A DNA stretch of 64,000 bases from Anaerolineales bacterium (GTDB lineage: Bacteria > Chloroflexota > Anaerolineae > Anaerolineales > UBA11579), in contig CP075526.1 of NCBI GenBank assembly GCA_025808555.1, positions 622,387 through 686,386 on the forward strand. Direction: 5' to 3'. Under the pieces are notes generated by a model. It was not told the origin of the DNA. It made no database searches and saw only the letters and a program-made list of their open reading frames with translations. This document shows positions 1 to 64,000 of this stretch, piece by piece. The position numbers were made by a program, and so were the translations under genes. The first letter of the stretch is position 1. Every line of letters begins with the position of its first letter.

Positions 1-870
1 ATAGATGCGGCGTTTGAAGCCGCCCCACGCGCCCAGCAGCGCACCACCCAGCACAATGCCAAGCCCCCACAGGCCTTGCAACCAGCCGAGCTGGATCACG
101 CCCTGCTCAAAGTGCTGGGTGACCAATAATGGCAACAATGAGATCGCCGGGCTGAAGAGTACATTGATGAGCATGGACATACCCAGCAGCAGCATCAGAC
201 CCGGCCAGGTGATTACATAAGAAAGACCATCGCGAAAATCTGCCCAGAAGCCCGGCTTGGTTTCGGCTTGCGCGGGTACGGGCTGTGGAATACGTACGGG
301 CAGTACCGCCAGAATGGCGATGGTGGCGGTGACAACGTCAATAGCCATCACGCCCTGGGTCGGCAGGAATTCAAGCAGGAAAGCGCCTAGTGGTGCGGCC
401 ACCACGCTGAGCCCGCCGTTGAGCATTTGATTCACACCCTGAATGCGCGGCAGATGCTCCTTCGGCACCATCAATGAAGTGGAGGCGCTGAAGGCTGGGC
501 TGTGGAAGCTTTGGCCCAGCGAGCGCAGGCCGAGCAGCACATAGATATGCCAGATCTGCACTACATCGAGCGCGAAGAGCGCTGCCAGCACCAGGGTGGC
601 GATGGCGATTCCAGCGTCCGACAGGATCATGATGCGCTTGCGCACGCCGCGGTCCACCACGGAGCCGGCGAGGGGGCCAAGCACGATGTTGGGCAGCATG
701 GCCACCAGCGTAGCGGTGGCCAGCACGGTGGCCGAACCTGTTTCACGGGTGAGATACCACACCAGGGCGAACTGCACGAGCTGGCTGCCAAGCAGTGACA
801 GCGCCTGCCCTATCCACACCTGGAAGAATGGGCGCTGCCAACCGGTAGGCTGTGCTTCTGAGTGAATCAT
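1..870 (-). CDS. MFS drug-efflux permease (partial, C-terminus beyond window)
   Basis: About 290 N-terminal residues of a major facilitator of the MefA/DHA3 type, a plasma-membrane proton-coupled exporter. The translation opens MIHSEAQPTGWQRPFFQVWI and continues with GQALSLLGSQLVQFALVWYL as TM1, a family-typical opening. A loop-2/3 motif A equivalent reads GPLAGSVVDRGVRKR. At least seven hydrophobic segments are visible before the window edge. The ATG at 870 has only a weak ribosome site, but it lies 12 nt after the stop of a 13-codon leader ORF that has a strong site, which suggests translational coupling or attenuation. The fold is clear. The drug substrate is inferred only from similarity to macrolide exporters. 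Confidence 0.85.
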   Translation of the reverse strand, partial: MIHSEAQPTGWQRPFFQVWIGQALSLLGSQLVQFALVWYLTRETGSATVLATATLVAMLPNIVLGPLAGSVVDRGVRKRIMILSDAGIAIATLVLAALFALDVVQIWHIYVLLGLRSLGQSFHSPAFSASTSLMVPKEHLPRIQGVNQMLNGGLSVVAAPLGAFLLEFLPTQGVMAIDVVTATIAILAVLPVRIPQPVPAQAETKPGFWADFRDGLSYVITWPGLMLLLGMSMLINVLFSPAISLLPLLVTQHFEQGVIQLGWLQGLWGLGIVLGGALLGAWGGFKRRIY

Positions 871-882
871 TAAGCCTAAGCT

Positions 883-924
883 CTAGAAAAAGAATTTGAA
901 ACGAGAAAGAAAAGAAATAAACAT
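883..924 (-). CDS. Candidate 13-aa leader peptide upstream of the MFS gene
   Basis: A short ORF encodes MFISFLSRFKFFF. A perfect AAGGAG at 931-936 sits 6 nt before its ATG, and its stop (TAG, 883-885) is 12 nt before the MFS start codon. It begins about 16 nt after the predicted transcription start. The R-F-K triplet at residues 8-10 matches the basic-X-basic motif known from macrolide-arrest leader peptides such as ErmDL. What is seen: ORF, ribosome site and promoter. What is inferred: drug-dependent ribosome stalling that controls the efflux gene. No long competing hairpin is obvious; only a 5-bp CTAAG/CTTAG pairing flanks the ORF. Confidence 0.6.
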   Translation of the reverse strand: MFISFLSRFKFFF

Positions 925-946
925 TTTAAGCTCCTTAGTTGCAAGA

Positions 947-975
947 ATAATAAACTTTGATTTAGATTTTGTCAA
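947..975 (-). promoter_or_regulatory. Consensus sigma-70 promoter for leader peptide and MFS gene
   Basis: On the minus strand TTGACA (970-975), a 17-bp spacer and TATTAT (947-952). The predicted start is near 940, just before the leader-peptide ribosome site. This is among the closest matches to consensus in the window. Confidence 0.75.
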
Positions 976-1013
976 TGCCCAATTTATAAATCCTTATATT
1001 TTGTGGGTGTTTT

Positions 1014-1041
1014 TTGATTTTTTGGCAAAATAGCTTACACT
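1014..1041 (+). promoter_or_regulatory. Promoter of the hydrolase gene, leaderless type
   Basis: TTGATT (1014-1019), 16-bp spacer, TACACT (1036-1041), then only 6 nt before ATG 1048. There is no Shine-Dalgarno. Transcription would start at or within a base or two of the ATG. Confidence 0.6.
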
Positions 1042-1047
1042 TTCAGT

Positions 1048-1839
1048 ATGACTGACACAAAAATCCCCCCTCTGCACGTCCAGATCAGCGGTTCAGGCAC
1101 CCCTGTGCTGCTCATCCATGGCTTCCCGTTCACCAGCCGCATGTGGCAGCCCCAGCTCAGCGGGCTGGCGGATACCGCCCAGATCCTGGCGCCTGACCTG
1201 CCGGGCTTCGGCAGCAGCCCGGCTGCGCCCGAGGCGCAAGCCTCGGTTGATGAGTTGGCGCATGCCTGCATGGCCGTGCTGGATGCCCAGGGCATTACCG
1301 GCCCAGCCGTCATCGGCGGGCTTTCGATGGGCGGCTATATCGCCCTGGCGATCGCCCGCCTATACCCCGAACGGCTGCGAGGCCTGATGCTGCTCTCCAC
1401 CCGCGCCGGGGCCGATGGCGCCGAGGCCAAGGCCAACCGTGACAAGGCGATCGCCACCGCTCGCGAACAGGGTCCTGCCCCCGCTGGCGAAGGCATGTTC
1501 CCCAAATTGCTGGCCCCCGCAAACTACGAAGCCCAGCCGCAAACCGCCGAGGAGCTCAAGGCCATCATGGCTGGAGCCACCACCGAGGGCGTAGTGATGG
1601 CACTGACCGCCATGCGCGACCGCCCGGATTCGACCCCGCTGTTGAGCCAGATCAGCGCGCCTACGCTGGTGGTGCACGGCGAGGAAGATCAGGTGATTCC
1701 CAAGAGCGAAGCGGAGGGGATGGCGGCTGCCATCCCCAATAGCCAGCTGCATTTGATCCCTCAAGCCGGGCATGTGCCGAACTTGGAACAAGCGGAGAAG
1801 TTCAATGAGGTAGTCGCTGCTTTCCTTGGCAGCCTGTAA
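1048..1839 (+). CDS. Alpha/beta hydrolase, 3-oxoadipate enol-lactonase-like
   Basis: A 263-residue cytoplasmic serine hydrolase. The oxyanion segment HGFPF is at about residues 24-28. The nucleophile elbow GLSMGG places Ser93 as nucleophile. The acid residue is probably in HGEEDQVIP near the C-terminus, and the catalytic His is in AGHVPNLEQ. There is no signal peptide or membrane segment. It is nearest in pattern to the enol-lactonase/MhpC group, but no catabolic neighbours support a specific substrate, so only hydrolase is claimed. It is divergent from the MFS gene and probably monocistronic. Confidence 0.85.
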   Translation: MTDTKIPPLHVQISGSGTPVLLIHGFPFTSRMWQPQLSGLADTAQILAPDLPGFGSSPAAPEAQASVDELAHACMAVLDAQGITGPAVIGGLSMGGYIALAIARLYPERLRGLMLLSTRAGADGAEAKANRDKAIATAREQGPAPAGEGMFPKLLAPANYEAQPQTAEELKAIMAGATTEGVVMALTAMRDRPDSTPLLSQISAPTLVVHGEEDQVIPKSEAEGMAAAIPNSQLHLIPQAGHVPNLEQAEKFNEVVAAFLGSL

Positions 1840-1867
1840 TTGACCAAAGAGCCCGAGCCGCAAACGA

Positions 1868-1873
1868 TATAAT
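1868..1873 (+). promoter_or_regulatory. -10 element of the pfkB-parAB unit, leaderless type
   Basis: A perfect TATAAT with 6 nt to ATG 1880 and no Shine-Dalgarno. A TTGACC at 1840-1845 is 22 bp upstream, which is too far for a normal -35. Confidence 0.6.
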
Positions 1874-1879
1874 CCCGCC

Positions 1880-2731
1880 ATGCTGTACAGCAGACGCATG
1901 GAGCCGGTGGATTATCTGGCCATTGGGCACATCACGATTGACGATACGCCAGACGGGCCACGCATAGGCGGCTCTGCCGCCTATGCGGCCCTGACGGCGC
2001 GGGCCTTCGGCCTGCGCGCCGGCATCCTGACCGGGTGGGGCGAAGAGATGCCCGCCGAGGCGCTGGAAGGCATCGCCATCCTCAACATCGGCGCAGAGCA
2101 CAGCACGCGCTTTGAGAACAGTTACATAGACGGCGCACGCACCCAACGCATTCTGCACCAGGCCCCTGAACTTGATTTTCACCACATCCCTGAAGCGTGG
2201 CGCACGGCCAGTATTTTGCACCTGGCGCCGGTTGCGCAGGAAGTCTCACCGCGCGTCCTGAGCTACTACCCGGATGCGCTGCGCGGGGCCACGCCGCAAG
2301 GCTGGCTGCGCGAGTGGGACGCCGACGGCCGCGTGCAGCCGGCCGACTGGCTGGAGGCGGATCTGATTCTTAGCCGGCTGGATGCTTGTATTCTAGGACT
2401 AGAAGATATAGGTGGCGACCAGGCCCGCATTGACAGCATGGCCGCCCTGTGCCCCATCCTGCTGGTAACCGAAGGCAAGGCTGGCGCTACTTTATATACC
2501 CAAGGCGAGATGACCCGCATCGAGACCCCTATCGTGGAGGAAGTAGACCCAACCGGCGCGGGCGATGTATTCGCGGCCACCTTCCTGCTGCAATTGCAGC
2601 GCAGCGGCCAGCCGCGGCAGGCCGCGGCGCTGGCTGCCCAGGTGGCAGCCCATTCGGTGACGCGGCCCGGCTTGGCAGGCATCCCTACCCGGGATGAACT
2701 GTTTGACCTGCTGGCGGAGGCTGCGGCCTGA
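1880..2731 (+). CDS. PfkB/ribokinase-family sugar or nucleoside kinase
   Basis: A 283-residue cytoplasmic kinase. The N-terminal substrate-side signature includes GGSAAYAAL. The C-terminal signature DPTGAGDVFAATFLLQL contains the anion hole and catalytic Asp (GAGD). Start 1880 is chosen from the TATAAT 6 nt upstream; ATG 1898 (MEPVDYL) is the alternative. Its stop overlaps the parA start by one base, so it should be co-translated with the partition genes, an unusual pairing. The substrate cannot be read from the sequence. Confidence 0.85.
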   Translation: MLYSRRMEPVDYLAIGHITIDDTPDGPRIGGSAAYAALTARAFGLRAGILTGWGEEMPAEALEGIAILNIGAEHSTRFENSYIDGARTQRILHQAPELDFHHIPEAWRTASILHLAPVAQEVSPRVLSYYPDALRGATPQGWLREWDADGRVQPADWLEADLILSRLDACILGLEDIGGDQARIDSMAALCPILLVTEGKAGATLYTQGEMTRIETPIVEEVDPTGAGDVFAATFLLQLQRSGQPRQAAALAAQVAAHSVTRPGLAGIPTRDELFDLLAEAAA

Positions 2732-3519
2732 TGGCACGTATCTATACCTTTGTGAACCAAAAAGGCGGCGTGGGCAAGACCACCACGACGATCAACCTGG
2801 GCGCCTACCTGGCCCATTTTGGCCAACGTGTGCTGCTGGTGGACCTGGACCCGCAGGCGAATGCCACCTCGTGCCTAGGGATTGACAAAGCGACAGTCAA
2901 GAGTGGCACTTACGAAGCCATTATGGGGCTGCACTCGGCGGCCGACAGTATCCTGGTCAGCCCCGAGCTCAAGCTCTCGCTGCTGCCGGCCAGCCCGGCG
3001 CTGGCCGGCGCTGAGGTGGAGCTGGTGAACGAGCTGGCCCGCGAGAACAAGCTGCGCGAAGCGCTGGCCCCGCTCAAAGACAAATACGACTACATCCTGA
3101 TCGACTGCCCGCCCTCGTTGGGCCTGCTGACCCTCAACGGCATGGTGGCGGCGCAAGACGGCATCATCATCCCTGTGCAGTGCGAGTACCTGGCGCTCGA
3201 GGGGCTGAGCATGCTGCTCAGCACCATCGAGCGCGTGCGCAAGGCGCTGTTCCCGCGCCTGCGCGTGCGCGGGGTGCTGCTCACCATGTATGACAACCGT
3301 ACGCGCCTCTCAGACGAGGTGGTAAGCCAGGTGCGCAGCCACTTCAAGGACGAGACCTTCAAGGCGGTTATTCCGCGCAACATTCGCCTGGCCGAGGCGC
3401 CCTCGCACGGGCTGCCGATCATTGCCTATTTCCCCAATTCGCCGGGCGCCGAGGCGCACCGCGAGCTGGCGCAGGAACTGTTGGAAGGAGACGGCGTGCA
3501 GGCTGCCGTGAGCGCGTGA
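2731..3519 (+). CDS. parA: Chromosome partitioning ATPase ParA/Soj
   Basis: A 262-residue deviant Walker-A ATPase. KGGVGKTT is at residues 11-18, followed by VDLDPQANAT and the switch segment IDCPPSLGLLTLN. It binds DNA nonspecifically as an ATP dimer and is stimulated by ParB to segregate chromosome origins. The short N-terminus without an HTH marks the chromosomal Soj type. The ATG overlaps the pfkB stop by 1 nt, and parB begins 1 nt after its stop. Confidence 0.95.
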   Translation: MARIYTFVNQKGGVGKTTTTINLGAYLAHFGQRVLLVDLDPQANATSCLGIDKATVKSGTYEAIMGLHSAADSILVSPELKLSLLPASPALAGAEVELVNELARENKLREALAPLKDKYDYILIDCPPSLGLLTLNGMVAAQDGIIIPVQCEYLALEGLSMLLSTIERVRKALFPRLRVRGVLLTMYDNRTRLSDEVVSQVRSHFKDETFKAVIPRNIRLAEAPSHGLPIIAYFPNSPGAEAHRELAQELLEGDGVQAAVSA

Positions 3520-3520
3520 T

Positions 3521-4369
3521 ATGAAAAAGTCTCGTTTAGGCCGCGGGCTTGACTCGCTCATTCCATCTGAAAGCGCCATCAAGCCCAGCGATGTGCAGCA
3601 GGTGGCCGTGGCTGCGATACGCCCCAACCCGCACCAGCCCCGCACCCACTTTGCCAAAGAGCAACTGAGCGAACTGGCCAACTCGATCCGCACCTATGGC
3701 GTCATCCAACCGCTGATCGTCAAGGACGAAGGCGGCGGGAAATATACGCTGATCGCCGGCGAACGCCGCCTGCAAGCCGCCAAGCTGGCCGGGCTTGCCA
3801 CTGTGCCGGTCGTGCCGCGCGAGGCGGACGACCAGGACCTGGTGGAGCTGGCGTTGGTGGAGAACGTGCAGCGTGAAGATCTCAACCCGCTTGAGTCGGC
3901 CGAGGCGTACCAGCAATTGCACAACGAGTTCAAGCTCTCGCACGAAGAGATCGCCCGCCGGGTGGGCAAGAGCCGTGTAGCGATCACCAACACGATGGGC
4001 CTGCTGGAGCTCAGCGAGGCAGTGAAGAAAGCCCTGCTGAACGAAGAGATCAGCGAAGGCCATGCCCGCGCTCTCAAGGGTCTTGACAGCACGCAGGCGC
4101 AGAATGCGGCGCTGCGCACGGTGGTGAGCCAAAGCCTGAACGTGCGCCAGACCGAAGAGCTGGTGCGCAAGCTGCGTGGCGTAAAGCCGAAGAAAGCCAG
4201 CAAAGCCGGGCAGAGCGCGGAGATACGCAATTTGCAGGATGAGTTGCGCGACGCCCTGGGCACCAAGGTGAACCTGCAGCACAGCCGCAAGGGTGGGCGC
4301 ATTACGGTGTTTTATTACTCGGATGAGGAACTTGACAGCCTGGTGACACGGCTGATGCGCAAACGGTAG
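3521..4369 (+). CDS. parB: Chromosome partitioning protein ParB/Spo0J
   Basis: A 282-residue centromere-binding CTPase. It opens MKKSRLGRGLDSLIP, as chromosomal ParB proteins do. The ParB/Srx nuclease-like fold carries IRPNPHQPR and the CTP-binding motif GERRLQAAKLAGL. The central HTH (about residues 140-165) contains IARRVGKSRVAITNTMGLL. A C-terminal dimerisation region follows. It loads at parS and works with ParA. I found no convincing parS palindrome in this window. Confidence 0.95.
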   Translation: MKKSRLGRGLDSLIPSESAIKPSDVQQVAVAAIRPNPHQPRTHFAKEQLSELANSIRTYGVIQPLIVKDEGGGKYTLIAGERRLQAAKLAGLATVPVVPREADDQDLVELALVENVQREDLNPLESAEAYQQLHNEFKLSHEEIARRVGKSRVAITNTMGLLELSEAVKKALLNEEISEGHARALKGLDSTQAQNAALRTVVSQSLNVRQTEELVRKLRGVKPKKASKAGQSAEIRNLQDELRDALGTKVNLQHSRKGGRITVFYYSDEELDSLVTRLMRKR

Positions 4370-4388
4370 CAGGATTATTGACAAATAA

Positions 4389-4418
4389 AAAAAGCTCAGG
4401 CATATGCCTGAGCTTTTT
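4389..4418. terminator. Bidirectional terminator between parB and the coiled-coil gene
   Basis: A perfect palindrome centred on 4403/4404 with 15-bp arms (core GCTCAGGCAT/ATGCCTGAGC), flanked by A on the left and T on the right. It can therefore terminate both convergent units. Confidence 0.85.
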
Positions 4419-4420
4419 GG

Positions 4421-5587
4421 TTAGCGCTGGTTGCTGATGAAGCGCTCGTTCTCGGCGAGCGAGTCGCGGGCCAGCTCGAGCAAGGTTTGCAGGTTGCGTT
4501 CAGACTGATCGGTGAGGTGCTGCAAGTTGTCTTGCACCTCGCGCAGGTTGTCTTCCAGCGAGGTGCTTTGATCCACCAGCTTCTCGCGCTGGCGACTCTC
4601 TTCGCGCAGCTGCTCTTCGTGGGTTAGGGTGAAATTGGCCCAGCGTTTTTGCGAATCCGCCTGGAAGGTTGACCATTCCTGGCGGAAGCGTTGCTCGCCA
4701 AGGCGCTGGATCTCGCTCAGCTCGTTCACGCGGCGGTTGATCTTCTCCACCAGCTCATCAAAAGATCGCTGGGCGCGCTTGACGGCCAGGTCGGTGGTTT
4801 CCAGCTCCTTGAGATGGCGCATCAGAGAATTGGACTGCTCTTCGACCAGCTCAAAGCGCTTGCCCCATTCCTTCATGGTGCGCTTGCGCTCTTCCTCCTG
4901 CACGCCGGCCTGCTCCAGGAACGCGAGCTGCGCCTGCTTGCGCTGCTCCTCGGCCTCGAAGACCTCGTCCACGCGCTTATCCACCTTGCGTTGGCCGTCC
5001 AGGATCAGCTCGGTTCGCTTGGCAGCCGTATCCAGGCGGCTGATCAATGCCGCCACCTCGGCGTGCATTTCGGTCAGCCGCTTGATGTCTTGCTGGCTAT
5101 TCTTTTCAATGTTCTTGGCGACCTTGGCGCGTTGCTCTTCGCCACGCTCCACCTCGGTCACCGCCTCTTCCAGGCGCTCAACCGAGCCGCTCAGTTTTAG
5201 GACAGCTTGGGATTGCTCGTTCAAGCCCTTGCGCAGGGCTTGCAGGTCGCTGATCTCTTTGCGGAAGTCATCCAGGACCTTGGATAAGCCCTTTTGCTCC
5301 TGGGCCAGGGTCTTGCCCTGAGTCTTGCGCTGGCTGCTGAGCTCGAGGATCTGCTCCTTGAACTGGCTGCCCTGGTTCTTGAGCTCGGTTTCCAGCTCGC
5401 CCACCTGGTCAGCCAGAGACTTGACCTTGGCCTTGCTCTCCGAACGGGAGGCGCTGGTCTTCTGAGAGCGCAACAGGCTGCGCTCCAGTACCTCCAGGCG
5501 CTTCTTCAGCTCTTCATTTTCGGCAATGGCCTTGCGGCGCTCTTCGTCCAGCCATTGCACCTTCTTCTCAAGCTGTTCTTTTTCCAT
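4421..5587 (-). CDS. Long coiled-coil protein of unknown function
   Basis: About 388 residues, almost entirely charged alpha-helix with heptads (E/K/Q/L-rich) and no membrane segment or enzymatic motif. An upstream ATG at 5596 lies within the -10 hexamer itself, so the ATG at 5587 (MEKEQLEKKVQWL), 7 nt downstream of TATAAT, is the better start. It is convergent with parAB, so a structural or chromosome-organisation role is possible, but nothing in the sequence shows it. It resembles SMC-like arms only in being a coiled coil; no ATPase head is present. Confidence 0.7.
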   Translation of the reverse strand: MEKEQLEKKVQWLDEERRKAIAENEELKKRLEVLERSLLRSQKTSASRSESKAKVKSLADQVGELETELKNQGSQFKEQILELSSQRKTQGKTLAQEQKGLSKVLDDFRKEISDLQALRKGLNEQSQAVLKLSGSVERLEEAVTEVERGEEQRAKVAKNIEKNSQQDIKRLTEMHAEVAALISRLDTAAKRTELILDGQRKVDKRVDEVFEAEEQRKQAQLAFLEQAGVQEEERKRTMKEWGKRFELVEEQSNSLMRHLKELETTDLAVKRAQRSFDELVEKINRRVNELSEIQRLGEQRFRQEWSTFQADSQKRWANFTLTHEEQLREESRQREKLVDQSTSLEDNLREVQDNLQHLTDQSERNLQTLLELARDSLAENERFISNQR

Positions 5588-5594
5588 GGTTGGC

Positions 5595-5618
5595 ATTATA
5601 GCGACAAGTTATTGTCGC
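5595..5618 (-). promoter_or_regulatory. -10 element and inverted-repeat operator of the coiled-coil gene
   Basis: Minus-strand TATAAT at 5595-5600 is 7 nt before ATG 5587. Directly upstream a perfect inverted repeat GCGACAA-GTTA-TTGTCGC (5601-5618) fills the spacer between -10 and the -35 position. A dimeric repressor bound there would occlude RNA polymerase. Confidence 0.5.
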
Positions 5619-5621
5619 CAG

Positions 5622-7040
5622 CTATTGAAGTAATTGGGGAAACATGAGAACCAGTCGCCCCACCGGGGCTAAAAATGAGGGCAAAAGCCCGTAGCCCAGC
5701 AGGGTAACGCCCCAAATGATGAAGAAGGCCCAGATATACGGGTTGGCAAAGTCGCCCCGGGCCTGTGCGGCGCCCGGCTGCGTCGCAGGCGCAGGGGCGC
5801 CTAGCCAGGCATGCAGCAAGCGCAAGCCGGCGGCCAGGAGGCCTAGGCTACCCAACAGTGAGAGCACCAGCAAGGCCACCGACTGCTGCCCCACGCCGCT
5901 CCAAATGGACAAGTGCGCCGCGAAGGGGCCCAGCAGTGGCAACCCGGCCAGCCCAAACAGACCCGCCACGCTGGTGAAGGCCAGCAGCGGGTGCTGGCGC
6001 AGGGCCGGGCCGAGCTCATCCAGCTGCTGGCTGGGCGTATGGCGCGCCAGCACGGCAAAGCAGGCCGCCAGCGCCCACAGCACCCAGGCCTGGGGCAGCA
6101 ATAGGGCAAAGAAGGTGTGCAGCCCGGCGGCATCGCCCAGGCCAATCGCCTGGAGCAGGCCGCCGGTAGCCAGCGTGCTGGTGAAGGCCAGCATGCGGCC
6201 GAGGTGGCGCTGCTGCGAGGCCCACAAGCCGCCCAACAGCACGCCCAGGCTGCCGGCCGCCAGCAGCAACTGGAAGACGGCTGGGTTCTCGCGCAGCCAG
6301 ACGTATCGCTCGATCAGGCTGAGCAGGAACAGCGAAGACACCGCGGGCAGGAAGAACATCAGAAAGCCGATGACATACGGATGGCTCTCCTGCGCCAGCA
6401 TGGGCATCCAGGTGTGGAAGGGAAACACGGCCAGCAGGAAGCTGAAACCCAAGGCCAGCAGCAACCCGGCGCGCAACACCAGGCTGAAGTTGCCCGGCGT
6501 GGCTTCCACACCGGTCAGCAGCCAGCCGGTGAAGAGAATAAAAGGCACGGCAAACAAGTTGAATACGATGGCGCGCTGCACGCCGCGGCCCGGCTGGCTG
6601 CCCTGCGGCACCAGCACCGGCACCCACACCAGCACCGCGGCGGCCAGTAGCAGGGCGGCATACAAGAAGGGCTGCACGGCCAGCGCCGCCATGAATAAAC
6701 CCACCGCAATCAGCGAGAGGCCAGCAAACAAGCGCCCTGGCCGGGTGAGGAAGGCGCCCAGCAGCCAAAAGGTTTGGGCGGCATAGATGAAGGTGAGCAG
6801 CAAACGCTGGGTCTCGCCCAGCGTGAAGTTGCGACCCAGCAAGACCAGCGTAGGCGCGATCTCGAACGAGACCGAGCCAAGCTGCAACACCACGTCGATT
6901 GGGAACTGCCAGGCGATCCAAGTAAGCACGGCGCTCAGACCCAGCGACAGATACAAGGGCGTGTCATCTTTGCGGCGGTACAGAAGCAAGGCTGCACCGA
7001 CGGCAATGGGCAGCACCACCCATAGGAATGCAGAGCTCAT
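5622..7040 (-). CDS. Proton-translocating antiporter-like subunit (NuoN/NuoM/HyfF type)
   Basis: A 472-residue integral membrane protein with about 13-14 hydrophobic helices. The segment AVFPFHTWMPMLAQESHPYV matches the discontinuous-helix region of the Proton_antipo_M family (PFHxWLP) found in complex I, Mrp and hydrogenase-4 subunits. The start overlaps the preceding membrane gene by 4 nt (ATGA). No quinone-module or NADH-module genes lie nearby. The partner complex is therefore unknown, and the label goes no further than proton-pump-like membrane subunit. Confidence 0.75.
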   Translation of the reverse strand: MSSAFLWVVLPIAVGAALLLYRRKDDTPLYLSLGLSAVLTWIAWQFPIDVVLQLGSVSFEIAPTLVLLGRNFTLGETQRLLLTFIYAAQTFWLLGAFLTRPGRLFAGLSLIAVGLFMAALAVQPFLYAALLLAAAVLVWVPVLVPQGSQPGRGVQRAIVFNLFAVPFILFTGWLLTGVEATPGNFSLVLRAGLLLALGFSFLLAVFPFHTWMPMLAQESHPYVIGFLMFFLPAVSSLFLLSLIERYVWLRENPAVFQLLLAAGSLGVLLGGLWASQQRHLGRMLAFTSTLATGGLLQAIGLGDAAGLHTFFALLLPQAWVLWALAACFAVLARHTPSQQLDELGPALRQHPLLAFTSVAGLFGLAGLPLLGPFAAHLSIWSGVGQQSVALLVLSLLGSLGLLAAGLRLLHAWLGAPAPATQPGAAQARGDFANPYIWAFFIIWGVTLLGYGLLPSFLAPVGRLVLMFPQLLQ

Positions 7041-7627
7041 TCCTCCGCCTCCAGCGTGGGGGCAGCCAGCAAATACGAGCCGACGAGGGCGATGCCCAGA
7101 TTGACGGCGGCCAGCAAGCCGGTCACCAACGTGCTGGCTTCCACGGCAGCATACAGGATCTCAAAACCGGCGAACAAGGTCAGCAAGCCCAGTGCACTGC
7201 GGAAGAAGCCGGAGCGCAAAGCAATTTGCATCAGGCCGATTCCGATCAGCAGCAGGCCGCCCCAGGCCGGGTAGATGCCGAAAGCGCGCGACCAATCGGT
7301 GAGGCGCGGAGCCGCGCCCAACACCAGCAGCACCACCAGGCCAGCGGCCAGCAAGCGGAATACTCTGCCTGACGGCACGCTGCCGGTGGCCGGCGGCGTG
7401 GCAGGCAAATTGAGGCGGGTCAGCCCCAACACCGAAGCGGCTATCCAGCCAGTGACCAGTTTGACCACGGCCAGCTCGGCCGGCCAGGAAGGGATGACCA
7501 ACAGAAAGGCCCACACATATTGCAAGCCCAATGCGGCGATGGCCCAACGCCAGTCCTGATTCACCAGCAGGTACAGCGCGGTGATCAACAGCAGCAAAAC
7601 AACCAGAGTGCCAGTGAAATCACTCAT
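7037..7627 (-). CDS. Small integral membrane protein, NuoJ/K- or HyfE-like
   Basis: 196 residues with about seven hydrophobic segments, starting MSDFTGTLVVLLLL and ending with a short acidic tail. The ATG at 7627 overlaps the previous stop by one base (TGATG). Position between two antiporter-type subunits, length and topology resemble HyfE or a fused NuoJ/NuoK, but no diagnostic residue was identified. An upstream in-frame start (7690) is rejected because it lies inside the preceding gene. Confidence 0.6.
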   Translation of the reverse strand: MSDFTGTLVVLLLLITALYLLVNQDWRWAIAALGLQYVWAFLLVIPSWPAELAVVKLVTGWIAASVLGLTRLNLPATPPATGSVPSGRVFRLLAAGLVVLLVLGAAPRLTDWSRAFGIYPAWGGLLLIGIGLMQIALRSGFFRSALGLLTLFAGFEILYAAVEASTLVTGLLAAVNLGIALVGSYLLAAPTLEAEE

Positions 7628-9132
7628 CAGCCGGCCAGCCCACTTTGTGAAGCAATCGAGATCAGCAGAGCGATCACCAGCAAGGCCCACAGCAAGCCGG
7701 CTTCACCTTCCAGCAGGCTGCTGAGCAGACGCAAGCCGCCGCCCAATACAGCGGATAGCGCTGCAGCCACGCGGGCAAGCGTGGGCAGTTGCACCGCAGG
7801 CATGCGCCAATGCGGCGGCAGCAAGCTGCGCCCGCTGCGCTGCAACTGGCGGCGGGCTGCCCAGGCGGCGGCCAGCAAGCCCAGCACCGCCGGGCCGACC
7901 CACACGGGTGCCTGGCCTTCGCTCGGCAACAGCAGGCCGAGCAGCAAGAGCACGCTGGCTGGCAGGGCCGCGCCGATACTTTCCACGGCCAAGGTCCACG
8001 GTTCATCCGGAGCGGGCGGTTCCACGGGGTCAGTGACGCGTTGCAACAAAGCCAGCAAGGCCAGTGCGTGCACCGGCAGGAAGGCAAACACCAATGGGCT
8101 GGCAGGGGCGGCATACAGCCAGCCCACGCCTTGGGTAGGCGTGAACCACAAGCCACACAGTAGTAGCGCCCCAGCGCCTACCAGCGCCAAGCGCAACCGC
8201 GGGTAGCGGCCAGCCAGCTGGCCGATGCTGTCTGCAAATAAGAGTATGAGGCCAAAGCCCAGTGCAGCGGCCGGTGCGCCTGCGATGCCGGCGGCCAATG
8301 CCAATGCGGCCAGGCACTGGTACAGGCTGTGCGACGGGGCATCCGCACGCAAACTATGCACCGCATAGCGCACGCCAACCGCCAACACAGCCAGCAAGGC
8401 CACATGTAACAGCGCACCCGTGAGCGGCAGCCCGCGCGCCAGCAAGGCCAGCGCCGCAGCCGCTGGCGCCACGCGCAACATGCTGACAAAGGCGGGCATC
8501 GGCTGGCTGGCGCCTTCGTGTGGGCCGGTAGACACTGCCAGGCGCACAGCGCCAGCAACGGCTATGAAAATGGCGGCCAGGCTGGCGTAGGAAGGCGGCG
8601 TGGCCCAGGCGGCCAGCACCAGCAGCACGCTGCCCACATTGAGCGCAAACTGCTCCAGCAGCACAGCCTGGCGCCCCTGCGGGGCGACCGGGCTGTGCAA
8701 CGCATAAACAAGCACATCGAGCAGGAACAAGGTCAGCGCAGCGGCCAGCAGGTCACCCGCGCTGATCGCCAGCAGACCAGCGCCCGCCACAGCCAGCGCG
8801 GGCATCCAGATGGGCCAGCTAACGCCGGAGGCACGGCGCACGCTGCCTAGTAGGCGGGCCAACAGCAAGACCAACAAGGCCAAGGCCAGCGGCCAGGAAT
8901 GAGCATCAAGCACCAGGGTGAATGGAAACTCCAGCGCGTCGCCAAGCTGCCAGCCAGGGAAGCTGGCAACCTGCGGCAGGCTGAAGCGCAGACCCAATAC
9001 CACCAAGGCGGCGGCCAGGGCGCCTCCGGTGGCCACGAACCAGTAGGATTTGAAGGCAGGCCGCCAGCGCTGCAGGCCCACCAGGGCCAGCAGAGTCACG
9101 ATGAGGAGGATGACGGGCAGCAGAACCAGCAT
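7627..9132 (-). CDS. Divergent NuoL/HyfB-like membrane subunit
   Basis: 501 residues, very hydrophobic, with about 14 helices and a C-terminal stretch LLSSLLEGEAGLLWALLVIA that resembles ends of antiporter-like subunits in hydrogenase and complex-I relatives. The canonical Lys/Glu proton-path motifs are hard to find, so it may be a degenerate or specialised paralogue. The ATG overlaps the upstream gene's stop by 1 nt. Family assignment rests mainly on hydropathy and operon context. Confidence 0.6.
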   Translation of the reverse strand: MLVLLPVILLIVTLLALVGLQRWRPAFKSYWFVATGGALAAALVVLGLRFSLPQVASFPGWQLGDALEFPFTLVLDAHSWPLALALLVLLLARLLGSVRRASGVSWPIWMPALAVAGAGLLAISAGDLLAAALTLFLLDVLVYALHSPVAPQGRQAVLLEQFALNVGSVLLVLAAWATPPSYASLAAIFIAVAGAVRLAVSTGPHEGASQPMPAFVSMLRVAPAAAALALLARGLPLTGALLHVALLAVLAVGVRYAVHSLRADAPSHSLYQCLAALALAAGIAGAPAAALGFGLILLFADSIGQLAGRYPRLRLALVGAGALLLCGLWFTPTQGVGWLYAAPASPLVFAFLPVHALALLALLQRVTDPVEPPAPDEPWTLAVESIGAALPASVLLLLGLLLPSEGQAPVWVGPAVLGLLAAAWAARRQLQRSGRSLLPPHWRMPAVQLPTLARVAAALSAVLGGGLRLLSSLLEGEAGLLWALLVIALLISIASQSGLAG

Positions 9133-9713
9133 CAGGCGTCTGCCTCATCGGTGCCGAAGTAGAGTTCACCGCTTTCGCGAATGGTGAACAGGGCCAACAG
9201 GTCCAGATCCACCGGCAGGTCAGGCGTGTGGCGTGTATCGTAGCCTTGGTCAGTGATGGCCTTCTCGCGGATGGAGCGGTAGAGCACGCCGCGCTCCTCG
9301 GAGGGCACTTGCAGGTCGGCGATCGTCTCAGCCGAACGGAGCAACTCGCCCGTTGTGTAAAAGAAGGTGATGCGCTTCCACTCGCCGGCCGGGATGGGGC
9401 GCGGCAGTGCTTGCAGAGTGCTGAGCTGAATCTTGTAGTACTCGTTCATGGCACGCGGATGGTCAGGCTCGTCTTTAAAAAGGTCACGCCGCAGCACGAG
9501 TTCATAGCCCGATACAGGCGCGGTGTACTCAATGCACCATTTGCGGCTGCCGAAGCTGGCGGGTTGGTAAAAGGCCAGGTGATCGGCGGCGATGATGCCT
9601 GGCCCGCTCACCAGAGGGATACGATACCAGCCCAGGGTGCGGGCGATATCGAGATCACGCGGGCTGGGCATGATGCAAACAAGGACGAGGTCGGTGGACA
9701 GTAGCTGGGGCAT
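9132..9713 (-). CDS. Unrecognised 193-aa soluble protein heading the membrane operon
   Basis: No signal peptide or membrane helix, and no motif that I recognise. Features visible are a PSPRDLDIARTLGWYRIPL segment near the N-terminus, several Tyr/Trp-rich beta-like stretches, and an acidic C-terminus. A TACAAT at 9732-9737 predicts an mRNA starting about 11 nt before ATG 9713; an internal ATG at 9671 is a possible alternative start. It is translationally coupled to the three membrane genes, so it may be an accessory or regulatory subunit of that complex. Function unknown. Confidence 0.6.
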   Translation of the reverse strand: MPQLLSTDLVLVCIMPSPRDLDIARTLGWYRIPLVSGPGIIAADHLAFYQPASFGSRKWCIEYTAPVSGYELVLRRDLFKDEPDHPRAMNEYYKIQLSTLQALPRPIPAGEWKRITFFYTTGELLRSAETIADLQVPSEERGVLYRSIREKAITDQGYDTRHTPDLPVDLDLLALFTIRESGELYFGTDEADA

Positions 9714-9731
9714 ACGCGGCTTTGGCTGCTT

Positions 9732-9737
9732 ATTGTA
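9732..9737 (-). promoter_or_regulatory. -10 element of the membrane-module operon
   Basis: Minus-strand TACAAT. The transcript would begin near 9725, giving about 11 nt of leader before ATG 9713 and no clear Shine-Dalgarno. Confidence 0.4.
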
Positions 9738-9901
9738 GCCGCCCCAGGTAAGCGGTCAGTAGCTTGGAATTCGCACAGGCATGCCTATGGCTCCATCGGC
9801 ACCTAACGGATTCTTCCGCTGGAAAGCACAGCGGCTCCTCGGCCTATGGCCTCGTTCGGATTACAGGGCGTGGGTCAAAGAAAGGTAATTTTTTAGAAGT
9901 A

Positions 9902-9924
9902 CGCTGCGAGGATCCCTCGCAGCG
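9902..9924. repeat. Hairpin in the gap between the membrane module and glycosyltransferase
   Basis: Perfect 10-bp arms CGCTGCGAGG / CCTCGCAGCG separated by ATC. The rest of 9714-10020 contains no credible gene. It is filled by this hairpin and the repeat at 9959-10009. There is no T-run, so this is a repeat element rather than a canonical terminator. Confidence 0.55.
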
Positions 9925-9958
9925 ATCGGGATGCACGAGGGAAACGGCGAGTTAACCC

Positions 9959-10009
9959 CAGATTGCTTGGTTGCTTGGCGGCTACGCCGCCGCACGGCCT
10001 CGCAATGAC
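9959..10009 (-). repeat. Dispersed palindromic repeat, ATTGCGAGG...GAAGCAATCT family
   Basis: Runs from CAGATTGCTTGG to CCTCGCAATGAC with an internal GGCGGC-TAC-GCCGCC hairpin. Related copies are at 29164-29252 and 43761-43816. Repeats with these ends are widespread intergenic palindromes in several phyla. Confidence 0.6.
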
Positions 10010-10020
10010 AAGGTTGGCTT

Positions 10021-10968
10021 CTAGCGCTTCTTGACTGGCTCGTCTGGGTTGTTGCGCAGGATGTAGAGCGGGCGGCCGCGCACTTCGTCGTACAGGCGGC
10101 CGATGTACTCGCCGACGATGCCGAGTGAGATGAGCTGCACGCCGCCAAAGAACAACACCGCGATCAGCGCAGTGGCCTGGCCGATAAAGGCCTGACTGCC
10201 CATGAGGCGCAGACCGATGACGATGGGAATTGCCAACAGGCCCAGGGCGGCGGAGACAAACCCAAAATAAGTAGAGACCTGCAAGGGAAAGAACGAGAAG
10301 CCCGTGATGGCGGTGAGAGCCAGCTTGACCATGCGGCCGAGGGTGTAGTTGGTCTCGCCGGCGAAACGGGCGGCGCGGTCATACGGCACGCCGATCTGGC
10401 GGAAGCCAACCCAGGCCGACATGCCGCGCAGGAAGCGATGATGCTCGCGCATGCGGTTGAGCACATCCACCACTTTGCGATCCATTAAACGAAAGTCGCC
10501 CGTGTCGAGCGGTATTTCAATATCTGTGATGCGGTTGATCAGGCGGTAGAAAGCGGAGGCGGTGAACTTCTTGAAGAAGCTCTCGCCCTCGCGCTGGCGG
10601 CGCACGGCATAGACCACCTCGTAGCCTTCGTGCCACTTGGCGATCAGCTCCGGGATGACCTCGGGGGGGTCCTGCAGATCCGCGTCGATGAGGATGATGG
10701 CGGTGCCGCGAGCATAGTCCATGCCGGCGGTGACGGCGATCTGGTGACCGAAATTGCGCGCGAACAGGATGGGACGAATGTTCTCCGCAGCGCCGGCGTG
10801 TTGCAGCAGGATCTCGGCCGTGGCGTCACGCGAGCCGTCATCCACCATGATCAGCTCCCACGGCTCGCCCACCTGGTTCATTACGGCGGTGGTGCGTGCA
10901 ATGAACTCCGGCAGGCTGGCAGACTCGTTGAACAGAGGAACTACAACGGAATAGGTAGGCGCCTTCAT
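10021..10968 (-). CDS. GT2 glycosyltransferase, polyprenyl-phosphate sugar transferase type
   Basis: 315 residues of the DPM1/GtrB/ArnC type. The N-terminal GT-A domain has VVPLFNES, VDDGSRD and the metal-binding IDADLQDPPE. Two C-terminal helices (about 235-255 and 265-290) anchor it to the membrane. Such enzymes transfer a sugar from a nucleotide donor to undecaprenyl or dolichyl phosphate, supplying cell-surface glycosylation. The start ATG is 7 nt after a CATAAT -10 with no Shine-Dalgarno. It is apparently monocistronic, so no neighbour indicates which sugar. Confidence 0.88.
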   Translation of the reverse strand: MKAPTYSVVVPLFNESASLPEFIARTTAVMNQVGEPWELIMVDDGSRDATAEILLQHAGAAENIRPILFARNFGHQIAVTAGMDYARGTAIILIDADLQDPPEVIPELIAKWHEGYEVVYAVRRQREGESFFKKFTASAFYRLINRITDIEIPLDTGDFRLMDRKVVDVLNRMREHHRFLRGMSAWVGFRQIGVPYDRAARFAGETNYTLGRMVKLALTAITGFSFFPLQVSTYFGFVSAALGLLAIPIVIGLRLMGSQAFIGQATALIAVLFFGGVQLISLGIVGEYIGRLYDEVRGRPLYILRNNPDEPVKKR

Positions 10969-10975
10969 TGCAGCG

Positions 10976-10981
10976 ATTATG
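10976..10981 (-). promoter_or_regulatory. -10 element of the glycosyltransferase gene, leaderless type
   Basis: Minus-strand CATAAT followed by 7 nt and ATG 10968, with no Shine-Dalgarno. Confidence 0.45.
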
Positions 10982-11040
10982 CGCTGAAACTCAGGAAACG
11001 GCTAGTACGCATGGCAGCATACTCGGCTATGCGCCGAGTG

Positions 11041-11982
11041 CTAGCCGGCGATAAGCCAAGTGCCGGTTTCGCCACGCAAGGAGCGGGCGATATTGGGCGG
11101 GTCGGTAATGAGCGCCTGCTTGCCGCCACCCTCAACAAAGCGAACGGCGGCCTGGATCTTGGGCAGCATGCTGCCGGGGGCAAAGTGGCCCTCTTCTATA
11201 TATTGCTTCGCCTCGGCAACCGTCATGCGCTCCACGGCGCGTTGCTGGGGGGTGTTGTAATTCAACATCACCTGCTCCACCCCGGTGGAGATGAGCAACA
11301 GCTCAGCGCCGATCTCGCCCGCCAGCAGGCTGGAGGCGAAGTCCTTATCGATCACGGCGGCCACACCTTTGAGTTCCCCACCCTCTTTCACGACGGGGAT
11401 GCCGCCGCCGCCGCAGGCCACGACCATGAAGCCGCTCTCGATGAGCTGCTTGATGGCAGGCGCCTCAACGATCTCTTGCGGCTGGGGCGAGGCAACTACC
11501 TCGCGCCAGCCGCGGCCGGAGTCCTCGACGACGTGCTTGCCCTGGGCACTTAACAGCTTCGCTGTTTGCTCATCCACAAAGGAGCCGATGGGCTTGGTGG
11601 GCTGGGCGAAGGCCGGGTCGGCCGCGTCCACCAGGCATTGGGTCACCACGGTGGCGGCGTGCTTGGCAATGCCGCGCTGGGCAAAGACGTTATTGAGCGC
11701 CTTTTGGAACATGTAGCCGATCCAGCCCTGCGTCTCAGCGCCACAGTAGTCGAGCGGCACGGGCGGCAACTCGGCGGCAGCCAGCTCCGAACGGCGCAGG
11801 GCGAAGCCGACCTGCGGGCCGTTGCCATGGGTAACGACCACATCCCAGCCATCTTGAATCATCTCGGCGACATAGCCCATGGTCTGACTGGCGGCCGCAT
11901 ATTGATCAGCGATGCTTTCTTTGCCCTTTTGTTGGATGAGGGCATTGCCGCCCACGGCGACGACGGCGATCTTTTTTGTCAT
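11041..11982 (-). CDS. arcC: Carbamate kinase
   Basis: 313 residues of the amino-acid-kinase fold: VAVGGNALIQQKG at the N-terminus, THGNGPQVGFALRRSE, and a VVACGGGGIPV segment. It converts carbamoyl phosphate and ADP to carbamate and ATP. No arginine deiminase or ornithine transcarbamylase genes are adjacent; instead an 8-oxoguanine deaminase lies upstream on the same strand. The ATG has an AAGGTAA-type ribosome site. Purine/ureide-derived carbamoyl phosphate is a plausible source but is inferred from context only. Confidence 0.92.
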   Translation of the reverse strand: MTKKIAVVAVGGNALIQQKGKESIADQYAAASQTMGYVAEMIQDGWDVVVTHGNGPQVGFALRRSELAAAELPPVPLDYCGAETQGWIGYMFQKALNNVFAQRGIAKHAATVVTQCLVDAADPAFAQPTKPIGSFVDEQTAKLLSAQGKHVVEDSGRGWREVVASPQPQEIVEAPAIKQLIESGFMVVACGGGGIPVVKEGGELKGVAAVIDKDFASSLLAGEIGAELLLISTGVEQVMLNYNTPQQRAVERMTVAEAKQYIEEGHFAPGSMLPKIQAAVRFVEGGGKQALITDPPNIARSLRGETGTWLIAG

Positions 11983-12055
11983 AGTTACCTTTGTACCCTA
12001 GAGGTTGTCTCCCAAATCCATGCTGGTAAAAACACACGGGCTCTTTCTTGGGCTA

Positions 12056-12119
12056 AAGGATTCCTCGGCTTGCCAGAATTGCAGTTTGGGAATATTTGCA
12101 GAAGGCCGCCTCGGAATGA
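12056..12119 (-). repeat. Dispersed repeat, TCATTCCGAGGC...GCCGAGGAATCC type
   Basis: Lies between the carbamate kinase start and the end of the deaminase gene. On the minus strand it begins GTCATTCCGAGGC and ends GCCGAGGAATCC, a known style of intergenic inverted repeat. Confidence 0.45.
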
Positions 12120-13505
12120 CTAGCCATTCACAAGGCGGGCGGCGGCCTGGTTGTGCTGCTCGACCAATACGGGCAGGTCGGCGGTTTGCAATTGGCCCTC
12201 TTTGACAATAAAGCGCCCGCCCACCACGGTGTAGTCGGCCTGCACCGGAGCGCAGAACGCCAGGGCGGCCAGAGGGTCATGCAGTGCGCCGGCAAAGCCC
12301 AGTTGGTGCAGATTGACGGCGAAGAAGTCGGCGCACTTGCCGACTTCGAGCGAGCCGATGTCCGTGCGGCCAAGCACAGCCGCGCCGCCACGCGTGGCCA
12401 GCTCGAAAGCGGTGCGGGCGGTCATCAGCGGCGGGGCGTCATCGCTGGAGAGCGAGGCACCGCGCTGGCCCGCGTCCAGGCGCGCTAGCAGCATCGCCTG
12501 GCGCACCTCGGCCAGCAGGTGTGAGCTGTCATTGCTGGCCGAGCCGTCCACGCCGAGGCCGACGCGCACGCCGGCGTTTAGCATCTTGAGCACCGGCGGT
12601 ATGCCGGAGGCCAGGCGCATGTTCGAGGATGGGCAGTGCGCTACGCCGCAGTTGTGCTGGGCATATTGGGCGATCTCAGCATCGTTGACATGCACGGAGT
12701 GGGCGTACCAGACATCCGGGCCGAGCCAATCCATGGTTTCCATCCAGGCCACCGGGCGCATGCCATAGTGCTGCAGCGTGTACTGCTCTTCGTCTTGCGT
12801 CTCGGCAAGGTGAGTGTGCATGTGCACGCCGTAATGGCGAGCCAGCTTGGCCGTTTCGCGCATCAGGTCCGGCGAAACGTTGAAGGGCGAGCACGGGGCG
12901 AGCACGATCTGGATGTTGGCTCCGGGCTTGGGGTCATGATAGGTCTCGACCAGGCGACGGCTTTCGGCCAGCACCTGGGCGTCGGTCTCGACCACGCTGT
13001 CGGGCGGCAGGCCGCCCTGGCTCTCGCCGAGGGTCATAGAGCCGCGTGAGGCTTGCAGGCGCAGGCCGATCTGCAGCGCGGCCTCGATTTGGTCATCCAG
13101 CCGGGCGCCGTTGGGATAGATGTACAAATGGTCCGACGCGGTGGTGCAGCCGGAGAGGGCCAGCTCGGCCAGGGCGGTGCGCGTGGCGACTTTGACATCA
13201 TCCGGCGTGAGGCGCGCCCAGATCGGATACAGCGTAGTGAGCCAGTTGAAGAGGTTCACGTTCTGGGCGGCGGGCACGGCGCGGGTGAGGATCTGCACGA
13301 AGTGGTGATGCGTATTGACCAGGCCGGGCAGCAGGATGTGGCCGCGCAGATCCAGCACTTCGTCGGCGGTATTGGGCAATTCGGCGCTGGGGCCAACCTG
13401 CTCGATGAGGCCATCGCGCACGAACAAGCCAGCATCCTTCAGCTCGCGGCGCTGTTCATCCATGGTGACGACCAAGCTTGCATTACGTACTAGCAATGTG
13501 CTCAT
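12120..13505 (-). CDS. 8-oxoguanine deaminase (TRZ/ATZ amidohydrolase)
   Basis: 461 residues starting MSTLLVRNASLVVTMD. Metal ligands appear in GLVNTHHHFVQ, the central HTHLAET and the late GVDGSASND. The stretch RGSMTLGESQGGLPPDSVVE is characteristic of 8-oxoguanine deaminases, which hydrolyse 8-oxoguanine to urate and ammonia. A longer reading frame upstream (to 13607) is rejected because TATCAT lies 9 nt before ATG 13505 and the family N-terminus begins there. It probably forms a purine-salvage or catabolic pair with arcC downstream. Confidence 0.85.
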   Translation of the reverse strand: MSTLLVRNASLVVTMDEQRRELKDAGLFVRDGLIEQVGPSAELPNTADEVLDLRGHILLPGLVNTHHHFVQILTRAVPAAQNVNLFNWLTTLYPIWARLTPDDVKVATRTALAELALSGCTTASDHLYIYPNGARLDDQIEAALQIGLRLQASRGSMTLGESQGGLPPDSVVETDAQVLAESRRLVETYHDPKPGANIQIVLAPCSPFNVSPDLMRETAKLARHYGVHMHTHLAETQDEEQYTLQHYGMRPVAWMETMDWLGPDVWYAHSVHVNDAEIAQYAQHNCGVAHCPSSNMRLASGIPPVLKMLNAGVRVGLGVDGSASNDSSHLLAEVRQAMLLARLDAGQRGASLSSDDAPPLMTARTAFELATRGGAAVLGRTDIGSLEVGKCADFFAVNLHQLGFAGALHDPLAALAFCAPVQADYTVVGGRFIVKEGQLQTADLPVLVEQHNQAAARLVNG

Positions 13506-13514
13506 TGGATGGCA

Positions 13515-13520
13515 ATGATA
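13515..13520 (-). promoter_or_regulatory. -10 element of the 8-oxoguanine deaminase gene
   Basis: Minus-strand TATCAT with 9 nt to ATG 13505 and no Shine-Dalgarno. The CRP-like palindrome at 13591-13610 is centred about 93-95 bp upstream of this start. Confidence 0.4.
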
Positions 13521-13555
13521 AGGCACGCCGTGGGTTGCGGCAAACGGGTGTCTGC

Positions 13556-13585
13556 TTGACAAAGGGATATGGAGTTTGTTAGCAT
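13556..13585 (+). promoter_or_regulatory. Upstream promoter reading toward mrpA
   Basis: TTGACA (13556-13561), 18-bp spacer, TAGCAT (13580-13585). The predicted start is near 13592, giving a leader of about 250 nt before mrpA. The ORF within this leader has no ribosome site and unlikely composition. Confidence 0.5.
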
Positions 13586-13590
13586 AGCAA

Positions 13591-13610
13591 TAAGTGAGTG
13601 ATTTCACTTA
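13591..13610. promoter_or_regulatory. CRP/FNR-like palindromic operator candidate
   Basis: TAAGTGA-GTGATT-TCACTTA, perfect 7-bp arms with a 6-bp spacer. The AGTGA-N6-TCACT core is one base per arm from the CRP consensus TGTGA-N6-TCACA. It overlaps the predicted start of the plus-strand promoter and lies between divergent units. Confidence 0.45.
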
Positions 13611-13645
13611 CTAGCACATTTTCCAACCGCTTCGTCACCGTTGGC

Positions 13646-13718
13646 AGGCCGCCACGACGTTTTACTGACGTACTGTGTTCCGCAAGGGCACTTTCCGCCG
13701 AGTATCGCCGGGCGGCCT
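13646..13718 (+). ncRNA. Candidate structured leader RNA upstream of mrpA
   Basis: AGGCCGCC at 13646-13653 pairs with GGCGGCCT at 13711-13718, closing a region of about 57 nt that has further short complementarities. It sits in the leader predicted from the 13556 promoter. I could not match it to a known riboswitch class. It could be a cis-regulatory RNA of the antiporter operon or chance pairing in GC-rich sequence. Confidence 0.3.
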
Positions 13719-13829
13719 TCTTGTTTCAAGCACGCTTCAGTAGTTGGTGTTGCAAAATCTCATATAAGAAGAGGCAGGGACTAAATTCGTACGAAGCCGC
13801 TTATCGGCGCGGCCACCTGCGAGCTAACC

Positions 13830-13835
13830 TACAAT
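13830..13835 (+). promoter_or_regulatory. -10 element immediately before mrpA, leaderless type
   Basis: TACAAT with 7 nt to ATG 13843 and no Shine-Dalgarno. mrpA may thus have both a leaderless and a long-leader transcript. Confidence 0.5.
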
Positions 13836-13842
13836 GTAGACC

Positions 13843-16200
13843 ATGTTGATACAACTACTCGCCCTATTGGCCGTCACTGCGCCGGCACTTTGGTTGCTGA
13901 AGCCGCATCGCTGGCGCCACGCCGGCTGGCTGGCTGCGATCGCCCCGGCGGTAGTGACCGGCTGGCTGCTGAGCCAGCTTGGCGCAGTGAGCCAGGGCAA
14001 CGCGGTCAGCGAACAGCACATCTGGTCACAGGCGCTCGGCCTGGCCCTGGACCTGCGCCTGGATGGGTTGAGCCTTTTCTTTGGCCTGATCATTGCCGGC
14101 ATGGGCACGGCGATCGCGGTGTATGCCGGCTATTACTTCGAGAGATCGAGCAGCCTGGGCTATTTCTACGGCTTGCTGTTCCTGTTTATGACAAGCATGC
14201 TGGGGTTGGTGTGGGCCGATAACCTGCTGGCCCTGTTCGTCTTTTGGGAAGGCACCAGCATCACCAGCTACCTGCTGATCTCTTTCAAGCTAAGTGACAA
14301 CAACGCGTTGGAGGGCGCCCGCCGCGCGTTGGTGGTGACCGGTCTGGGCGCGCTGGCCATGCTGGGCGGGTTTGTGCTGCTGGGTCAGATGGCCGGCACC
14401 TATTCCATCAGCGGGTTGCTGGCGCTGCCGGCCAGCACCTTCACCAGCCACGCGCTGTTTGCACCCATGCTGGGGCTGGTGCTGCTAGGCGCGTTCACCA
14501 AGTCGGCCCAGTTCCCGTTCCACTTCTGGCTCCCCGGCGCCATGGCGGCGCCCACGCCGGCCAGCGCCTATTTGCACTCCGCCACCATGGTGAAGGCGGG
14601 CGTGTACCTGTTGGCACGCCTGCACCCGGCCCTGGCCGAGAACCCGCTGTGGTTCTGGGCGCTGTTCGTGGTGGGCGGGCTCACCATGCTGACCGGTGCG
14701 CTGATCGCCCTACGCCACTATGACCTCAAAGCGATCCTGGCGTATGCCACGGTAAGCCAACTGGGCGTGTTGGTGATGCTGCTGGCGTTTGACAGCAAAC
14801 TGGCGGCGGTGGCCGCAGTGGTGGGCACGCTGGCGCATGCGTTGTACAAAGGGCCACTGTTCATGGTGGCTGGCATCGTGGACCATGCCACCGGCACACG
14901 CGACATTCGCAAACTGGCCGGGCTGGCGCGCAAGCTGCCGCTGCTGGGCGCGGCCGCCATTTTGGCGGCAATCTCCATGGCGGGTCTGATTCCAGCTTTT
15001 GGTTTCCTCGCCAAGGAATTATTGCTGGAGAATTTCTTCGCACTCATCGAATCTGGCCTGAGCCAGATCGGCTGGGCTGGCCTGGCCGCCACGGTGGCGG
15101 CCGGCGCACTGGCCGTGGCCTACAGCCTGACCATCGTGTGGGAAGCCTTCCTGCGCCGCAAGGCGGAGCTCAAGCCTGCCAAGATCGAGCACCCGCCCTC
15201 GACCCTGTTCGTGCTGCCGGTGCTGGCGCTGACCCTGGTGGGCGCGGCGATCCCATTCTTCCTGACGTCGATCGAAGGCACGCTGTTCGCCGCGCCAGTC
15301 GCCTCCATCACGGCCGCGCCGGCCGAACTGCACCTGGCGCTTTGGCACGGCTGGACACCGATCTTTCTGACCAGCCTGTTGGCGATCGCACTGGGCGGGC
15401 TGATCTTTACGCTGCGCGGCAAGCTGCACAAGCTGTTCGCCAGCGGGCCACAACTAAGCGGCACTGGCGTCTTCGACGGGGTGGTGGAGGGTGCATACCG
15501 CCTGGCGGGCTGGAGCACGCGCACGCTGCAAGGCTCATCGTTCCCGACCCAGATCAGCATCCCGTTGCTAGCAGCGGCGGGCGTGGTGATCTACGCCTTC
15601 AGCATCAACCTGGTGGCTGATCTGCGCGTGGATTGGAATGCGTTGCCCACCTTCTACGAGGTCGTGCTGCCTTTGCTGGCCGTGCTGGCTACGCTGGTGA
15701 TCGCCCGGGCGCAAAGCCGCCTGAGCGCCATCATCAGCCTGGGCCTGGTGGGCGTGGTGGTGCTGCTGATCTATGTGTTCTTCTCAGCACCGGATCTGGC
15801 GCTGACCCAATTCTTAGTGGAAGTGCTGACGCTGGTGCTGCTGGTGCTGGTGTTCTATCGCATCCCCAACCACGCCTATCCCAAACAACCCAAACACCGA
15901 TCGCTGAAGTATCTGCTGATCAGCGCGGCGGTGGCCGTGTGGGGCTTTGGCATGGCGCTGGTGGCGGCGGGTGAGCCGCTGTTCCCACTGATCAGTGATT
16001 TCTTCCTGCTCAACTCGGTAGACGCAGCGCATGGCGGCAACGTTGTCAACGTGATCCTGGTGGACTTCCGCGGCTTTGATACGCTGGGCGAGATCAGCGT
16101 GATGGTGGTTGCGGCGCTCGGCGGCTACGCCCTGCTGCGCGCCTCACGCATGCGCCCGATCGAGCCTGAAGAGGATTTTGAGGAGCCGTACGATGCCTGA
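13843..16200 (+). CDS. mrpA: Na+/H+ antiporter subunit MrpA
   Basis: 785 residues. The NuoL-like proton-conducting core (about residues 100-420) includes FHFWLPGAMAAPTPASAYLHS. The C-terminal third carries the Mrp-specific DUF4040/MbhD segment (SAPDLALTQFLVEVLTLVLL) and an MbhE-like end (GGNVVNVILVDFRGFDTLGE). The full length matches canonical MrpA. It works in a hetero-oligomeric membrane complex with MrpB-G for Na+ extrusion and pH homeostasis. It is first gene of a seven-gene operon, and mrpB overlaps its end by 8 nt. Confidence 0.95.
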   Translation: MLIQLLALLAVTAPALWLLKPHRWRHAGWLAAIAPAVVTGWLLSQLGAVSQGNAVSEQHIWSQALGLALDLRLDGLSLFFGLIIAGMGTAIAVYAGYYFERSSSLGYFYGLLFLFMTSMLGLVWADNLLALFVFWEGTSITSYLLISFKLSDNNALEGARRALVVTGLGALAMLGGFVLLGQMAGTYSISGLLALPASTFTSHALFAPMLGLVLLGAFTKSAQFPFHFWLPGAMAAPTPASAYLHSATMVKAGVYLLARLHPALAENPLWFWALFVVGGLTMLTGALIALRHYDLKAILAYATVSQLGVLVMLLAFDSKLAAVAAVVGTLAHALYKGPLFMVAGIVDHATGTRDIRKLAGLARKLPLLGAAAILAAISMAGLIPAFGFLAKELLLENFFALIESGLSQIGWAGLAATVAAGALAVAYSLTIVWEAFLRRKAELKPAKIEHPPSTLFVLPVLALTLVGAAIPFFLTSIEGTLFAAPVASITAAPAELHLALWHGWTPIFLTSLLAIALGGLIFTLRGKLHKLFASGPQLSGTGVFDGVVEGAYRLAGWSTRTLQGSSFPTQISIPLLAAAGVVIYAFSINLVADLRVDWNALPTFYEVVLPLLAVLATLVIARAQSRLSAIISLGLVGVVVLLIYVFFSAPDLALTQFLVEVLTLVLLVLVFYRIPNHAYPKQPKHRSLKYLLISAAVAVWGFGMALVAAGEPLFPLISDFFLLNSVDAAHGGNVVNVILVDFRGFDTLGEISVMVVAALGGYALLRASRMRPIEPEEDFEEPYDA

Positions 16201-16621
16201 GATCTATTTATCGCTGCTTGACCGCATTCTTACCCCGGTGCTGCTGATGTTGGCCGTGGTGTTCCTGCTGGCCGGGCACAACGCGCCGGGGGGCGGCTTC
16301 ATTGCGGGGCTGGTGGTTGCCACCGCGTTCCTGATGCAGATCCTGGCGCGCGGCGACCAGTTTGTTCGCCGCCTGATCGGCACCTATCTACAACCTGCCA
16401 TGGGCGTAGGCCTGCTGATCGCAGTCTTTTCGGCGCTGCTGGGCATTGGCCATTATGGGGTGTTCTTTCAAGGCATTTGGTGGAAGATCAGCCTGGGCGA
16501 TTTTGTGCTGGAGCTGGGCTCGCCGACCACGTTTGACATTGGCGTGTTCATGGTGGTGAGCGCGTTCGTCACCTCGTACCTGCTGGAGCTCAGTCGACCA
16601 GCGGAAAGAGCGAACAAGTGA
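16193..16621 (+). CDS. mrpB: Na+/H+ antiporter subunit MrpB
   Basis: 142 residues, four hydrophobic helices, with the MnhB signature LAGHNAPGGGFIAGLVVATAF and a later FDIGVFMVV. The ATG 16193 follows GAGGAG and overlaps the mrpA stop by 8 nt. A longer frame reaching 16109 lies inside mrpA and is not used. Confidence 0.93.
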   Translation: MPEIYLSLLDRILTPVLLMLAVVFLLAGHNAPGGGFIAGLVVATAFLMQILARGDQFVRRLIGTYLQPAMGVGLLIAVFSALLGIGHYGVFFQGIWWKISLGDFVLELGSPTTFDIGVFMVVSAFVTSYLLELSRPAERANK

Positions 16622-17079
16622 TCGCGCTGGTCTTTGCCATCCTGGTGGCGGTGCTAATGGGCAGCGCCACGTACCTGCTGCTGCAGCGCAACCCGGTGCG
16701 CATGGTGATCGGCCTGGGCCTGTTCACGCATGCGGTGAACCTGCTGGTGTTCAGCACCAGCGTGAGCCACCGCGGCCAGCCGCCGATCGTGGTGGACAAG
16801 GCCGCCTTCAATGGCGACATCAGCCAGTTTGTGGACCCGCTGCCACAGGCATTGATCCTGACCGCGATCGTGATCAGTTTCGGCATCGTGGCCTTTCTGA
16901 TCGCGCTGCTGCACCGCCGCAACTCATTGGAGGCGGTGGAAAGCTGCACGGACCGCGCCGACGACCCGTTCGCCATGGAGCCGGCGGCCACGCTGGAAGC
17001 CGTGGAAGAGGATTACGAATGGCTGGAAGACATAGTGCTGAAGCGTGAGCTGCGCAAGCCTAAAGGACGCCGCAAATGA
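16618..17079 (+). CDS. mrpC: Na+/H+ antiporter subunit MrpC
   Basis: 153 residues, NuoK-like, with three helices including RNPVRMVIGLGLFTHAVNLL and VDPLPQALILTAIVISF, both typical of MrpC. It starts with GTG overlapping the mrpB stop (GTGA). The charged C-terminal extension of about 40 residues is longer than in the smallest homologues. Confidence 0.93.
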   Translation: MIALVFAILVAVLMGSATYLLLQRNPVRMVIGLGLFTHAVNLLVFSTSVSHRGQPPIVVDKAAFNGDISQFVDPLPQALILTAIVISFGIVAFLIALLHRRNSLEAVESCTDRADDPFAMEPAATLEAVEEDYEWLEDIVLKRELRKPKGRRK

Positions 17080-18641
17080 ACATCAACGCCAACTGGCTGG
17101 CGGCCCCGGTCGTCATTCCGCTGTTGTTTGCCGCCAGCTCGCTGCTGATGGCCACGCGGGTGAACCTGCGCCAGATGCGCATTCAGCGCAACCTGGCCCT
17201 GATCGCCAGCGTGCTTAACCTGGGCGTGGCCTTGCTGCTGCTCTATACGACCGTTATCCAGGACCAGCGCATGGTGCTGCATGCCGGTTTGTGGCAGGCG
17301 CCGTTTGGCATCACCCTGGTGGCGGATGGACTGAGCGCGATCATGCTGACGCTGACCGCAGTGCTAATGGTGACGATCGTGCTGTACGCCATCGGCACGC
17401 TGGACCAGCGCGAAGGGCTCAATTTCCACCCGCTGCTGCTGTTCCTGCTGATGGGCGTGAACGGCGCGTTCCTGGCGGGCGACCTTTTTAATTTATATGT
17501 CTTCTTTGAAGTGCTGTTGATGGCCAGCTTCGTGCTGCTGAGCCTGGGCGGGCGCCCGGGGCAGGTGAACGGCGGCATGCGCTATGTGGTGCTCAACCTG
17601 CTGGCCTCCACCGTGTTCCTGACCACCGCCGGCGTGGTGTACGGCACGCTGGGCACGCTGAACCTGGCCCACCTGGCGGTGCGCATGGAAGCGGCCCCGC
17701 TGACGTTGCGCATCATTGTGGCGGGCATGCTGCTGATCGCGTATGGCAGCAAGGCTGGCTTGTTTCCGCTGTTCTTCTGGCTGCCGGCCAGTTATCACAC
17801 CCCACACCCCGCGGTCACCGCCATCTTCGGCGGCCTGCTCACCAAGGTGGGCATCTACGCGCTGTTCCGCATATTCCCGTTGATCTTTCCTGACCTGCTG
17901 CGGGATTGGCAGCCGCTGCTGCTGGGTATCGCAGCGCTCACCATGCTGGCTGGCGTGTTCGGCGCCATGGCGGTGAACACCATCCGGCGCGTGCTCAGTT
18001 TCCACATCATTAGCCAGGTGGGCTACATGGTGATGGGGCTGGGCCTGGCCGCCAGCGGCAACCAGCTGGCGATCGGCTTTGGGTTGGCGGCGGGCATCTT
18101 TTACATCATGCACCACATGATCGTGAAGACCGCGCTGCTGATGGCGGGCGGCGCGGCCGAGCTGACCATGGGCACCGGCCAACTCAAAGAAGGCTACCTG
18201 GGCGGGCTGGTCAAGCGCTTCCCTCTGCTGGCGGCGATTTTCTTTCTGGCGGCGTTCTCGCTGGCCGGCATCCCGCCCTCCAGCGGCTTTGTGAGCAAGT
18301 TGGGCTTGCTGCAAGCAGCTCTGGATTCGCAGCAGTGGATGATCGCGGCGGTCAGCCTGCTAGTAAGCCTGCTGACGCTGATGAGCATGGTGCGCCTGTG
18401 GCAGAAGGGATTTGCCGGCAAGCAGTACAAGGCTGTGCTGCCCACGCCGCGCCGGCCGATCTATGGCATCACCATCGCCCCGATCATGATCCTGGTGGTC
18501 ATCAGCCTGGGGATGGGCATCTTCAGCGATACGTTCATCAAATGGTCACAGGTGGCCGCCGATCAAGTGATCGACCGGGCCGGCTACATTCAGGCTGTAG
18601 CGCCCAGCGACCTGATCGAACCTGTGAGCCTGGACCACTAG
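17076..18641 (+). CDS. mrpD: Na+/H+ antiporter subunit MrpD
   Basis: 521 residues, a second NuoM/N-like proton-conducting subunit with about 14 helices. The segment FPLFFWLPASYHTPHPAVTAIFG is the antiporter-family discontinuous helix. The Mrp-type GDLFNLYVFFEVLLMASFVLL region holds the key helix-5 Glu. The start overlaps mrpC by 4 nt (ATGA). It is followed 8 nt later by mrpE with an AGGAGA ribosome site. Confidence 0.95.
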   Translation: MNINANWLAAPVVIPLLFAASSLLMATRVNLRQMRIQRNLALIASVLNLGVALLLLYTTVIQDQRMVLHAGLWQAPFGITLVADGLSAIMLTLTAVLMVTIVLYAIGTLDQREGLNFHPLLLFLLMGVNGAFLAGDLFNLYVFFEVLLMASFVLLSLGGRPGQVNGGMRYVVLNLLASTVFLTTAGVVYGTLGTLNLAHLAVRMEAAPLTLRIIVAGMLLIAYGSKAGLFPLFFWLPASYHTPHPAVTAIFGGLLTKVGIYALFRIFPLIFPDLLRDWQPLLLGIAALTMLAGVFGAMAVNTIRRVLSFHIISQVGYMVMGLGLAASGNQLAIGFGLAAGIFYIMHHMIVKTALLMAGGAAELTMGTGQLKEGYLGGLVKRFPLLAAIFFLAAFSLAGIPPSSGFVSKLGLLQAALDSQQWMIAAVSLLVSLLTLMSMVRLWQKGFAGKQYKAVLPTPRRPIYGITIAPIMILVVISLGMGIFSDTFIKWSQVAADQVIDRAGYIQAVAPSDLIEPVSLDH

Positions 18642-18649
18642 GAGAAACG

Positions 18650-19171
18650 ATGCCGAAGAAGCACGAAAATCAAGAGATCATCGGCCTCTTGCTGGTCAAT
18701 GTGAGTCTGGCCGTGTTTTGGTACATCTTTTTTCCAATGTATGGAGCGGCTGATCTGTTCATGGGTTTCGGTTTGGGCATAATGGCGCTCTCTATTTACT
18801 ATCGCAGCTACCGGCAACGCCTAAAATGGCTGATTGCATTTCTACTGTTTGCGGCGTGGGAGATCTTGCTCAGCAATGCCAAGCTGACTTGGTGGATCCT
18901 GCACCCCAAGCTGGAGTTCAAGCCCGGCATTGTGGCCGTGCCGCTGACCCTGGATACAGATTTTGAGATCACGGTGTTGGTGACCATGATCACGTTGACC
19001 CCCGGCACTGTAAGCATTGACCTGCGGCCCGACAAGAGCGGCCGCAACGTAGTTTATATTCACAGCTTTTTTGTGGAAGATGCAGACGCGTTTCGACATG
19101 AGATCAAAGAAACATTTGAGCGGCGTCTTTCACTTGTAACGCGTGGAGGTTGGCAAAGTGAATTGGTTTAA
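18650..19171 (+). CDS. mrpE: Na+/H+ antiporter subunit MrpE
   Basis: 173 residues with two or three N-terminal helices followed by a cytoplasmic MnhE domain; LTPGTVSIDLRPDKSGRNVV is the conserved MnhE stretch. The ATG at 18650 is preceded by AGGAGA, so longer in-frame upstream reading within mrpD is discarded. The end overlaps mrpF by 14 nt. Confidence 0.92.
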   Translation: MPKKHENQEIIGLLLVNVSLAVFWYIFFPMYGAADLFMGFGLGIMALSIYYRSYRQRLKWLIAFLLFAAWEILLSNAKLTWWILHPKLEFKPGIVAVPLTLDTDFEITVLVTMITLTPGTVSIDLRPDKSGRNVVYIHSFFVEDADAFRHEIKETFERRLSLVTRGGWQSELV

Positions 19172-19433
19172 CGCTGGCTTGGAGGTGCTGCTCGTAGCGC
19201 TAACGGTTTCCTTTGTGCTGGGCTCCGTGCGTTTGATCATTGGCCCGGATGTACCCAACCGGGCTCTGGCCTTTGACCTGTTGGCTCTACACGCGGTGGG
19301 CATGGTGGCGCTGCTGGCCATTCGCCACAATACCCCGATGCTGCTGGACATTGCCATGGTGGCGGCGGTGCTGGGTTTCTTGGGAACTGTGCTGCTGGCG
19401 CGCTACCTGGAGCATGCCCGCGACGGCGAATAG
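19158..19433 (+). CDS. mrpF: Na+/H+ antiporter subunit MrpF
   Basis: 91 residues, three helices, with the MnhF signature RLIIGPDVPNRALAFDLL. I chose GTG 19158 because GGAGG (19145-19149) is 8 nt upstream; an earlier GTG at 19143 would lie before that ribosome site. It overlaps the 3' end of mrpE and ends 8 nt before mrpG. Confidence 0.9.
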   Translation: MNWFNAGLEVLLVALTVSFVLGSVRLIIGPDVPNRALAFDLLALHAVGMVALLAIRHNTPMLLDIAMVAAVLGFLGTVLLARYLEHARDGE

Positions 19434-19441
19434 GAGAGACG

Positions 19442-19813
19442 ATGGACCTACGCGAGATTTTCACCCTGTTCTCCGCCGGCATCGGCGTGCTGATCATGCT
19501 GGTGAGCAGCTTTGGCGTGCTGAACCTCTCTGACGTTTTTGTGCGCATGCACGGCTTTGGCAAAGCCAGCACGCTGGGGATCAGTGGGCTGATCCTGGCT
19601 GCGGGCATTTACTATCCCGAATATCTTGCACGCATGATCGTGCTGGTTGTCCTCTTTTTTATTACTGGGCCGATCGCCACCACGGCACTCACCAGAGCCG
19701 CTTACAAAGTTGCCCCACCAAGCGTCAAGCAAAAGCTGATCATTAACGAGATGGAAAGCGGGCCACGCCGAGCGCGCAAGGCCAAACCTGCCAAAAAGAA
19801 AAAGAGCCGCTAG
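19442..19813 (+). CDS. mrpG: Na+/H+ antiporter subunit MrpG
   Basis: 123 residues with three helices, the conserved SFGVLNLSDVFVRMHGFGKAS segment and a Lys-rich C-terminal tail. ATG 19442 follows AGGAGAG. It is the last gene of the operon. Its stop codon lies inside the terminator hairpin. Confidence 0.92.
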   Translation: MDLREIFTLFSAGIGVLIMLVSSFGVLNLSDVFVRMHGFGKASTLGISGLILAAGIYYPEYLARMIVLVVLFFITGPIATTALTRAAYKVAPPSVKQKLIINEMESGPRRARKAKPAKKKKSR

Positions 19814-19828
19814 AGCGGCTCTTTTTAT
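19801..19828. terminator. Terminator of mrp operon, also facing folD
   Basis: Perfect 11-bp arms AAAGAGCCGCT / AGCGGCTCTTT with a 2-nt centre, then T-run on the plus strand and A-run on the left. The mrpG stop codon is within the hairpin, and the element can also terminate the convergent folD transcript. Confidence 0.85.
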
Positions 19829-20700
19829 TGGCTGGGGTGGGCTGCCCGCAGTGTGTTCTGCAACAGCATGGCGATCGTCATCGGCCCCACCCCGCCGGGC
19901 ACGGGCGTGATGGCGCCGGAGCACTCGGCGACTTCGGCATAGGCTACATCGCCGACGAGGCGGCTGCCACGCTTGGCGGCTGGGTCAGCCACGCGATTGA
20001 TACCCACATCGATGACGGTGGCGCCGGGCTTAACCCAGTCGGCGCGCACCATTTCAGGCACGCCCACGGCGGCGATCAACACGTCAGCCGTTCGGCAGAC
20101 CGCGGGTAGATCTTGCGTGCGCGAGTGGGCGATGGTGACGGTGGCATCCGCCCGCACCAGCAGCAATGAAAGCGGCATGCCCACAATGTTGGAGCGGCCG
20201 AGCACCACCGCATTGGCCCCGGTCAGGGCAATGCTGGATACCTGCAAAATATGCAACACGCCCGCAGGGGTGCAGGGCAAGAAGCGCGGCTGGCGGCCCT
20301 TTTGGGCCAGCAGGCCGACATTCTCAGGGTGCAGACAATCTACATCTTTAGTCACCGCAATGGCAGCGATGATGCTGGGCGCGTCAATGTGGGCCGGCAG
20401 CGGCAGCTGCACCAGAATGCCGTGAACATCGGCACGCGTGTTGAGCTCGGCCACAAGGGCGAGCAGCTCAGCTTGGCTGGCGCTGGCGGGAAGCTGGATG
20501 TCAATCGAGTGCATACCGGCTTCAGCGCAGGCTTTGTGCTTGTTGCGCACATACACAGCGGAGGCCGGGTTGTCGCCCACCAGCACGGTGGCGAGGCCGG
20601 GGTGCGGGCCGCCGGCGGCCCGCAGGGCGGCTACCTCAGCGCCGATCTCGGCGCGCAGGCGGGCGGCGATGGCTTTGCCGTCAAGGACGATTGCAGTCAT
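19825..20700 (-). CDS. folD: Bifunctional methylenetetrahydrofolate dehydrogenase/cyclohydrolase
   Basis: 291 residues. The catalytic YVRNKHKACAEAG holds the family Tyr and Lys. LVQLPLPAHID, CTPAGVLHIL, VVLGRSNIVGMPLSLLL (NADP-binding) and a final ITPVPGGVGPMTIAML are all FolD signatures. It interconverts 5,10-methylene- and 10-formyl-THF for one-carbon metabolism in the cytoplasm. Start ATG 20700 is selected because TATAAT lies 6 nt upstream and the family begins there; the longer frame to 20796 crosses a terminator. Confidence 0.95.
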   Translation of the reverse strand: MTAIVLDGKAIAARLRAEIGAEVAALRAAGGPHPGLATVLVGDNPASAVYVRNKHKACAEAGMHSIDIQLPASASQAELLALVAELNTRADVHGILVQLPLPAHIDAPSIIAAIAVTKDVDCLHPENVGLLAQKGRQPRFLPCTPAGVLHILQVSSIALTGANAVVLGRSNIVGMPLSLLLVRADATVTIAHSRTQDLPAVCRTADVLIAAVGVPEMVRADWVKPGATVIDVGINRVADPAAKRGSRLVGDVAYAEVAECSGAITPVPGGVGPMTIAMLLQNTLRAAHPSQ

Positions 20701-20706
20701 GGGGCG

Positions 20707-20712
20707 ATTATA
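20707..20712 (-). promoter_or_regulatory. -10 element of folD, leaderless type
   Basis: Minus-strand TATAAT with 6 nt to ATG 20700 and no Shine-Dalgarno. Confidence 0.6.
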
Positions 20713-20730
20713 CGATTGACTGATAGGCGC

Positions 20731-20765
20731 AAAAAAAAAAGCGCCGCTGTCGCGGCGCTCTTTTT
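20731..20765 (-). terminator. Terminator after the VOC gene
   Basis: AGCGCCGC-TGTC-GCGGCGCT hairpin (20740-20759) followed on the minus strand by a run of ten or so U (A10 at 20731-20740 on plus). It separates the VOC gene from the folD promoter. Confidence 0.85.
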
Positions 20766-20768
20766 GGA

Positions 20769-21149
20769 CTAGCTGGTCTTGGTGCCCAGTGACCACATGT
20801 TGCCAAACGGGTCGGTAAACGTGCCGCGACGGTCAGACTCTCCGGGCTGTTGCTGCGGCGGGTGGAACTCCACCCCGCCGGCCTGGATGCAGCGCTGGAA
20901 AAGCGCGTCCACATCGGCGACATATAAGTGCAGCACGCTCTTGACGGCGGGGAACTGTTCATTGGCGCCCGACAACATCACGATCGAATCGCCCAGCTGC
21001 ACTTCGGCGTGCACCACACGGCCTTCATGCTCAAACATCTGCTTGGTCTTGCCGTCCAAGGCAGTTTCCAAGAAAGCAATCAGGCCCCTGGGGTCATCTA
21101 CGATGAGATAGGGCGAGAGGTCGTTGTAATTCTCGGGTTTGTAAGCCAT
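20769..21149 (-). CDS. VOC/glyoxalase-fold protein, PhnB-like
   Basis: 126 residues with two beta-alpha-beta-beta-beta modules. Segments HAEVQLGDSIVMLS, LHLYVADVDALFQR and the C-terminal FTDPFGNMWSLGT are typical of the PhnB/YdhR-like vicinal-oxygen-chelate group. Metal-ligand positions look partially conserved. ATG 21149 has an AGGAG ribosome site. It starts 45 nt after gyrB on the same strand and may be transcribed by read-through past the hairpin between them. Specific function unknown. Confidence 0.8.
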   Translation of the reverse strand: MAYKPENYNDLSPYLIVDDPRGLIAFLETALDGKTKQMFEHEGRVVHAEVQLGDSIVMLSGANEQFPAVKSVLHLYVADVDALFQRCIQAGGVEFHPPQQQPGESDRRGTFTDPFGNMWSLGTKTS

Positions 21150-21166
21150 GGCACTCTCCTATAGAT

Positions 21167-23147
<1,981 letters not shown>

Positions 23148-23231
23148 TTAAAAATGCCCTGCCAGTTCTACGCTATCGAATTCTTTCCCCAGTTGGCAGA
23201 GCTACGGATGTATCTTTGGACTCTATGTTCT

Positions 23232-23237
23232 ATTTTA
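23232..23237 (-). promoter_or_regulatory. Possible -10 of gyrB
   Basis: Minus-strand TAAAAT about 117 nt upstream of the gyrB start; no convincing -35. The leader contains a CTGCCA/TGGCAG pairing (about 23160-23201). Confidence 0.3.
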
Positions 23238-23325
23238 CCACGCGCGTCTATATGAGCGGCCTCAGAAAACGGCTGGAGCGTTGCCTGAGTGGTTAGTTTT
23301 CTATTTGCATGCAAAGTATTGCAGC

Positions 23326-23354
23326 TTGACCCACTTATGAGGGATATGTACAAT
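23326..23354 (+). promoter_or_regulatory. Promoter of the branched-chain amino-acid-type ABC operon
   Basis: TTGACC (23326-23331), 17-bp spacer, TACAAT (23349-23354). The predicted start is near 23361, leaving a leader of about 195 nt before the binding-protein gene. Confidence 0.65.
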
Positions 23355-23360
23355 GAATGT

Positions 23361-23440
23361 TCACAATCCCTCTGATTGTGACCTATTTAGCTATGAACAT
23401 AGAGGTGCGCGATTGGTTAGACCATTATGCGCACCTCTAT
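23361..23440 (+). promoter_or_regulatory. Hairpin-rich 5' leader of the ABC operon
   Basis: The first transcribed bases form TCACAATC-N5-GATTGTGA (23361-23381). A second, stronger hairpin has 12-bp arms (23399-23410 / 23429-23440) with an inner TGGT/ACCA stem. A TTTCCTAGGAAA palindrome follows further down (about 23504-23519). No U-run follows, so these are not plain terminators. The rest of 23115-23555 has no credible gene. Confidence 0.5.
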
Positions 23441-23555
23441 CCATAGAAAAAGGAAAAAGGAGGTGCCATCGATAACCGCGATAATAAAAACCACTTTGTT
23501 TTGCTTTCCTAGGAAAACAAAAGATCTTTCGAATAACTCTATTGGAGGAGTAAGA

Positions 23556-24791
23556 ATGTCGAAGCGTTTATTGGCTTTGACCGCCATTCTGGTAGCCGGC
23601 TTGGTGCTGGCCGCCTGTGGCGGTGCTACTGGTGGCGGCGGTGGATCCGCTGCTGCTTTTGAATGTACTGACGCGATTGGTTGTGTTGAAGTAGCCGCGG
23701 GTGCCCCCATCCGCATTGCTTCCGCCCTGGTAATCTCCGGCCCGAACGCTGACCTGGGTCTGGACTCCCAGCACGGTGTTGAGATCGCCATTGAGTTCAA
23801 GGGTGATGTGCTCGGCCACCCGGTCGAGTTGCAGGCTGAAGATGACGGCTGCTCTGCTGAAGGCGGCCAGACCGCTGGTCAGAAGATCGTATCTGACCCC
23901 AGCATTGTCGCCATCATCGGTACCAGCTGCTCCGGCGCTGGTGTACCCCTGGCTCAGATCGCCTCTGACGCTGGTTACGCTGTGGTTTCCCCGTCCAACA
24001 CCGCTCCGTCCCTGACGGACCCGGCTCAGGCCTGGAAGCCCGGTTACCTGCGCACCGCCCACAACGACAAGGTTCAGGGCGCTGCCATGGCTGACTACGC
24101 CTACAACACCCTGGGTCTGACCACGGCCGCCGCCATCCACGACGGTGACCCGTACACCGAGGGCCTGGCCAATGCGTTCCGCGAGGCCTTTGAGGCTGAG
24201 GGCGGCACGATTGTCGCTTTCACCGCTGTGAACGTGGGTGACACGGACATGCGCCCGGTGCTGACCTCCATCGCTGCTAGCGCTGGTGGTGCTCCTGGCT
24301 TCCTGTTCTTCCCCGTCTTCACTGCTGAGTGTGCCCACCTGGCCACCCAGGCTCTGGAAGTTGCCGGCCTCGAGAACACCGTCCGCGGTGCCGCTGACGG
24401 CTGCTTCTCGGCCGCCGCTGCCGAGGCCATTGGTTCCGCCGCCGCGGGTATGTACTTCTCCGGCCCGGATCTGGCTTTCGCTGGTGACACCTACGCTGAC
24501 TTCACGGCCGCTTACCAGGCTAACTTTGGTAGCGCCCCCCTGTCGGTCTTCCACGCCCATGCCTTCGACGCCACCAACATGGTGTTCGCCTGCATCGAGG
24601 AAGTTGCCAAGCAGGGTGACGGTGGTGCGCTGTTGATCGGCCGCCAGGACCTGCGCGACTGTCTGTATGCCACCAGCGGTTTTGCTGGCATTACCGGCAG
24701 CCTCACCTGCAATGAGTACGGTGACTGCGCTGATCCCAAGATCGCTGTGTACGAGATCCAGAACGGCGACTACGTCGCCATCTGGCCGTAA
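23556..24791 (+). CDS. livK: Branched-chain amino-acid-type ABC substrate-binding lipoprotein
   Basis: 411 residues. The signal peptide MSKRLLALTAILVAGLVLAA ends in a lipobox with Cys21 (LAAC), then a Gly-rich spacer. The mature part is a periplasmic-binding-fold type I domain, with ISGPNADLGLDSQHGVEIAI near the N-terminus and IIGTSCSGAGVPLAQIA, as in Leu/Ile/Val receptors. Start 23556 is set by GGAGGAG 6 nt upstream. An in-frame ATG at 23427 without a ribosome site is rejected. Ligand inferred from family; urea, amide or other amino-acid ligands are possible. Confidence 0.88.
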   Translation: MSKRLLALTAILVAGLVLAACGGATGGGGGSAAAFECTDAIGCVEVAAGAPIRIASALVISGPNADLGLDSQHGVEIAIEFKGDVLGHPVELQAEDDGCSAEGGQTAGQKIVSDPSIVAIIGTSCSGAGVPLAQIASDAGYAVVSPSNTAPSLTDPAQAWKPGYLRTAHNDKVQGAAMADYAYNTLGLTTAAAIHDGDPYTEGLANAFREAFEAEGGTIVAFTAVNVGDTDMRPVLTSIAASAGGAPGFLFFPVFTAECAHLATQALEVAGLENTVRGAADGCFSAAAAEAIGSAAAGMYFSGPDLAFAGDTYADFTAAYQANFGSAPLSVFHAHAFDATNMVFACIEEVAKQGDGGALLIGRQDLRDCLYATSGFAGITGSLTCNEYGDCADPKIAVYEIQNGDYVAIWP

Positions 24792-24836
24792 GTCTTACAC
24801 GGCTTTCGAGCGACAAAGCTTTTCGTTGTAACAAAA

Positions 24837-24860
24837 GGCCCAGGGCGCAAGCCCTGGGCC
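24837..24860 (+). terminator. Intercistronic hairpin after the binding-protein gene
   Basis: GGCCCAGGGC-GCAA-GCCCTGGGCC, perfect 10-bp arms, not followed by a strong T-run. Probably a partial terminator or mRNA stabiliser that gives more binding protein than permease. Confidence 0.6.
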
Positions 24861-24887
24861 TCTAGTACCTACGCCGGAGCAAGACGC

Positions 24888-25949
24888 ATGAGAGACCGCC
24901 TACGTAATCTTAATTTCATTGATCTTTTTCTTTGGGTCGTGCGGGCAGCCATTGTGGCAGTGATCCTGGTTGGCACGGTCAAAACCATTTTGAGCAATCC
25001 GTACACGTTGCGCAATTGGGAAGACTTCATTATTTTTGGCATTGCCCAGGGCAGCATGTACGCCTTGATCGCGATCGGCTACACCCTGGTGTACGGCGTG
25101 CTGCAAATGATCAACTTTGCACACGGCGAATTTTTTATGTCGGGCATCTTTGCCTCTACGTCGGCGGTAGCCATCCCGCTGGCGCGGGCGGGCTATCTGG
25201 CATCTCATCCGATCCCAAGCCTACTGCTGATCGCGCTGTGCTCGATCCTGATCTCGATCGCGATCTCATTGCTAACTGAGCGTATCGCCTACCGCCCGCT
25301 GCGTCACGCCCCGCGCTTGATGCCGCTGATCACTGCCATCGGGGCTTCCTTCTTCTGGCAGTATTACTTCCGCGGCCTGTTCGGCTCGCAAGTGATTCCC
25401 TTCCCTGACATCCCGCAGTTGGAGGGCACGGTGCCCTTCCTGCATACGCAAGTGCTGAAGTCACACGTACTGGTAATCTTCGTGACCCTGGTCGTGCTGA
25501 TCGGCTTGAACTTCTTCATCTCGAGGACCCGCCCCGGCAAGGCGATCCGCGCGGTGGCCGAGAACAAGGACGTGGCGGCCCTGATGGGGATCAACGTTAA
25601 TCGCACCATCAGTCTGACCTTCGCCACTGGCGCGGCGATGGCGGGTGTGGCCGGCATGCTGTACGCCCTGGTGTTCCACCAGGTGCACTTCTTCATGGGC
25701 TTCATCCCGGGCATCAAGGCCTTTACGGCGGCGGTGCTGGGCGGGATCGGCAGCATCCCCGGTGCAGCGGTGGGCGGCCTGTTTCTGGGCTTGTTCGAAT
25801 CCCTGGGCCCCAGCCTGTTCCTGCAAAGCCTGGGTATTCCCGCCTTTAATCAGCTCAAGGATGTGATCGCCTTCACCATGCTGGTGCTGGTGCTCATTTT
25901 CCGCCCGCAAGGCATTGTGGGTGAGCGTTTGAAAGAAAAGAAAGCGTAG
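24888..25949 (+). CDS. livH: Branched-chain amino-acid-type ABC permease LivH
   Basis: 353 residues with about eight helices. IIFGIAQGSMYALIAIGYTLVYGVLQMINFAHGEFFM is split here by position (residues about 44-80): its core GxxYALxAxGxTLxYGVxxxxNFAHG motif is LivH-specific. The cytoplasmic EAA-like loop and GGIGSIPGAAVGGLFLGL near the end also fit. An N-terminal extra helix of about 40 residues precedes the core. It forms the heteromeric pore with LivM. Confidence 0.92.
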   Translation: MRDRLRNLNFIDLFLWVVRAAIVAVILVGTVKTILSNPYTLRNWEDFIIFGIAQGSMYALIAIGYTLVYGVLQMINFAHGEFFMSGIFASTSAVAIPLARAGYLASHPIPSLLLIALCSILISIAISLLTERIAYRPLRHAPRLMPLITAIGASFFWQYYFRGLFGSQVIPFPDIPQLEGTVPFLHTQVLKSHVLVIFVTLVVLIGLNFFISRTRPGKAIRAVAENKDVAALMGINVNRTISLTFATGAAMAGVAGMLYALVFHQVHFFMGFIPGIKAFTAAVLGGIGSIPGAAVGGLFLGLFESLGPSLFLQSLGIPAFNQLKDVIAFTMLVLVLIFRPQGIVGERLKEKKA

Positions 25950-25958
25950 AGGTTGGAC

Positions 25959-27614
25959 ATGAGTTTCTTTAAAGACCTCGACCTGCGTAAACTTGGAATG
26001 CAACTGCTGGTTACCAGCATCATCACGCTTAGCGTCAGCGCGATCGGCATGGTGGAGCTGTTCGGCGGCCGCTACGTGATCACGGGCTTGTTCACCATGG
26101 CCCAGATCCTGTTCCTTGGCCCTACGGCTTTCTTCGCCTACCGCGCAGTGCGCGAGACGCCAGGCAGCCAAAAATGGCTGGGCCTGCTCAAAGCCCTGCT
26201 GCTGGGCGTGAGCGTTGGCCTGGTGATGTTCGCCTTTGTTTGGCTGGCGCAAAACTTCAATGTGCGCAGCATTTTCATCAACATCTCGCCGCGACTCATC
26301 AACATTCTGACGTTTGAGCATGCCGGCGGCGGCACCACGCTGTTGATTACCCTGATCGGCGCGGCCCTGGCAGGAGGAGCGTTGGCAATGGTGCCGACCA
26401 AGCTGCGCAACGCGTTGCTGCTTGGCGCCTCGATCACGCTTCTGGTGGGCTTGCTCTCCGAGATCCTGTCGGAGCGCCTGCGCAGCCTGTTCAGCAGCCA
26501 ACTCAGCAGCGCCATCTTCGCCTCCAAGGCGCTGCTGTTGGTGCCAGCGATCGTGTTGTTCACGCTGGCCAGCGCCATCAGCTTCCTGCGCCAGAGCGGC
26601 CGAATCGGCACTGGCAAGATCGGCCCTGACCTGAAGCCAAGCCAGGCCAAGATCGTGCGCACTGCGCTGATCAGCCTGTTTTTGCTGGTGCTGCCGATGT
26701 TGCTGGGCAGCTACCTGACCGAAGTGACCAATAACATCGGCCTGTTCTTCCTGATGGGCCTGGGCCTCAACATTGTGGTGGGCTTGGCCGGCCTGCTTGA
26801 CCTGGGCTACGTGGCTTTCTTCGCGATTGGCGCCTACACGATGGCGGCATTGACCTCTACCGGACATCTGGGCCTGGCCGAGATGTCCTTCTGGGTTGCG
26901 CTGCCGATCTGTGTGGCTGTGGCGGCTTTCGCCGGGCTGATCCTGGGTATGCCGGTACTGCGCATGCGTGGCGACTACCTGGCTATCGTAACTCTGGGCT
27001 TCGGCGAGATCATCCGCATCCTGGCCCTATCTGACTTGATGAAGCCGTACATTGGCGGTGCCCAGGGCATCCTGAACATCCCCAAGCCGATGGTGGGCGA
27101 GCTGGCACTGATCCGGCCAGAGCAGATGTATTACGTAATCCTGATCGGTGTGGCGATCGCCATGTTCATGTCGACACGGGTGCGCGATTCGCAGATTGGC
27201 CGCCGCTGGATGGCTATGCGTGAAGACGAAGATGTGGCGGAAGCGATGGGCATCAACCTGGTCAACACCAAGCTATTGGCCTTCACCATCGGTGCGGGTT
27301 TCTCGGGCCTGGCGGGCGCCATCTTTGCCTCCAAGCTGGGGTCCATCTTCCCGCACAGTTTCAACCTGCTCATCTCCATCAACGTGCTCAGCCTCATCAT
27401 CGTGGGCGGCCTGGGCAGCATTCCCGGGACCCTGGTTGGCGCCATCATCCTGGTGGGTCTGCCGGAGCTGCTGCGCGAATTCGCTGAGTTCCGCTGGCTG
27501 GCCTACGGCGTGCTGCTGGTAACCATGATGCTGAGCCGCCCTGAGGGCTTCATTCCCTCGGAGGTCATCAAGCGTGAATTGCACGCGGGTGACGAAGCGG
27601 AGCAGGCTGGCTAA
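25959..27614 (+). CDS. livM: Branched-chain amino-acid-type ABC permease LivM with N-terminal extension
   Basis: 551 residues. The canonical core starts near residue 240 with GLGLNIVVGLAGLLDLGYVAFFAIGAY and has GDYLAIVTLGFGEIIRI and GGLGSIPGTLVGA. The first roughly 235 residues add about six helices, longer than the extension of E. coli LivM (425 aa total). Start is ATG 25959 (MSFFKDLDLRKLG) with a weak GAGG upstream; a TTG at 25953 is less likely. Confidence 0.9.
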   Translation: MSFFKDLDLRKLGMQLLVTSIITLSVSAIGMVELFGGRYVITGLFTMAQILFLGPTAFFAYRAVRETPGSQKWLGLLKALLLGVSVGLVMFAFVWLAQNFNVRSIFINISPRLINILTFEHAGGGTTLLITLIGAALAGGALAMVPTKLRNALLLGASITLLVGLLSEILSERLRSLFSSQLSSAIFASKALLLVPAIVLFTLASAISFLRQSGRIGTGKIGPDLKPSQAKIVRTALISLFLLVLPMLLGSYLTEVTNNIGLFFLMGLGLNIVVGLAGLLDLGYVAFFAIGAYTMAALTSTGHLGLAEMSFWVALPICVAVAAFAGLILGMPVLRMRGDYLAIVTLGFGEIIRILALSDLMKPYIGGAQGILNIPKPMVGELALIRPEQMYYVILIGVAIAMFMSTRVRDSQIGRRWMAMREDEDVAEAMGINLVNTKLLAFTIGAGFSGLAGAIFASKLGSIFPHSFNLLISINVLSLIIVGGLGSIPGTLVGAIILVGLPELLREFAEFRWLAYGVLLVTMMLSRPEGFIPSEVIKRELHAGDEAEQAG

Positions 27615-27634
27615 GGCCGGAACGGAAGACGACC

Positions 27635-28432
27635 ATGACAAACATCTTGTCTGCAAAAAACGTATCCAAGAACTTTGGCGGTCTGGTGGCCGTAAACGAC
27701 CTGAGCCTGGACATCAAGGAGCAGAGCATTAGCTCTGTGATCGGCCCCAACGGCGCAGGCAAAACCACCTTCTTTAACTGCATCACGGGCTTCTACAAGA
27801 TCGACAAGGGCGAGATTTTGTTTGAGGGTGAACCCACCCACAACCTGCGCCCTGATCAGATCACCCGGGCCGGCATGGCGCGCACCTATCAGAACATCCG
27901 CTTGTTCTCGAACATGACCTCGATCGAGAACATATTGGTGGGTGAGCATGTGCATCTGCACTCCAATCTGGTTGATGCGGTGGTGCGCTCAAAGCGCTTC
28001 AAGGAAGAAGAAGCTGCCGCCGAAGAGGAGGCCAAGCGCCTGCTGAATTTTGTGGGTTTGCGCGGCATGGGTGACTCGCTGGCGCGCAATCTGCCGTACG
28101 GCGCCCAGCGCCGCCTGGAGATCGCCCGGGCCTTGGCCACCCAACCCAAGATGCTGTTGTTGGACGAGCCGACAGCAGGCATGAACCCCAACGAAACCGC
28201 CGATCTGACCAAGTTCATCCGTGAGCTGCGCGATACGCTCGGCATCACCATCATGCTGATCGAGCATGATATGCGGGTGGTGATGGGGATCAGCGAGCAG
28301 ATCACGGTGCTGGACTACGGCGCCAAGATCGCCGAAGGCTTGCCGAAGGACATCCAAAGCAACCCGCAGGTGATCGAGGCCTACCTGGGCAGCGGCGCTG
28401 CATCTGGCCTTAAGACGGCTAAGGCAAAGTAA
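27635..28432 (+). CDS. livG: Branched-chain amino-acid-type ABC ATPase LivG
   Basis: 265 residues. Walker A GPNGAGKTT, Walker B LLLDEPTAGMNP and His-switch MLIEHDMRVVM are present. The signature LSGGQ position is replaced by LPYGAQRRLEIARAL, common in LivG proteins. It couples ATP hydrolysis to the LivHM pore, and livF follows 9 nt later. Confidence 0.93.
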   Translation: MTNILSAKNVSKNFGGLVAVNDLSLDIKEQSISSVIGPNGAGKTTFFNCITGFYKIDKGEILFEGEPTHNLRPDQITRAGMARTYQNIRLFSNMTSIENILVGEHVHLHSNLVDAVVRSKRFKEEEAAAEEEAKRLLNFVGLRGMGDSLARNLPYGAQRRLEIARALATQPKMLLLDEPTAGMNPNETADLTKFIRELRDTLGITIMLIEHDMRVVMGISEQITVLDYGAKIAEGLPKDIQSNPQVIEAYLGSGAASGLKTAKAK

Positions 28433-28441
28433 GGAGCCCCC

Positions 28442-29155
<714 letters not shown>

Positions 29156-29163
29156 GCCTCATC

Positions 29164-29252
29164 TGTCATGCGAGGCGCTGCGTAGCAGCGCACGAAGCAA
29201 TCTCCCGCATAGGCTTGGGTTTGCTTCGCCGCCATTGGCGGCTCGCAAAGAC
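29164..29252 (+). repeat. Dispersed palindromic repeat, TGCGAGG...GAAGCAATCT family
   Basis: Begins GTCATGCGAGGCGCTGC, contains ACGAAGCAATCTCCC, and ends TTGCTTCGCCGCC followed by GGCGGCTCGCAAAGACG. Opposite orientation to the copies near 9.96 kb and 43.8 kb. Fills the livF/deaminase gap with the adjacent terminator. Confidence 0.6.
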
Positions 29253-29267
29253 GTATCGACTTAGAAC

Positions 29268-29301
29268 AAAAAAAAGCGCAGCCAATGGCTGCGCTTTTTT
29301 T
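29268..29301. terminator. Bidirectional terminator between livF and the deaminase-CYTH gene
   Basis: GCGCAGCC-AAT-GGCTGCGC (29276-29294) with A8 on the left and T7 on the right. It serves both convergent transcripts. Confidence 0.88.
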
Positions 29302-29315
29302 GTCTGCGTGCAGGG

Positions 29316-31286
29316 CTAAGCGGCAATCTTGACGTACTCGCGTGGCTCAGCGCCTTCGGTCGAGACTCCCAGCAGCTTGGCAAGTTCCAGGATGAGTTTG
29401 GCTTTGGTCTCAGCGTCACGCTGGCTCCAGGTGCGGCTCTTGATCTCAACAAAGCTGCCCAGATCCGGCTTGTCGACGCGGTCTACATTGACGTAGAAAT
29501 CCTCCCCGCGGAAATGCACCAGCCAGCGGCGGCGGTTCTTCTCGACTTCGACCTCACGCGGGGGTTGGAAGTATTCGCGGTAGAAGCGCAGGCTCTGGTC
29601 TGCCGGCGCCAGGTAGCGGCTGCGGGATAGGATGACCGCACTGGGGAAATCTCGCTCATGGGTGTCCCCCATCAGGGTCAGGCGGTAGCGCGAATGATCA
29701 GGCTGCCCGTTCTCCTTGAGGAACACATCCTCGCGATAGCGCAGGGTGTAGTTTTCCTCAGGGAACATGAAGTAGGTGTCGTACTCATGATAGTGGCGCT
29801 TGTAAACGATCTTGATCTCAGGATGTTCCATCGCGGCGATCACCGGCTCGGCGTCTTCCACTGGCACCTTGAGCTGGGCCTCGAAACTTTCCTCCTGCGT
29901 GGCGCCGCCGATGGCGATGAGCTTGGTCAGCACCGATTTCTCGCGAGCGATCAAGAATTTGTCGATCTTCTTGGCCAACTCATTGGCCTGGGTCAGCAAA
30001 GCCTGCTCATCCAGCGTGGTGAGCTGCTTGGCACGCATGAGCCACTTGCCGTTGACCATCACATCGGTCACATCGGTGGATTTAGCCGCGTACACGATCT
30101 GGGCATAGGTGCTGTTGGGGTCACGGCTGAAGTGCGGCGAGGCATGCAGGGTGTCAATGTTGACCAGGATCAGGTCAGCCCGCTTGCCGGGCTCCAGCGA
30201 ACCGGTAACATCGCCAATGTGCATGGCCTGCGCGCCGAGGCGAGTGGCCATGAGCAAAGCGGTCTGGGCCGGCAGCGTAGTGGGGTCATTCTCACGCAGC
30301 TTAGCCAGGAACGCGGCCAGGCGCACTTCCTCAAACATATCCAGGTCATTGTTGGAGGCCGGGCCATCCGTGCCGATGCCGACGTTGAGACCGGCGCGCA
30401 GCATCTCGCTCACCGGGGCGGCGCCGGAGGCCAGCTTCATGTTGGAGGATGGATTGTGCGAGACGCCCACGTTATAGTGCGCGAAGGTGTTGATCTCGCC
30501 CTTGTCGACATGGACACAGTGAGCCGCCAACACCTTGGCGTCAAACAGATTTTGCTTCTTTACGTACGGCACCACCGGCATGCCCCATTCCTTGCGGGCA
30601 TTTTCAACTTCAAAAGAACTTTCTGCAATGTGGGTGTGCAGAGGCACATCAAATTCCACCGCCAGGGCGGCAGTGGCGCGCAGGATCTCCTCGGTGCAGC
30701 TGTAGGGCGCGTGCGGGGAAACGGCCGGCACGATGAGCGGGTGGCCCTTCCATTTCTGGATGAACTCCCGCGTGTAGGCCATCGATTCTTCGTAGAACTT
30801 GGCATCTGGCGTGGGGAACTTCATCACGGTTTGCCCGCACACGGCGCGCATGCCGGCCGCGGCGGTGGCCTCAGCCACGGTGGACTCGTAGTAGTACATG
30901 TCGGCAAAGCTGGTGATGCCCGAGCGGATGTATTCGGCGCAGCCGATCGAGGTGCCCAGGTGAACGAAGTCCGGCGTGACGAACTCGCGCTCCACCGGGA
31001 TCATGTAGCCCATCAGCCACACATCCAGGCGCAGGTCGTCGGCCAGGCCGCGCAGCAGGGTCATGGGCACATGTGTGTGGGCGTTGACCAGGCCGGGCAT
31101 CAGCACCTTGCCGCCGCAATCCAGCTTGTCTGTGGCTTCGTATTGTTTCAGGATTTCATCTTCCGGCCCGGCGGCCAGAATGCTGTCGCCCAGGATGGCG
31201 ACGGCGCCCTTGGGGAATTGTTGCATGTCCTCATTCATGGTGAGGACGTGGGCGTTGGTAAGAATAAGGTCTGCTTTAGTAGCCAA
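29316..31286 (-). CDS. MTA/SAH deaminase fused to a C-terminal CYTH domain
   Basis: 656 residues. Residues 1-430 are an MtaD-type amidohydrolase: HxH in GLVNAHTHVPMTL, central HTHIAES, HCVHVDKGE and GTDGPASNN give a full metal site. It should deaminate 5'-methylthioadenosine or S-adenosylhomocysteine. Residues about 467-640 resemble a CYTH domain: DTYF, LRYRED, a REVEVEKNRRRW strand and GSFVEIKSRT. The usual ExExK is EAQLK, so the second Glu is Gln. The start is TTG 31286 after AGGGA. Family MtaD proteins are about 430 aa, so the extra domain is a true fusion. The CYTH substrate is unknown. Confidence 0.8.
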   Translation of the reverse strand: MATKADLILTNAHVLTMNEDMQQFPKGAVAILGDSILAAGPEDEILKQYEATDKLDCGGKVLMPGLVNAHTHVPMTLLRGLADDLRLDVWLMGYMIPVEREFVTPDFVHLGTSIGCAEYIRSGITSFADMYYYESTVAEATAAAGMRAVCGQTVMKFPTPDAKFYEESMAYTREFIQKWKGHPLIVPAVSPHAPYSCTEEILRATAALAVEFDVPLHTHIAESSFEVENARKEWGMPVVPYVKKQNLFDAKVLAAHCVHVDKGEINTFAHYNVGVSHNPSSNMKLASGAAPVSEMLRAGLNVGIGTDGPASNNDLDMFEEVRLAAFLAKLRENDPTTLPAQTALLMATRLGAQAMHIGDVTGSLEPGKRADLILVNIDTLHASPHFSRDPNSTYAQIVYAAKSTDVTDVMVNGKWLMRAKQLTTLDEQALLTQANELAKKIDKFLIAREKSVLTKLIAIGGATQEESFEAQLKVPVEDAEPVIAAMEHPEIKIVYKRHYHEYDTYFMFPEENYTLRYREDVFLKENGQPDHSRYRLTLMGDTHERDFPSAVILSRSRYLAPADQSLRFYREYFQPPREVEVEKNRRRWLVHFRGEDFYVNVDRVDKPDLGSFVEIKSRTWSQRDAETKAKLILELAKLLGVSTEGAEPREYVKIAA

Positions 31287-31347
31287 TCATTTCCCTTTCG
31301 TTATATTCTTGCATCGCAAGTTAATGAGTGCTTGAAATTAAATTGGC

Positions 31348-32517
31348 CTAGTTTACCTCATCCAACAGTTTGCGCCGCAGGAAAGACAGCGCCAGGCTGG
31401 TAGCCCAGCCTGCCGCCTGGGCGGTATGCCCGCCATATGGGAAGGCGATGTGATGGGGCGCCTTGAGCCCGCTGATGAAGATCTCCAGCTCGTGGGCGTG
31501 CTGGGCTTCGCCCTTGGTGCGCAGCTCCACGGCCAGCACAATATCAGCGCGCACCTTGCCAGCGTATTCGCTGGCGGCGGATTTGAGCGGCTCGGTGCGC
31601 AGGCCAGCGTGCAGCACTTCGCCGCCCACGAAGGCGTTGCCCTCGCCGGTGAGCGCTTTGACGATGGCACCGCTCAGCCCTTTTTCGAGCACCGCCAGGG
31701 TTTGCTTGCGCCTGGACATCTCGCGCAGCACGGCGCGAGCCAGGGTTTCTTCGTCAACGCCGTGCACCCAGTCGCCCAGGCGCTGGCGCACCTCGGTTTC
31801 CAGCTCATCCAGCATCTGGTTGGCCTGCTCCACGCTCTCGGCTTTGGCGGTCAGGCGCACATCCACGCTGCCGGCGTGCGCCGCCAGCCCAACCGTAGGG
31901 TTGGTCTGGCGTTCCAGATCAGCCAGGTGCTCGTCGATCTGCGATTCGGGCACGCCAGCCACGTGCAGCACGCGGGCACGGATAACGCCGGTGAGGCCAA
32001 AGCGCTCCTTGAAATACGGGAGGATGCCGTGCTCATAGATGTGTTTCATTTCATTGGGCACACCGGGCACGGCGATGACCACTTTGCCATTGGATTCCAC
32101 CAGAACGCCGGGGGCGCTGCCCACGGCGTTCTCCAGGCTGCGGCCGCCCTGTGGCAGCTCGGCCTGGCGCTTGTTGTTCTCGCTGGGGGTGCGCTTCATG
32201 CGCGCAAAGCGCGCCACGATCTGCTCCCATAGCTTCGGGCGAAACTCCAGCTCTACGCCCAGGGCGCGGGCAATCCCCTCGCGGGTGACGTCGTCCACCG
32301 TCGGCCCCAGGCCGCCGGTGCACAGCACGATGTCGGAACGGCTGAGGCCTAGGGTGACCGCGTCGGCAATGCGCTGCTCGTTATCGCCCACAGTGGAGGT
32401 GTAGAACAGGTCAATGCCGGCGTCACGCAGTTGGCGCGCCAGGTACTGCGTATTGGTATCGGTAATTTCACCGAGCAGCAGTTCGGTGCCAATGGTGAGG
32501 ATCTCAGCGGAGGGCAT
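31348..32517 (-). CDS. cinA: CinA family protein, amidase domain likely inactive
   Basis: 389 residues. The N-terminal MoCF-like domain is intact: ILTIGTELLLGEITDTNTQYL, CTGGLGPTVDDVTREG and VPGVPNEM. The C-terminal PncC/NMN-deamidase domain, however, reads TLAVLEKGLSG where active homologues have TAESCTGG, so the catalytic Ser position appears to be Lys. It likely retains nucleotide pyrophosphatase activity (ADP-ribose type) but not NMN deamidase. The start overlaps the upstream FAD oxidase stop by one base. Confidence 0.85.
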   Translation of the reverse strand: MPSAEILTIGTELLLGEITDTNTQYLARQLRDAGIDLFYTSTVGDNEQRIADAVTLGLSRSDIVLCTGGLGPTVDDVTREGIARALGVELEFRPKLWEQIVARFARMKRTPSENNKRQAELPQGGRSLENAVGSAPGVLVESNGKVVIAVPGVPNEMKHIYEHGILPYFKERFGLTGVIRARVLHVAGVPESQIDEHLADLERQTNPTVGLAAHAGSVDVRLTAKAESVEQANQMLDELETEVRQRLGDWVHGVDEETLARAVLREMSRRKQTLAVLEKGLSGAIVKALTGEGNAFVGGEVLHAGLRTEPLKSAASEYAGKVRADIVLAVELRTKGEAQHAHELEIFISGLKAPHHIAFPYGGHTAQAAGWATSLALSFLRRKLLDEVN

Positions 32518-33671
32518 TAGATTACGTTGTACTCCTTGAGCGAATCACCACTGAAGCGGTCGAGCCCCAGCATGGATACATCCACGCTGCTGGCGGCGCC
32601 ATCGAGCATGATCTCGGCCATCAGCTTACCGGAGATCGGGCCGTGCATGAAGCCGTGGCCTGAGAAACCGCCCACCAGATAGAGCCCGTCGATTGGCGTT
32701 GCGCCGAAGATGGGATGCGCGTCTGGCGTGACTTCGTACAGACCGGCCCAGTGGCTGGCCAAGCCTGCTTTTTCCAGAACCGGCAAACGCTCGGCGGCAC
32801 GCTCCAGGATGGTGAGTTCCCAGTCGGGATCCACATTCTGGTCGTAGCCTGGCTTCTCGTTGGGGTTGGACATGCCCGTCAGCAGCCCCTCGCCTTCTCG
32901 ATGGAAATATAGCGACTGGGCAAAATCGATCACGAAGGGATAGTCGGCCGGGATCTCCGGCAGCGGCGTGGTTGTAAGCATCTGGCGGCGGACCGGTCTT
33001 ATGGGCAGCTCCAGCCCGGCCATGGCGCCAACCTGGGCGGCCCACGGGCCGGCCGCGTTGAGCACCAGCGGGGTCGAGATGCTGCCCTGGTTGGTATGCA
33101 CGCCGGTGACGGCGCCGCTCTCGACTTGCAGGCCGGTTACCTCGACGCTGCCGATGCACTGCGCGCCCAGGCGGGTGGCGGCGTTGATGTAGCCCATCAC
33201 CACGCTGTTCGGGTCGCATAGGCCGTCCTTGGCGTTGAAGGTGCCGCGCAACACATCGTCCAAACGCATCTGTGGCAGGCGGGCGCGCACTTCGTCGCCC
33301 GTGAGCCATTCGGTGTTCACGCCCAGGCTGTTTTGCAAGGCTACGTTCTTTTCAAACACGGCAATATCGGTTTCATTGTTGAGCAGGAACAGATAGCCGC
33401 ATTGGCGATAGTCCACCTCCTGCCCGATCTCTTCTGGAAAGCGTTCCAACATCGGCAGGCTGGCCAGGCTGAGGCGAATATTGACCTCAGTGCCGAACTG
33501 GTAGCGCACGCCCCCGGCGCAGCGGCCGGTGGCGCCCAGGCCGAAGAACTCTTCCTTCTCCAGCAGCACCACGTCCTTGATGCCGCGCTGCGCCAGGTGA
33601 TAGGCCGCCGAGGCGCCCATTACGCCGCCGCCGATGATGACTACCGATGCCGTCTTGGGAAGACTTACCAC
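32517..33671 (-). CDS. FAD-dependent amine/imino-acid oxidase (DAO family)
   Basis: 384 residues. The N-terminal dinucleotide-binding VVIIGGGVMGASAAYHLAQRG, then GATGRCAGGVRYQFGTE near the flavin, and a C-terminal LVGGFSGHGFMHGP are typical of the sarcosine oxidase beta / hydroxyproline dehydrogenase group. There is no signal peptide. It starts with GTG 33671, overlapping the upstream ornithine-cyclodeaminase-like gene by 7 nt. It probably oxidises a secondary amine or D-amino acid; the substrate is not determinable. Confidence 0.85.
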   Translation of the reverse strand: MVSLPKTASVVIIGGGVMGASAAYHLAQRGIKDVVLLEKEEFFGLGATGRCAGGVRYQFGTEVNIRLSLASLPMLERFPEEIGQEVDYRQCGYLFLLNNETDIAVFEKNVALQNSLGVNTEWLTGDEVRARLPQMRLDDVLRGTFNAKDGLCDPNSVVMGYINAATRLGAQCIGSVEVTGLQVESGAVTGVHTNQGSISTPLVLNAAGPWAAQVGAMAGLELPIRPVRRQMLTTTPLPEIPADYPFVIDFAQSLYFHREGEGLLTGMSNPNEKPGYDQNVDPDWELTILERAAERLPVLEKAGLASHWAGLYEVTPDAHPIFGATPIDGLYLVGGFSGHGFMHGPISGKLMAEIMLDGAASSVDVSMLGLDRFSGDSLKEYNVI

Positions 33672-34657
33672 GCTACCTCCGTGCCAATGCCTAACTTGCG
33701 GGCATTGGCAACTGCAACGCGGGCGGCCAGTGCATCCTGCACGGCCACGCCCACGGACTTGAAGAATGTGACCTGCTCCGCCGAGCTGCGCCCGGCCGCC
33801 TTCCCGTTGAGCACCTCGCCCAGCTCGGCAATATCGTCTACTTTGATTAGCCCATCACGCAGTGGGATGGCAATCTCGCCGCTTTCCACCTGGGTAGCCG
33901 AGCGACTGTCCACGGTGATGCGCGCCTTGGCCACAAGTTCGGCCGGCACTTCGATGCCCTCAGCAGTGTGGGTGCCGGCGGCGTTGATGTGCGCCCCCGG
34001 GCGCACATCTGCGGCGGCGAACACGGGCGCATGGCTGGTGGTGGCGGCGCTGATGATGTCGGCCTGGGCCACCGCTTCCTGCGGACTGGCGGCCGGGCGC
34101 AGATCCTTGGGCACCCGCCCCACCCCGGCCATTTCGCTAATGAACTTGGCTACCTGCTCCTGGTTGGGCGAATAGATCCAGGCTGTTTCGATCTTGCGTA
34201 CGGCGCAGGCCGCTTCCAGTTGGGTACGGGCTTGTACTCCGGCGCCGAAGACCGCCAGGGTCCTGGCGTCTGGCCGGGCCAGCACATCCGTGGCGGCGCC
34301 ACAACCGGCGCCGGTGCGGATGGCGGTGACGGCGGCGCCTTCCAGTACCGCTTGCAGCACGCCGGTTTCAGGGTCAAAAGCCAGCACCACCGCATTGATG
34401 AGCGGCAGGCCGCGTTGCGGGTTCTTGCCGAACAGCGAGACCAGCTTGACCGCCAGGGCCTGCTCTTCCGGTGACGCGCCGTCAACGAATGCGGGCATCA
34501 GGATGCTCATGCCCTCATGCGGGGCGACGTTAAGGCGGGTGCGGAGCGGCACCTCGGCCGTGCCGGCCGAGAGGGCCGCGTACGCTTGCTTCATGGCGGC
34601 GATGCACTCGTCCATCGGCAGCGCCTGGCGGACTTCATTGGCGTTGAGTATCAGCAT
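33665..34657 (-). CDS. Ornithine cyclodeaminase / mu-crystallin family protein
   Basis: 330 residues starting MLILNANEVRQALPMDE. The NAD-binding Rossmann segment reads TLAVFGAGVQARTQLEAA. The Lys of LAVKLVSLFGKNPQ and the GADVLARPDA region fit the family, which includes ornithine cyclodeaminase and pyrroline-2-carboxylate / ketimine reductases. Pairing with the DAO oxidase favours a reductase acting on cyclic imines, but that is inference. The earlier in-frame start (34702) is rejected because TAGAAT lies 7 nt before ATG 34657. Confidence 0.83.
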   Translation of the reverse strand: MLILNANEVRQALPMDECIAAMKQAYAALSAGTAEVPLRTRLNVAPHEGMSILMPAFVDGASPEEQALAVKLVSLFGKNPQRGLPLINAVVLAFDPETGVLQAVLEGAAVTAIRTGAGCGAATDVLARPDARTLAVFGAGVQARTQLEAACAVRKIETAWIYSPNQEQVAKFISEMAGVGRVPKDLRPAASPQEAVAQADIISAATTSHAPVFAAADVRPGAHINAAGTHTAEGIEVPAELVAKARITVDSRSATQVESGEIAIPLRDGLIKVDDIAELGEVLNGKAAGRSSAEQVTFFKSVGVAVQDALAARVAVANARKLGIGTEVAW

Positions 34658-34664
34658 GCTGGCA

Positions 34665-34670
34665 ATTCTA
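34665..34670 (-). promoter_or_regulatory. -10 element of the cyclodeaminase-oxidase-cinA operon, leaderless type
   Basis: Minus-strand TAGAAT with 7 nt to ATG 34657 and no Shine-Dalgarno. Confidence 0.5.
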
Positions 34671-34729
34671 ATTCTTTTCGCCGTGCAGCTCTGCCGCCGC
34701 ATGCGTTAGCGCAGAACAGGGCTGAGGGC

Positions 34730-34735
34730 TATAAT
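34730..34735 (+). promoter_or_regulatory. -10 element of the kinase-propeller gene
   Basis: Perfect TATAAT; transcription would start near 34742. GAGGAG at 34757-34762 lies 5 nt before a CTG at 34768. Confidence 0.5.
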
Positions 34736-34767
34736 CGCTCACCAGGCCGTTTGGCCGAGGAGCAACG

Positions 34768-36663
34768 CTGAGCGAGGACCAACCCACCCGCAATCTGGAT
34801 ATCCCTGAGAATGCCGCGCGCCACAGCCAGCTGCGGCAGGGTGAGGTGCTGCAAGAGCGCTACGAGATCCAGGAGATCGTAGGCATCGGTGGCATGGGCT
34901 CGGTCTACCGCTCCCGTGACAAGAACTTCAAAGCCATCCGCCTGGTGGCGATCAAAGAGATGATCAGCCAGGTCACCGACCCCCTGGTGCGTAAGAACAT
35001 CTTCCAGATCTTCGAGCGCGAGGCCAACATCCTCGCCACGCTACGCCACCCCTCCATCCCGCGCATATACGATTATTTCACCATCGGCGAGCGCGCCTAT
35101 CTGGTGCTGGAATTCATTCACGGCAAGAACCTCGAACAGCTGCTGTCGGAAACCACCGGCTTCTTCCCCGAGGAGCAGGTGCTGGCCTGGGCGGTGGAGC
35201 TGTGCGATGTGCTGGACTATTTGCACAGCCACAAGCCGGAGCCGATCATCTTCCGTGACATCAAGCCCTCCAACATCATGAACACCCTGCAGAACCACAT
35301 CGCCCTGGTGGATTTTGGCATCGCCAAGGTGTTTGAATCCAAGCAGAAGAACACCATGGTGGGCACGCAGGGCTATTCCCCGCCTGACCAGTACCGCGGC
35401 GAAGCCACGCCCAAGGTGGACATCTACGCCCTCGGCGCCACGCTGCACCACCTACTGACCCTGCGTGACCCTCAGTTGGAGGCGCCGTTCTCCTTCGGCG
35501 AGCGCATGATCAGCGAGATCAATCCCAACGTCAGCCGCGAGTTTGCCGCGGTGGTGGAGCGCGCCCTTGAATACAAGCCGGAGGACCGCTACGAGAGCGC
35601 GCTGGAGATGAAAGAGGCGCTGATCAACGTGGCGCGCAAAACCGGCACCCTGCTCAACCTGAGCATCCCCACCACCATCAGCAGCGGCGCTCCCAGCCGC
35701 GGCGTGGGCGTCAAGCCTCTGTGGAGCTTCGAAGCCGAGGACGAGTTGCGCAGCTCGGCCACCTACCACGACGGCACGCTCTACATCGGCTGCTATGACA
35801 ACAATCTCTACGCGGTGGACGCGGCCAACGGCGAGTTCAAATGGAAGTACCCCACTGACGGCGGCATCGCCAGCAAACCCGCCATTTTTGATAACAACAT
35901 CTACTTCGGTTCCGAAGATAAACGCCTGCACGTGATCTCGACCCGCTCCGGCAAAGTGGTGTGGACGCACTACACGGATGGGCCGGTGCGCTCCTCGCCG
36001 CGGATCGCAGAGGGGCACGTGTTCATCGGCTCGGATGACGGCAGTCTGCATGCCGTCAGCCTCAGCAGCGGCCGCCTGGCCTGGCGCTCAGAGGCCGGCT
36101 CACCCGTGCGCTCCACGCCCTGGGTCGGCAATGAGCACATCTACTTCGGCTCCGAGGCTGGCGATTTCACCGCCACCGATTTTCGCGGCGACGCCAAATG
36201 GCGCTTCAAGGCCAAGCGCGCTATCACCTCCTCGCCCGTGCTGCAGGACGGCGTGGTGTACTTCAACTCGATGGACGGCACGCTGTACGCCCTGGACGCC
36301 AACACCGGCTGGGCTGTGTGGCGCTTCCGCCTGGGCAAGGGCAGCATCTGCACCCCGGCCATCGCCGGCAATGTGCTCTACACCGGCGCAGCCGACCACA
36401 TCATCTACGCCGTAGACACCCGTTCCGCCAAGGAGCTGTGGCGCTATACCACCGAGCACCAGGTGAACGGCTCGCCCATCGTGCACCGAGACGCAGTCTA
36501 CTGCGGCTCGGTGGATGGCAGCCTGTACTGCCTGGATGCAGCCAGCGGCCGCATGCGCTGGCGCTACCAGACCGGTGCCCCGATCACAGGGACCCCCGTT
36601 GCCCACGATGACATGATCTTCATTGGCTCAACCGACAAAAAACTGTATGCCTTCCTGGCATAG
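34768..36663 (+). CDS. Ser/Thr kinase with C-terminal eight-blade PQQ-like propeller
   Basis: About 631 residues if it starts at CTG 34768 (SEDQPTRNLDIPEN follows), which has GAGGAG 5 nt upstream; GTG 34846 would give 605. The kinase domain has VGIGGMGSVYRS, IKEM with the catalytic Lys, FRDIKPSN (Phe in place of the HRD His) and DFG. A short linker leads to about eight repeats of the PQQ-binding-like type (YIGSxDGxLYAVDxxTG..W). No membrane helix separates them, so kinase and sensor-like propeller are both cytoplasmic. First gene of a phospho-signalling block with a PP2C phosphatase 19 nt downstream. Confidence 0.85.
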   Translation: MSEDQPTRNLDIPENAARHSQLRQGEVLQERYEIQEIVGIGGMGSVYRSRDKNFKAIRLVAIKEMISQVTDPLVRKNIFQIFEREANILATLRHPSIPRIYDYFTIGERAYLVLEFIHGKNLEQLLSETTGFFPEEQVLAWAVELCDVLDYLHSHKPEPIIFRDIKPSNIMNTLQNHIALVDFGIAKVFESKQKNTMVGTQGYSPPDQYRGEATPKVDIYALGATLHHLLTLRDPQLEAPFSFGERMISEINPNVSREFAAVVERALEYKPEDRYESALEMKEALINVARKTGTLLNLSIPTTISSGAPSRGVGVKPLWSFEAEDELRSSATYHDGTLYIGCYDNNLYAVDAANGEFKWKYPTDGGIASKPAIFDNNIYFGSEDKRLHVISTRSGKVVWTHYTDGPVRSSPRIAEGHVFIGSDDGSLHAVSLSSGRLAWRSEAGSPVRSTPWVGNEHIYFGSEAGDFTATDFRGDAKWRFKAKRAITSSPVLQDGVVYFNSMDGTLYALDANTGWAVWRFRLGKGSICTPAIAGNVLYTGAADHIIYAVDTRSAKELWRYTTEHQVNGSPIVHRDAVYCGSVDGSLYCLDAASGRMRWRYQTGAPITGTPVAHDDMIFIGSTDKKLYAFLA

Positions 36664-36682
36664 CGGAGCACAAGAGAGCGTT

Positions 36683-37588
36683 ATGGCCAACTTCCTTAAG
36701 AAGCTGTTTTCAAAGAAGAAGGGCGCTTCAGCCCCGTTGCCCAGCAACGCCGCCACCGCGCCGCTGAGCGAAGCCCAACTGTGGGATCTGGGCAGCGGCG
36801 AGCGGCCCGGCAAGTACATTCACATCATCGCGGGCAGCGCCCTGGACCAGGGGCAGCGCCGCGAGAACAACGAAGACAGCCTGCTGTGCTTCAACGGCAC
36901 ACTGGGCGCCGGCGACATGGCGATCCCCTTCGGCGTGTATGTCGTGGCCGATGGCATGGGCGGCCACCGCAGCGGCGAGATCGCCAGCGAGACCGCCGTG
37001 CGCGCTCTGGGGCACTACCTGATGCAGCGGCTCTACAAGCCGCTCTTCGGGCCTGACCCGCAGCCCGCGGATGAGTCCCTGCGTGAGATCATGGAAGGCG
37101 CGGTGAGCGAAGCCCACCGCGCCGTCAAGCGCGCCGCCCCCGGCGGCGGCTGCACCCTCACCGCCGCCCTGGTGGTTGGCACCCAGCTGGTCATCGCCCA
37201 CCTGGGCGACAGCCGCGCCTACATGGTGCACCGCGACGGGCGCATGGAGCAGCTTACCAAGGACCACACGCTGGTCAAACGCCTGCAGGAAATGGGGCAG
37301 CTTAGCGAGGAAGAAGCAGCTGACCATCCGCAAAAATCCGTGCTCTACCGCGCCCTGGGCCAGGGGGATGTTGTCCAGGCAGATTTCTTCACCGGCAGCC
37401 TCTCGCCCAACAGCTTTCTGCTGCTGTGCTCGGATGGCTTGTGGGGCTTCGTTGAAGAAGATGACATTCAAACCATCATCAACGCCACCACCAGCCCCTA
37501 CCTGGCCTGCCTGCATCTGGTAGAAGCAGCCAACGCCGCCGGCGGCGCCGACAACATTGCCGTGGTGCTGGCGCGTCTAGTGCACTAA
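36683..37588 (+). CDS. PP2C-family Ser/Thr protein phosphatase
   Basis: 301 residues. A basic N-terminal ANFLKKLFSKKKG tail precedes the PP2C core: RRENNEDSLL, VVADGMGGHRSGE, AHLGDSRAYMV, LLCSDGLWGFV and ADNIAVVLARL, so all metal-binding Asp residues are present. Soluble. ATG 36683 is used; a longer frame overlaps the kinase gene. It likely reverses the action of the adjacent kinase. Confidence 0.92.
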   Translation: MANFLKKLFSKKKGASAPLPSNAATAPLSEAQLWDLGSGERPGKYIHIIAGSALDQGQRRENNEDSLLCFNGTLGAGDMAIPFGVYVVADGMGGHRSGEIASETAVRALGHYLMQRLYKPLFGPDPQPADESLREIMEGAVSEAHRAVKRAAPGGGCTLTAALVVGTQLVIAHLGDSRAYMVHRDGRMEQLTKDHTLVKRLQEMGQLSEEEAADHPQKSVLYRALGQGDVVQADFFTGSLSPNSFLLLCSDGLWGFVEEDDIQTIINATTSPYLACLHLVEAANAAGGADNIAVVLARLVH

Positions 37589-37627
37589 GAGCATACCCGT
37601 GGGGGCTCCTGCCCGGCTGGATTCAGC

Positions 37628-37633
37628 TACACT
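37628..37633 (+). promoter_or_regulatory. -10 element of the DnaJ-VWA gene, leaderless type
   Basis: TACACT with 8 nt to ATG 37642 and no Shine-Dalgarno, so this gene may have its own start as well as read-through from the kinase. Confidence 0.4.
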
Positions 37634-37641
37634 GATAGTTC

Positions 37642-39138
37642 ATGGCAACCAGTTATCTGGATAACTACTACGCCCGCCTGGGCATCCCGCGGGATGCCAG
37701 CCAGGATGAAGTGCAGCGCGCCTACCGTCGCGCCGCGCGCCAGTTTCACCCGGATACCAACAAGCACACCGGCGCCAACGAGCTCTTCCTGCTGGTACAG
37801 GAAGCCTTCGACACCCTGCAAGACCCGCAACTGCGCCGCGAGTATGACGCCAGCCTGCCCGAAGACATTGAAGCGCCCCCCGCCCTGATGGTGAATGCAC
37901 TGTACAGCCGCCCGCAGATCACACCAGACGAGCCCGGGCAGGTAATCTACGTTCTGCTTGACCTCAAACCCAGCGCCAGCGAGGAAGAGCGGCGGCTCAA
38001 GCCGCCGCTCAATGTCGCCCTGGTGCTGGATACGTCCACTTCCATGGCCGGGGCGCGGCTGAGCCAGGTGGTCAAAGCCGCCAGCCAGTTCGTCTCGCAA
38101 CTCAGCGAGCACGACATTCTTTCGGTCATCACTTTCAATGACCGCGCCCAGGTGGTGGTGCCGGCCCAGCCCGGCCTTGATATCCAGCGCCTTATCTCGC
38201 GCCTCAGCACGTTGCAGACCAGCGGCGGCACCGAGATGTACCAAGGGCTCAAGGCCGGCCTGGTGGAAGTGCAGCGCCACCTGCGTGCCAGCGCCACCAA
38301 CCACATCGTACTGATCACAGACGGCCGCACCTATGGCGACGAAGCCGCCTGCCTAGACCTGGCCAGCCAGGCCGCCCAACAGGGTATCCCGATCAGCGCC
38401 ATTGGCATTGGCGACGAATGGAACGAAGAGTTCATTGACCAGCTGGTGTCCAAATCCGGCGGCAGCAGCTTGTATGCCGACAAGAGCGCCGAGATTCACA
38501 CCCTGCTCGAAAAGCGGCTCAATACGCTCAGCCTCAGCTATGCCAACAACGTCAAACTGAGCTACGAAAATGGAGCGATGAGCAAACTGAATTACGTCTT
38601 CCGTCTCTCGCCAGACCTCGGCCCGGTTTCGCTTCAACAGCCCATCTTCCTGGGCAATGTGCCGCAGAACGACAGCCTCAGCGTGCTGCTGGAATTCGAG
38701 ATCGACAGCCGCGGCGCGCAAGACGGCTACCTGACCCTGGCAGAAGGGCGCCTCAGCCTGGACGTGCCCACCCGCCCCATTCCCTCCAACTCGGCCCGCT
38801 TCCAGCTCACCCGCCAGATCTCGGAGATCATCGAGCCGGAGGCGCCGCCCAATACGCTCATCACCGCCATCGGCAAGCTCTCGCTGTATCGCATGCAGGA
38901 ACGCGCCCGCCACGAGCTGGAGCATGGCGACTCTGAAGCCGCGGCCAAGCGCATGCGCATGCTGGCCACGCGGCTGCTCTCGCAGGGGCAGCGCAGCCTG
39001 GCGCGCACAGTGCTGCTGGCCGCTGATGACCTAAAGGAGAGCGAAGCGCTGGGTGCGAAAGAGGGAAAACAGATAAAATACGGCACACGCGCCCTGATTG
39101 ACGACACCGAAGGGCGCGGGAAACGAGGCTCAGGGTGA
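37642..39138 (+). CDS. J-domain and von Willebrand A domain fusion protein
   Basis: 498 residues. Residues about 1-70 are a J-domain with the HPD motif (QFHPDTNKH). Residues about 125-300 are a VWA domain with an intact MIDAS (DTSTSMAG, then TSGGTEMY and ITDGRTYGDE). The C-terminal third has a beta-sandwich-like region and a helical end. It is soluble, with no signal peptide. A J-domain implies recruitment of an Hsp70, and the VWA implies a metal-dependent protein contact. No dnaK is nearby. The stop overlaps the FHA gene (GTGA). Confidence 0.85.
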   Translation: MATSYLDNYYARLGIPRDASQDEVQRAYRRAARQFHPDTNKHTGANELFLLVQEAFDTLQDPQLRREYDASLPEDIEAPPALMVNALYSRPQITPDEPGQVIYVLLDLKPSASEEERRLKPPLNVALVLDTSTSMAGARLSQVVKAASQFVSQLSEHDILSVITFNDRAQVVVPAQPGLDIQRLISRLSTLQTSGGTEMYQGLKAGLVEVQRHLRASATNHIVLITDGRTYGDEAACLDLASQAAQQGIPISAIGIGDEWNEEFIDQLVSKSGGSSLYADKSAEIHTLLEKRLNTLSLSYANNVKLSYENGAMSKLNYVFRLSPDLGPVSLQQPIFLGNVPQNDSLSVLLEFEIDSRGAQDGYLTLAEGRLSLDVPTRPIPSNSARFQLTRQISEIIEPEAPPNTLITAIGKLSLYRMQERARHELEHGDSEAAAKRMRMLATRLLSQGQRSLARTVLLAADDLKESEALGAKEGKQIKYGTRALIDDTEGRGKRGSG

Positions 39139-39644
39139 TCGTCGTTTGCAGCGGTTGCGGCAAGAACCAGCAACAGGAAGATCTCTTCTGCCCGGACTGC
39201 GGGGCTAAGCTCATTCAGGATGAGGGTCTGCGCACCATGCCGATGGACAGTTCTCCCGGTGGGCTCACCACCACTCGCCTGCAAACCAGCGGCACGCTGA
39301 TGCGCCCCAACGGCCCAGCCCGCCTGAACCTGCATATCATTCGCAGCGGGCAAATTTTGCCGCTGGAAGGGCCGGGCGAATTCATCGTCGGCCGGGTCAG
39401 CTCGGGCCAGTCCATCCTACCGGATGTGGATTTGGAACCGTACGCGGCCTACGAGTCCGGCGTCTCCCGCTTGCATGCTCGCATCCGCATTGTGGAAGAC
39501 GGAATCTCCATCACCGATCTGGGCTCATCCAACGGCACCCGCCTCAACAATGAGAAGCTTTCCCCCCACCAGACCTACCCCGTGAGCAACAAGGATGTGC
39601 TGCGCTTCGGGCGCTTAAGCATCCAAGCCCTCACCGGCGAATAG
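39135..39644 (+). CDS. Zinc-ribbon and FHA domain protein
   Basis: 169 residues. The N-terminal zinc ribbon CSGCGKNQQQEDLFCPDCG has two CxxC pairs. The C-terminal FHA domain (about residues 75-165) has FIVGR, SRLHARI and LGSSNGTRLNN, the phosphothreonine-binding core. GTG start overlaps the DnaJ-VWA stop by 4 nt. It probably reads phosphorylation by the upstream kinase, as FHA-STK pairs do; target unknown. Confidence 0.88.
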   Translation: MIVVCSGCGKNQQQEDLFCPDCGAKLIQDEGLRTMPMDSSPGGLTTTRLQTSGTLMRPNGPARLNLHIIRSGQILPLEGPGEFIVGRVSSGQSILPDVDLEPYAAYESGVSRLHARIRIVEDGISITDLGSSNGTRLNNEKLSPHQTYPVSNKDVLRFGRLSIQALTGE

Positions 39645-39651
39645 AGAGCGC

Positions 39652-39894
39652 ATGCCACACACTGTACTTATCCATCTGCATAACGAAGACCCCGTCGTGG
39701 GCGAGATCGAAGAACTGCCTACGCCCACTGACACCATGCTGCGCGTTATGAACCCACGCAAGCGTGACGGCAAAGACCTGCACTATCTGCAGAACGATGT
39801 CACCACCGTTTATTGGCCGTGGACGCGTATCAGCTTTGTCGAGATCCTGCCCAGCGGCGGCGAAGACGAGATTATCGGCTTTGTGCGTGAATAA
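39652..39894 (+). CDS. Small protein of unknown function
   Basis: 80 residues, no membrane segment, no recognised motif. Acidic with a predicted beta-rich centre ([15 protein letters not shown]). It starts 7 nt after the FHA gene and ends 5 nt before the response regulator, so it is cotranscribed with the signalling block. Function unknown. Confidence 0.7.
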
Positions 39895-39899
39895 GACCC

Positions 39900-40661
39900 A
39901 TGAGTGAAGCTCCCCTGACTAACAAACGCATCCTGGTGGTGGATGACGAAGAGCGCATCGTGCGCTTCATCCGCCTCAACCTGGAGCAGGACGGCTTCCA
40001 GGTTGAGGAAGCCTTCTCCGGCAAGAAGGCGCTCGACAAGCTACGCCAAAGCCTGCCCGATCTCATCGTGCTGGATGTGATGCTGCCGGATATTGACGGC
40101 TTTGAAGTGTTGCGCCTGATCCGCGAGAATAATGATGTGCCCGTGATCATGCTCACCGCCAAGTCAGAGGAAGATGACCGCGTGCGCGGCCTGGAGCTTG
40201 GCGCCGATGACTACGTCACCAAGCCGTTCAGCCCGCGCGAGCTGGTGAGCCGGGTGCGCGCCGTGCTACGCCGCACCGAATCCCAGCGCGGCAGCGAGGG
40301 CATCATCCAGGTGGATGACCGCCTCAAGCTGGATTTTGACCGCCGCGAAGTATGGGTGGACGGCAAGCTGGTGAGGCTGCGCCCCACCGAGTACCGCCTG
40401 CTCTACCACCTGGTGCAGAATGCCGGCTGGGTAGTAACCCATGACCAGATCCTGGCCAAAGTATGGGGCTACGAGTACCGCGACGAGCCGCATTACGTGC
40501 GTCTGTATGTCAATTACCTGCGCGAAAAGCTGGAGAAAGACCCGGCCAACCCCAAATACATCCTGACCGAGCGCGGTGTGGGTTATCGCTTTGTAGACTT
40601 CAAGCGAGAGAACGAGCAGGCGAAAGAAGCCCCCAAAGAAGCAAAAAAGAGCAAGAAGTAA
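39900..40661 (+). CDS. OmpR/PhoB-type response regulator
   Basis: 253 residues. The receiver has [10 protein letters not shown], phospho-acceptor Asp in [12 protein letters not shown], and VTKPFSP. The C-terminal winged helix (about 145-235) includes [19 protein letters not shown] and [14 protein letters not shown] Lys-rich tail ends the protein. No histidine kinase lies nearby; being at the end of a Ser/Thr-kinase block suggests cross-talk, but this is inference. Confidence 0.92.
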
Positions 40662-40725
40662 CTACTGGCCGTCTTTTGTTTCGGCCGAGTAGAACGCTGC
40701 AAAGAATCAACCGTCACAAACAAAT

Positions 40726-40749
40726 GCCCGCTGAACAGCGGGCTTTTTA
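40726..40749 (+). terminator. Terminator of the signalling block
   Basis: GCCCGCTG-AA-CAGCGGGC followed by TTTTT (40744-40748). Confidence 0.85.
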
Positions 40750-40836
40750 TTGCAAGGACATACCTCCCAGTAAACCAATGAGGAACAGTGGCATCCAGCA
40801 GCACCACTCCATTGGGTTCAGGCCAAAGATATCCAA

Positions 40837-41187
40837 CTATGCGCCTTTCTGGGCGTGCTTATCCATCTCATCGGCCAGGGCCAGCAGGTAATACCAGTTG
40901 TAGATACCGTACTTGTGGCCATCCTCCCACTCTACGTTAATGGCATAGTTGCCGACGGCCTCGATGCCCACCAGGCGTGTGGCATTCGCGCTCATCAGCG
41001 GGATGATGAAGACGCCGGGGTCTGGCTCTGGCTTCATGTTCTCGTGGCCGCCGCGGCACTGGGCGCAGGGGCAGGCGTTGCGCAGCAGCTCGAACGGGTA
41101 GCTGGCCACGCGGCCATTGCTCCACTCGATGGTCAGCCGCGCTTCGGAGCGGTTGGCGGTCATGGATCTGGGGGTGATCTCAGTCAT
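40837..41187 (-). CDS. DUF971 domain protein
   Basis: 116 residues. The DUF971 fold (also the N-terminal domain of gamma-butyrobetaine hydroxylase) is indicated by LTIEWSNGRVASYPFELLRNACPCAQCRGG and IEAVGNYAINVEWEDGHKYGIYNW (quoted in parts of the domain). CPCAQC could bind metal or an Fe-S cluster, and family members often neighbour ApbC/Mrp Fe-S carriers, though none is here. ATG 41187 or internal ATG 41163 could start. Confidence 0.8.
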   Translation of the reverse strand: MTEITPRSMTANRSEARLTIEWSNGRVASYPFELLRNACPCAQCRGGHENMKPEPDPGVFIIPLMSANATRLVGIEAVGNYAINVEWEDGHKYGIYNWYYLLALADEMDKHAQKGA

Positions 41188-41227
41188 GCGTTCGCTTTAT
41201 GGATAGTGCGAGCACTACCCTTCCTTT

Positions 41228-41731
41228 CTATTGTTCGACTACTACTTCAAGATAGGTTGCTGCGGCCCAGCCAGCGCGGGCAGCATCCACCGGGGTCACC
41301 AGATACCACCAGGTCAGCCCGTCCACTTCCTGCGGCCCATCGCGCACTATGAAGACCTCAGCGTCGTAGGCGAGGAACTGGATATTGGTGGAAAGCCCCG
41401 GTGCATTGCGAATGTTCAGACCGCGGCCTTCCGTGCCTACGATCTGCACATAGGCACCCACGCCCATTTGCCCGCTGGGCGGGCCAACGAATTCCGGCGT
41501 GGGGGTAGAGGTAGGCACCAGGGTGGCGGTGGGGGCGGGTGTGTTGGTTGGGCCGGGTATCCAGGTCAGGGCGGCGGCGCGGTCTTCGACCGTGCTGGCG
41601 GGCAAGTAGGCGAACATGGCAAACACGCCTGCGGCGCCCAGCACGATCGCCAGAGCCAGGGCGGCCAGCAATACACGCGGGGTGGCGTAACGGCGAATGC
41701 GCTGCAGCAGGTCTTGGATATCCACGCGCAC
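41228..41731 (-). CDS. Membrane-anchored SH3-domain protein
   Basis: 167 residues. One helix at about 19-41 is followed by a Pro/Thr-rich linker (GPTNTPAPTATLVPTSTPTP) and a bacterial SH3-like domain at about 92-167 (GRGLNIRNAPGLSTNIQFL). The topology predicts an extracytoplasmic SH3. It starts with GTG 41731. It may bind cell-envelope components. It follows the FGE-like lipoprotein gene on the same strand. Confidence 0.8.
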   Translation of the reverse strand: MRVDIQDLLQRIRRYATPRVLLAALALAIVLGAAGVFAMFAYLPASTVEDRAAALTWIPGPTNTPAPTATLVPTSTPTPEFVGPPSGQMGVGAYVQIVGTEGRGLNIRNAPGLSTNIQFLAYDAEVFIVRDGPQEVDGLTWWYLVTPVDAARAGWAAATYLEVVVEQ

Positions 41732-41771
41732 AAGGATACTATGCGCAAGGCAGTTGCGAACAGCCGTCCGG

Positions 41772-42539
41772 TTATTGGCCCCAGCTGGTCAGCAGGAAAC
41801 CATCAGACACGCAGCGGAAACCGCGGCCATGCCCGCCCGAGCCCGGCTCGTGCGACAGACGTGTATACGTCAGACTGTATACCGGGGGGTCATACCAGGC
41901 CGCTCCGCGCAGGACAACATGCCCCTCATCAAACCAATCGTCGATCCACTCCCGAACATTGCCGCCCATATCCAGCACATCATAGGGGCTATGTCCTTGC
42001 GAAAAGGAGCCGACGGCAACGGTGCTATCCTGAAAAAGGTCACGCCCCACTTGAGCCCGTACGGGGATATTGTCTTCTTCGCCCCATGGGAAGCTATTCG
42101 CATTCTCGCCGCGGGCGGCTTTCTCCCATTCCAGCTCATGCGGCAGGCGCCCTCCGGCCCACATGCAGAAGTCCTGGGCCTGATACCAAGTGATATACAC
42201 CACGGGGTGGTTGGCATACTCGGGCAGGTAGTAGTACGGGTTTAGCTCCGGCCCGATGGGATAGTTGCATGCGCCAGCCGTCACGCATTTGCGATATTGT
42301 GCATTGGTCACCTGTGTGCGCGAGATCCAGTAACCCGGCAACTCAGCCCGCGCCATCTGCAAGGCAAACACGCTGCCTGGCGTATTCTCGGGCGCCTGCC
42401 CATAAGTGAACTCGCCTGCGGGGATATAGACTTCCAGTTGTTCGGTGCGAGGATTTAGCCGTACATATGAACGGCAGGATGGCAAAAAGCCCAGCAGAAT
42501 GCAGGTTGACGCAATCACTACCCATTTCTTGAATTGCAT
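41772..42539 (-). CDS. FGE/SUMF1-domain lipoprotein
   Basis: 255 residues. The signal peptide ends in the lipobox FLPSC with Cys22. The rest is a formylglycine-generating-enzyme-like (C-type-lectin-related) domain: VYIPAGEFTYGQ, TQVTNAQYRKCV, PVVYITWYQAQDFCMWAGGRLP, DMGGNVREWIDDW and GFRCV. No sulfatase is nearby, so a catalytic role is uncertain; many such domains bind ligands instead. Divergent from the second kinase gene. Confidence 0.85.
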   Translation of the reverse strand: MQFKKWVVIASTCILLGFLPSCRSYVRLNPRTEQLEVYIPAGEFTYGQAPENTPGSVFALQMARAELPGYWISRTQVTNAQYRKCVTAGACNYPIGPELNPYYYLPEYANHPVVYITWYQAQDFCMWAGGRLPHELEWEKAARGENANSFPWGEEDNIPVRAQVGRDLFQDSTVAVGSFSQGHSPYDVLDMGGNVREWIDDWFDEGHVVLRGAAWYDPPVYSLTYTRLSHEPGSGGHGRGFRCVSDGFLLTSWGQ

Positions 42540-42634
42540 AAAGGCGCGTCGCTAACCAATGAGGCAGTCTAGGCATAAAGCGCAAACTTGTCAATCATCC
42601 TGTCTTCCTAGGCAGAAAAGCCGATTGGCTGCGA

Positions 42635-42640
42635 TAAAAT
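42635..42640 (+). promoter_or_regulatory. -10 element of the second kinase gene, leaderless type
   Basis: TAAAAT with 9 nt to ATG 42650 and no Shine-Dalgarno. Confidence 0.4.
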
Positions 42641-42649
42641 CGCCTTGCG

Positions 42650-43669
42650 ATGTCAGAGAAACTACTGCTCAACAAGCGTTACCAGCTCCAGGACTTCCTG
42701 GAAAAGGGCGGCATGGCCACTGTATACCGTGGGCGTGACCTGATGCTGGAGCGCGATGTAGCCATCAAGGTGCTGCGCGAAGACTACTCCAAGGACGCCG
42801 GCTTTCGTGAGCGCTTCCGGCAGGAGGCCAAGGCGGCCGCCAACCTGAGCCACAGCAATATCGTCACCGTGTACGACTTTGGCTATGACGAGGAGCGCTT
42901 GTTCATCGTCATGGAGTACATCCCCGGCACGGACCTGAACACGCTCATCAAGCAAAAGCGCGTGTACTCGCTGGAGGAGGGTATCCCCATCGTCATCCAG
43001 GCCTGCAAAGGACTGGGCTACGCCCACCGTGCCGGCCTGGTGCACTGTGACATCAAGCCCCACAACTTCCTGGTGACGCCGGATGGCCGCGTCAAGGTGA
43101 CCGATTTCGGCATCGCCCGCGCCCTGGCCTCGATCAACCCGCGTGAGGAGCAGGAGGTCGTGTGGGGTTCGCCGCAATATTTCTCGCCGGAGCAGGCAGC
43201 CGGCAGCGCCCCCTCCCCCGCCTCGGATGTATACAGCATGGGCGTGATCATGTATCTGATGTTCACCGGCCAGCTGCCATTTACAAGCAAAACCCCGGCC
43301 GAGCTGAGCCAGCAGCACCGCACCGAGCAGCCTGTGCCGCCCAACCAGCTGAACCCCAACATCCCGCCGGCGCTCAACGAGATCATGCTCAAGGTGCTCT
43401 CCAAAGAGCCCTCCGCCCGCTACCGGGCGGCTGACCAGCTGGGCCGCGTGCTGCTGACCTTCGCCGCGCCGCAGGTAGCTGCGGAGCGGGCGCAGGATGC
43501 GGCCACCATGGGCCCGATGGCAACCGCTGACCTGAACGGCGAGCCCGCCGAACAGGGCAAGACCGACTGGGTGGCGGTGGCGCTGGGTTTGCTGGCGGCG
43601 CTGGCAGTTGGCGGCCTGCTGCCGTTCTGGATGTGGGTGTATCTGGTGCACAACCCGCCGATCCAATAA
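42650..43669 (+). CDS. PknB-type membrane Ser/Thr protein kinase
   Basis: 339 residues. The kinase domain (about 10-275) has LEKGGMATVYRG, catalytic Lys in VAIKVL, HCDIKPHNF (Cys for Arg of HRD) and DFGIARAL. A short linker leads to one C-terminal helix (about 306-332, WVAVALGLLAALAVGGLLPF) with almost no extracellular part, so it is a membrane-tethered kinase without a sensor domain. Divergent from the SH3/FGE genes, which could be its extracytoplasmic partners. Confidence 0.9.
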   Translation: MSEKLLLNKRYQLQDFLEKGGMATVYRGRDLMLERDVAIKVLREDYSKDAGFRERFRQEAKAAANLSHSNIVTVYDFGYDEERLFIVMEYIPGTDLNTLIKQKRVYSLEEGIPIVIQACKGLGYAHRAGLVHCDIKPHNFLVTPDGRVKVTDFGIARALASINPREEQEVVWGSPQYFSPEQAAGSAPSPASDVYSMGVIMYLMFTGQLPFTSKTPAELSQQHRTEQPVPPNQLNPNIPPALNEIMLKVLSKEPSARYRAADQLGRVLLTFAAPQVAAERAQDAATMGPMATADLNGEPAEQGKTDWVAVALGLLAALAVGGLLPFWMWVYLVHNPPIQ

Positions 43670-43697
43670 GAAACACAGCCGGCCGAGTCATTCCGGC

Positions 43698-43725
43698 GTA
43701 GGGGCGCACCGCGGTGGGCCCCTAC
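43698..43725. repeat. Palindromic repeat, GTAGGGGC...GCCCCTAC type
   Basis: Arms GTAGGGGC / GCCCCTAC around a CACCGCGGTG palindrome. A related element is at 53545-53573. The gap 43670-44002 holds only repeats and the rpe promoter. Confidence 0.6.
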
Positions 43726-43760
43726 CATTTGTGCGCAAGCAAGCTCGCCCCCAGTAAACC

Positions 43761-43816
43761 CAGATTGCTTCGGGTCTGAAAGTTGCATGAAAGCAACTTT
43801 CAGCATCCTCGCAATG
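43761..43816 (-). repeat. Dispersed palindromic repeat, ATTGCGAGG...GAAGCAATCT family
   Basis: CAGATTGCTTCGG to CCTCGCAATGAAAG with an internal 11-bp hairpin CTGAAAGTTGC-ATGAAA-GCAACTTTCAG (43776-43803). Confidence 0.6.
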
Positions 43817-43990
43817 AAAGCAGAAAAGTTATTGTTGCTGGAAAGGGGTGGGGGTCAAAAGATATTACTAACAACTTTTGAGTGAGCGCAGACATGCGAT
43901 GGTTTTACTCAATTTCAGGTTGTATATGGGGAGCTGGAGATTAAATCAAGGGACTGGACACCTGCCAAGCGTTGCCCGCCTACCCTCAGT

Positions 43991-43996
43991 TATAAT
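43991..43996 (+). promoter_or_regulatory. -10 element of rpe, leaderless type
   Basis: Perfect TATAAT with 6 nt to ATG 44003 and no Shine-Dalgarno. Confidence 0.6.
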
Positions 43997-44002
43997 TTTC
44001 CA

Positions 44003-44680
44003 ATGGCGTCCAAGCCAATCATCGCTCCATCCATACTCAGTGCAGATTTTGGCTATTTAGCCGAGCAAATTGCCGAAGCCGAGCAGGCCGGGGCGGATTG
44101 GCTGCATATTGACGTGATGGATGGGCACTTCGTGCCGCCCATCACCATGGGCCAGCTGGTGACGCGGGTGTGCCGCCAGCACAGCCAGCTGCCGCTGGAT
44201 GTGCACCTGATGGTGCAAAACCCCGACGGCATGCTGGCCTCGTTTGCCGAAGCCGGTGCCGACCACATCCACATCCATGTCGAAGCAAGCTCCGACCCGA
44301 CCGCCAGCCTGGCGGCAATCCGCGCCCTGGGTTGCAAAGCCGGCCTGGCGCTTAACCCGCCCACGCCGGTCGAGCGCGTGCTGCCCTATCTTGAGCAGGC
44401 TGACATCATCCTGGTGATGAGCGTCAACCCGGGCCGCTCCGGCCAGGCGTTCATGCCCGAGAGCCTGGAGAAAGTGCGCCAGCTGCAGGCGGCGATCGCC
44501 GAGCGCGGGCTGGGCACGCTGATCGAGCTGGACGGCGGCATCGACGCCAGCACGCTGCCGGCCGCCCACAGCGCCGGCGGCCAGGCCTTCGTGGCCGGGC
44601 ATGCCATCTTTGACCATCCCCAGGGGATTGCGGCGGGCGTCAACGCCCTGCGCAATGCCGCCCTGGTAGCCCAACATTAG
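44003..44680 (+). CDS. rpe: Ribulose-phosphate 3-epimerase
   Basis: 225 residues of a TIM barrel: APSILSADFGYLAEQI, WLHIDVMDGHFVPPITMG with metal His and catalytic Asp, DVHLMVQNPD, VMSVNPGRSGQAFMP and ELDGGIDASTLP. It interconverts D-ribulose 5-phosphate and D-xylulose 5-phosphate in the pentose phosphate pathway. It begins a block with asp23, fakA and degV. Confidence 0.95.
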   Translation: MASKPIIAPSILSADFGYLAEQIAEAEQAGADWLHIDVMDGHFVPPITMGQLVTRVCRQHSQLPLDVHLMVQNPDGMLASFAEAGADHIHIHVEASSDPTASLAAIRALGCKAGLALNPPTPVERVLPYLEQADIILVMSVNPGRSGQAFMPESLEKVRQLQAAIAERGLGTLIELDGGIDASTLPAAHSAGGQAFVAGHAIFDHPQGIAAGVNALRNAALVAQH

Positions 44681-44690
44681 GACACGTTCA

Positions 44691-45044
44691 ATGACCGCAG
44701 ACAACGCTCCCCACGGCAGCATCCATGTCTCGCCCCGTGCCGTCGCCACGGTGGCCTACCAGGCCGCCGTGCAATCCTACGGCGTGGTGGGCCTGGCGGC
44801 CAAGAACTTTCTGGATGGCGTCAGCAACTTCATCGTTAAGGACCCCACCCACGGCATCGAGGTGAGCTATGACGAGGGCGCCATCAATATTGATATTTAC
44901 ATCGTCGTGGAATACGGCACCAACATCAAAACCATCGCGGCCAGCGTGGCGCAGACCGTGCGCTATAACGTGGAAAAAGCCCTGGGCCTGCCCATCCAGC
45001 ATGTGAATGTGCATGTGCAGGGCCTGCGCGTCAGTGCAGACTAA
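44691..45044 (+). CDS. Asp23/Gls24 family protein
   Basis: 117 residues with IHVSPRAVATVAYQAAVQSYGVVGLA, then DIYIVVEYGTNIKTIAASV and VNVHVQGLRV, the Asp23 (DUF322) pattern. Soluble. In Firmicutes this gene precedes the fatty-acid kinase gene in the same way. It is thought to be an envelope-associated factor. Separated by 10 nt from rpe and 26 nt from fakA. Confidence 0.88.
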   Translation: MTADNAPHGSIHVSPRAVATVAYQAAVQSYGVVGLAAKNFLDGVSNFIVKDPTHGIEVSYDEGAINIDIYIVVEYGTNIKTIAASVAQTVRYNVEKALGLPIQHVNVHVQGLRVSAD

Positions 45045-45070
45045 AAATTCAGAGAGAAGCAGGAATCATC

Positions 45071-46759
45071 ATGTCAGAACTCACTCAAGAACGCGCCCAC
45101 CGAGCCAACATCTTGCAACAGCGCCCTGTCGACGGCAACGGCGTGCGCAGCCTGGCCCTCGCCGGCTTTGGCTGGCTTGAAGCCAATAAACAGTCCGTCA
45201 ATGCGCTCAACGTCTTCCCCGTACCGGATGGCGACACCGGCACCAACATGGTGCTCACCATGAAATCCGCCATCGAAGAAATGCACAAGTCGGCCGAACA
45301 GAAGGCCGGCAAGGTGCTGGAAGCGATCGCCCGCGGCGCGCTGATGGGCGCCCGCGGCAACTCTGGCGTGATCCTCTCTCAGCTGTGGCGCGGCTTTGCG
45401 CGCGCCGCCGAGGGCAAAGACCTGCTCACCGCTGAGGACCTGGCGCGCGGCTTCTCTGAATCCCGCGATACAGCCTACAAGGGCGTCGTGCGCCCGGTGG
45501 AAGGCACCATCCTGACCGTTTCCAAAGACATGGCCACCGCCGCCGAAGAAGCGATTGCCAGCGGCGTGAACGACCCCATCGCCTTGCTGGAAGCGGTGCT
45601 GAAGGCGGCTGACGCCTCGGTGCGCCGCACGCCGGACCTGCTCCCGATCTTGAAGGAAGCCGGCGTGGTCGACTCGGGCGGTAAGGGTCTGTACTTCCTC
45701 ATCGAAGGCATGCTGCGCTGGGTGCGCGGCCAGCAAGTGCGCCAGGCCGAGAGCATCATTGCACCGATCGCCTCGCTCAACCTCGAGAACTCGCTGGAAG
45801 CCGTGGAAGAGGGCCAGGACTACGAGATTGTCGTAGACTTCCGCCCGAATGGCGAACTGGCCCTGCCCAGCTTCTACGCCGAGCTGGAAAAGATGGGCAC
45901 CTCGATCCAGGTGGGCGAAGGCGAAGGCATGTTCCGTATGCATATCCACGTCCCCACTGAGAAGCGCTACGAGCCGATCGACTACATCATGACCCTCGGC
46001 ACGGTGACCAATGTAGCCATCGAGAACCTGATGGCACAGATGGACGACATTACCGCCCAGGCCAAGGGCCGCGGCGAATACACCGTGCGCCCGATCGCCC
46101 CCGGCCAGATCGCCGTGGTGGCCGTGGCGCCGGGCGCCGGGATCGCCCGCCATTTTGCTGACCTGGGCGTGGCGGCCATCATTGAAGGCGGCCAGACCAT
46201 GAACCCGAGCACGGCCGACATCCTGAAATCGTTTGAGAACCTGCCTACGGATAAGGTCATCATCCTGCCCAACAACAAGAACATTACCCTGGCGGCCCAA
46301 TCCGCCGCCGAGCTGACGGTGAAGGAAGCCATCGTGCTGCCCACCACCAGCGTGCCGCAAGGCCTGGCGGCCATGCTGGTGTGGGACCCCACCGGCGAAC
46401 TGGAGCCGGTGGGCGAAGCGATGCGCAAGGCGGCCGGTGCAGTGCAAACCGGCGAAGTGACCACGGCCACGCGCAGCGTGGAACTGGACGGCGTCAAGGT
46501 GAAGGACGGCCAGGTGATCGGCCTGCACAATGGCAAGCTCAAAGTGGCCGCCGGGGATGTGGAGAAGGCCAGCCTGGCCCTGCTCAAGGAGATGAAGTTT
46601 GAGGGCATGGAAGTGCTTTCGATCTTCTATGGCGAAGAGGTGGATGCCCAGGTGGCCGAATCGGTAGCCGACACTATTCGTCAGGCCTACCCTGACCAGG
46701 AGATCGAAGTGCAGCACGGCGGCCAACCGCACTACCAGTTCATCTTCGCCGCAGAATAA
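45071..46759 (+). CDS. fakA: Fatty acid kinase FakA-like (DAK1-like/DegV helper)
   Basis: 562 residues. The N-terminal DhaL/DAK2 kinase domain has FPVPDGDTGTNMVLTMKSA with the Asp cluster and MGARGNSGVILSQLWRG. The central and C-terminal parts follow the FakA layout (VDSGGKGLYFLIEGML, SIFYGEEV). FakA phosphorylates fatty acids presented by FakB (DegV). The neighbouring degV supports this. An AGAGAAG site precedes ATG 45071. Confidence 0.92.
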   Translation: MSELTQERAHRANILQQRPVDGNGVRSLALAGFGWLEANKQSVNALNVFPVPDGDTGTNMVLTMKSAIEEMHKSAEQKAGKVLEAIARGALMGARGNSGVILSQLWRGFARAAEGKDLLTAEDLARGFSESRDTAYKGVVRPVEGTILTVSKDMATAAEEAIASGVNDPIALLEAVLKAADASVRRTPDLLPILKEAGVVDSGGKGLYFLIEGMLRWVRGQQVRQAESIIAPIASLNLENSLEAVEEGQDYEIVVDFRPNGELALPSFYAELEKMGTSIQVGEGEGMFRMHIHVPTEKRYEPIDYIMTLGTVTNVAIENLMAQMDDITAQAKGRGEYTVRPIAPGQIAVVAVAPGAGIARHFADLGVAAIIEGGQTMNPSTADILKSFENLPTDKVIILPNNKNITLAAQSAAELTVKEAIVLPTTSVPQGLAAMLVWDPTGELEPVGEAMRKAAGAVQTGEVTTATRSVELDGVKVKDGQVIGLHNGKLKVAAGDVEKASLALLKEMKFEGMEVLSIFYGEEVDAQVAESVADTIRQAYPDQEIEVQHGGQPHYQFIFAAE

Positions 46760-46773
46760 CGCTAGCAGCTGGC

Positions 46774-47622
46774 ATGTCCGTCGCCATCATCACTGACAGC
46801 ACCGTCTCGTTCCCCAACCCGGTCTTTCCCGGGCGGGAGCTGGTGCACATCCTCTCGCCTGGCTGGCAGCCTGCGCTGCCCGCGGGCGTGGAGCGCTTGA
46901 AAGCCAGCAGCTTTCCCCCTACTTTGCGACACACAGCCAACGGAGCGGCGCCACGCTTGCTGCCGCCGCGCGCGGCAGACCTGGAAGCCTTATACCGCCA
47001 GCTGGGCCAGAGCCACGACGGCGTGCTGGTGCTGCTGCACTCCAACCACTTCAGCCCGGTCGAAGAAGAAGCCCAGGCCGCGGCCGGCGCGGTGCACGGC
47101 AAAGTGGCCGTGCGGGTGCTGGACAGTTTGAACATCTCGCTGGGGCTGGGCCTGCTGGTGCAGGCCGCCGCGGCGGCCAGCGCGGCAGGCATGCCCCTGG
47201 CGGAGCTGGACCTGCATGTGCGCGGCCTACTGCCGCGCGTGTTCGGTATGCTGTGCGTGCCGGGTCTGAGCTACCTGGAGCGCACCGGGCAGATCAATCA
47301 CAGCCAGGCCGTGGTGGGCGAATATTTGGAAATTCTGCAGGTCTTCACCCTGGACAGCGGCCAGCTGGTGCCCACCCAGAAGGCGCGCAACCCGCGCCAG
47401 CTGGTGGATGTGATGCATGAGTTCCTGTCTGAGTTCACTGACCTGAGCCACATTGCCCTGCTGCAAGGCGCGCCGGCTTTTGAGGCTGAGACACGCGCCC
47501 TGCGTGAGCGCCTGGCCGAAGAAGGGCACACGACCCCCATCAGCGAGCAGATCATTAACGCCCCACTGGCCAGCTTTATTGGGCCGCGCTCGCTGGGCCT
47601 GTTTGCCATCCGCGCTTCGTAG
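46774..47622 (+). CDS. DegV family fatty-acid-binding protein (FakB-like)
   Basis: 282 residues. SVAIITDSTVSFP starts the DegV fold. LLHSNHFSPVEEEAQAAA, VRVLDSLNISLGLGLLV and GQINHSQAVVGEYLEI also fit the family, which holds a fatty acid and hands it to FakA. The conserved TDS is present. It begins 14 nt after fakA. Chain specificity cannot be inferred. Confidence 0.85.
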   Translation: MSVAIITDSTVSFPNPVFPGRELVHILSPGWQPALPAGVERLKASSFPPTLRHTANGAAPRLLPPRAADLEALYRQLGQSHDGVLVLLHSNHFSPVEEEAQAAAGAVHGKVAVRVLDSLNISLGLGLLVQAAAAASAAGMPLAELDLHVRGLLPRVFGMLCVPGLSYLERTGQINHSQAVVGEYLEILQVFTLDSGQLVPTQKARNPRQLVDVMHEFLSEFTDLSHIALLQGAPAFEAETRALRERLAEEGHTTPISEQIINAPLASFIGPRSLGLFAIRAS

Positions 47623-47634
47623 TCCTGCCGCTGT

Positions 47635-47640
47635 TAGAAT
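47635..47640 (+). promoter_or_regulatory. -10 element of recG, leaderless type
   Basis: TAGAAT with 6 nt to ATG 47647 and no Shine-Dalgarno. Confidence 0.5.
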
Positions 47641-47646
47641 ACTGTA

Positions 47647-50235
47647 ATGCAGCCTTCCCTCAGCAAACTGAGGAAGATTTTTTCCCTGGAAGCCCAGCGC
47701 CAATACGATAACCGTGCCGTCATCGGCGGCTTGGAGCAAATGCTGCCTGGCTGGGCTAGCGAAGCCCGCGCCGAAGACGTGAACGAGCCGCTCGTTAACG
47801 CTATCGTGGCACAGTTGCGCAACTACGACACCCTTGAACCGGAATATCGCTCCGTCGCCATTAATAATGTGTCGGCGCGGATTGAACGCGAGACCGGAAC
47901 GAATATTGCCCAACGCAGTGGGCGCGTCAATACACAAAGCTTTCAAGTCCGGCGGGCACCGGTAGCCAAACGCGAGACGCCCACTAAAAAAGCCAGGCAG
48001 GCCAAGACTGCGGCAGCAAAAGAGCCGGCTGCAGCTAAAAAGCCGACTGGCGCCAGAAAGCGGGCGACAAAATCTCCCGACCCCGACGACTCACCCAAAC
48101 CGCCCGTCCGGCGCAGCAAGCCGCCGGCGCGCCGCGCCAAGATCGAAGGCGAGCCGGCCGCCCTGGAGGCCAGCACCACGGTGCTGACCGGGGTCGGCCC
48201 GGTGAACGCCGAGCGGCTGGAGAAGCTGGGCATCTACACCCTGGGCGACATGCTGTACCACTTCCCGCGCCGCTACGATGATTACAGTCAGCTGCTGCCC
48301 ATCCGCGAGCTGAAGTTTGGCCAGGTGGTCACGGTCATCGGCACGGTGAAGAGCAAGAGCCGCCACGGGCCGCCACGCGGCAAGCAGGTCTTCGAGATCG
48401 TGGTGGACGACGGTACGGCCGCCTTGCGGGCGATCTGGTTCAACCAGCCCTGGCTGCTCAAGAACTTCCGCGAGGGCGACGAGGTGGTGCTCTCCGGCAA
48501 GATCGACCAGTACCTGGGCCGCCTGACCCTCAGCAGCCCCGAATGGGAGCTGGTGGAGGACGAAGAAAGCCCCACCGACACCCAGCACACCAACCGCATC
48601 GTACCGGTCTATCCGCTCACCGCAGACATCCGCCAGCGCTGGCTGCGCGGCCTGATGAAAAAGGTGGTCAGCTACTGGGCGCCGCGCCTGCCCGACATGC
48701 TGCCCCCCGAATTACTGACCAGCGCCGGCCTGCTGCCGTACGCCGATGCGCTGCAACAAGTGCACTTCCCGGATTCGCAGGAGCACCTGGAGGCAGCCAA
48801 GCTGCGTCTGGCTTTCAACGAGCTGTTCCTACTGCAGCTGGCCGTGCTGATCCAGAAACGCATCTGGCAGGGTGAAACCGCGCAGCAGTTTGCTCCGGCG
48901 GCCGGCTGGCTGGAGGCGCAGACCGCGCGCCTACCCTACACGCTCACGGAGGCGCAGCAAACCGCCCTGGCCGACCTGTTGGCGGATCTGGCCTCGGGCC
49001 GCCCGATGAACCGCCTATTGCAAGGCGATGTGGGCTCGGGCAAGACGGTGGTGGCGGCGCTGTGCATGGCGCTGGTGGCGGCCAGCGGCGCCCAGGCCGC
49101 CATCATGGCGCCTACCAGCATTCTGGCCGAGCAGCACTATGCCAGCCTGCGCAAGCTGCTGGCAAACGAAGGTGGTCCGCTGGCGCCCGAAGAGATCCGT
49201 CTGATGATCGGCGCCACCAGCAAGGCCGAGAAAGACCAGATCAAGGCCGGACTGAGCGATGGGCGTATCAAGCTCATCATCGGCACGCACACGCTGATCG
49301 AAGACCCGGTGGTCTTCGACGCGCTCGAGCTGATCGTCATCGACGAGCAGCACCGCTTTGGCGTCGGCCAGCGGGCCGCGTTGCGCAACAAGGGCACCAA
49401 CCCGCACCTGCTGGTGATGAGCGCCACACCGATCCCGCGCTCACTGGCGCTGACTCTGTATGGCGACCTGGACGTCAGCGTGATCGACGAGCTACCGCCG
49501 GGCCGCCAGCAGGTAAGCACGCATGTCTTACCGCCCCGCGAGGTGGAGCGCGCCTACACCTACATCCGCAAAGAGGCCGCGGCCGGGCGGCAGGCTTTCA
49601 TCATCTACCCGCTCATCGAGGAAAGCGAAACCTCGCAGGCCAAGGCGGCGGTGGCTGAGCATGCCCGGCTGAGCAAGGAAGTCTTTCCCCAACTAAAATT
49701 AGGCTTGCTGCACGGCCGCATCAGCGCCGAAGAGAAGGACCAGGTGATGAGCGCCTTCCGCGACGGCCAGACGGATGTGCTCGTCTCCACTACGGTGATC
49801 GAAGTGGGCGTGGACGTGCCCAACGCCACGGTGATGCTGATCGAAGGCGCCAACCGCTTCGGCCTGGCACAGCTGCACCAGCTGCGCGGCCGGGTGGGCC
49901 GCGGCAGTGACCAGGCCTATTGCATCCTGGTGCCGGACAGCGCCGATGCGCTCGAGAACGAGCGCCTGACCGCGCTGGCCAGCACGCACGACGGCTTCAA
50001 GCTGGCCGAGATCGACCTGCAGCAGCGCGGGCCGGGCCAGTTCATGGGCATGGCGCAGGCCGGCTTCGGCGACCTACAGCTGGCGCTGCTGACGGATACC
50101 CGCCTGATCGACAAGGCCCGCCGGCAGGCGGAGAGCCTGCTGGCGGTCGACCCCGAGCTGAGCCAGCCGCAGCACACTGCGATCGCGGCAGCCTTGATAC
50201 ACTACACACGAGACGGTAAGGGAGACCTGAGCTAA
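47647..50235 (+). CDS. recG: ATP-dependent DNA helicase RecG
   Basis: 862 residues. A helical N-terminal region (about 1-95) and a Lys/Ala/Pro-rich linker (95-165) precede the wedge domain (LTGVGPVNAERLEKLGI, DMLYHFPRRYDDYSQ). The helicase core has GDVGSGKTVVAALC, DEQHRFGVGQRAAL, MSATPIPRSLALT, TTVIEVGVDVPNAT and QLHQLRGRVGRG. It remodels stalled replication forks and branched DNA. It is longer than E. coli RecG (693 aa) because of the N-terminal extension. The stop overlaps coaD by one base. Confidence 0.95.
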   Translation: MQPSLSKLRKIFSLEAQRQYDNRAVIGGLEQMLPGWASEARAEDVNEPLVNAIVAQLRNYDTLEPEYRSVAINNVSARIERETGTNIAQRSGRVNTQSFQVRRAPVAKRETPTKKARQAKTAAAKEPAAAKKPTGARKRATKSPDPDDSPKPPVRRSKPPARRAKIEGEPAALEASTTVLTGVGPVNAERLEKLGIYTLGDMLYHFPRRYDDYSQLLPIRELKFGQVVTVIGTVKSKSRHGPPRGKQVFEIVVDDGTAALRAIWFNQPWLLKNFREGDEVVLSGKIDQYLGRLTLSSPEWELVEDEESPTDTQHTNRIVPVYPLTADIRQRWLRGLMKKVVSYWAPRLPDMLPPELLTSAGLLPYADALQQVHFPDSQEHLEAAKLRLAFNELFLLQLAVLIQKRIWQGETAQQFAPAAGWLEAQTARLPYTLTEAQQTALADLLADLASGRPMNRLLQGDVGSGKTVVAALCMALVAASGAQAAIMAPTSILAEQHYASLRKLLANEGGPLAPEEIRLMIGATSKAEKDQIKAGLSDGRIKLIIGTHTLIEDPVVFDALELIVIDEQHRFGVGQRAALRNKGTNPHLLVMSATPIPRSLALTLYGDLDVSVIDELPPGRQQVSTHVLPPREVERAYTYIRKEAAAGRQAFIIYPLIEESETSQAKAAVAEHARLSKEVFPQLKLGLLHGRISAEEKDQVMSAFRDGQTDVLVSTTVIEVGVDVPNATVMLIEGANRFGLAQLHQLRGRVGRGSDQAYCILVPDSADALENERLTALASTHDGFKLAEIDLQQRGPGQFMGMAQAGFGDLQLALLTDTRLIDKARRQAESLLAVDPELSQPQHTAIAAALIHYTRDGKGDLS

Positions 50236-50762
50236 TGATCCGTGCATTTTTCCCCGCTACGTTTGACCCCATTCACAACGGGCATATTGACATCGCCCTG
50301 CGTGCCACCAAGCTGTTCGATGAGATCGTGGTGGCGGTGTATGAGCTGCCGCAGAAGAACCTGATGCTCTCGACTGACACGCGGGTTGCCCTGGTGAAAG
50401 AGACCTTCAAGGATGAGAAGAAGATCACCGTCACCACCTACTCCGGCCTGACGGTGGATTATTGCCGCCAGATCGGCGCCCAGGTGATCGTGCGCGGGCT
50501 GCGTGTGTTTTCGGACTTTGAGTACGAGTTCCGCATGGCCTTGGCCAACCGCCAGCTGGCGCCAGACCTGGAGACGGTCTCGCTCATCACCAGCAAGGAG
50601 CACAGCTTCCTGTCCTCCACGACAGTGCGCGAAGTGGCCTCGCTGGGCGGCGATGTGGGCAGCATGGTACCGCCGCACGTCAAGCAGGCGCTGGCCGACC
50701 GCATTGCGGAGATGGCCGCCAACGGCGAGCCGAAGTACCCGGCCAATCAGCTGCGGGACTGA
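50235..50762 (+). CDS. coaD: Phosphopantetheine adenylyltransferase
   Basis: 175 residues. FPATFDPIHNGHIDIALRA holds the nucleotidyltransferase (T/H)xGH motif. VIVRGLRVFSDFEYEFRMA and FLSSTTVREVASLGG are CoaD-specific. It catalyses the penultimate CoA step from 4'-phosphopantetheine and ATP. Typical CoaD is about 160 aa. The ATG overlaps the recG stop. Confidence 0.95.
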   Translation: MIRAFFPATFDPIHNGHIDIALRATKLFDEIVVAVYELPQKNLMLSTDTRVALVKETFKDEKKITVTTYSGLTVDYCRQIGAQVIVRGLRVFSDFEYEFRMALANRQLAPDLETVSLITSKEHSFLSSTTVREVASLGGDVGSMVPPHVKQALADRIAEMAANGEPKYPANQLRD

Positions 50763-50877
50763 CTCACTGCTGATAGTCATCAGCAGACATGCCCACAGCT
50801 TCATTGGCCTTTGTGCGGGAGTCAATTGCTGTCAATTCTGGAGAAAGCCTTTGACATAGATTGCCTGGCCTGCAAAG

Positions 50878-50906
50878 TTGCCGAAACGGCGGTTTACAGA
50901 TAAGCT
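50878..50906 (+). promoter_or_regulatory. Promoter candidate of the SepIVA/DivIVA-like gene
   Basis: TTGCCG, 17-bp spacer, TAAGCT; start near 50913 and leader of about 40 nt. Confidence 0.4.
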
Positions 50907-50951
50907 AGGCTCAAATCTTGCATCTTGAGGCAAGAAGGCAAGACGACCCTT

Positions 50952-51452
50952 ATGGACATTCTTCAACTCGTAGACAAGCTGGAAGAGCTTTTTAACGAAA
51001 GCCGCCCCCTGCCGCTGACCAATAACGTCATTGTGGACGAAGACCGCATGCTGGACCTGATCGACCAGATGCGAGTGGCGATCCCGGATGAGGTCAAGAA
51101 GGCCCAGAAGCTGATCGCCGAACGCGACCGCACGATGGCCCAGGCGCAGGAGGAGGCCCAGCGCACCCTGCAGTTGGCCCGCGAAAAGAGCGACGGCCTG
51201 GTGGAGCGCGATGCGGTGGTGACCGCCGCCGAGAGCCGGGCTGAGCAGATCATCCAGCAGGCCAACCTGGACGCCGAGGCCACCCGCCAGGAAGCCGACG
51301 ATTACGTGATCGAGACGCTGACCAGCCTTGAGATGGAGTTGGAGCGCGTGCTCAACCAGGTGCGCAACGGCATCCGCACGGTGATGCAGCAGCAGGAAGA
51401 GAAGCGGGCCGAGATGCAGGCGCGCCAGGGCGGCGGCAGTAATCAGGTCTAG
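50952..51452 (+). CDS. SepIVA/DivIVA-like coiled-coil cell-division protein
   Basis: 166 residues. After MDILQLVDKLEELFNESR comes LPLTNN, then RMLDLIDQMRVAIPDEVKKAQKLIAERD, a pattern that matches mycobacterial SepIVA (LELIDDIKDAIPGEL). The rest is a long Ala/Glu/Gln-rich coiled coil and the segment LVERDAVVTAAESRAEQII. In actinobacteria sepIVA is also found near coaD. ATG 50952 is used rather than an upstream GTG/ATG. A role in division or cell-wall growth is inferred by homology only. Confidence 0.7.
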   Translation: MDILQLVDKLEELFNESRPLPLTNNVIVDEDRMLDLIDQMRVAIPDEVKKAQKLIAERDRTMAQAQEEAQRTLQLAREKSDGLVERDAVVTAAESRAEQIIQQANLDAEATRQEADDYVIETLTSLEMELERVLNQVRNGIRTVMQQQEEKRAEMQARQGGGSNQV

Positions 51453-51475
51453 CCAGACCGTACTCAGATTAAAGT

Positions 51476-51506
51476 AAACGCCCGCAATAATTGCGGGCGT
51501 TTTATT
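51476..51506. terminator. Terminator after the SepIVA-like gene
   Basis: AAACGCCCGCAA / TTGCGGGCGTTT arms around a very short centre, followed by T-rich sequence. It also faces the convergent channel gene. Confidence 0.85.
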
Positions 51507-51553
51507 TTGTACTAGCGATTCTTGAAAAACAACAAAATTGCGGATTAGTAGAG

Positions 51554-53461
51554 CTAACTCTCCGCCAGCACAATGACCTTGTCGCCTTCACCGAAGATGA
51601 TGGAGTGGGATTTCTTAGGATTGGTGTACACGCCGTAGGACTTGGCCGGGTCGTTGGATTCGGCGACCAGGCGGTAGCCGATGGCGGTTTCCCCGCGGCG
51701 GCGGGCGGCCTCGACCACGGTGTAGAAGTTGACCGGGCGGCCGGTTTCCACATAATGGTCAGCGGGCTTGAGGTACACCTCGGCGCCTTCGGGATCGAAG
51801 ATATCGGCGAAGACTGCGTACAGGTCAGCGTTCTCGGCGAACTGGGCCATCATCAGGCTGATAAGCTGCTCGCTGACGATGAAGTCATCCACGCGGGCCA
51901 CCTGGGCCAGCTCACGGTTGCGCAGATCAAGTACTTCGCTGACGATGGAAAAGGGCGTCTGGTCCTGCTGGAAGATGTCGCGCAGGTGGAGCAAAGTGAC
52001 CAGGGTCAGTGCATCGGCCTGCTGCACGCCGCGCTCCATGTATGCCAGCACGATGACGTGGTTGTAATCCTCCACTTTGAGGGCATCCAGCAAACCGCGA
52101 TCCGTGGCATCACCCTGTAGCACATGCAGGCGAATGTTTTGCAGCGCGTTAGCCTGGCTGCGAATGCCTTCGGCTATGGCATCCGAAATATCAGCCACCA
52201 CGCGCACCTCGGAACCCTTGGCCACATAGTGGTCCAGCTCGCGCAGGATGGTGAAGCCGTTCTGGTTCCAGCCGAGCACGAGAGTGCGCACGGGTTCGGG
52301 CGCGGGCAGCGCGCCGCCGGTGTGGATGAGTTGGGTCTGGATCTCAACGTCGTCGGCCTTGGTCAAACGAATGGTGTCGTCATCTGACGAGAGGGCGAAC
52401 AAGTGATCGCCGGGCTTGATCTGGGTATCCATGGGCGGGTTGAGCCAGATCTTGCCCTCCGCCGAGCGCATACCCATGACGGCTGACGCCTCGTAAGCCA
52501 GCAAGGCTTCGCCATAGGTCTTGCCAGTCAGGGCCGGCTCCTCTTTGAAATAGATCTCGTCGCCTTCAAAGTTCATGAGCTCGGTGTAGACCACGGAAAG
52601 GCCCGACTGGTGGTGGGCCTGGGCCACGAGACGCGAGATCAGATCACCGATCAGCACTACCTGCAGCTTGTCCTGTTCGCTGACCAGTTTGAGAACATTG
52701 AGGTTGCGGGCGTTACGCACCTGGGTGTTGATCGAATACGGCTCGGGCCGGCGATTGGCGGCGTTGGTGATGGCCAGCACGGACTTAATGACCTCGGCGT
52801 CCGGGTCGGCTGTATCCGGCGGCAGAATGATGATGGACTTGCTGGATTGTGGATTGGCGATCTCGATATCGGCCGGGTCGTTGGGCTGGCCGCTGCGACA
52901 GACGATGCGGGTCTTGTTGCCGCGCAGGTTCACACGCTCGCGGATCTCATCCTCCATCTGCACCTTGTCACGGTCAGCCAGGATGACGATGCAGGCATTC
53001 TTCTGGTTCTCGTTGGCGAGCACCAGCTCATTGAGGATGGTGAAGATCTGCGGCGACCAGCCGAGGATGAGGGTGTGACCCTGCTCCAGCACCCGCGAGC
53101 GGCCTTTGCGCAATTCGTCGATCTTGGTTTCGATGCCGTTGTTGAGCACGCCGATCAGGGCGCTGACAATGAAGATGCCGCCGAGGGTGACCAGCAACAT
53201 CACGGCGCGGTAGCCGGCGCCGGTGTCGCCGCCCATGGTGCCCGAATCGAGCGTGCGCATCAGGCTTTGCCAGGCGGCTTCGGTGAAGCTGAGGCGGTCC
53301 ATCTCGCCGTCCTGCACGAAGCCGGCGATGGTGAGGATGGTGGCGGCCAGCAGGACCACCAGCAGGGAAATGACGAACAGCATGCCGATGAGCGCAGGTG
53401 CGCCGCGCGACATCAGGTTGTCAAAGCGGTAACGCAGGCGATCGCCAAACGACGGTTTCAT
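51554..53461 (-). CDS. CASTOR/POLLUX-type ion channel with RCK domains
   Basis: 635 residues. Two helices (about 22-44 and 83-105) flank a pore loop with TLDSGTMGGDTG. Two cytoplasmic RCK/TrkA-N-like modules follow: GHTLILGWSPQIFTILNEL and RTLVLGWNQNGFTILREL. Both begin with the characteristic Castor/Pollux/SYM8 pattern. This family conducts cations (K+ or Ca2+). Prokaryotic members are uncharacterised for the most part. ATG 53461 has TGAGG just upstream and TATAAT at 53491-53496. Confidence 0.88.
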   Translation of the reverse strand: MKPSFGDRLRYRFDNLMSRGAPALIGMLFVISLLVVLLAATILTIAGFVQDGEMDRLSFTEAAWQSLMRTLDSGTMGGDTGAGYRAVMLLVTLGGIFIVSALIGVLNNGIETKIDELRKGRSRVLEQGHTLILGWSPQIFTILNELVLANENQKNACIVILADRDKVQMEDEIRERVNLRGNKTRIVCRSGQPNDPADIEIANPQSSKSIIILPPDTADPDAEVIKSVLAITNAANRRPEPYSINTQVRNARNLNVLKLVSEQDKLQVVLIGDLISRLVAQAHHQSGLSVVYTELMNFEGDEIYFKEEPALTGKTYGEALLAYEASAVMGMRSAEGKIWLNPPMDTQIKPGDHLFALSSDDDTIRLTKADDVEIQTQLIHTGGALPAPEPVRTLVLGWNQNGFTILRELDHYVAKGSEVRVVADISDAIAEGIRSQANALQNIRLHVLQGDATDRGLLDALKVEDYNHVIVLAYMERGVQQADALTLVTLLHLRDIFQQDQTPFSIVSEVLDLRNRELAQVARVDDFIVSEQLISLMMAQFAENADLYAVFADIFDPEGAEVYLKPADHYVETGRPVNFYTVVEAARRRGETAIGYRLVAESNDPAKSYGVYTNPKKSHSIIFGEGDKVIVLAES

Positions 53462-53490
53462 AAAGCCTCAGTTGGGGGCGAATTTGGCTG

Positions 53491-53496
53491 ATTATA
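53491..53496 (-). promoter_or_regulatory. -10 element of the channel gene
   Basis: Minus-strand TATAAT, about 30 nt before ATG 53461, with a TGAGG ribosome site between. A normal led transcript. Confidence 0.5.
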
Positions 53497-53544
53497 CGCA
53501 GGGTCGTAGGACAGAATCTTTAAATATTGGGTGGCCCTGGTGTT

Positions 53545-53573
53545 GTAGAGGGCGTAGCATGCTACGCCCCTAC
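53545..53573. repeat. Palindromic repeat, GTAG...CTAC type
   Basis: A perfect 20-nt core palindrome GGGCGTAGCATGCTACGCCC (53550-53569) framed by GTAGA/CTAC. Same style as the repeat at 43698-43725. Confidence 0.6.
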
Positions 53574-53636
53574 GCGATCCGGTATTGACTTAATGCCTAT
53601 TTGTAGCGTTGACCGGGAGAAGCATAAACGGCCCGT

Positions 53637-54449
53637 TCACAGGCCGCGTTCAGGGCGAGTGAAGAAGCGCTCTTGCAGCCAGTCAGTAAGTCCGGGGAAC
53701 AGGCTGGCGAACAGGATGCCCAGGCGGGCGATGGCAGGGAGGATCATGGTGCGGCGCGGGCGGCGGGCCAGGCGCAGCACGCCCTGGGCCACCTGCTCCG
53801 GCGTGAGCAGCAGCGCCTTGGGCGTGCTGAGGCCAGTCTTGCGGTCGGCGCCGGTATGGCTGGCAAAGTCGCTGGATACGCCGCCGGGGTAAATGACCGA
53901 GACGTGGATGCCGTATACCCCTACTTCGCGGCGCAAAGCATCACTGAAGCCGCGCAGGCCAAACTTGGTGGCGGCATAGACGCTGTAGGTGGGCGTCGCC
54001 AGAAAGCCAGCCAGCGAGCTCATGTTGATGATGTGGCCGCGGTGACGTTCGATCATGTGGGGTAGCATGGCGCGGGCAGCCAGGATGGCGCCAGTGAGAT
54101 TGGTATTGATCTGGGCGGCAATATCTTCCTTGGGGTCGAGCTCCTCCAGCCAGCGGGTGCGCCCAAAGCCGGCGTTGTTGAAGAGCACGTCTATGTGAGC
54201 ATAGGTCTCGAGCGTGCGCTGAACCATGGCCTGGATCGAGGCGGCATCGCTGACATCGGCCTGGATGGCAACGGCTTCGCCGCCGGCCGCGAGGATCTCA
54301 GCCTGCAAAGTCTGCAGGCGGTCAAGGCGGCGGGCGGCCAGGGCGACGCGATAGCCATTGACGGCGAACAGGCGCGCCGCGGCCGCGCCGATGCCGGAGG
54401 ACGCCCCGGTGATCAGGATGACGGGCTTGTTGGGCTGGGCGGAGCTCAC
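53637..54449 (-). CDS. Short-chain dehydrogenase/reductase
   Basis: 270 residues. Cofactor motif TGASSGIGAAAARL, NNAGFGRTRW (NNAG), and the catalytic Ser/Tyr/Lys in INMSSLAGFLATPTYSVYAATK give a classical SDR (NADP-preferring arginine in AARRLDR). The C-terminal hydrophobic stretch suggests membrane association. GTG start overlaps the lipoprotein stop (GTGA). Substrate unknown. Confidence 0.9.
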   Translation of the reverse strand: MSSAQPNKPVILITGASSGIGAAAARLFAVNGYRVALAARRLDRLQTLQAEILAAGGEAVAIQADVSDAASIQAMVQRTLETYAHIDVLFNNAGFGRTRWLEELDPKEDIAAQINTNLTGAILAARAMLPHMIERHRGHIINMSSLAGFLATPTYSVYAATKFGLRGFSDALRREVGVYGIHVSVIYPGGVSSDFASHTGADRKTGLSTPKALLLTPEQVAQGVLRLARRPRRTMILPAIARLGILFASLFPGLTDWLQERFFTRPERGL

Positions 54450-55321
54450 GGTTGGATGAGCACCGGGATACTGCTGAGGTGGGTGATGCCGCCGTCACGC
54501 ATCGATTCGGCGTAGACCACAATGCGGCCGGGCACCGCCTCGCTCACTGACCAGGTCAGCGTGCCGCTGAAGGGGCCAGGCTGGCCGATGTCAGGCGAAT
54601 TGATGGTGGCGAAGGTGTGGGCGAGCACGTTGTGGCTGTCGCCGCAGATCGCGTCGGCTGCGCCCGAGCCTTCTCCCGGGCCACACAGCTTCAGGCCGAG
54701 CGTGGATTCAAAGTAGTACTCCGAGAAGCCGCTGACGGTGAGGCTGCCGCCGCTGATGGCGCTGTTGGGCAGAGGGAGTTGAATATCAATGTTCTCGCCG
54801 CTCACCGGTTGTGGCAGGATGGTGGCGCTGCCGCCGGGCAGCAGGGTCACCTCAATGCTGGTGAGGTGCACGATGCCCCCATCCATGGCGCTGTGCTCCA
54901 TCACGGCGATGCGCCCAGCCTGCTCATGTGTCACACTGAAGCTCAGCTCGGCGGAGAAGGGACCAGGACTGCCGGCATCGGCAGCGATGGTAGTAGGCGT
55001 AAGAGCGATCTGGTTACCGGCCTCGTCGTAAATGGCGATGACCAGATTTTGCTCAAAGGTGGGGCGGGATTGGCCACTGACCGTGACGGGTGACGTAAGC
55101 GCCGAGGCGAAGCCCGGGCTGCCAATCAGGATGGCCTCGAGGGCCACCTCGCCGCTGGCAGTCGGCTCAGCGGCGGGTGCGGTGGCCGCTGGCGCCTCGG
55201 TGGCTGGGGGCAACGTGATGCTGGTTGCCGTGGGCTGGGGCGCGGGGGTGCTCGGCAGGCTGCATGCGGCCAGGGCCAGCAAACACAGCAATGCAGGAAA
55301 CACTTGTTTTGTCAGCTTCAT
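54446..55321 (-). CDS. Lipoprotein with two Gmad2-like Ig domains
   Basis: 291 residues. The signal peptide with lipobox LLALAAC (Cys20) is followed by a Thr/Ala/Pro-rich linker, then two similar domains at about 70-175 and 185-290. Each ends with a shared motif (GRIAVMEHSAMDGGIVHLTSI and GRIVVYAESMRDGGITHLSS in part). This Gmad2 immunoglobulin-like pattern occurs in spore-germination and envelope proteins. It lies in an operon with an SDR gene. Surface function unknown. Confidence 0.8.
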   Translation of the reverse strand: MKLTKQVFPALLCLLALAACSLPSTPAPQPTATSITLPPATEAPAATAPAAEPTASGEVALEAILIGSPGFASALTSPVTVSGQSRPTFEQNLVIAIYDEAGNQIALTPTTIAADAGSPGPFSAELSFSVTHEQAGRIAVMEHSAMDGGIVHLTSIEVTLLPGGSATILPQPVSGENIDIQLPLPNSAISGGSLTVSGFSEYYFESTLGLKLCGPGEGSGAADAICGDSHNVLAHTFATINSPDIGQPGPFSGTLTWSVSEAVPGRIVVYAESMRDGGITHLSSIPVLIQP

Positions 55322-55328
55322 TTGAACA

Positions 55329-55334
55329 ATTATC
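55329..55334 (-). promoter_or_regulatory. -10 element of the Gmad2 lipoprotein-SDR unit, leaderless type
   Basis: Minus-strand GATAAT with 7 nt to ATG 55321 and no Shine-Dalgarno. Confidence 0.4.
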
Positions 55335-55433
55335 GCATTGAATTATTGGAATACGGTAAAGACGGTTCAGAGCTTGGCTTTAGCCAGGGGCGCGACAGGA
55401 GCAATGTAAGCGTTTCTGCAACTTAGCTTTATC

Positions 55434-55554
55434 GTGTATCCCGAGCGTAGCGAGGGATCATCACTACGCGCATAAATGATCCAAGCTCACTATAGAAGAC
55501 ATGCCAGCAAGGATTCTTCCTTGATCCAGTCTCGGCGTTCTGGTGAAGATACAC
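55434..55554. repeat. Intergenic element bounded by GTGTATC/GATACAC
   Basis: 7-bp inverted ends GTGTATC (55434-55440) and GATACAC (55548-55554) enclose about 107 nt containing CCCGAGCGTAGCGAGGGATCA, a repeat style common in intergenic regions. No gene was seen in 55335-55561. Confidence 0.4.
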
Positions 55555-55561
55555 AACCCGG

Positions 55562-56881
55562 TCAGAATGACACCGGTTTGTCGACTCCCATCCCCTCGCG
55601 CACTTCATCCACCAAGAACACCGACCCCGCCACCAGCACCACGCCGCCGGGCGGGCAGGCTGCCTGCGCCGCCGCCAACGCGGCGTCTGGCTGCGGCTCG
55701 GCGGCGGCAGCCAGACCCAGAGCGGTCAGTTGATCGGCCAGTTGGGCGGCGGGCATGGCCCGCTGCTGCTGTGATTGCGTAGCAATCACACGCTGCACAC
55801 GCGGCAGCAGCGGCTCCAGCAAACCGGGCAGGTCCTTATCAGCAGAGACGCCCAGTACCAGCACGATGGGAGTATCCGGAAAGTACGCGTCCAACGCGTG
55901 GCGCAGGGCGCGCGCCGCCGCCGGGCTATGGGCGCCATCCAGTACCGTGGTGGGTTCCCCAGCCAGTACCTCAAAGCGGCCAGGCCAGCGGGCGGCGGCG
56001 AAGCCCGCCTTGATGGCATCGGGCCTTATTGGTACGCCGCGCTCGTTCAGGGTTTGCAGCGCGGCATAAGCTGTGGCGGCGTTGTAGATCTGGTGCTGGC
56101 CCAGCAGGCGAATATCAAGCTCATGCCAATCGCCGTCCGTGCGGCGGATGCGCAAGCGCTGACCGCTCAGGTCAGCGTGTAGCGGTTCCACCTGCCAGTC
56201 GTGCCCCACCTGCGTGAGCGGCGCGTGCTGGGCGGCGGCCGATGCGGCGATCACCGTGGCCGCCTCCGGGTGCTGCGGCGCACTCACCACCGGCACGCCA
56301 GGCTTTATGGTGCCGGCCTTGTGCGCAGCGATCTCGGCGAGTGTGTTCCCGAGGATAGTGGTGTGGTCAAAATCGATCGGGGTGATGACGCTGACGGTGG
56401 GCATCAATACATTGGTAGCGTCATCCCGGCCGCCGAGGCCAACTTCGATCACAGCGACGTCCACTCCGGCGCGGGCGAAGTGCGTGAACATCACCGCCAC
56501 CACGATCTCGAAATGGGTCCAACCTTGCTGCGCCTGTATCTCAGGATACAGCTGCTCAAACGCGGCTTGCAGTTCAGCCTCCGTAGCGGGTTGGCCATTG
56601 ACGACGATGCCGTGCAGCGCGCCCTGGCTGTGTGGCGAGGTGAAGCGGCCCACGCTTACGCCCTGGGCCTGCAGGGCCGCAGCACACAGGGCGCACACGG
56701 AGCCTTTGCCGTTGGTGCCAGCCACGTGCAGGCTGGGGTAAGCCTGCTGCGGATCCCCAACGGCGGCCAGCAGGCGCTGCAGGCGAGCCAGCTCGAAGTC
56801 TGCGCTGGTCATGGTGTTCTGGTCACGGGTGGCCAGGTTGCGCAGGCCGGCGAGGTAACCGAGCAGGTTGGGGGCAGGCAT
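55562..56881 (-). CDS. folC: Folylpolyglutamate/dihydrofolate synthase
   Basis: 439 residues of the Mur-ligase fold. P-loop AGTNGKGSVCALCAAAL, VGRFTSPHSQG, EVGLGGRDDATNV, TPIDFDHTTILG and DGAHSPAAARAL are FolC motifs. It adds glutamate to folate and, in many bacteria, also to dihydropteroate. Start ATG 56881 is 7 nt after TACAAT; a longer TTG-initiated frame is discarded. Folate link with folD is metabolic, not genetic. Confidence 0.93.
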   Translation of the reverse strand: MPAPNLLGYLAGLRNLATRDQNTMTSADFELARLQRLLAAVGDPQQAYPSLHVAGTNGKGSVCALCAAALQAQGVSVGRFTSPHSQGALHGIVVNGQPATEAELQAAFEQLYPEIQAQQGWTHFEIVVAVMFTHFARAGVDVAVIEVGLGGRDDATNVLMPTVSVITPIDFDHTTILGNTLAEIAAHKAGTIKPGVPVVSAPQHPEAATVIAASAAAQHAPLTQVGHDWQVEPLHADLSGQRLRIRRTDGDWHELDIRLLGQHQIYNAATAYAALQTLNERGVPIRPDAIKAGFAAARWPGRFEVLAGEPTTVLDGAHSPAAARALRHALDAYFPDTPIVLVLGVSADKDLPGLLEPLLPRVQRVIATQSQQQRAMPAAQLADQLTALGLAAAAEPQPDAALAAAQAACPPGGVVLVAGSVFLVDEVREGMGVDKPVSF

Positions 56882-56888
56882 GCGAGTG

Positions 56889-56917
56889 ATTGTACAGGCC
56901 AATTTTCATGCTAACAA
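56889..56917 (-). promoter_or_regulatory. Promoter of folC, leaderless type
   Basis: Minus-strand TTGTTA (56912-56917), 17-bp spacer, TACAAT (56889-56894), then 7 nt to ATG 56881. The clearest complete leaderless promoter in the window. Confidence 0.65.
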
Positions 56918-56973
56918 AAATGAAAAAACGCCACCTGTAGGTAATCTTTTAAGGTATTCCCATATAAGGTGTT

Positions 56974-56979
56974 TATAAT
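56974..56979 (+). promoter_or_regulatory. -10 element of the phosphonate-type binding-protein gene
   Basis: TATAAT about 48 nt before ATG 57028, leaving a leader of about 40 nt with AAGGAGAAG; no good -35 and no recognisable Pho box. Confidence 0.5.
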
Positions 56980-57027
56980 TCGTCAGACGCGGCCTAGGTG
57001 CCGCGATACCCCACAAGGAGAAGAGCC

Positions 57028-58011
57028 ATGAAGAATCGTTTCTTTCCCGTGCTGGCCCTGGTAGTGATCTTGTCACTGCTGTTGGCCGCATGTGGTGGCG
57101 GTGCAGCTCCGGAGCCCACTTCGGCCCCGGCCCCGACTGCAGCCCCCACCGAAGCCCCTGCGCCGACCGAGGAGCCTTATGCCTACGGTACGGCCGACAA
57201 CCCGATCGTTTGGGTGTTGGTCCCCTCGCAGGACACTGACGCCGTGTTGAGCGGCGCCAGCGGTATTGCGGCAGCTGTTGAAGAGGCCACCGGCTACGTG
57301 ATCGAGCCTGTGATCTCCACCGACTTCACTGCGGCCGTTGAGGCCATGTGTAGCGGCGAGGCCCAGATGGGCGCCCTGAACACCTTCAACTACATCGTGG
57401 CCAAGCAACGCGGCTGCGCCGAGGTTGGTTTGGTGTCCATGCGCTTCGGCAGCACTTTCTACACCGGCCAGATCGTGACCCGTCCGGAAACCGGCATCAC
57501 CAGCCTGGCTGACCTGGTTGGCACCACCTTCTGCCGCCCGGATCCGACCTCGACCTCTGGTTGGGTTCTGCCGTCCATCGCCATCAAGGCTCAGGGTATT
57601 GACCCTGAGGCCGAAATGACGATCGTGGACGCCGGCGGTCACGATGGCGTGATCATCAGCGTGTACAACGGCGACTGCGATGCCGGCTCCAGCTTCACGG
57701 ACGCCCGCACCAACGTGGCCGAGGCTTACCCTGACGTGAACGAAGTGGTGACCGTGCTCACTGAGAGCGCCCCGATCCCCAACGACACGATCAGCTTCGA
57801 CGTGAACATGCCTGATGATGTGAAGGCTGCCATCATCGACGCTTTGCTGGCTCTGAACGACAGCGAAGATGGCCTGGCCCAGCTCAACCAGCTGTACAGC
57901 TGGAGCGGCCTGGCCACCACGGAAGACAGCTTCTATGATGGCTTCCGCCAGCAGCTGGAAGCTGCCGGCATGTGCATCAGCGACGCTGGCCGCATCAGCG
58001 AGGACTGCTAG
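57028..58011 (+). CDS. phnD: Phosphonate-type ABC substrate-binding lipoprotein
   Basis: 327 residues. The signal peptide MKNRFFPVLALVVILSLLLA ends in lipobox LLAAC (Cys22), then an Ala/Pro/Thr/Glu-rich linker. The PhnD/SsuA-type domain includes NPIVWVLVPSQDTDAVLSGAS, GTTFCRPDPTSTSGWVLPSI and GGHDGVIISVYNGDCDAG. The ligand may be phosphonate, phosphite or phosphate. No C-P lyase genes are nearby. ATG 57028 has AAGGAGA 8 nt upstream. Confidence 0.88.
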   Translation: MKNRFFPVLALVVILSLLLAACGGGAAPEPTSAPAPTAAPTEAPAPTEEPYAYGTADNPIVWVLVPSQDTDAVLSGASGIAAAVEEATGYVIEPVISTDFTAAVEAMCSGEAQMGALNTFNYIVAKQRGCAEVGLVSMRFGSTFYTGQIVTRPETGITSLADLVGTTFCRPDPTSTSGWVLPSIAIKAQGIDPEAEMTIVDAGGHDGVIISVYNGDCDAGSSFTDARTNVAEAYPDVNEVVTVLTESAPIPNDTISFDVNMPDDVKAAIIDALLALNDSEDGLAQLNQLYSWSGLATTEDSFYDGFRQQLEAAGMCISDAGRISEDC

Positions 58012-58044
58012 TTTCGTCTCTCGCTAAGCTTTAGCTAGCACACA

Positions 58045-58093
58045 AAAGCGGGAAGGTGGCGTCTAACGACGCCGGCACCTTCCCGCTTTTTTT
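58045..58093 (+). terminator. Strong terminator between phnD and phnC
   Basis: AAAGCGGGAAGGTG/CACCTTCCCGCTTT plus an inner GCGTC/GACGC stem, followed by T7. It likely lets phnD be transcribed in excess of phnCE. Confidence 0.9.
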
Positions 58094-58120
58094 ACTTAAT
58101 TTGCAGAAGCAGAATCCATT

Positions 58121-58126
58121 TACAAT
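58121..58126 (+). promoter_or_regulatory. -10 element of phnC, leaderless type
   Basis: TACAAT with 7 nt to ATG 58134 and no Shine-Dalgarno. Gives phnCE an independent start after the terminator. Confidence 0.55.
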
Positions 58127-58133
58127 AATCGCT

Positions 58134-58901
58134 ATGCTGACTGTCGAACACCTTACCATGGTCTACCCGGATGGCACCGTAGCGCTGCGGGACGTAAGTT
58201 TTGAAGTCAAAGACGGCGAGTTCCTCGGCGTGATCGGCCTGAGCGGGTCTGGCAAGTCCACCTTGCTGCGATGTATCAATCGTCTGTTGGAACCCACCGA
58301 AGGCCGGATTATATGGAACGGCAAAGACGTCACTCACCTGCCGCAGGGTGAGTTGCGCACGGTGCGCCGGGAAATTGGCATGGTGTTCCAGCAATTCAAT
58401 CTGGTCAAGCGCTCCAGCGTGCTGACCAATGTGCTCTCTGGGCGGCTGGGCTACACGCCGCCCAGTTGGGCGCTGGCCAACCGCTTCAGCCGCCAGGACC
58501 GCCAGATGGCGGTGCGGGCGCTGGAACGAGTGGGCATACCTGAAAAAGCGTACAATCGCGCCGATGAACTCTCCGGCGGGCAGCAGCAACGCGTGGGAAT
58601 TGCCCGGGCGCTGATGCAGGAACCCAAGATGATCCTGGCCGACGAGCCAGTGGCCAGCCTTGACCCCGTATTAGCCCACTCCATCCTTGGATACCTTGAA
58701 AAACTAAACAGCGAAGACAACATCACCGTGTTGTGCAGCCTGCACTATCTTGACCTCGTGCAACGCTATTGCGAGCGCGTGATCGGCCTGCGTGACGGCA
58801 AAGTGGTGTTTGAAGGCACGAAAGACGACATCGCCAAGATGAGCGATGAGCGCTTCCGCGAAATTTACGGCGAAGATGCCATTCGCATGGGCGGGCAGTA
58901 A
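58134..58901 (+). CDS. phnC: Phosphonate-type ABC ATPase PhnC
   Basis: 255 residues starting MLTVEHLTMVYPDGTVALRD. Walker A GLSGSGKSTLL, Q-loop VFQQFNLV, signature LSGGQQQRVGIARALM, Walker B MILADEPVASLDP and switch LCSLHYLDL are typical of PhnC. The longer frame from 58056 lies over the terminator and is rejected. The stop overlaps the phnE start by one base (TAATG). Confidence 0.93.
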   Translation: MLTVEHLTMVYPDGTVALRDVSFEVKDGEFLGVIGLSGSGKSTLLRCINRLLEPTEGRIIWNGKDVTHLPQGELRTVRREIGMVFQQFNLVKRSSVLTNVLSGRLGYTPPSWALANRFSRQDRQMAVRALERVGIPEKAYNRADELSGGQQQRVGIARALMQEPKMILADEPVASLDPVLAHSILGYLEKLNSEDNITVLCSLHYLDLVQRYCERVIGLRDGKVVFEGTKDDIAKMSDERFREIYGEDAIRMGGQ

Positions 58902-61084
58902 TGGCTGAAACAAAGAACACACACTTGACCGAACACCCGCGCGGCAGCCTGCTGCACGCCGCTCTCTCGGCCTTCGTGCCCGGCCTGGGCCAGTTCGTGG
59001 CCGGGGCACGCAGCCGCGGCTTCAGCCTGCTTCTGACGGTGCTGACCCTGTTCGGGCTGAGCATGTGGACAGTGGCCCAGCGGGCGCGCTTCCCCGAATA
59101 CGCCATGGCCACCAGCGTGTATTTCCGCATTGTGCTGGCCTGCGCTGCCCTGCTCTTGTTCCTGCTGGCAGTGCGCCATCTGTTACTCCGTTTTGTACTG
59201 AAGGACCCGTTGGCCGAAACGTTCAGCATGTATGGAGTGGCGATCGTATTCTTCCTGCTGATCATTTGGGTGGGTGACGATATATTGGCCACGGTGGTCT
59301 CTGGCGATCAACTAAGCCAGATTCACGCCGGCACGGCGCTGTACTCTGGCGCGGCGCTGGCGGCGTTGTGGCTGTGGCAGGTAAGCGATGCCGCTCGGAT
59401 TGGCAATACCCGCAGCCTGGGCACCAAGCGAGACGGCAGCACACGCTTCCCCTCCATGGCTGGCGCCATCGTGCTGGCCTGTCTGCTGGTGTTTGCCTTA
59501 GGCTACAACCTGACCGCGGTGGACATGCCTAAGGCTATTCGTGAATACGAGGACGTTGGCATTTTGCTGCCGCGCCTGCTATGGCCCTGGCGGGCAGCCT
59601 TTGCCTATGACCAAGAAGTCTTTGAAGTTGTGCAGAGGATCCAGGCGCCGTGTACTGATGAGGCCGCGGCACCACCCCCCAATCCTGAGTTAGCCAATGA
59701 TCCATGGATCAGCGCTACACCTACCTGCGGCGAGCTAAGCTCTCGCCCGGTGACCGGCGGCCTGATCCTGGGCACTGAACTGACGATCACCGGCGGCAAT
59801 TTTGTCCCTGGGCAGGAAGTACTGGTCCGTTGGGCCAACCCGATCGGCAATCCCTTCACCCCGCGTGGGATGGGCGAAACCACGATCATCATTGATGAGA
59901 ACGGTGAATTCGAAAGCAAGCTGAACATTCCAGATGCAGTGATTTCGCCTGAGACGGCTACCGGCGCTCAGGTGCATTCGCTGATCATTCGCCAGGAAAG
60001 TGTGCAAGTCTTCGGCGGCCGGTTGAGCAATGAAATGAACCTGGCCCTGATCGGCCTGCTGGAAACCATCATGATCGGCCTGATGGCAACGTTCTTCGGC
60101 ATCGTGGCCGCCTTCCCGCTTTCGTTCCTGGCCGCCAAGAACCTGATGGCGCCGATCATGAGCGCCCCTGAACGCATTGCAGGCAACGTATTGGGCCTGC
60201 TGGCCGGCGGCTGGGCTGGCCTGCAAGCTACCGACCTTGTATCTGACCGCCTGGGCGGCCTGGAACAGGCTCCGGTGCAGATCTTCCTGGTGGGTGTCAT
60301 CGCCGTGCTCGGCCTGGGCTATGTGGGCCTGCAGCTGGGCGGGCGCCTGAGTGAGGCGCTGCTCTCCCGGTTGGGTAAGGGCAACGGGTACTGGGTAGCC
60401 TCAGGGCTGCTGGCGATCATGGCCGGCTTCCCCGGCTACCAACTGGGCCTCGGCTTCAGCCGCGGCATCCGTGCGATCGTATTGGGCGCCGAAGTGGCCG
60501 CCATCAATGAAGAGATCTACGGCATGATCGGCGCGGTGTTGGCCGCCGCCATCACGCTGCTATACCTGTACCGTCGGCGCAGCACGCGCCGCGTGCCGGT
60601 GGGCCTGATGCTGTATGCGGTCATCCGCACCATTCTCAACGTGGTGCGCTCGGTGGAAGCGCTGATCTATGCGATCATCGCCGCGATCTGGGTAGGCCTG
60701 GGGCCGTTCGCCGGCACGCTGGCGCTGACCCTGCACACCATCGCCTCGCTGGCCAAGCTATACTCCGAAGCCATCGAGAGCATTGACCCCGGCCCGCTGG
60801 AGGCGCTGGACGCCGTGGGCGCCAACCGCCTGCAGAGCATTGTGTACGCGGTCGTGCCGCAGATCCTGCCTCCGGTGATCTCGTTCACGGTGTACCGCTG
60901 GGACATCAACGTGCGTATGTCCACGCTGCTGGGTTTTGTGGGCGGCGGCGGCATCGGCTTCATATTGCTCCAATGGATCCGCCTGTACCAGTATGAGGCG
61001 GTCGGCATTGCAGTCTGGCTGATCGCCATCACTGTGGCCGCGCTGGACTTTGTCAGCTCCGAGATCCGCGAGCGCTTCGTCTAG
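58901..61084 (+). CDS. phnE: Phosphonate-type ABC permease PhnE with extra N-terminal domains
   Basis: 727 residues, more than twice the usual 260-300. Residues 20-60 have FVPGLGQFVAGARSRG, a small membrane-domain motif. Several helices (about 40-205) follow. Residues about 285-368 resemble a TIG/Ig-like domain (GTELTITGGNFVPGQEVLVRW). From about 375 the PhnE core begins (ETIMIGLMATFFGIVAAFPL), with the coupling loop EAIESIDPGPLEALDAVGA and a normal end. The domain order predicts an extracytoplasmic Ig-like insert before the pore. Confidence 0.88.
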   Translation: MAETKNTHLTEHPRGSLLHAALSAFVPGLGQFVAGARSRGFSLLLTVLTLFGLSMWTVAQRARFPEYAMATSVYFRIVLACAALLLFLLAVRHLLLRFVLKDPLAETFSMYGVAIVFFLLIIWVGDDILATVVSGDQLSQIHAGTALYSGAALAALWLWQVSDAARIGNTRSLGTKRDGSTRFPSMAGAIVLACLLVFALGYNLTAVDMPKAIREYEDVGILLPRLLWPWRAAFAYDQEVFEVVQRIQAPCTDEAAAPPPNPELANDPWISATPTCGELSSRPVTGGLILGTELTITGGNFVPGQEVLVRWANPIGNPFTPRGMGETTIIIDENGEFESKLNIPDAVISPETATGAQVHSLIIRQESVQVFGGRLSNEMNLALIGLLETIMIGLMATFFGIVAAFPLSFLAAKNLMAPIMSAPERIAGNVLGLLAGGWAGLQATDLVSDRLGGLEQAPVQIFLVGVIAVLGLGYVGLQLGGRLSEALLSRLGKGNGYWVASGLLAIMAGFPGYQLGLGFSRGIRAIVLGAEVAAINEEIYGMIGAVLAAAITLLYLYRRRSTRRVPVGLMLYAVIRTILNVVRSVEALIYAIIAAIWVGLGPFAGTLALTLHTIASLAKLYSEAIESIDPGPLEALDAVGANRLQSIVYAVVPQILPPVISFTVYRWDINVRMSTLLGFVGGGGIGFILLQWIRLYQYEAVGIAVWLIAITVAALDFVSSEIRERFV

Positions 61085-61101
61085 TCTTACCTTTGCTAAA
61101 C

Positions 61102-61136
61102 AAAAAAAGCCCCGGCGAATGCTGGGGCTTTTGTTT
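61102..61136. terminator. Terminator between phnE and ybeY
   Basis: AAGCCCCGGC-GAAT-GCTGGGGCTT (one G-U pair) with A7 on the left and TTTTG on the right. Works for both convergent genes. Confidence 0.85.
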
Positions 61137-61608
61137 ATGTGACGTCTGGCCGGGTTTCCATCTCGGCCGAAACAATGGCCAGGCCGAGTTGCTGCAGAAT
61201 GGCATCCTGAGCTGCCCACATCTTGCGGCGCTGGGCCGGCGTGGCATGGTCATGCCCCAGCAGATGCAGCGCGCCGTGTACGGCCAGCAATTGCAGCTCG
61301 GCGGGCAGGCTATGACCGGCGGCTTTGGCCTGCGCGCGGGCACGCGGCACTGAAATGACCACGTCCCCCAGGTACAGGTTGCCGTTTTCGCCCATCTGCT
61401 CCACATCCCCAAACGAGAGCACGTCCGTGGGCTTGTCTATGCCACGGTATTGGCGATTCAGAGCATGCAGGCGCGCATCCCCAGTAAGGACGACGGTGAG
61501 CTCGGCTTGAGGCGCCTGCTGATGCTGCAAAGCGGCTTGTACAGCCTGCTTGAGCTTGCGGTCAAACTTGTGGGCTGCGTAGCGGCCATCAATGTGGAGA
61601 TGGATCAT
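61135..61608 (-). CDS. ybeY: Endoribonuclease/rRNA maturation factor YbeY
   Basis: 157 residues with VLSFGDVE and the zinc-binding HGALHLLGHDHATPAQRRKM (H-x3-H-x5-H). YbeY processes 16S rRNA 3' ends and helps late ribosome quality control. The ATG overlaps the pgpH stop by 4 nt (ATGA). Confidence 0.94.
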   Translation of the reverse strand: MIHLHIDGRYAAHKFDRKLKQAVQAALQHQQAPQAELTVVLTGDARLHALNRQYRGIDKPTDVLSFGDVEQMGENGNLYLGDVVISVPRARAQAKAAGHSLPAELQLLAVHGALHLLGHDHATPAQRRKMWAAQDAILQQLGLAIVSAEMETRPDVT

Positions 61609-63749
61609 TGCTTGGGCGGGAACGATTTCAGCGCCGGCTGGGCATCCAGGGCGTTGAGGGTCTTCTCGTCCAGGTCCGGGTAGACCAGGCGAGGGTGGTA
61701 AACGCCGCGCAAGCCGGTGACGAAGGTATCAGCGATCACGGATAGATCACGCATGGTCAGGGCAGTATCTTCCAGCTGGCCGTTGTTGAGGCGGCCGTCG
61801 ATTACGCTGCGCACCAGGGCGGCCAGCTCTTCGTCGGTCTTTGGGCGCTCGGCACGCGTGCGCGCTTCGCAGCCGTCGGCCAGCATGACCAGGGCGGTCT
61901 CGCGGGATTGCGGGCGCGGGCCATCGTAACGGAAATCATCCTGATCCACTTTGGTCTCATCGCCGCCGGCAGCTTCCAGGGCGCGGGCATACTGGTAGCG
62001 GGTCACCAGGGTGCCGTGATGCTCCTTGATGAAGTCAATGATGCGCTGCGGCAGGCGATGCTTGTGGGCTAGCTCCACGCCATCCGGCACATGGCGGATG
62101 ATGCGCTGGGCGCTCTCGTGCGGGGTCAGGTCTTCGTGCGGGTTGTGGGCGCCGGTGACCTGGTTCTCGATGAAGTAGTGCGGCTGGCGAGCCTTGCCGG
62201 CATCGTGATAGAGCGAACCGATGCGGGTGAGCAAAGCATCTGCGCCAATAGCTTCGGCTGCCTGCTCAGACAGGTTGGCGATCAGCAGGCTGTGCTGGTA
62301 GGTGCCGGGCGCGTGGCGCATGATGAATTGCAGTAGCGGGTGGTCAGGGCGGGTCAGCTCCATGAGCTGCACGGTGGTCGTGAGCCCAAGCCACTGCGCC
62401 AGGAAGAGCTGCAGCACGATGGTGAGGCTGGCGGATAAGAAGCCATTGAGGCCAGCCGCACCCAACAGGGTCAGCAAGCCCACTAGGTCGGTAGAAGCGA
62501 GCGGCAGGCGGTAGGCCACCAGCACGGCCGCGCCGGCCAGCATGACGGCTGCGCCAGCCCAGAAGTAGGCCATGACGCGCTGGGCGCGCTTGAGGAACAG
62601 CACACCAAACAGGCTGCCGAAGAAATAGTACAGCGTAAGGTCAAAGGCATTGGGCAGGTTATAGGCCGCCAGTACGCTGAGGACCAGCGAGAACACCAGG
62701 GCGGCCTGGGAGCTATACAGTGTGGCGGATAGCAGCGCAAAGCCCGCCACCGGGAACAGATAGGGCATTACCGTGCGGTCTACGATGACGAAGCGTGCCA
62801 CCAGCAGGAAGGCGATGAAGAGCGTGGAAACCAGCGTGAGCTCGCGAATTTTGTCGAGCAACTGCGGGCGGAAGCGCAGGAACAGGGCGGCCAGAGCAAA
62901 GGCCACCAGCACCAGCATGGCGGCGCCCACATAGTCGCGCCAGCCAGTCTCAGGCTGTACCAGGCCAAACTGCTGCAGAGCTTCCAGGTCAGCCTCGTTG
63001 AGCACCTGGCCACGCGAGACAATGATCTCGTTGGTGACGAAGGTGCGCACGGCGGGTGACACCGCCGCGGCCGCCTCCTGGCGGGCGGCTTGGGTCAGCG
63101 CCTCAGAGTAGAAACTGTTAGGCGCCACGAAGGCGGAAACGATCTCGGCCACCAGGGTGGCCTGGTCCTGCGGCAACGAGAGGCTGACGAGAGCAGGCAC
63201 GCTACGGCGAGCTTCATCCAGGCGGTTCTGGCGGATGCTGCTGCGCATGATCTGCTCCAGCACCACAATCGCTTCCTGGCGCACGTTCTGCCAGGCGCTG
63301 TCATTGAGCAGCAGGATGGCCTGGGCGCTCTCGCGGCCCAGGGTTACGTTTTGCAGGGCGGTCAGATCGCCGATCTTTTGCTCCAGCGTAGCGTAGGTGT
63401 CAGCGCGTACGCTGTCAATGAAATCAACCGCCGAGCGCAGATATTCCAGCTGCTGGCGGGCGACATTGGCATCCGGGGCGCCGTAGACGGGCGCCACCGC
63501 GTCGGAGGCCTCGCGGCGGTCACGTTCGGTGAAGACCGCGCTCTGGTAATTGAGGGTGCGGGGCGCGACGATATCCTGGCTGGCCACATCGCCCACCTGG
63601 GCGCGCAAACTCGCCTGGCGGGTGGAAAAGGGCATGACCAGGGCCGCAACCGAGATGAGCAGGCAGACCGTCCAAAGGGTCCACAAGAAAGCGCTCCGGC
63701 GAGTGGACCAACGCTGCGGTGTGCGTTGGGAATTGGTTTTTTCAGACAT
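61605..63749 (-). CDS. pgpH: 7TM-HD cyclic-di-AMP phosphodiesterase, PgpH-like
   Basis: 714 residues. One N-terminal helix (about 20-42) is followed by an extracytoplasmic 7TMR-HDED domain (about 45-280), then about seven helices (285-470) and a cytoplasmic HD domain: HSLLIANLSEQAAEAIGAD, GSLYHDAGKARQPHYF, PHESAQRIIRH and KEHHGTLVTRYQY. This layout matches PgpH/YqfF, which degrades c-di-AMP. It lies between yqeY and ybeY, as in many Gram-positive genomes. Confidence 0.93.
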   Translation of the reverse strand: MSEKTNSQRTPQRWSTRRSAFLWTLWTVCLLISVAALVMPFSTRQASLRAQVGDVASQDIVAPRTLNYQSAVFTERDRREASDAVAPVYGAPDANVARQQLEYLRSAVDFIDSVRADTYATLEQKIGDLTALQNVTLGRESAQAILLLNDSAWQNVRQEAIVVLEQIMRSSIRQNRLDEARRSVPALVSLSLPQDQATLVAEIVSAFVAPNSFYSEALTQAARQEAAAAVSPAVRTFVTNEIIVSRGQVLNEADLEALQQFGLVQPETGWRDYVGAAMLVLVAFALAALFLRFRPQLLDKIRELTLVSTLFIAFLLVARFVIVDRTVMPYLFPVAGFALLSATLYSSQAALVFSLVLSVLAAYNLPNAFDLTLYYFFGSLFGVLFLKRAQRVMAYFWAGAAVMLAGAAVLVAYRLPLASTDLVGLLTLLGAAGLNGFLSASLTIVLQLFLAQWLGLTTTVQLMELTRPDHPLLQFIMRHAPGTYQHSLLIANLSEQAAEAIGADALLTRIGSLYHDAGKARQPHYFIENQVTGAHNPHEDLTPHESAQRIIRHVPDGVELAHKHRLPQRIIDFIKEHHGTLVTRYQYARALEAAGGDETKVDQDDFRYDGPRPQSRETALVMLADGCEARTRAERPKTDEELAALVRSVIDGRLNNGQLEDTALTMRDLSVIADTFVTGLRGVYHPRLVYPDLDEKTLNALDAQPALKSFPPKQ

Positions 63750-63764
63750 AGAGAACAGTGAAAG

Positions 63765-64000
63765 CTACCCCTGCAATTTCGCCTTGACCAGGGCGCTGAT
63801 CTGGCCACCGTCGGCGCGGCCCTGCACCTGGGGCAGAACGAGTTTCATGACCTTGCCCATATCAGACGGGGCGCTGGCGCCCGATTCGGCGATGGCGGCG
63901 GTGACAATGGCTTCGATCTCATCGGCGCTGAGGCCGGCGGGCAGATAGGCTTCGAGGATGCTGGCTTCCAGCTTGTTGGCCTCAACCAGGTCAGGCCGGG
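63765..64000 (-). CDS. yqeY: YqeY/GatB-like protein (partial, N-terminus beyond window)
   Basis: The last 78 residues visible: LEASILEAYLPAGLSADEIEAIV, DMGKVMKLVLPQVQGRADGGQISALVKAKL. This is the C-terminal YqeY domain related to the GatB tail. The stop TAG is 15 nt before the pgpH ATG. It is cut by the window end. Confidence 0.85.
   Translation of the reverse strand, partial: RPDLVEANKLEASILEAYLPAGLSADEIEAIVTAAIAESGASAPSDMGKVMKLVLPQVQGRADGGQISALVKAKLQG

Follow-up and report, generated by a model that had tools for sequence, protein, structure and literature searches.

A conserved 13-codon leader ahead of an MFS transporter gene in an Anaerolineales genus: a candidate coupling upstream ORF

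The leader and its transporter gene

The window, a stretch of 64,000 nucleotides from an Anaerolineales genome (contig CP075526.1), opens within an MFS transporter gene which is read on the minus strand and preceded by a promoter and a very short reading frame, arranged as follows.

970 to 975, minus strand: -35 hexamer TTGACA, common to all nine leader-bearing genomes
947 to 952, minus strand: -10 hexamer TATTAT, with a 17-nt spacer from the -35
931 to 936, minus strand: leader Shine-Dalgarno (SD) AAGGAG, 6 nt from the leader ATG, invariant in nine genomes, -7.4 kcal/mol
883 to 924, minus strand: leader ORF MFISFLSRFKFFF, 13 codons and a TAG stop
871 to 882, minus strand: spacer agcttaggctta, 12 nt; across the genus its length ranges from -1 to +15 nt and its sequence is also variable
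868 to 870, minus strand: MFS start ATG
1 to 870, minus strand: 5' part of an MFS_1/MFS_3 transporter gene, running off the window, the first of two tandem paralogues

The promoter (TTGACA-17-TATTAT) matches the consensus at 11 of 12 positions, and its spacing would place the transcription start near position 940, some 16 nt 5' of the leader ATG, leaving approximately 70 nt of 5' leader ahead of the MFS ATG. The elements described in an earlier note, namely the promoter, the AAGGAG positioned 6 nt before a 13-codon ORF and the 12 nt separating that ORF from the MFS ATG, were all recovered on the minus strand, and the ribosome site of the exporter proved to be as weak as had been claimed (-3.1 kcal/mol, the leader having -7.4). 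The leader codons are ATG TTT ATT TCT TTT CTT TCT CGT TTC AAA TTC TTT TTC TAG (924-883), in which R8-F9-K10 is the candidate basic-x-basic (+x+) motif. Background counts were made over 464 kb of the 2.24-Mb single-contig G000 genome, where the leader was the sole mini-ORF with a full AAGGAG abutting a long ORF. Since [RK]x[RK] lies within 13 codons in 96 of 514 SD-led ATG reading frames of the same DNA (19%), the motif alone is weak evidence; base shuffles of the T-rich leader produced it in 0 of 20,000.

The full-length MFS protein is 425 aa (L077:17979-19256), and the two tandem paralogues are 63% identical across the part compared. Scores against the NCBIfam Mef(A/B/C) models were 254, 229 and 240 bits, all below the respective cut-offs of 675, 800 and 870, and the best plasmid relatives showed ~36-40% identity. 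Judged by these comparisons, the resemblance to MefA noted previously holds at the family level only. PADLOC returned no match. A divergent alpha/beta hydrolase gene (Abhydrolase_1, window 1048-1839, plus strand) has its intergenic region in common with the leader and MFS gene; macrolide esterase models match it weakly, far under their cut-offs, and these matches look generic.

Distribution and evolution of the leader in the genus

The sample comprised 11 genomes of the genus, representing some four or five independent lineages; no others exist, and the public collection offers Anaerolineales MAGs as near relatives (isolates DTUCFX4, ACE_CHL1, ACE_CHL7 and TGS_CHL2). A close relative of the MFS gene is present in all 11, and the leader was found at this locus in nine, in every case with AAGGAG at a spacing of 5-6 nt and in eight with exactly 13 codons. 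The peptide is MFISFLSRFKFFF in G000, G006, G007 and G008, MFISFLSRFRFLF in G001 and MFISLLLRFRFLF in G009 and G010; the leaders of G003 (MFIYLSQFFRFLH) and G002 (44 aa, beginning MFNSSLSSFTFLFQQ) are without the +x+ motif. The conserved short ORF whose presence upstream of orthologous genes had been proposed as a check is thus present in nine of the 11 genomes, but the accompanying basic motif is less constant: Arg-Phe-Arg/Lys occupies codons 8-10 in seven of the nine leaders, the K-to-R change retaining charge, and is absent from G003 and G002.

No SD-led leader lies upstream of the MFS gene in G004 or G005, nor was one seen in the upstream regions of family-level orthologues inspected by eye, those checked having mostly a promoter, a 5' UTR and an SD of their own. 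MYYFLVTYKIY (G004) and MLLEFKNPNL (G013) were rejected as leaders, being neither SD-led nor conserved. A pattern search of 61 genomes found the leader at the genus locus only, together with one mismatched match in G013. The G002 MFS gene (L016), which is the sole close copy in that genome, groups with the second tandem copies, and its leader has lost the usual stop, runs for 44 codons and stops 2 nt short of the MFS ATG; from this grouping it would appear that the first MFS copy was probably lost and the leader kept.

Among the seven closest leaders 19 parsimony changes were counted, of which 15 were at third codon positions (binomial P = 6e-5). Changes per site at the first, second and third codon positions were 0.17, 0.17 and 1.25 for the leader and 0.25, 0.10 and 1.09 for the MFS gene, the latter computed over 150 codons. 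This third-position bias, and a per-site pattern like that of the MFS gene, make it very probable that the leader is translated and that selection acts on its peptide. Within the clade of seven, at any rate, its evolution by this measure resembles that of a coding gene, and its peptide is as strongly conserved as that of the MFS gene. With G003 added the bias was weaker (17 of 30 changes at third positions, P = 0.007), and between G003 and G010 the constraint was not significant (P = 0.12). Between four and six Phe residues are kept across the leaders, six of the 13 residues being Phe in that of the window. On sequence grounds the original observation was right and is stronger than first stated, as the leader is both conserved and constrained in its peptide. 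The opposing view, that this is an accidental reading frame in a T-rich, unstructured 5' UTR, agrees with a leader which is T-rich and mostly unpaired in folds, but the SD and length are invariant, substitutions are biased to third positions and the ORF is conserved in the genus in both frame and peptide; an unrelated short ORF, offered previously as an alternative, is therefore disfavoured and seems to us highly improbable.

Ribosome sites and proposed coupling to the transporter gene

The duplex of the leader SD with the 16S tail has an energy of -7.4 to -8.0 kcal/mol in the nine leaders, whereas the MFS start behind it gives +0.6 to -3.3 kcal/mol in eight of the nine; the exception, at -6.2 kcal/mol in G001, comes from an AAGG which is badly placed and too distant. 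Of the leaderless MFS copies from the genus and order (n = 19), 15 have sites of -5 to -9 kcal/mol and four are weak (G009_2, G010_2, G003_2 and G005_2). The distance from leader stop to MFS start in the nine genomes is 12, 15, 14, 14, 15, 3, 3, -1 and 2 nt, comprising a TGATG overlap in G003, 3 nt in G009 and G010, 2 nt in G002 and 12-15 nt in the rest, with the 15 nt of G006 counted to the homologous ATG in place of an upstream TTG chosen by the script.

A strong SD on the upstream ORF (uORF), a stop near the next start and a weak or absent downstream ribosome site are the marks of a coupling uORF, under which the leader is, by its layout, best filed. Coupling had been named earlier as an alternative and is the one that fits best; we consider it reasonably probable, though by no means assured, that the leader delivers ribosomes by termination-reinitiation to the first of the two tandem MFS genes. 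Ribosomes would load at the consensus SD and translate the 13 codons; having terminated at a distance of -1 to +15 nt, they would reinitiate at the MFS start, since usable SD sequence is scarce or lacking at the MFS gene itself. Translation of the leader, dependence of the MFS gene upon it and reinitiation are what we infer from this arrangement. Several points count against this reading. Gaps of 12-15 nt, as found in the clade of the window, are at the long end of the coupling range and longer than the overlaps that give the best coupling; in the six gene pairs of one study reinitiation fell steeply with distance and was almost abolished at ~20 nt (PMC10666635), while another study, cited in PMC12548453, reported little effect on coupling up to +25 nt. 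In addition, some of the MFS copies without a leader also have weak SDs (the four listed above), the sample of 11 genomes amounts to only four or five independent lineages, and coupling does not need conservation of amino acids.

Upstream ORFs which deliver ribosomes to the next gene have been named in a recent review (PMC12548453), and among known examples the one nearest in layout would be the short uORF ORF27, coupled to iraD in Escherichia coli (PMC5574718). In common with ORF27-iraD and with engineered bicistronic designs, the leader is an SD-led mini-ORF whose stop falls at the next gene's start or close to it; the need of the downstream gene for the mini-ORF, a property of coupling uORF systems, is here predicted. 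The two differ in that iraD has its own SD inside a hairpin and a start overlapped by the ORF27 stop (PMC5574718), whereas the present locus combines a gap of variable length (-1 to +15 nt) with a weak or missing MFS SD and a conserved peptide. Elsewhere, on the minus strand of L080 (~16516 of the reverse complement), an SD-led ORF of 30 codons with a hydrophobic product (MTVDPALVVFVTILICCIVFPIIELWRMGR) stops directly ahead (0 nt) of an ORF of 727 aa and is another candidate for a coupled small membrane protein.

The conserved peptide and the proposed macrolide switch

The conserved peptide is not explained by coupling alone, and its most likely role would be to slow or arrest the ribosome as a nascent chain, thereby lowering coupling rather than inducing it. 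Under such a scheme the peptide, whether in response to a drug or metabolite or constitutively, would set the flow of ribosomes to the MFS gene, and stalling would reduce exporter output instead of increasing it, or would work by way of mRNA stability. The geometry of coupling is present and a constraint equal to that of the MFS gene acts on a chain too short to exit the tunnel. Against this, beyond +x+ there is no match to known arrest sequences, nothing points to a ligand, and the G003 versus G010 comparison fell short of significance. We regard modulation of this kind as unlikely on balance but worth entertaining, possibly in a drug-sensitive form, since coupling alone leaves the conserved amino acids unexplained.

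A more specific proposal, made in the earlier note, is that R-F-K is a macrolide arrest motif and the leader a drug-induced switch: drug-bound ribosomes would arrest at R8-F9-K10 and so raise exporter expression, whether through release of the MFS start, antitermination or mRNA stabilisation. The motif stands to the extent that R-x-[RK] is kept in most leaders, and is weakened by its loss from G003 and G002 and by its 19% background. The peptide is under selection, the MFS is distantly Mef-like, and a nascent chain of nine residues is within the range of ErmDL and MefAL (MTHSMRLRFPTLNQ and MTASMRLR; PMC10314930). The 23S rRNA of G000 (L076, C1:1423499-1426469) has A2058 and A2059 intact. It also carries A2057 (GACAAAAAGACCCC) and U2611 (GGTCTCTATC), a matching pair; A2057 can reduce sensitivity to 14-membered macrolides in some bacteria. 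With A2058 and A2059 intact, alongside A2057 and U2611, nothing obvious marks the ribosome as macrolide-blind.

The known leaders provide a useful yardstick. In mef(A)/mef(E), MTASMRLR lies within a region of 327 nt that includes a Rho-independent terminator (PMC4335068, PMC10314930). The present locus resembles these in having a short SD-led ORF with a basic-x-basic motif ahead of a broadly Mef-like MFS exporter, a candidate resistance gene, but differs in its peptide, in an exporter scoring under the Mef cut-offs, in a motif which is not universal and in having neither a terminator nor a long structured 5' region. As in ErmDL-type leaders (MTHSMRLRFPTLNQ), the position of +x+ would put 7-9 residues in the tunnel at the putative arrest, with the differences that there is no erm gene, there are no alternative hairpins and other residues precede the motif, a context on which arrest depends (PMC8298421). 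When arrest occurs at +x+, x occupies the P site and the second basic residue is the next to enter the A site; not all such motifs arrest, the preceding residues being decisive, and +x+ is thus insufficient by itself (PMC8298421).

No terminator-like site was found on the minus strand at 780-1000, between the promoter and the MFS gene, which removes transcription attenuation and likewise a Phe-starvation attenuator, as might have been suggested by the Phe content. In the minimum free energy fold of G000, UAGGCU before the MFS ATG pairs with AGCCUA within the gene, but this fold was found in 0 of the other eight leader sequences and no structure was common to the nine (the G003 sequence was folded with one extra duplicated A at the overlap); with a spacer of at most 15 nt, translational attenuation was also rejected, as was a leader-MFS fusion by readthrough or frameshift, given that both frame 0 and frame 2 are represented, as are all three stop codons. 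An RBS-hiding hairpin of the mef/erm kind is accordingly not shared among the leaders, and the ~70 nt here offer no attenuator space comparable with the 327-nt mef(E) attenuator region. If the leading edge of a ribosome is taken as ~16 nt ahead, that edge would be at the stop codon of the leader when codon 9 is in the P site. A ribosome halted at Phe9/Lys10 would lie beyond the leader SD but short of the MFS start, holding back its coupled followers. It could not free a hairpin or terminator, since none is conserved, and as it would keep followers from the MFS start the expected sign is down, although an effect through mRNA stability is possible. A macrolide-triggered ON switch is therefore not supported by the anatomy seen in these sequences, and we judge a macrolide-sensing leader of this type to be very unlikely. 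A drug-responsive arrest peptide gating termination-reinitiation into an exporter gene, with neither hairpin nor terminator, in an uncultured member of the Chloroflexota, is distinctly unlikely as well.

A +x+ motif ahead of an exporter is, on this result, insufficient to infer macrolide induction. If the peptide does tune reinitiation, it would represent a compact regulatory design which dispenses with RNA switches. Judging from literature titles, leader peptides of the Chloroflexota are little studied, and the leader described here offers a clear case, found in nature, of a candidate mini-ORF for ribosome delivery.
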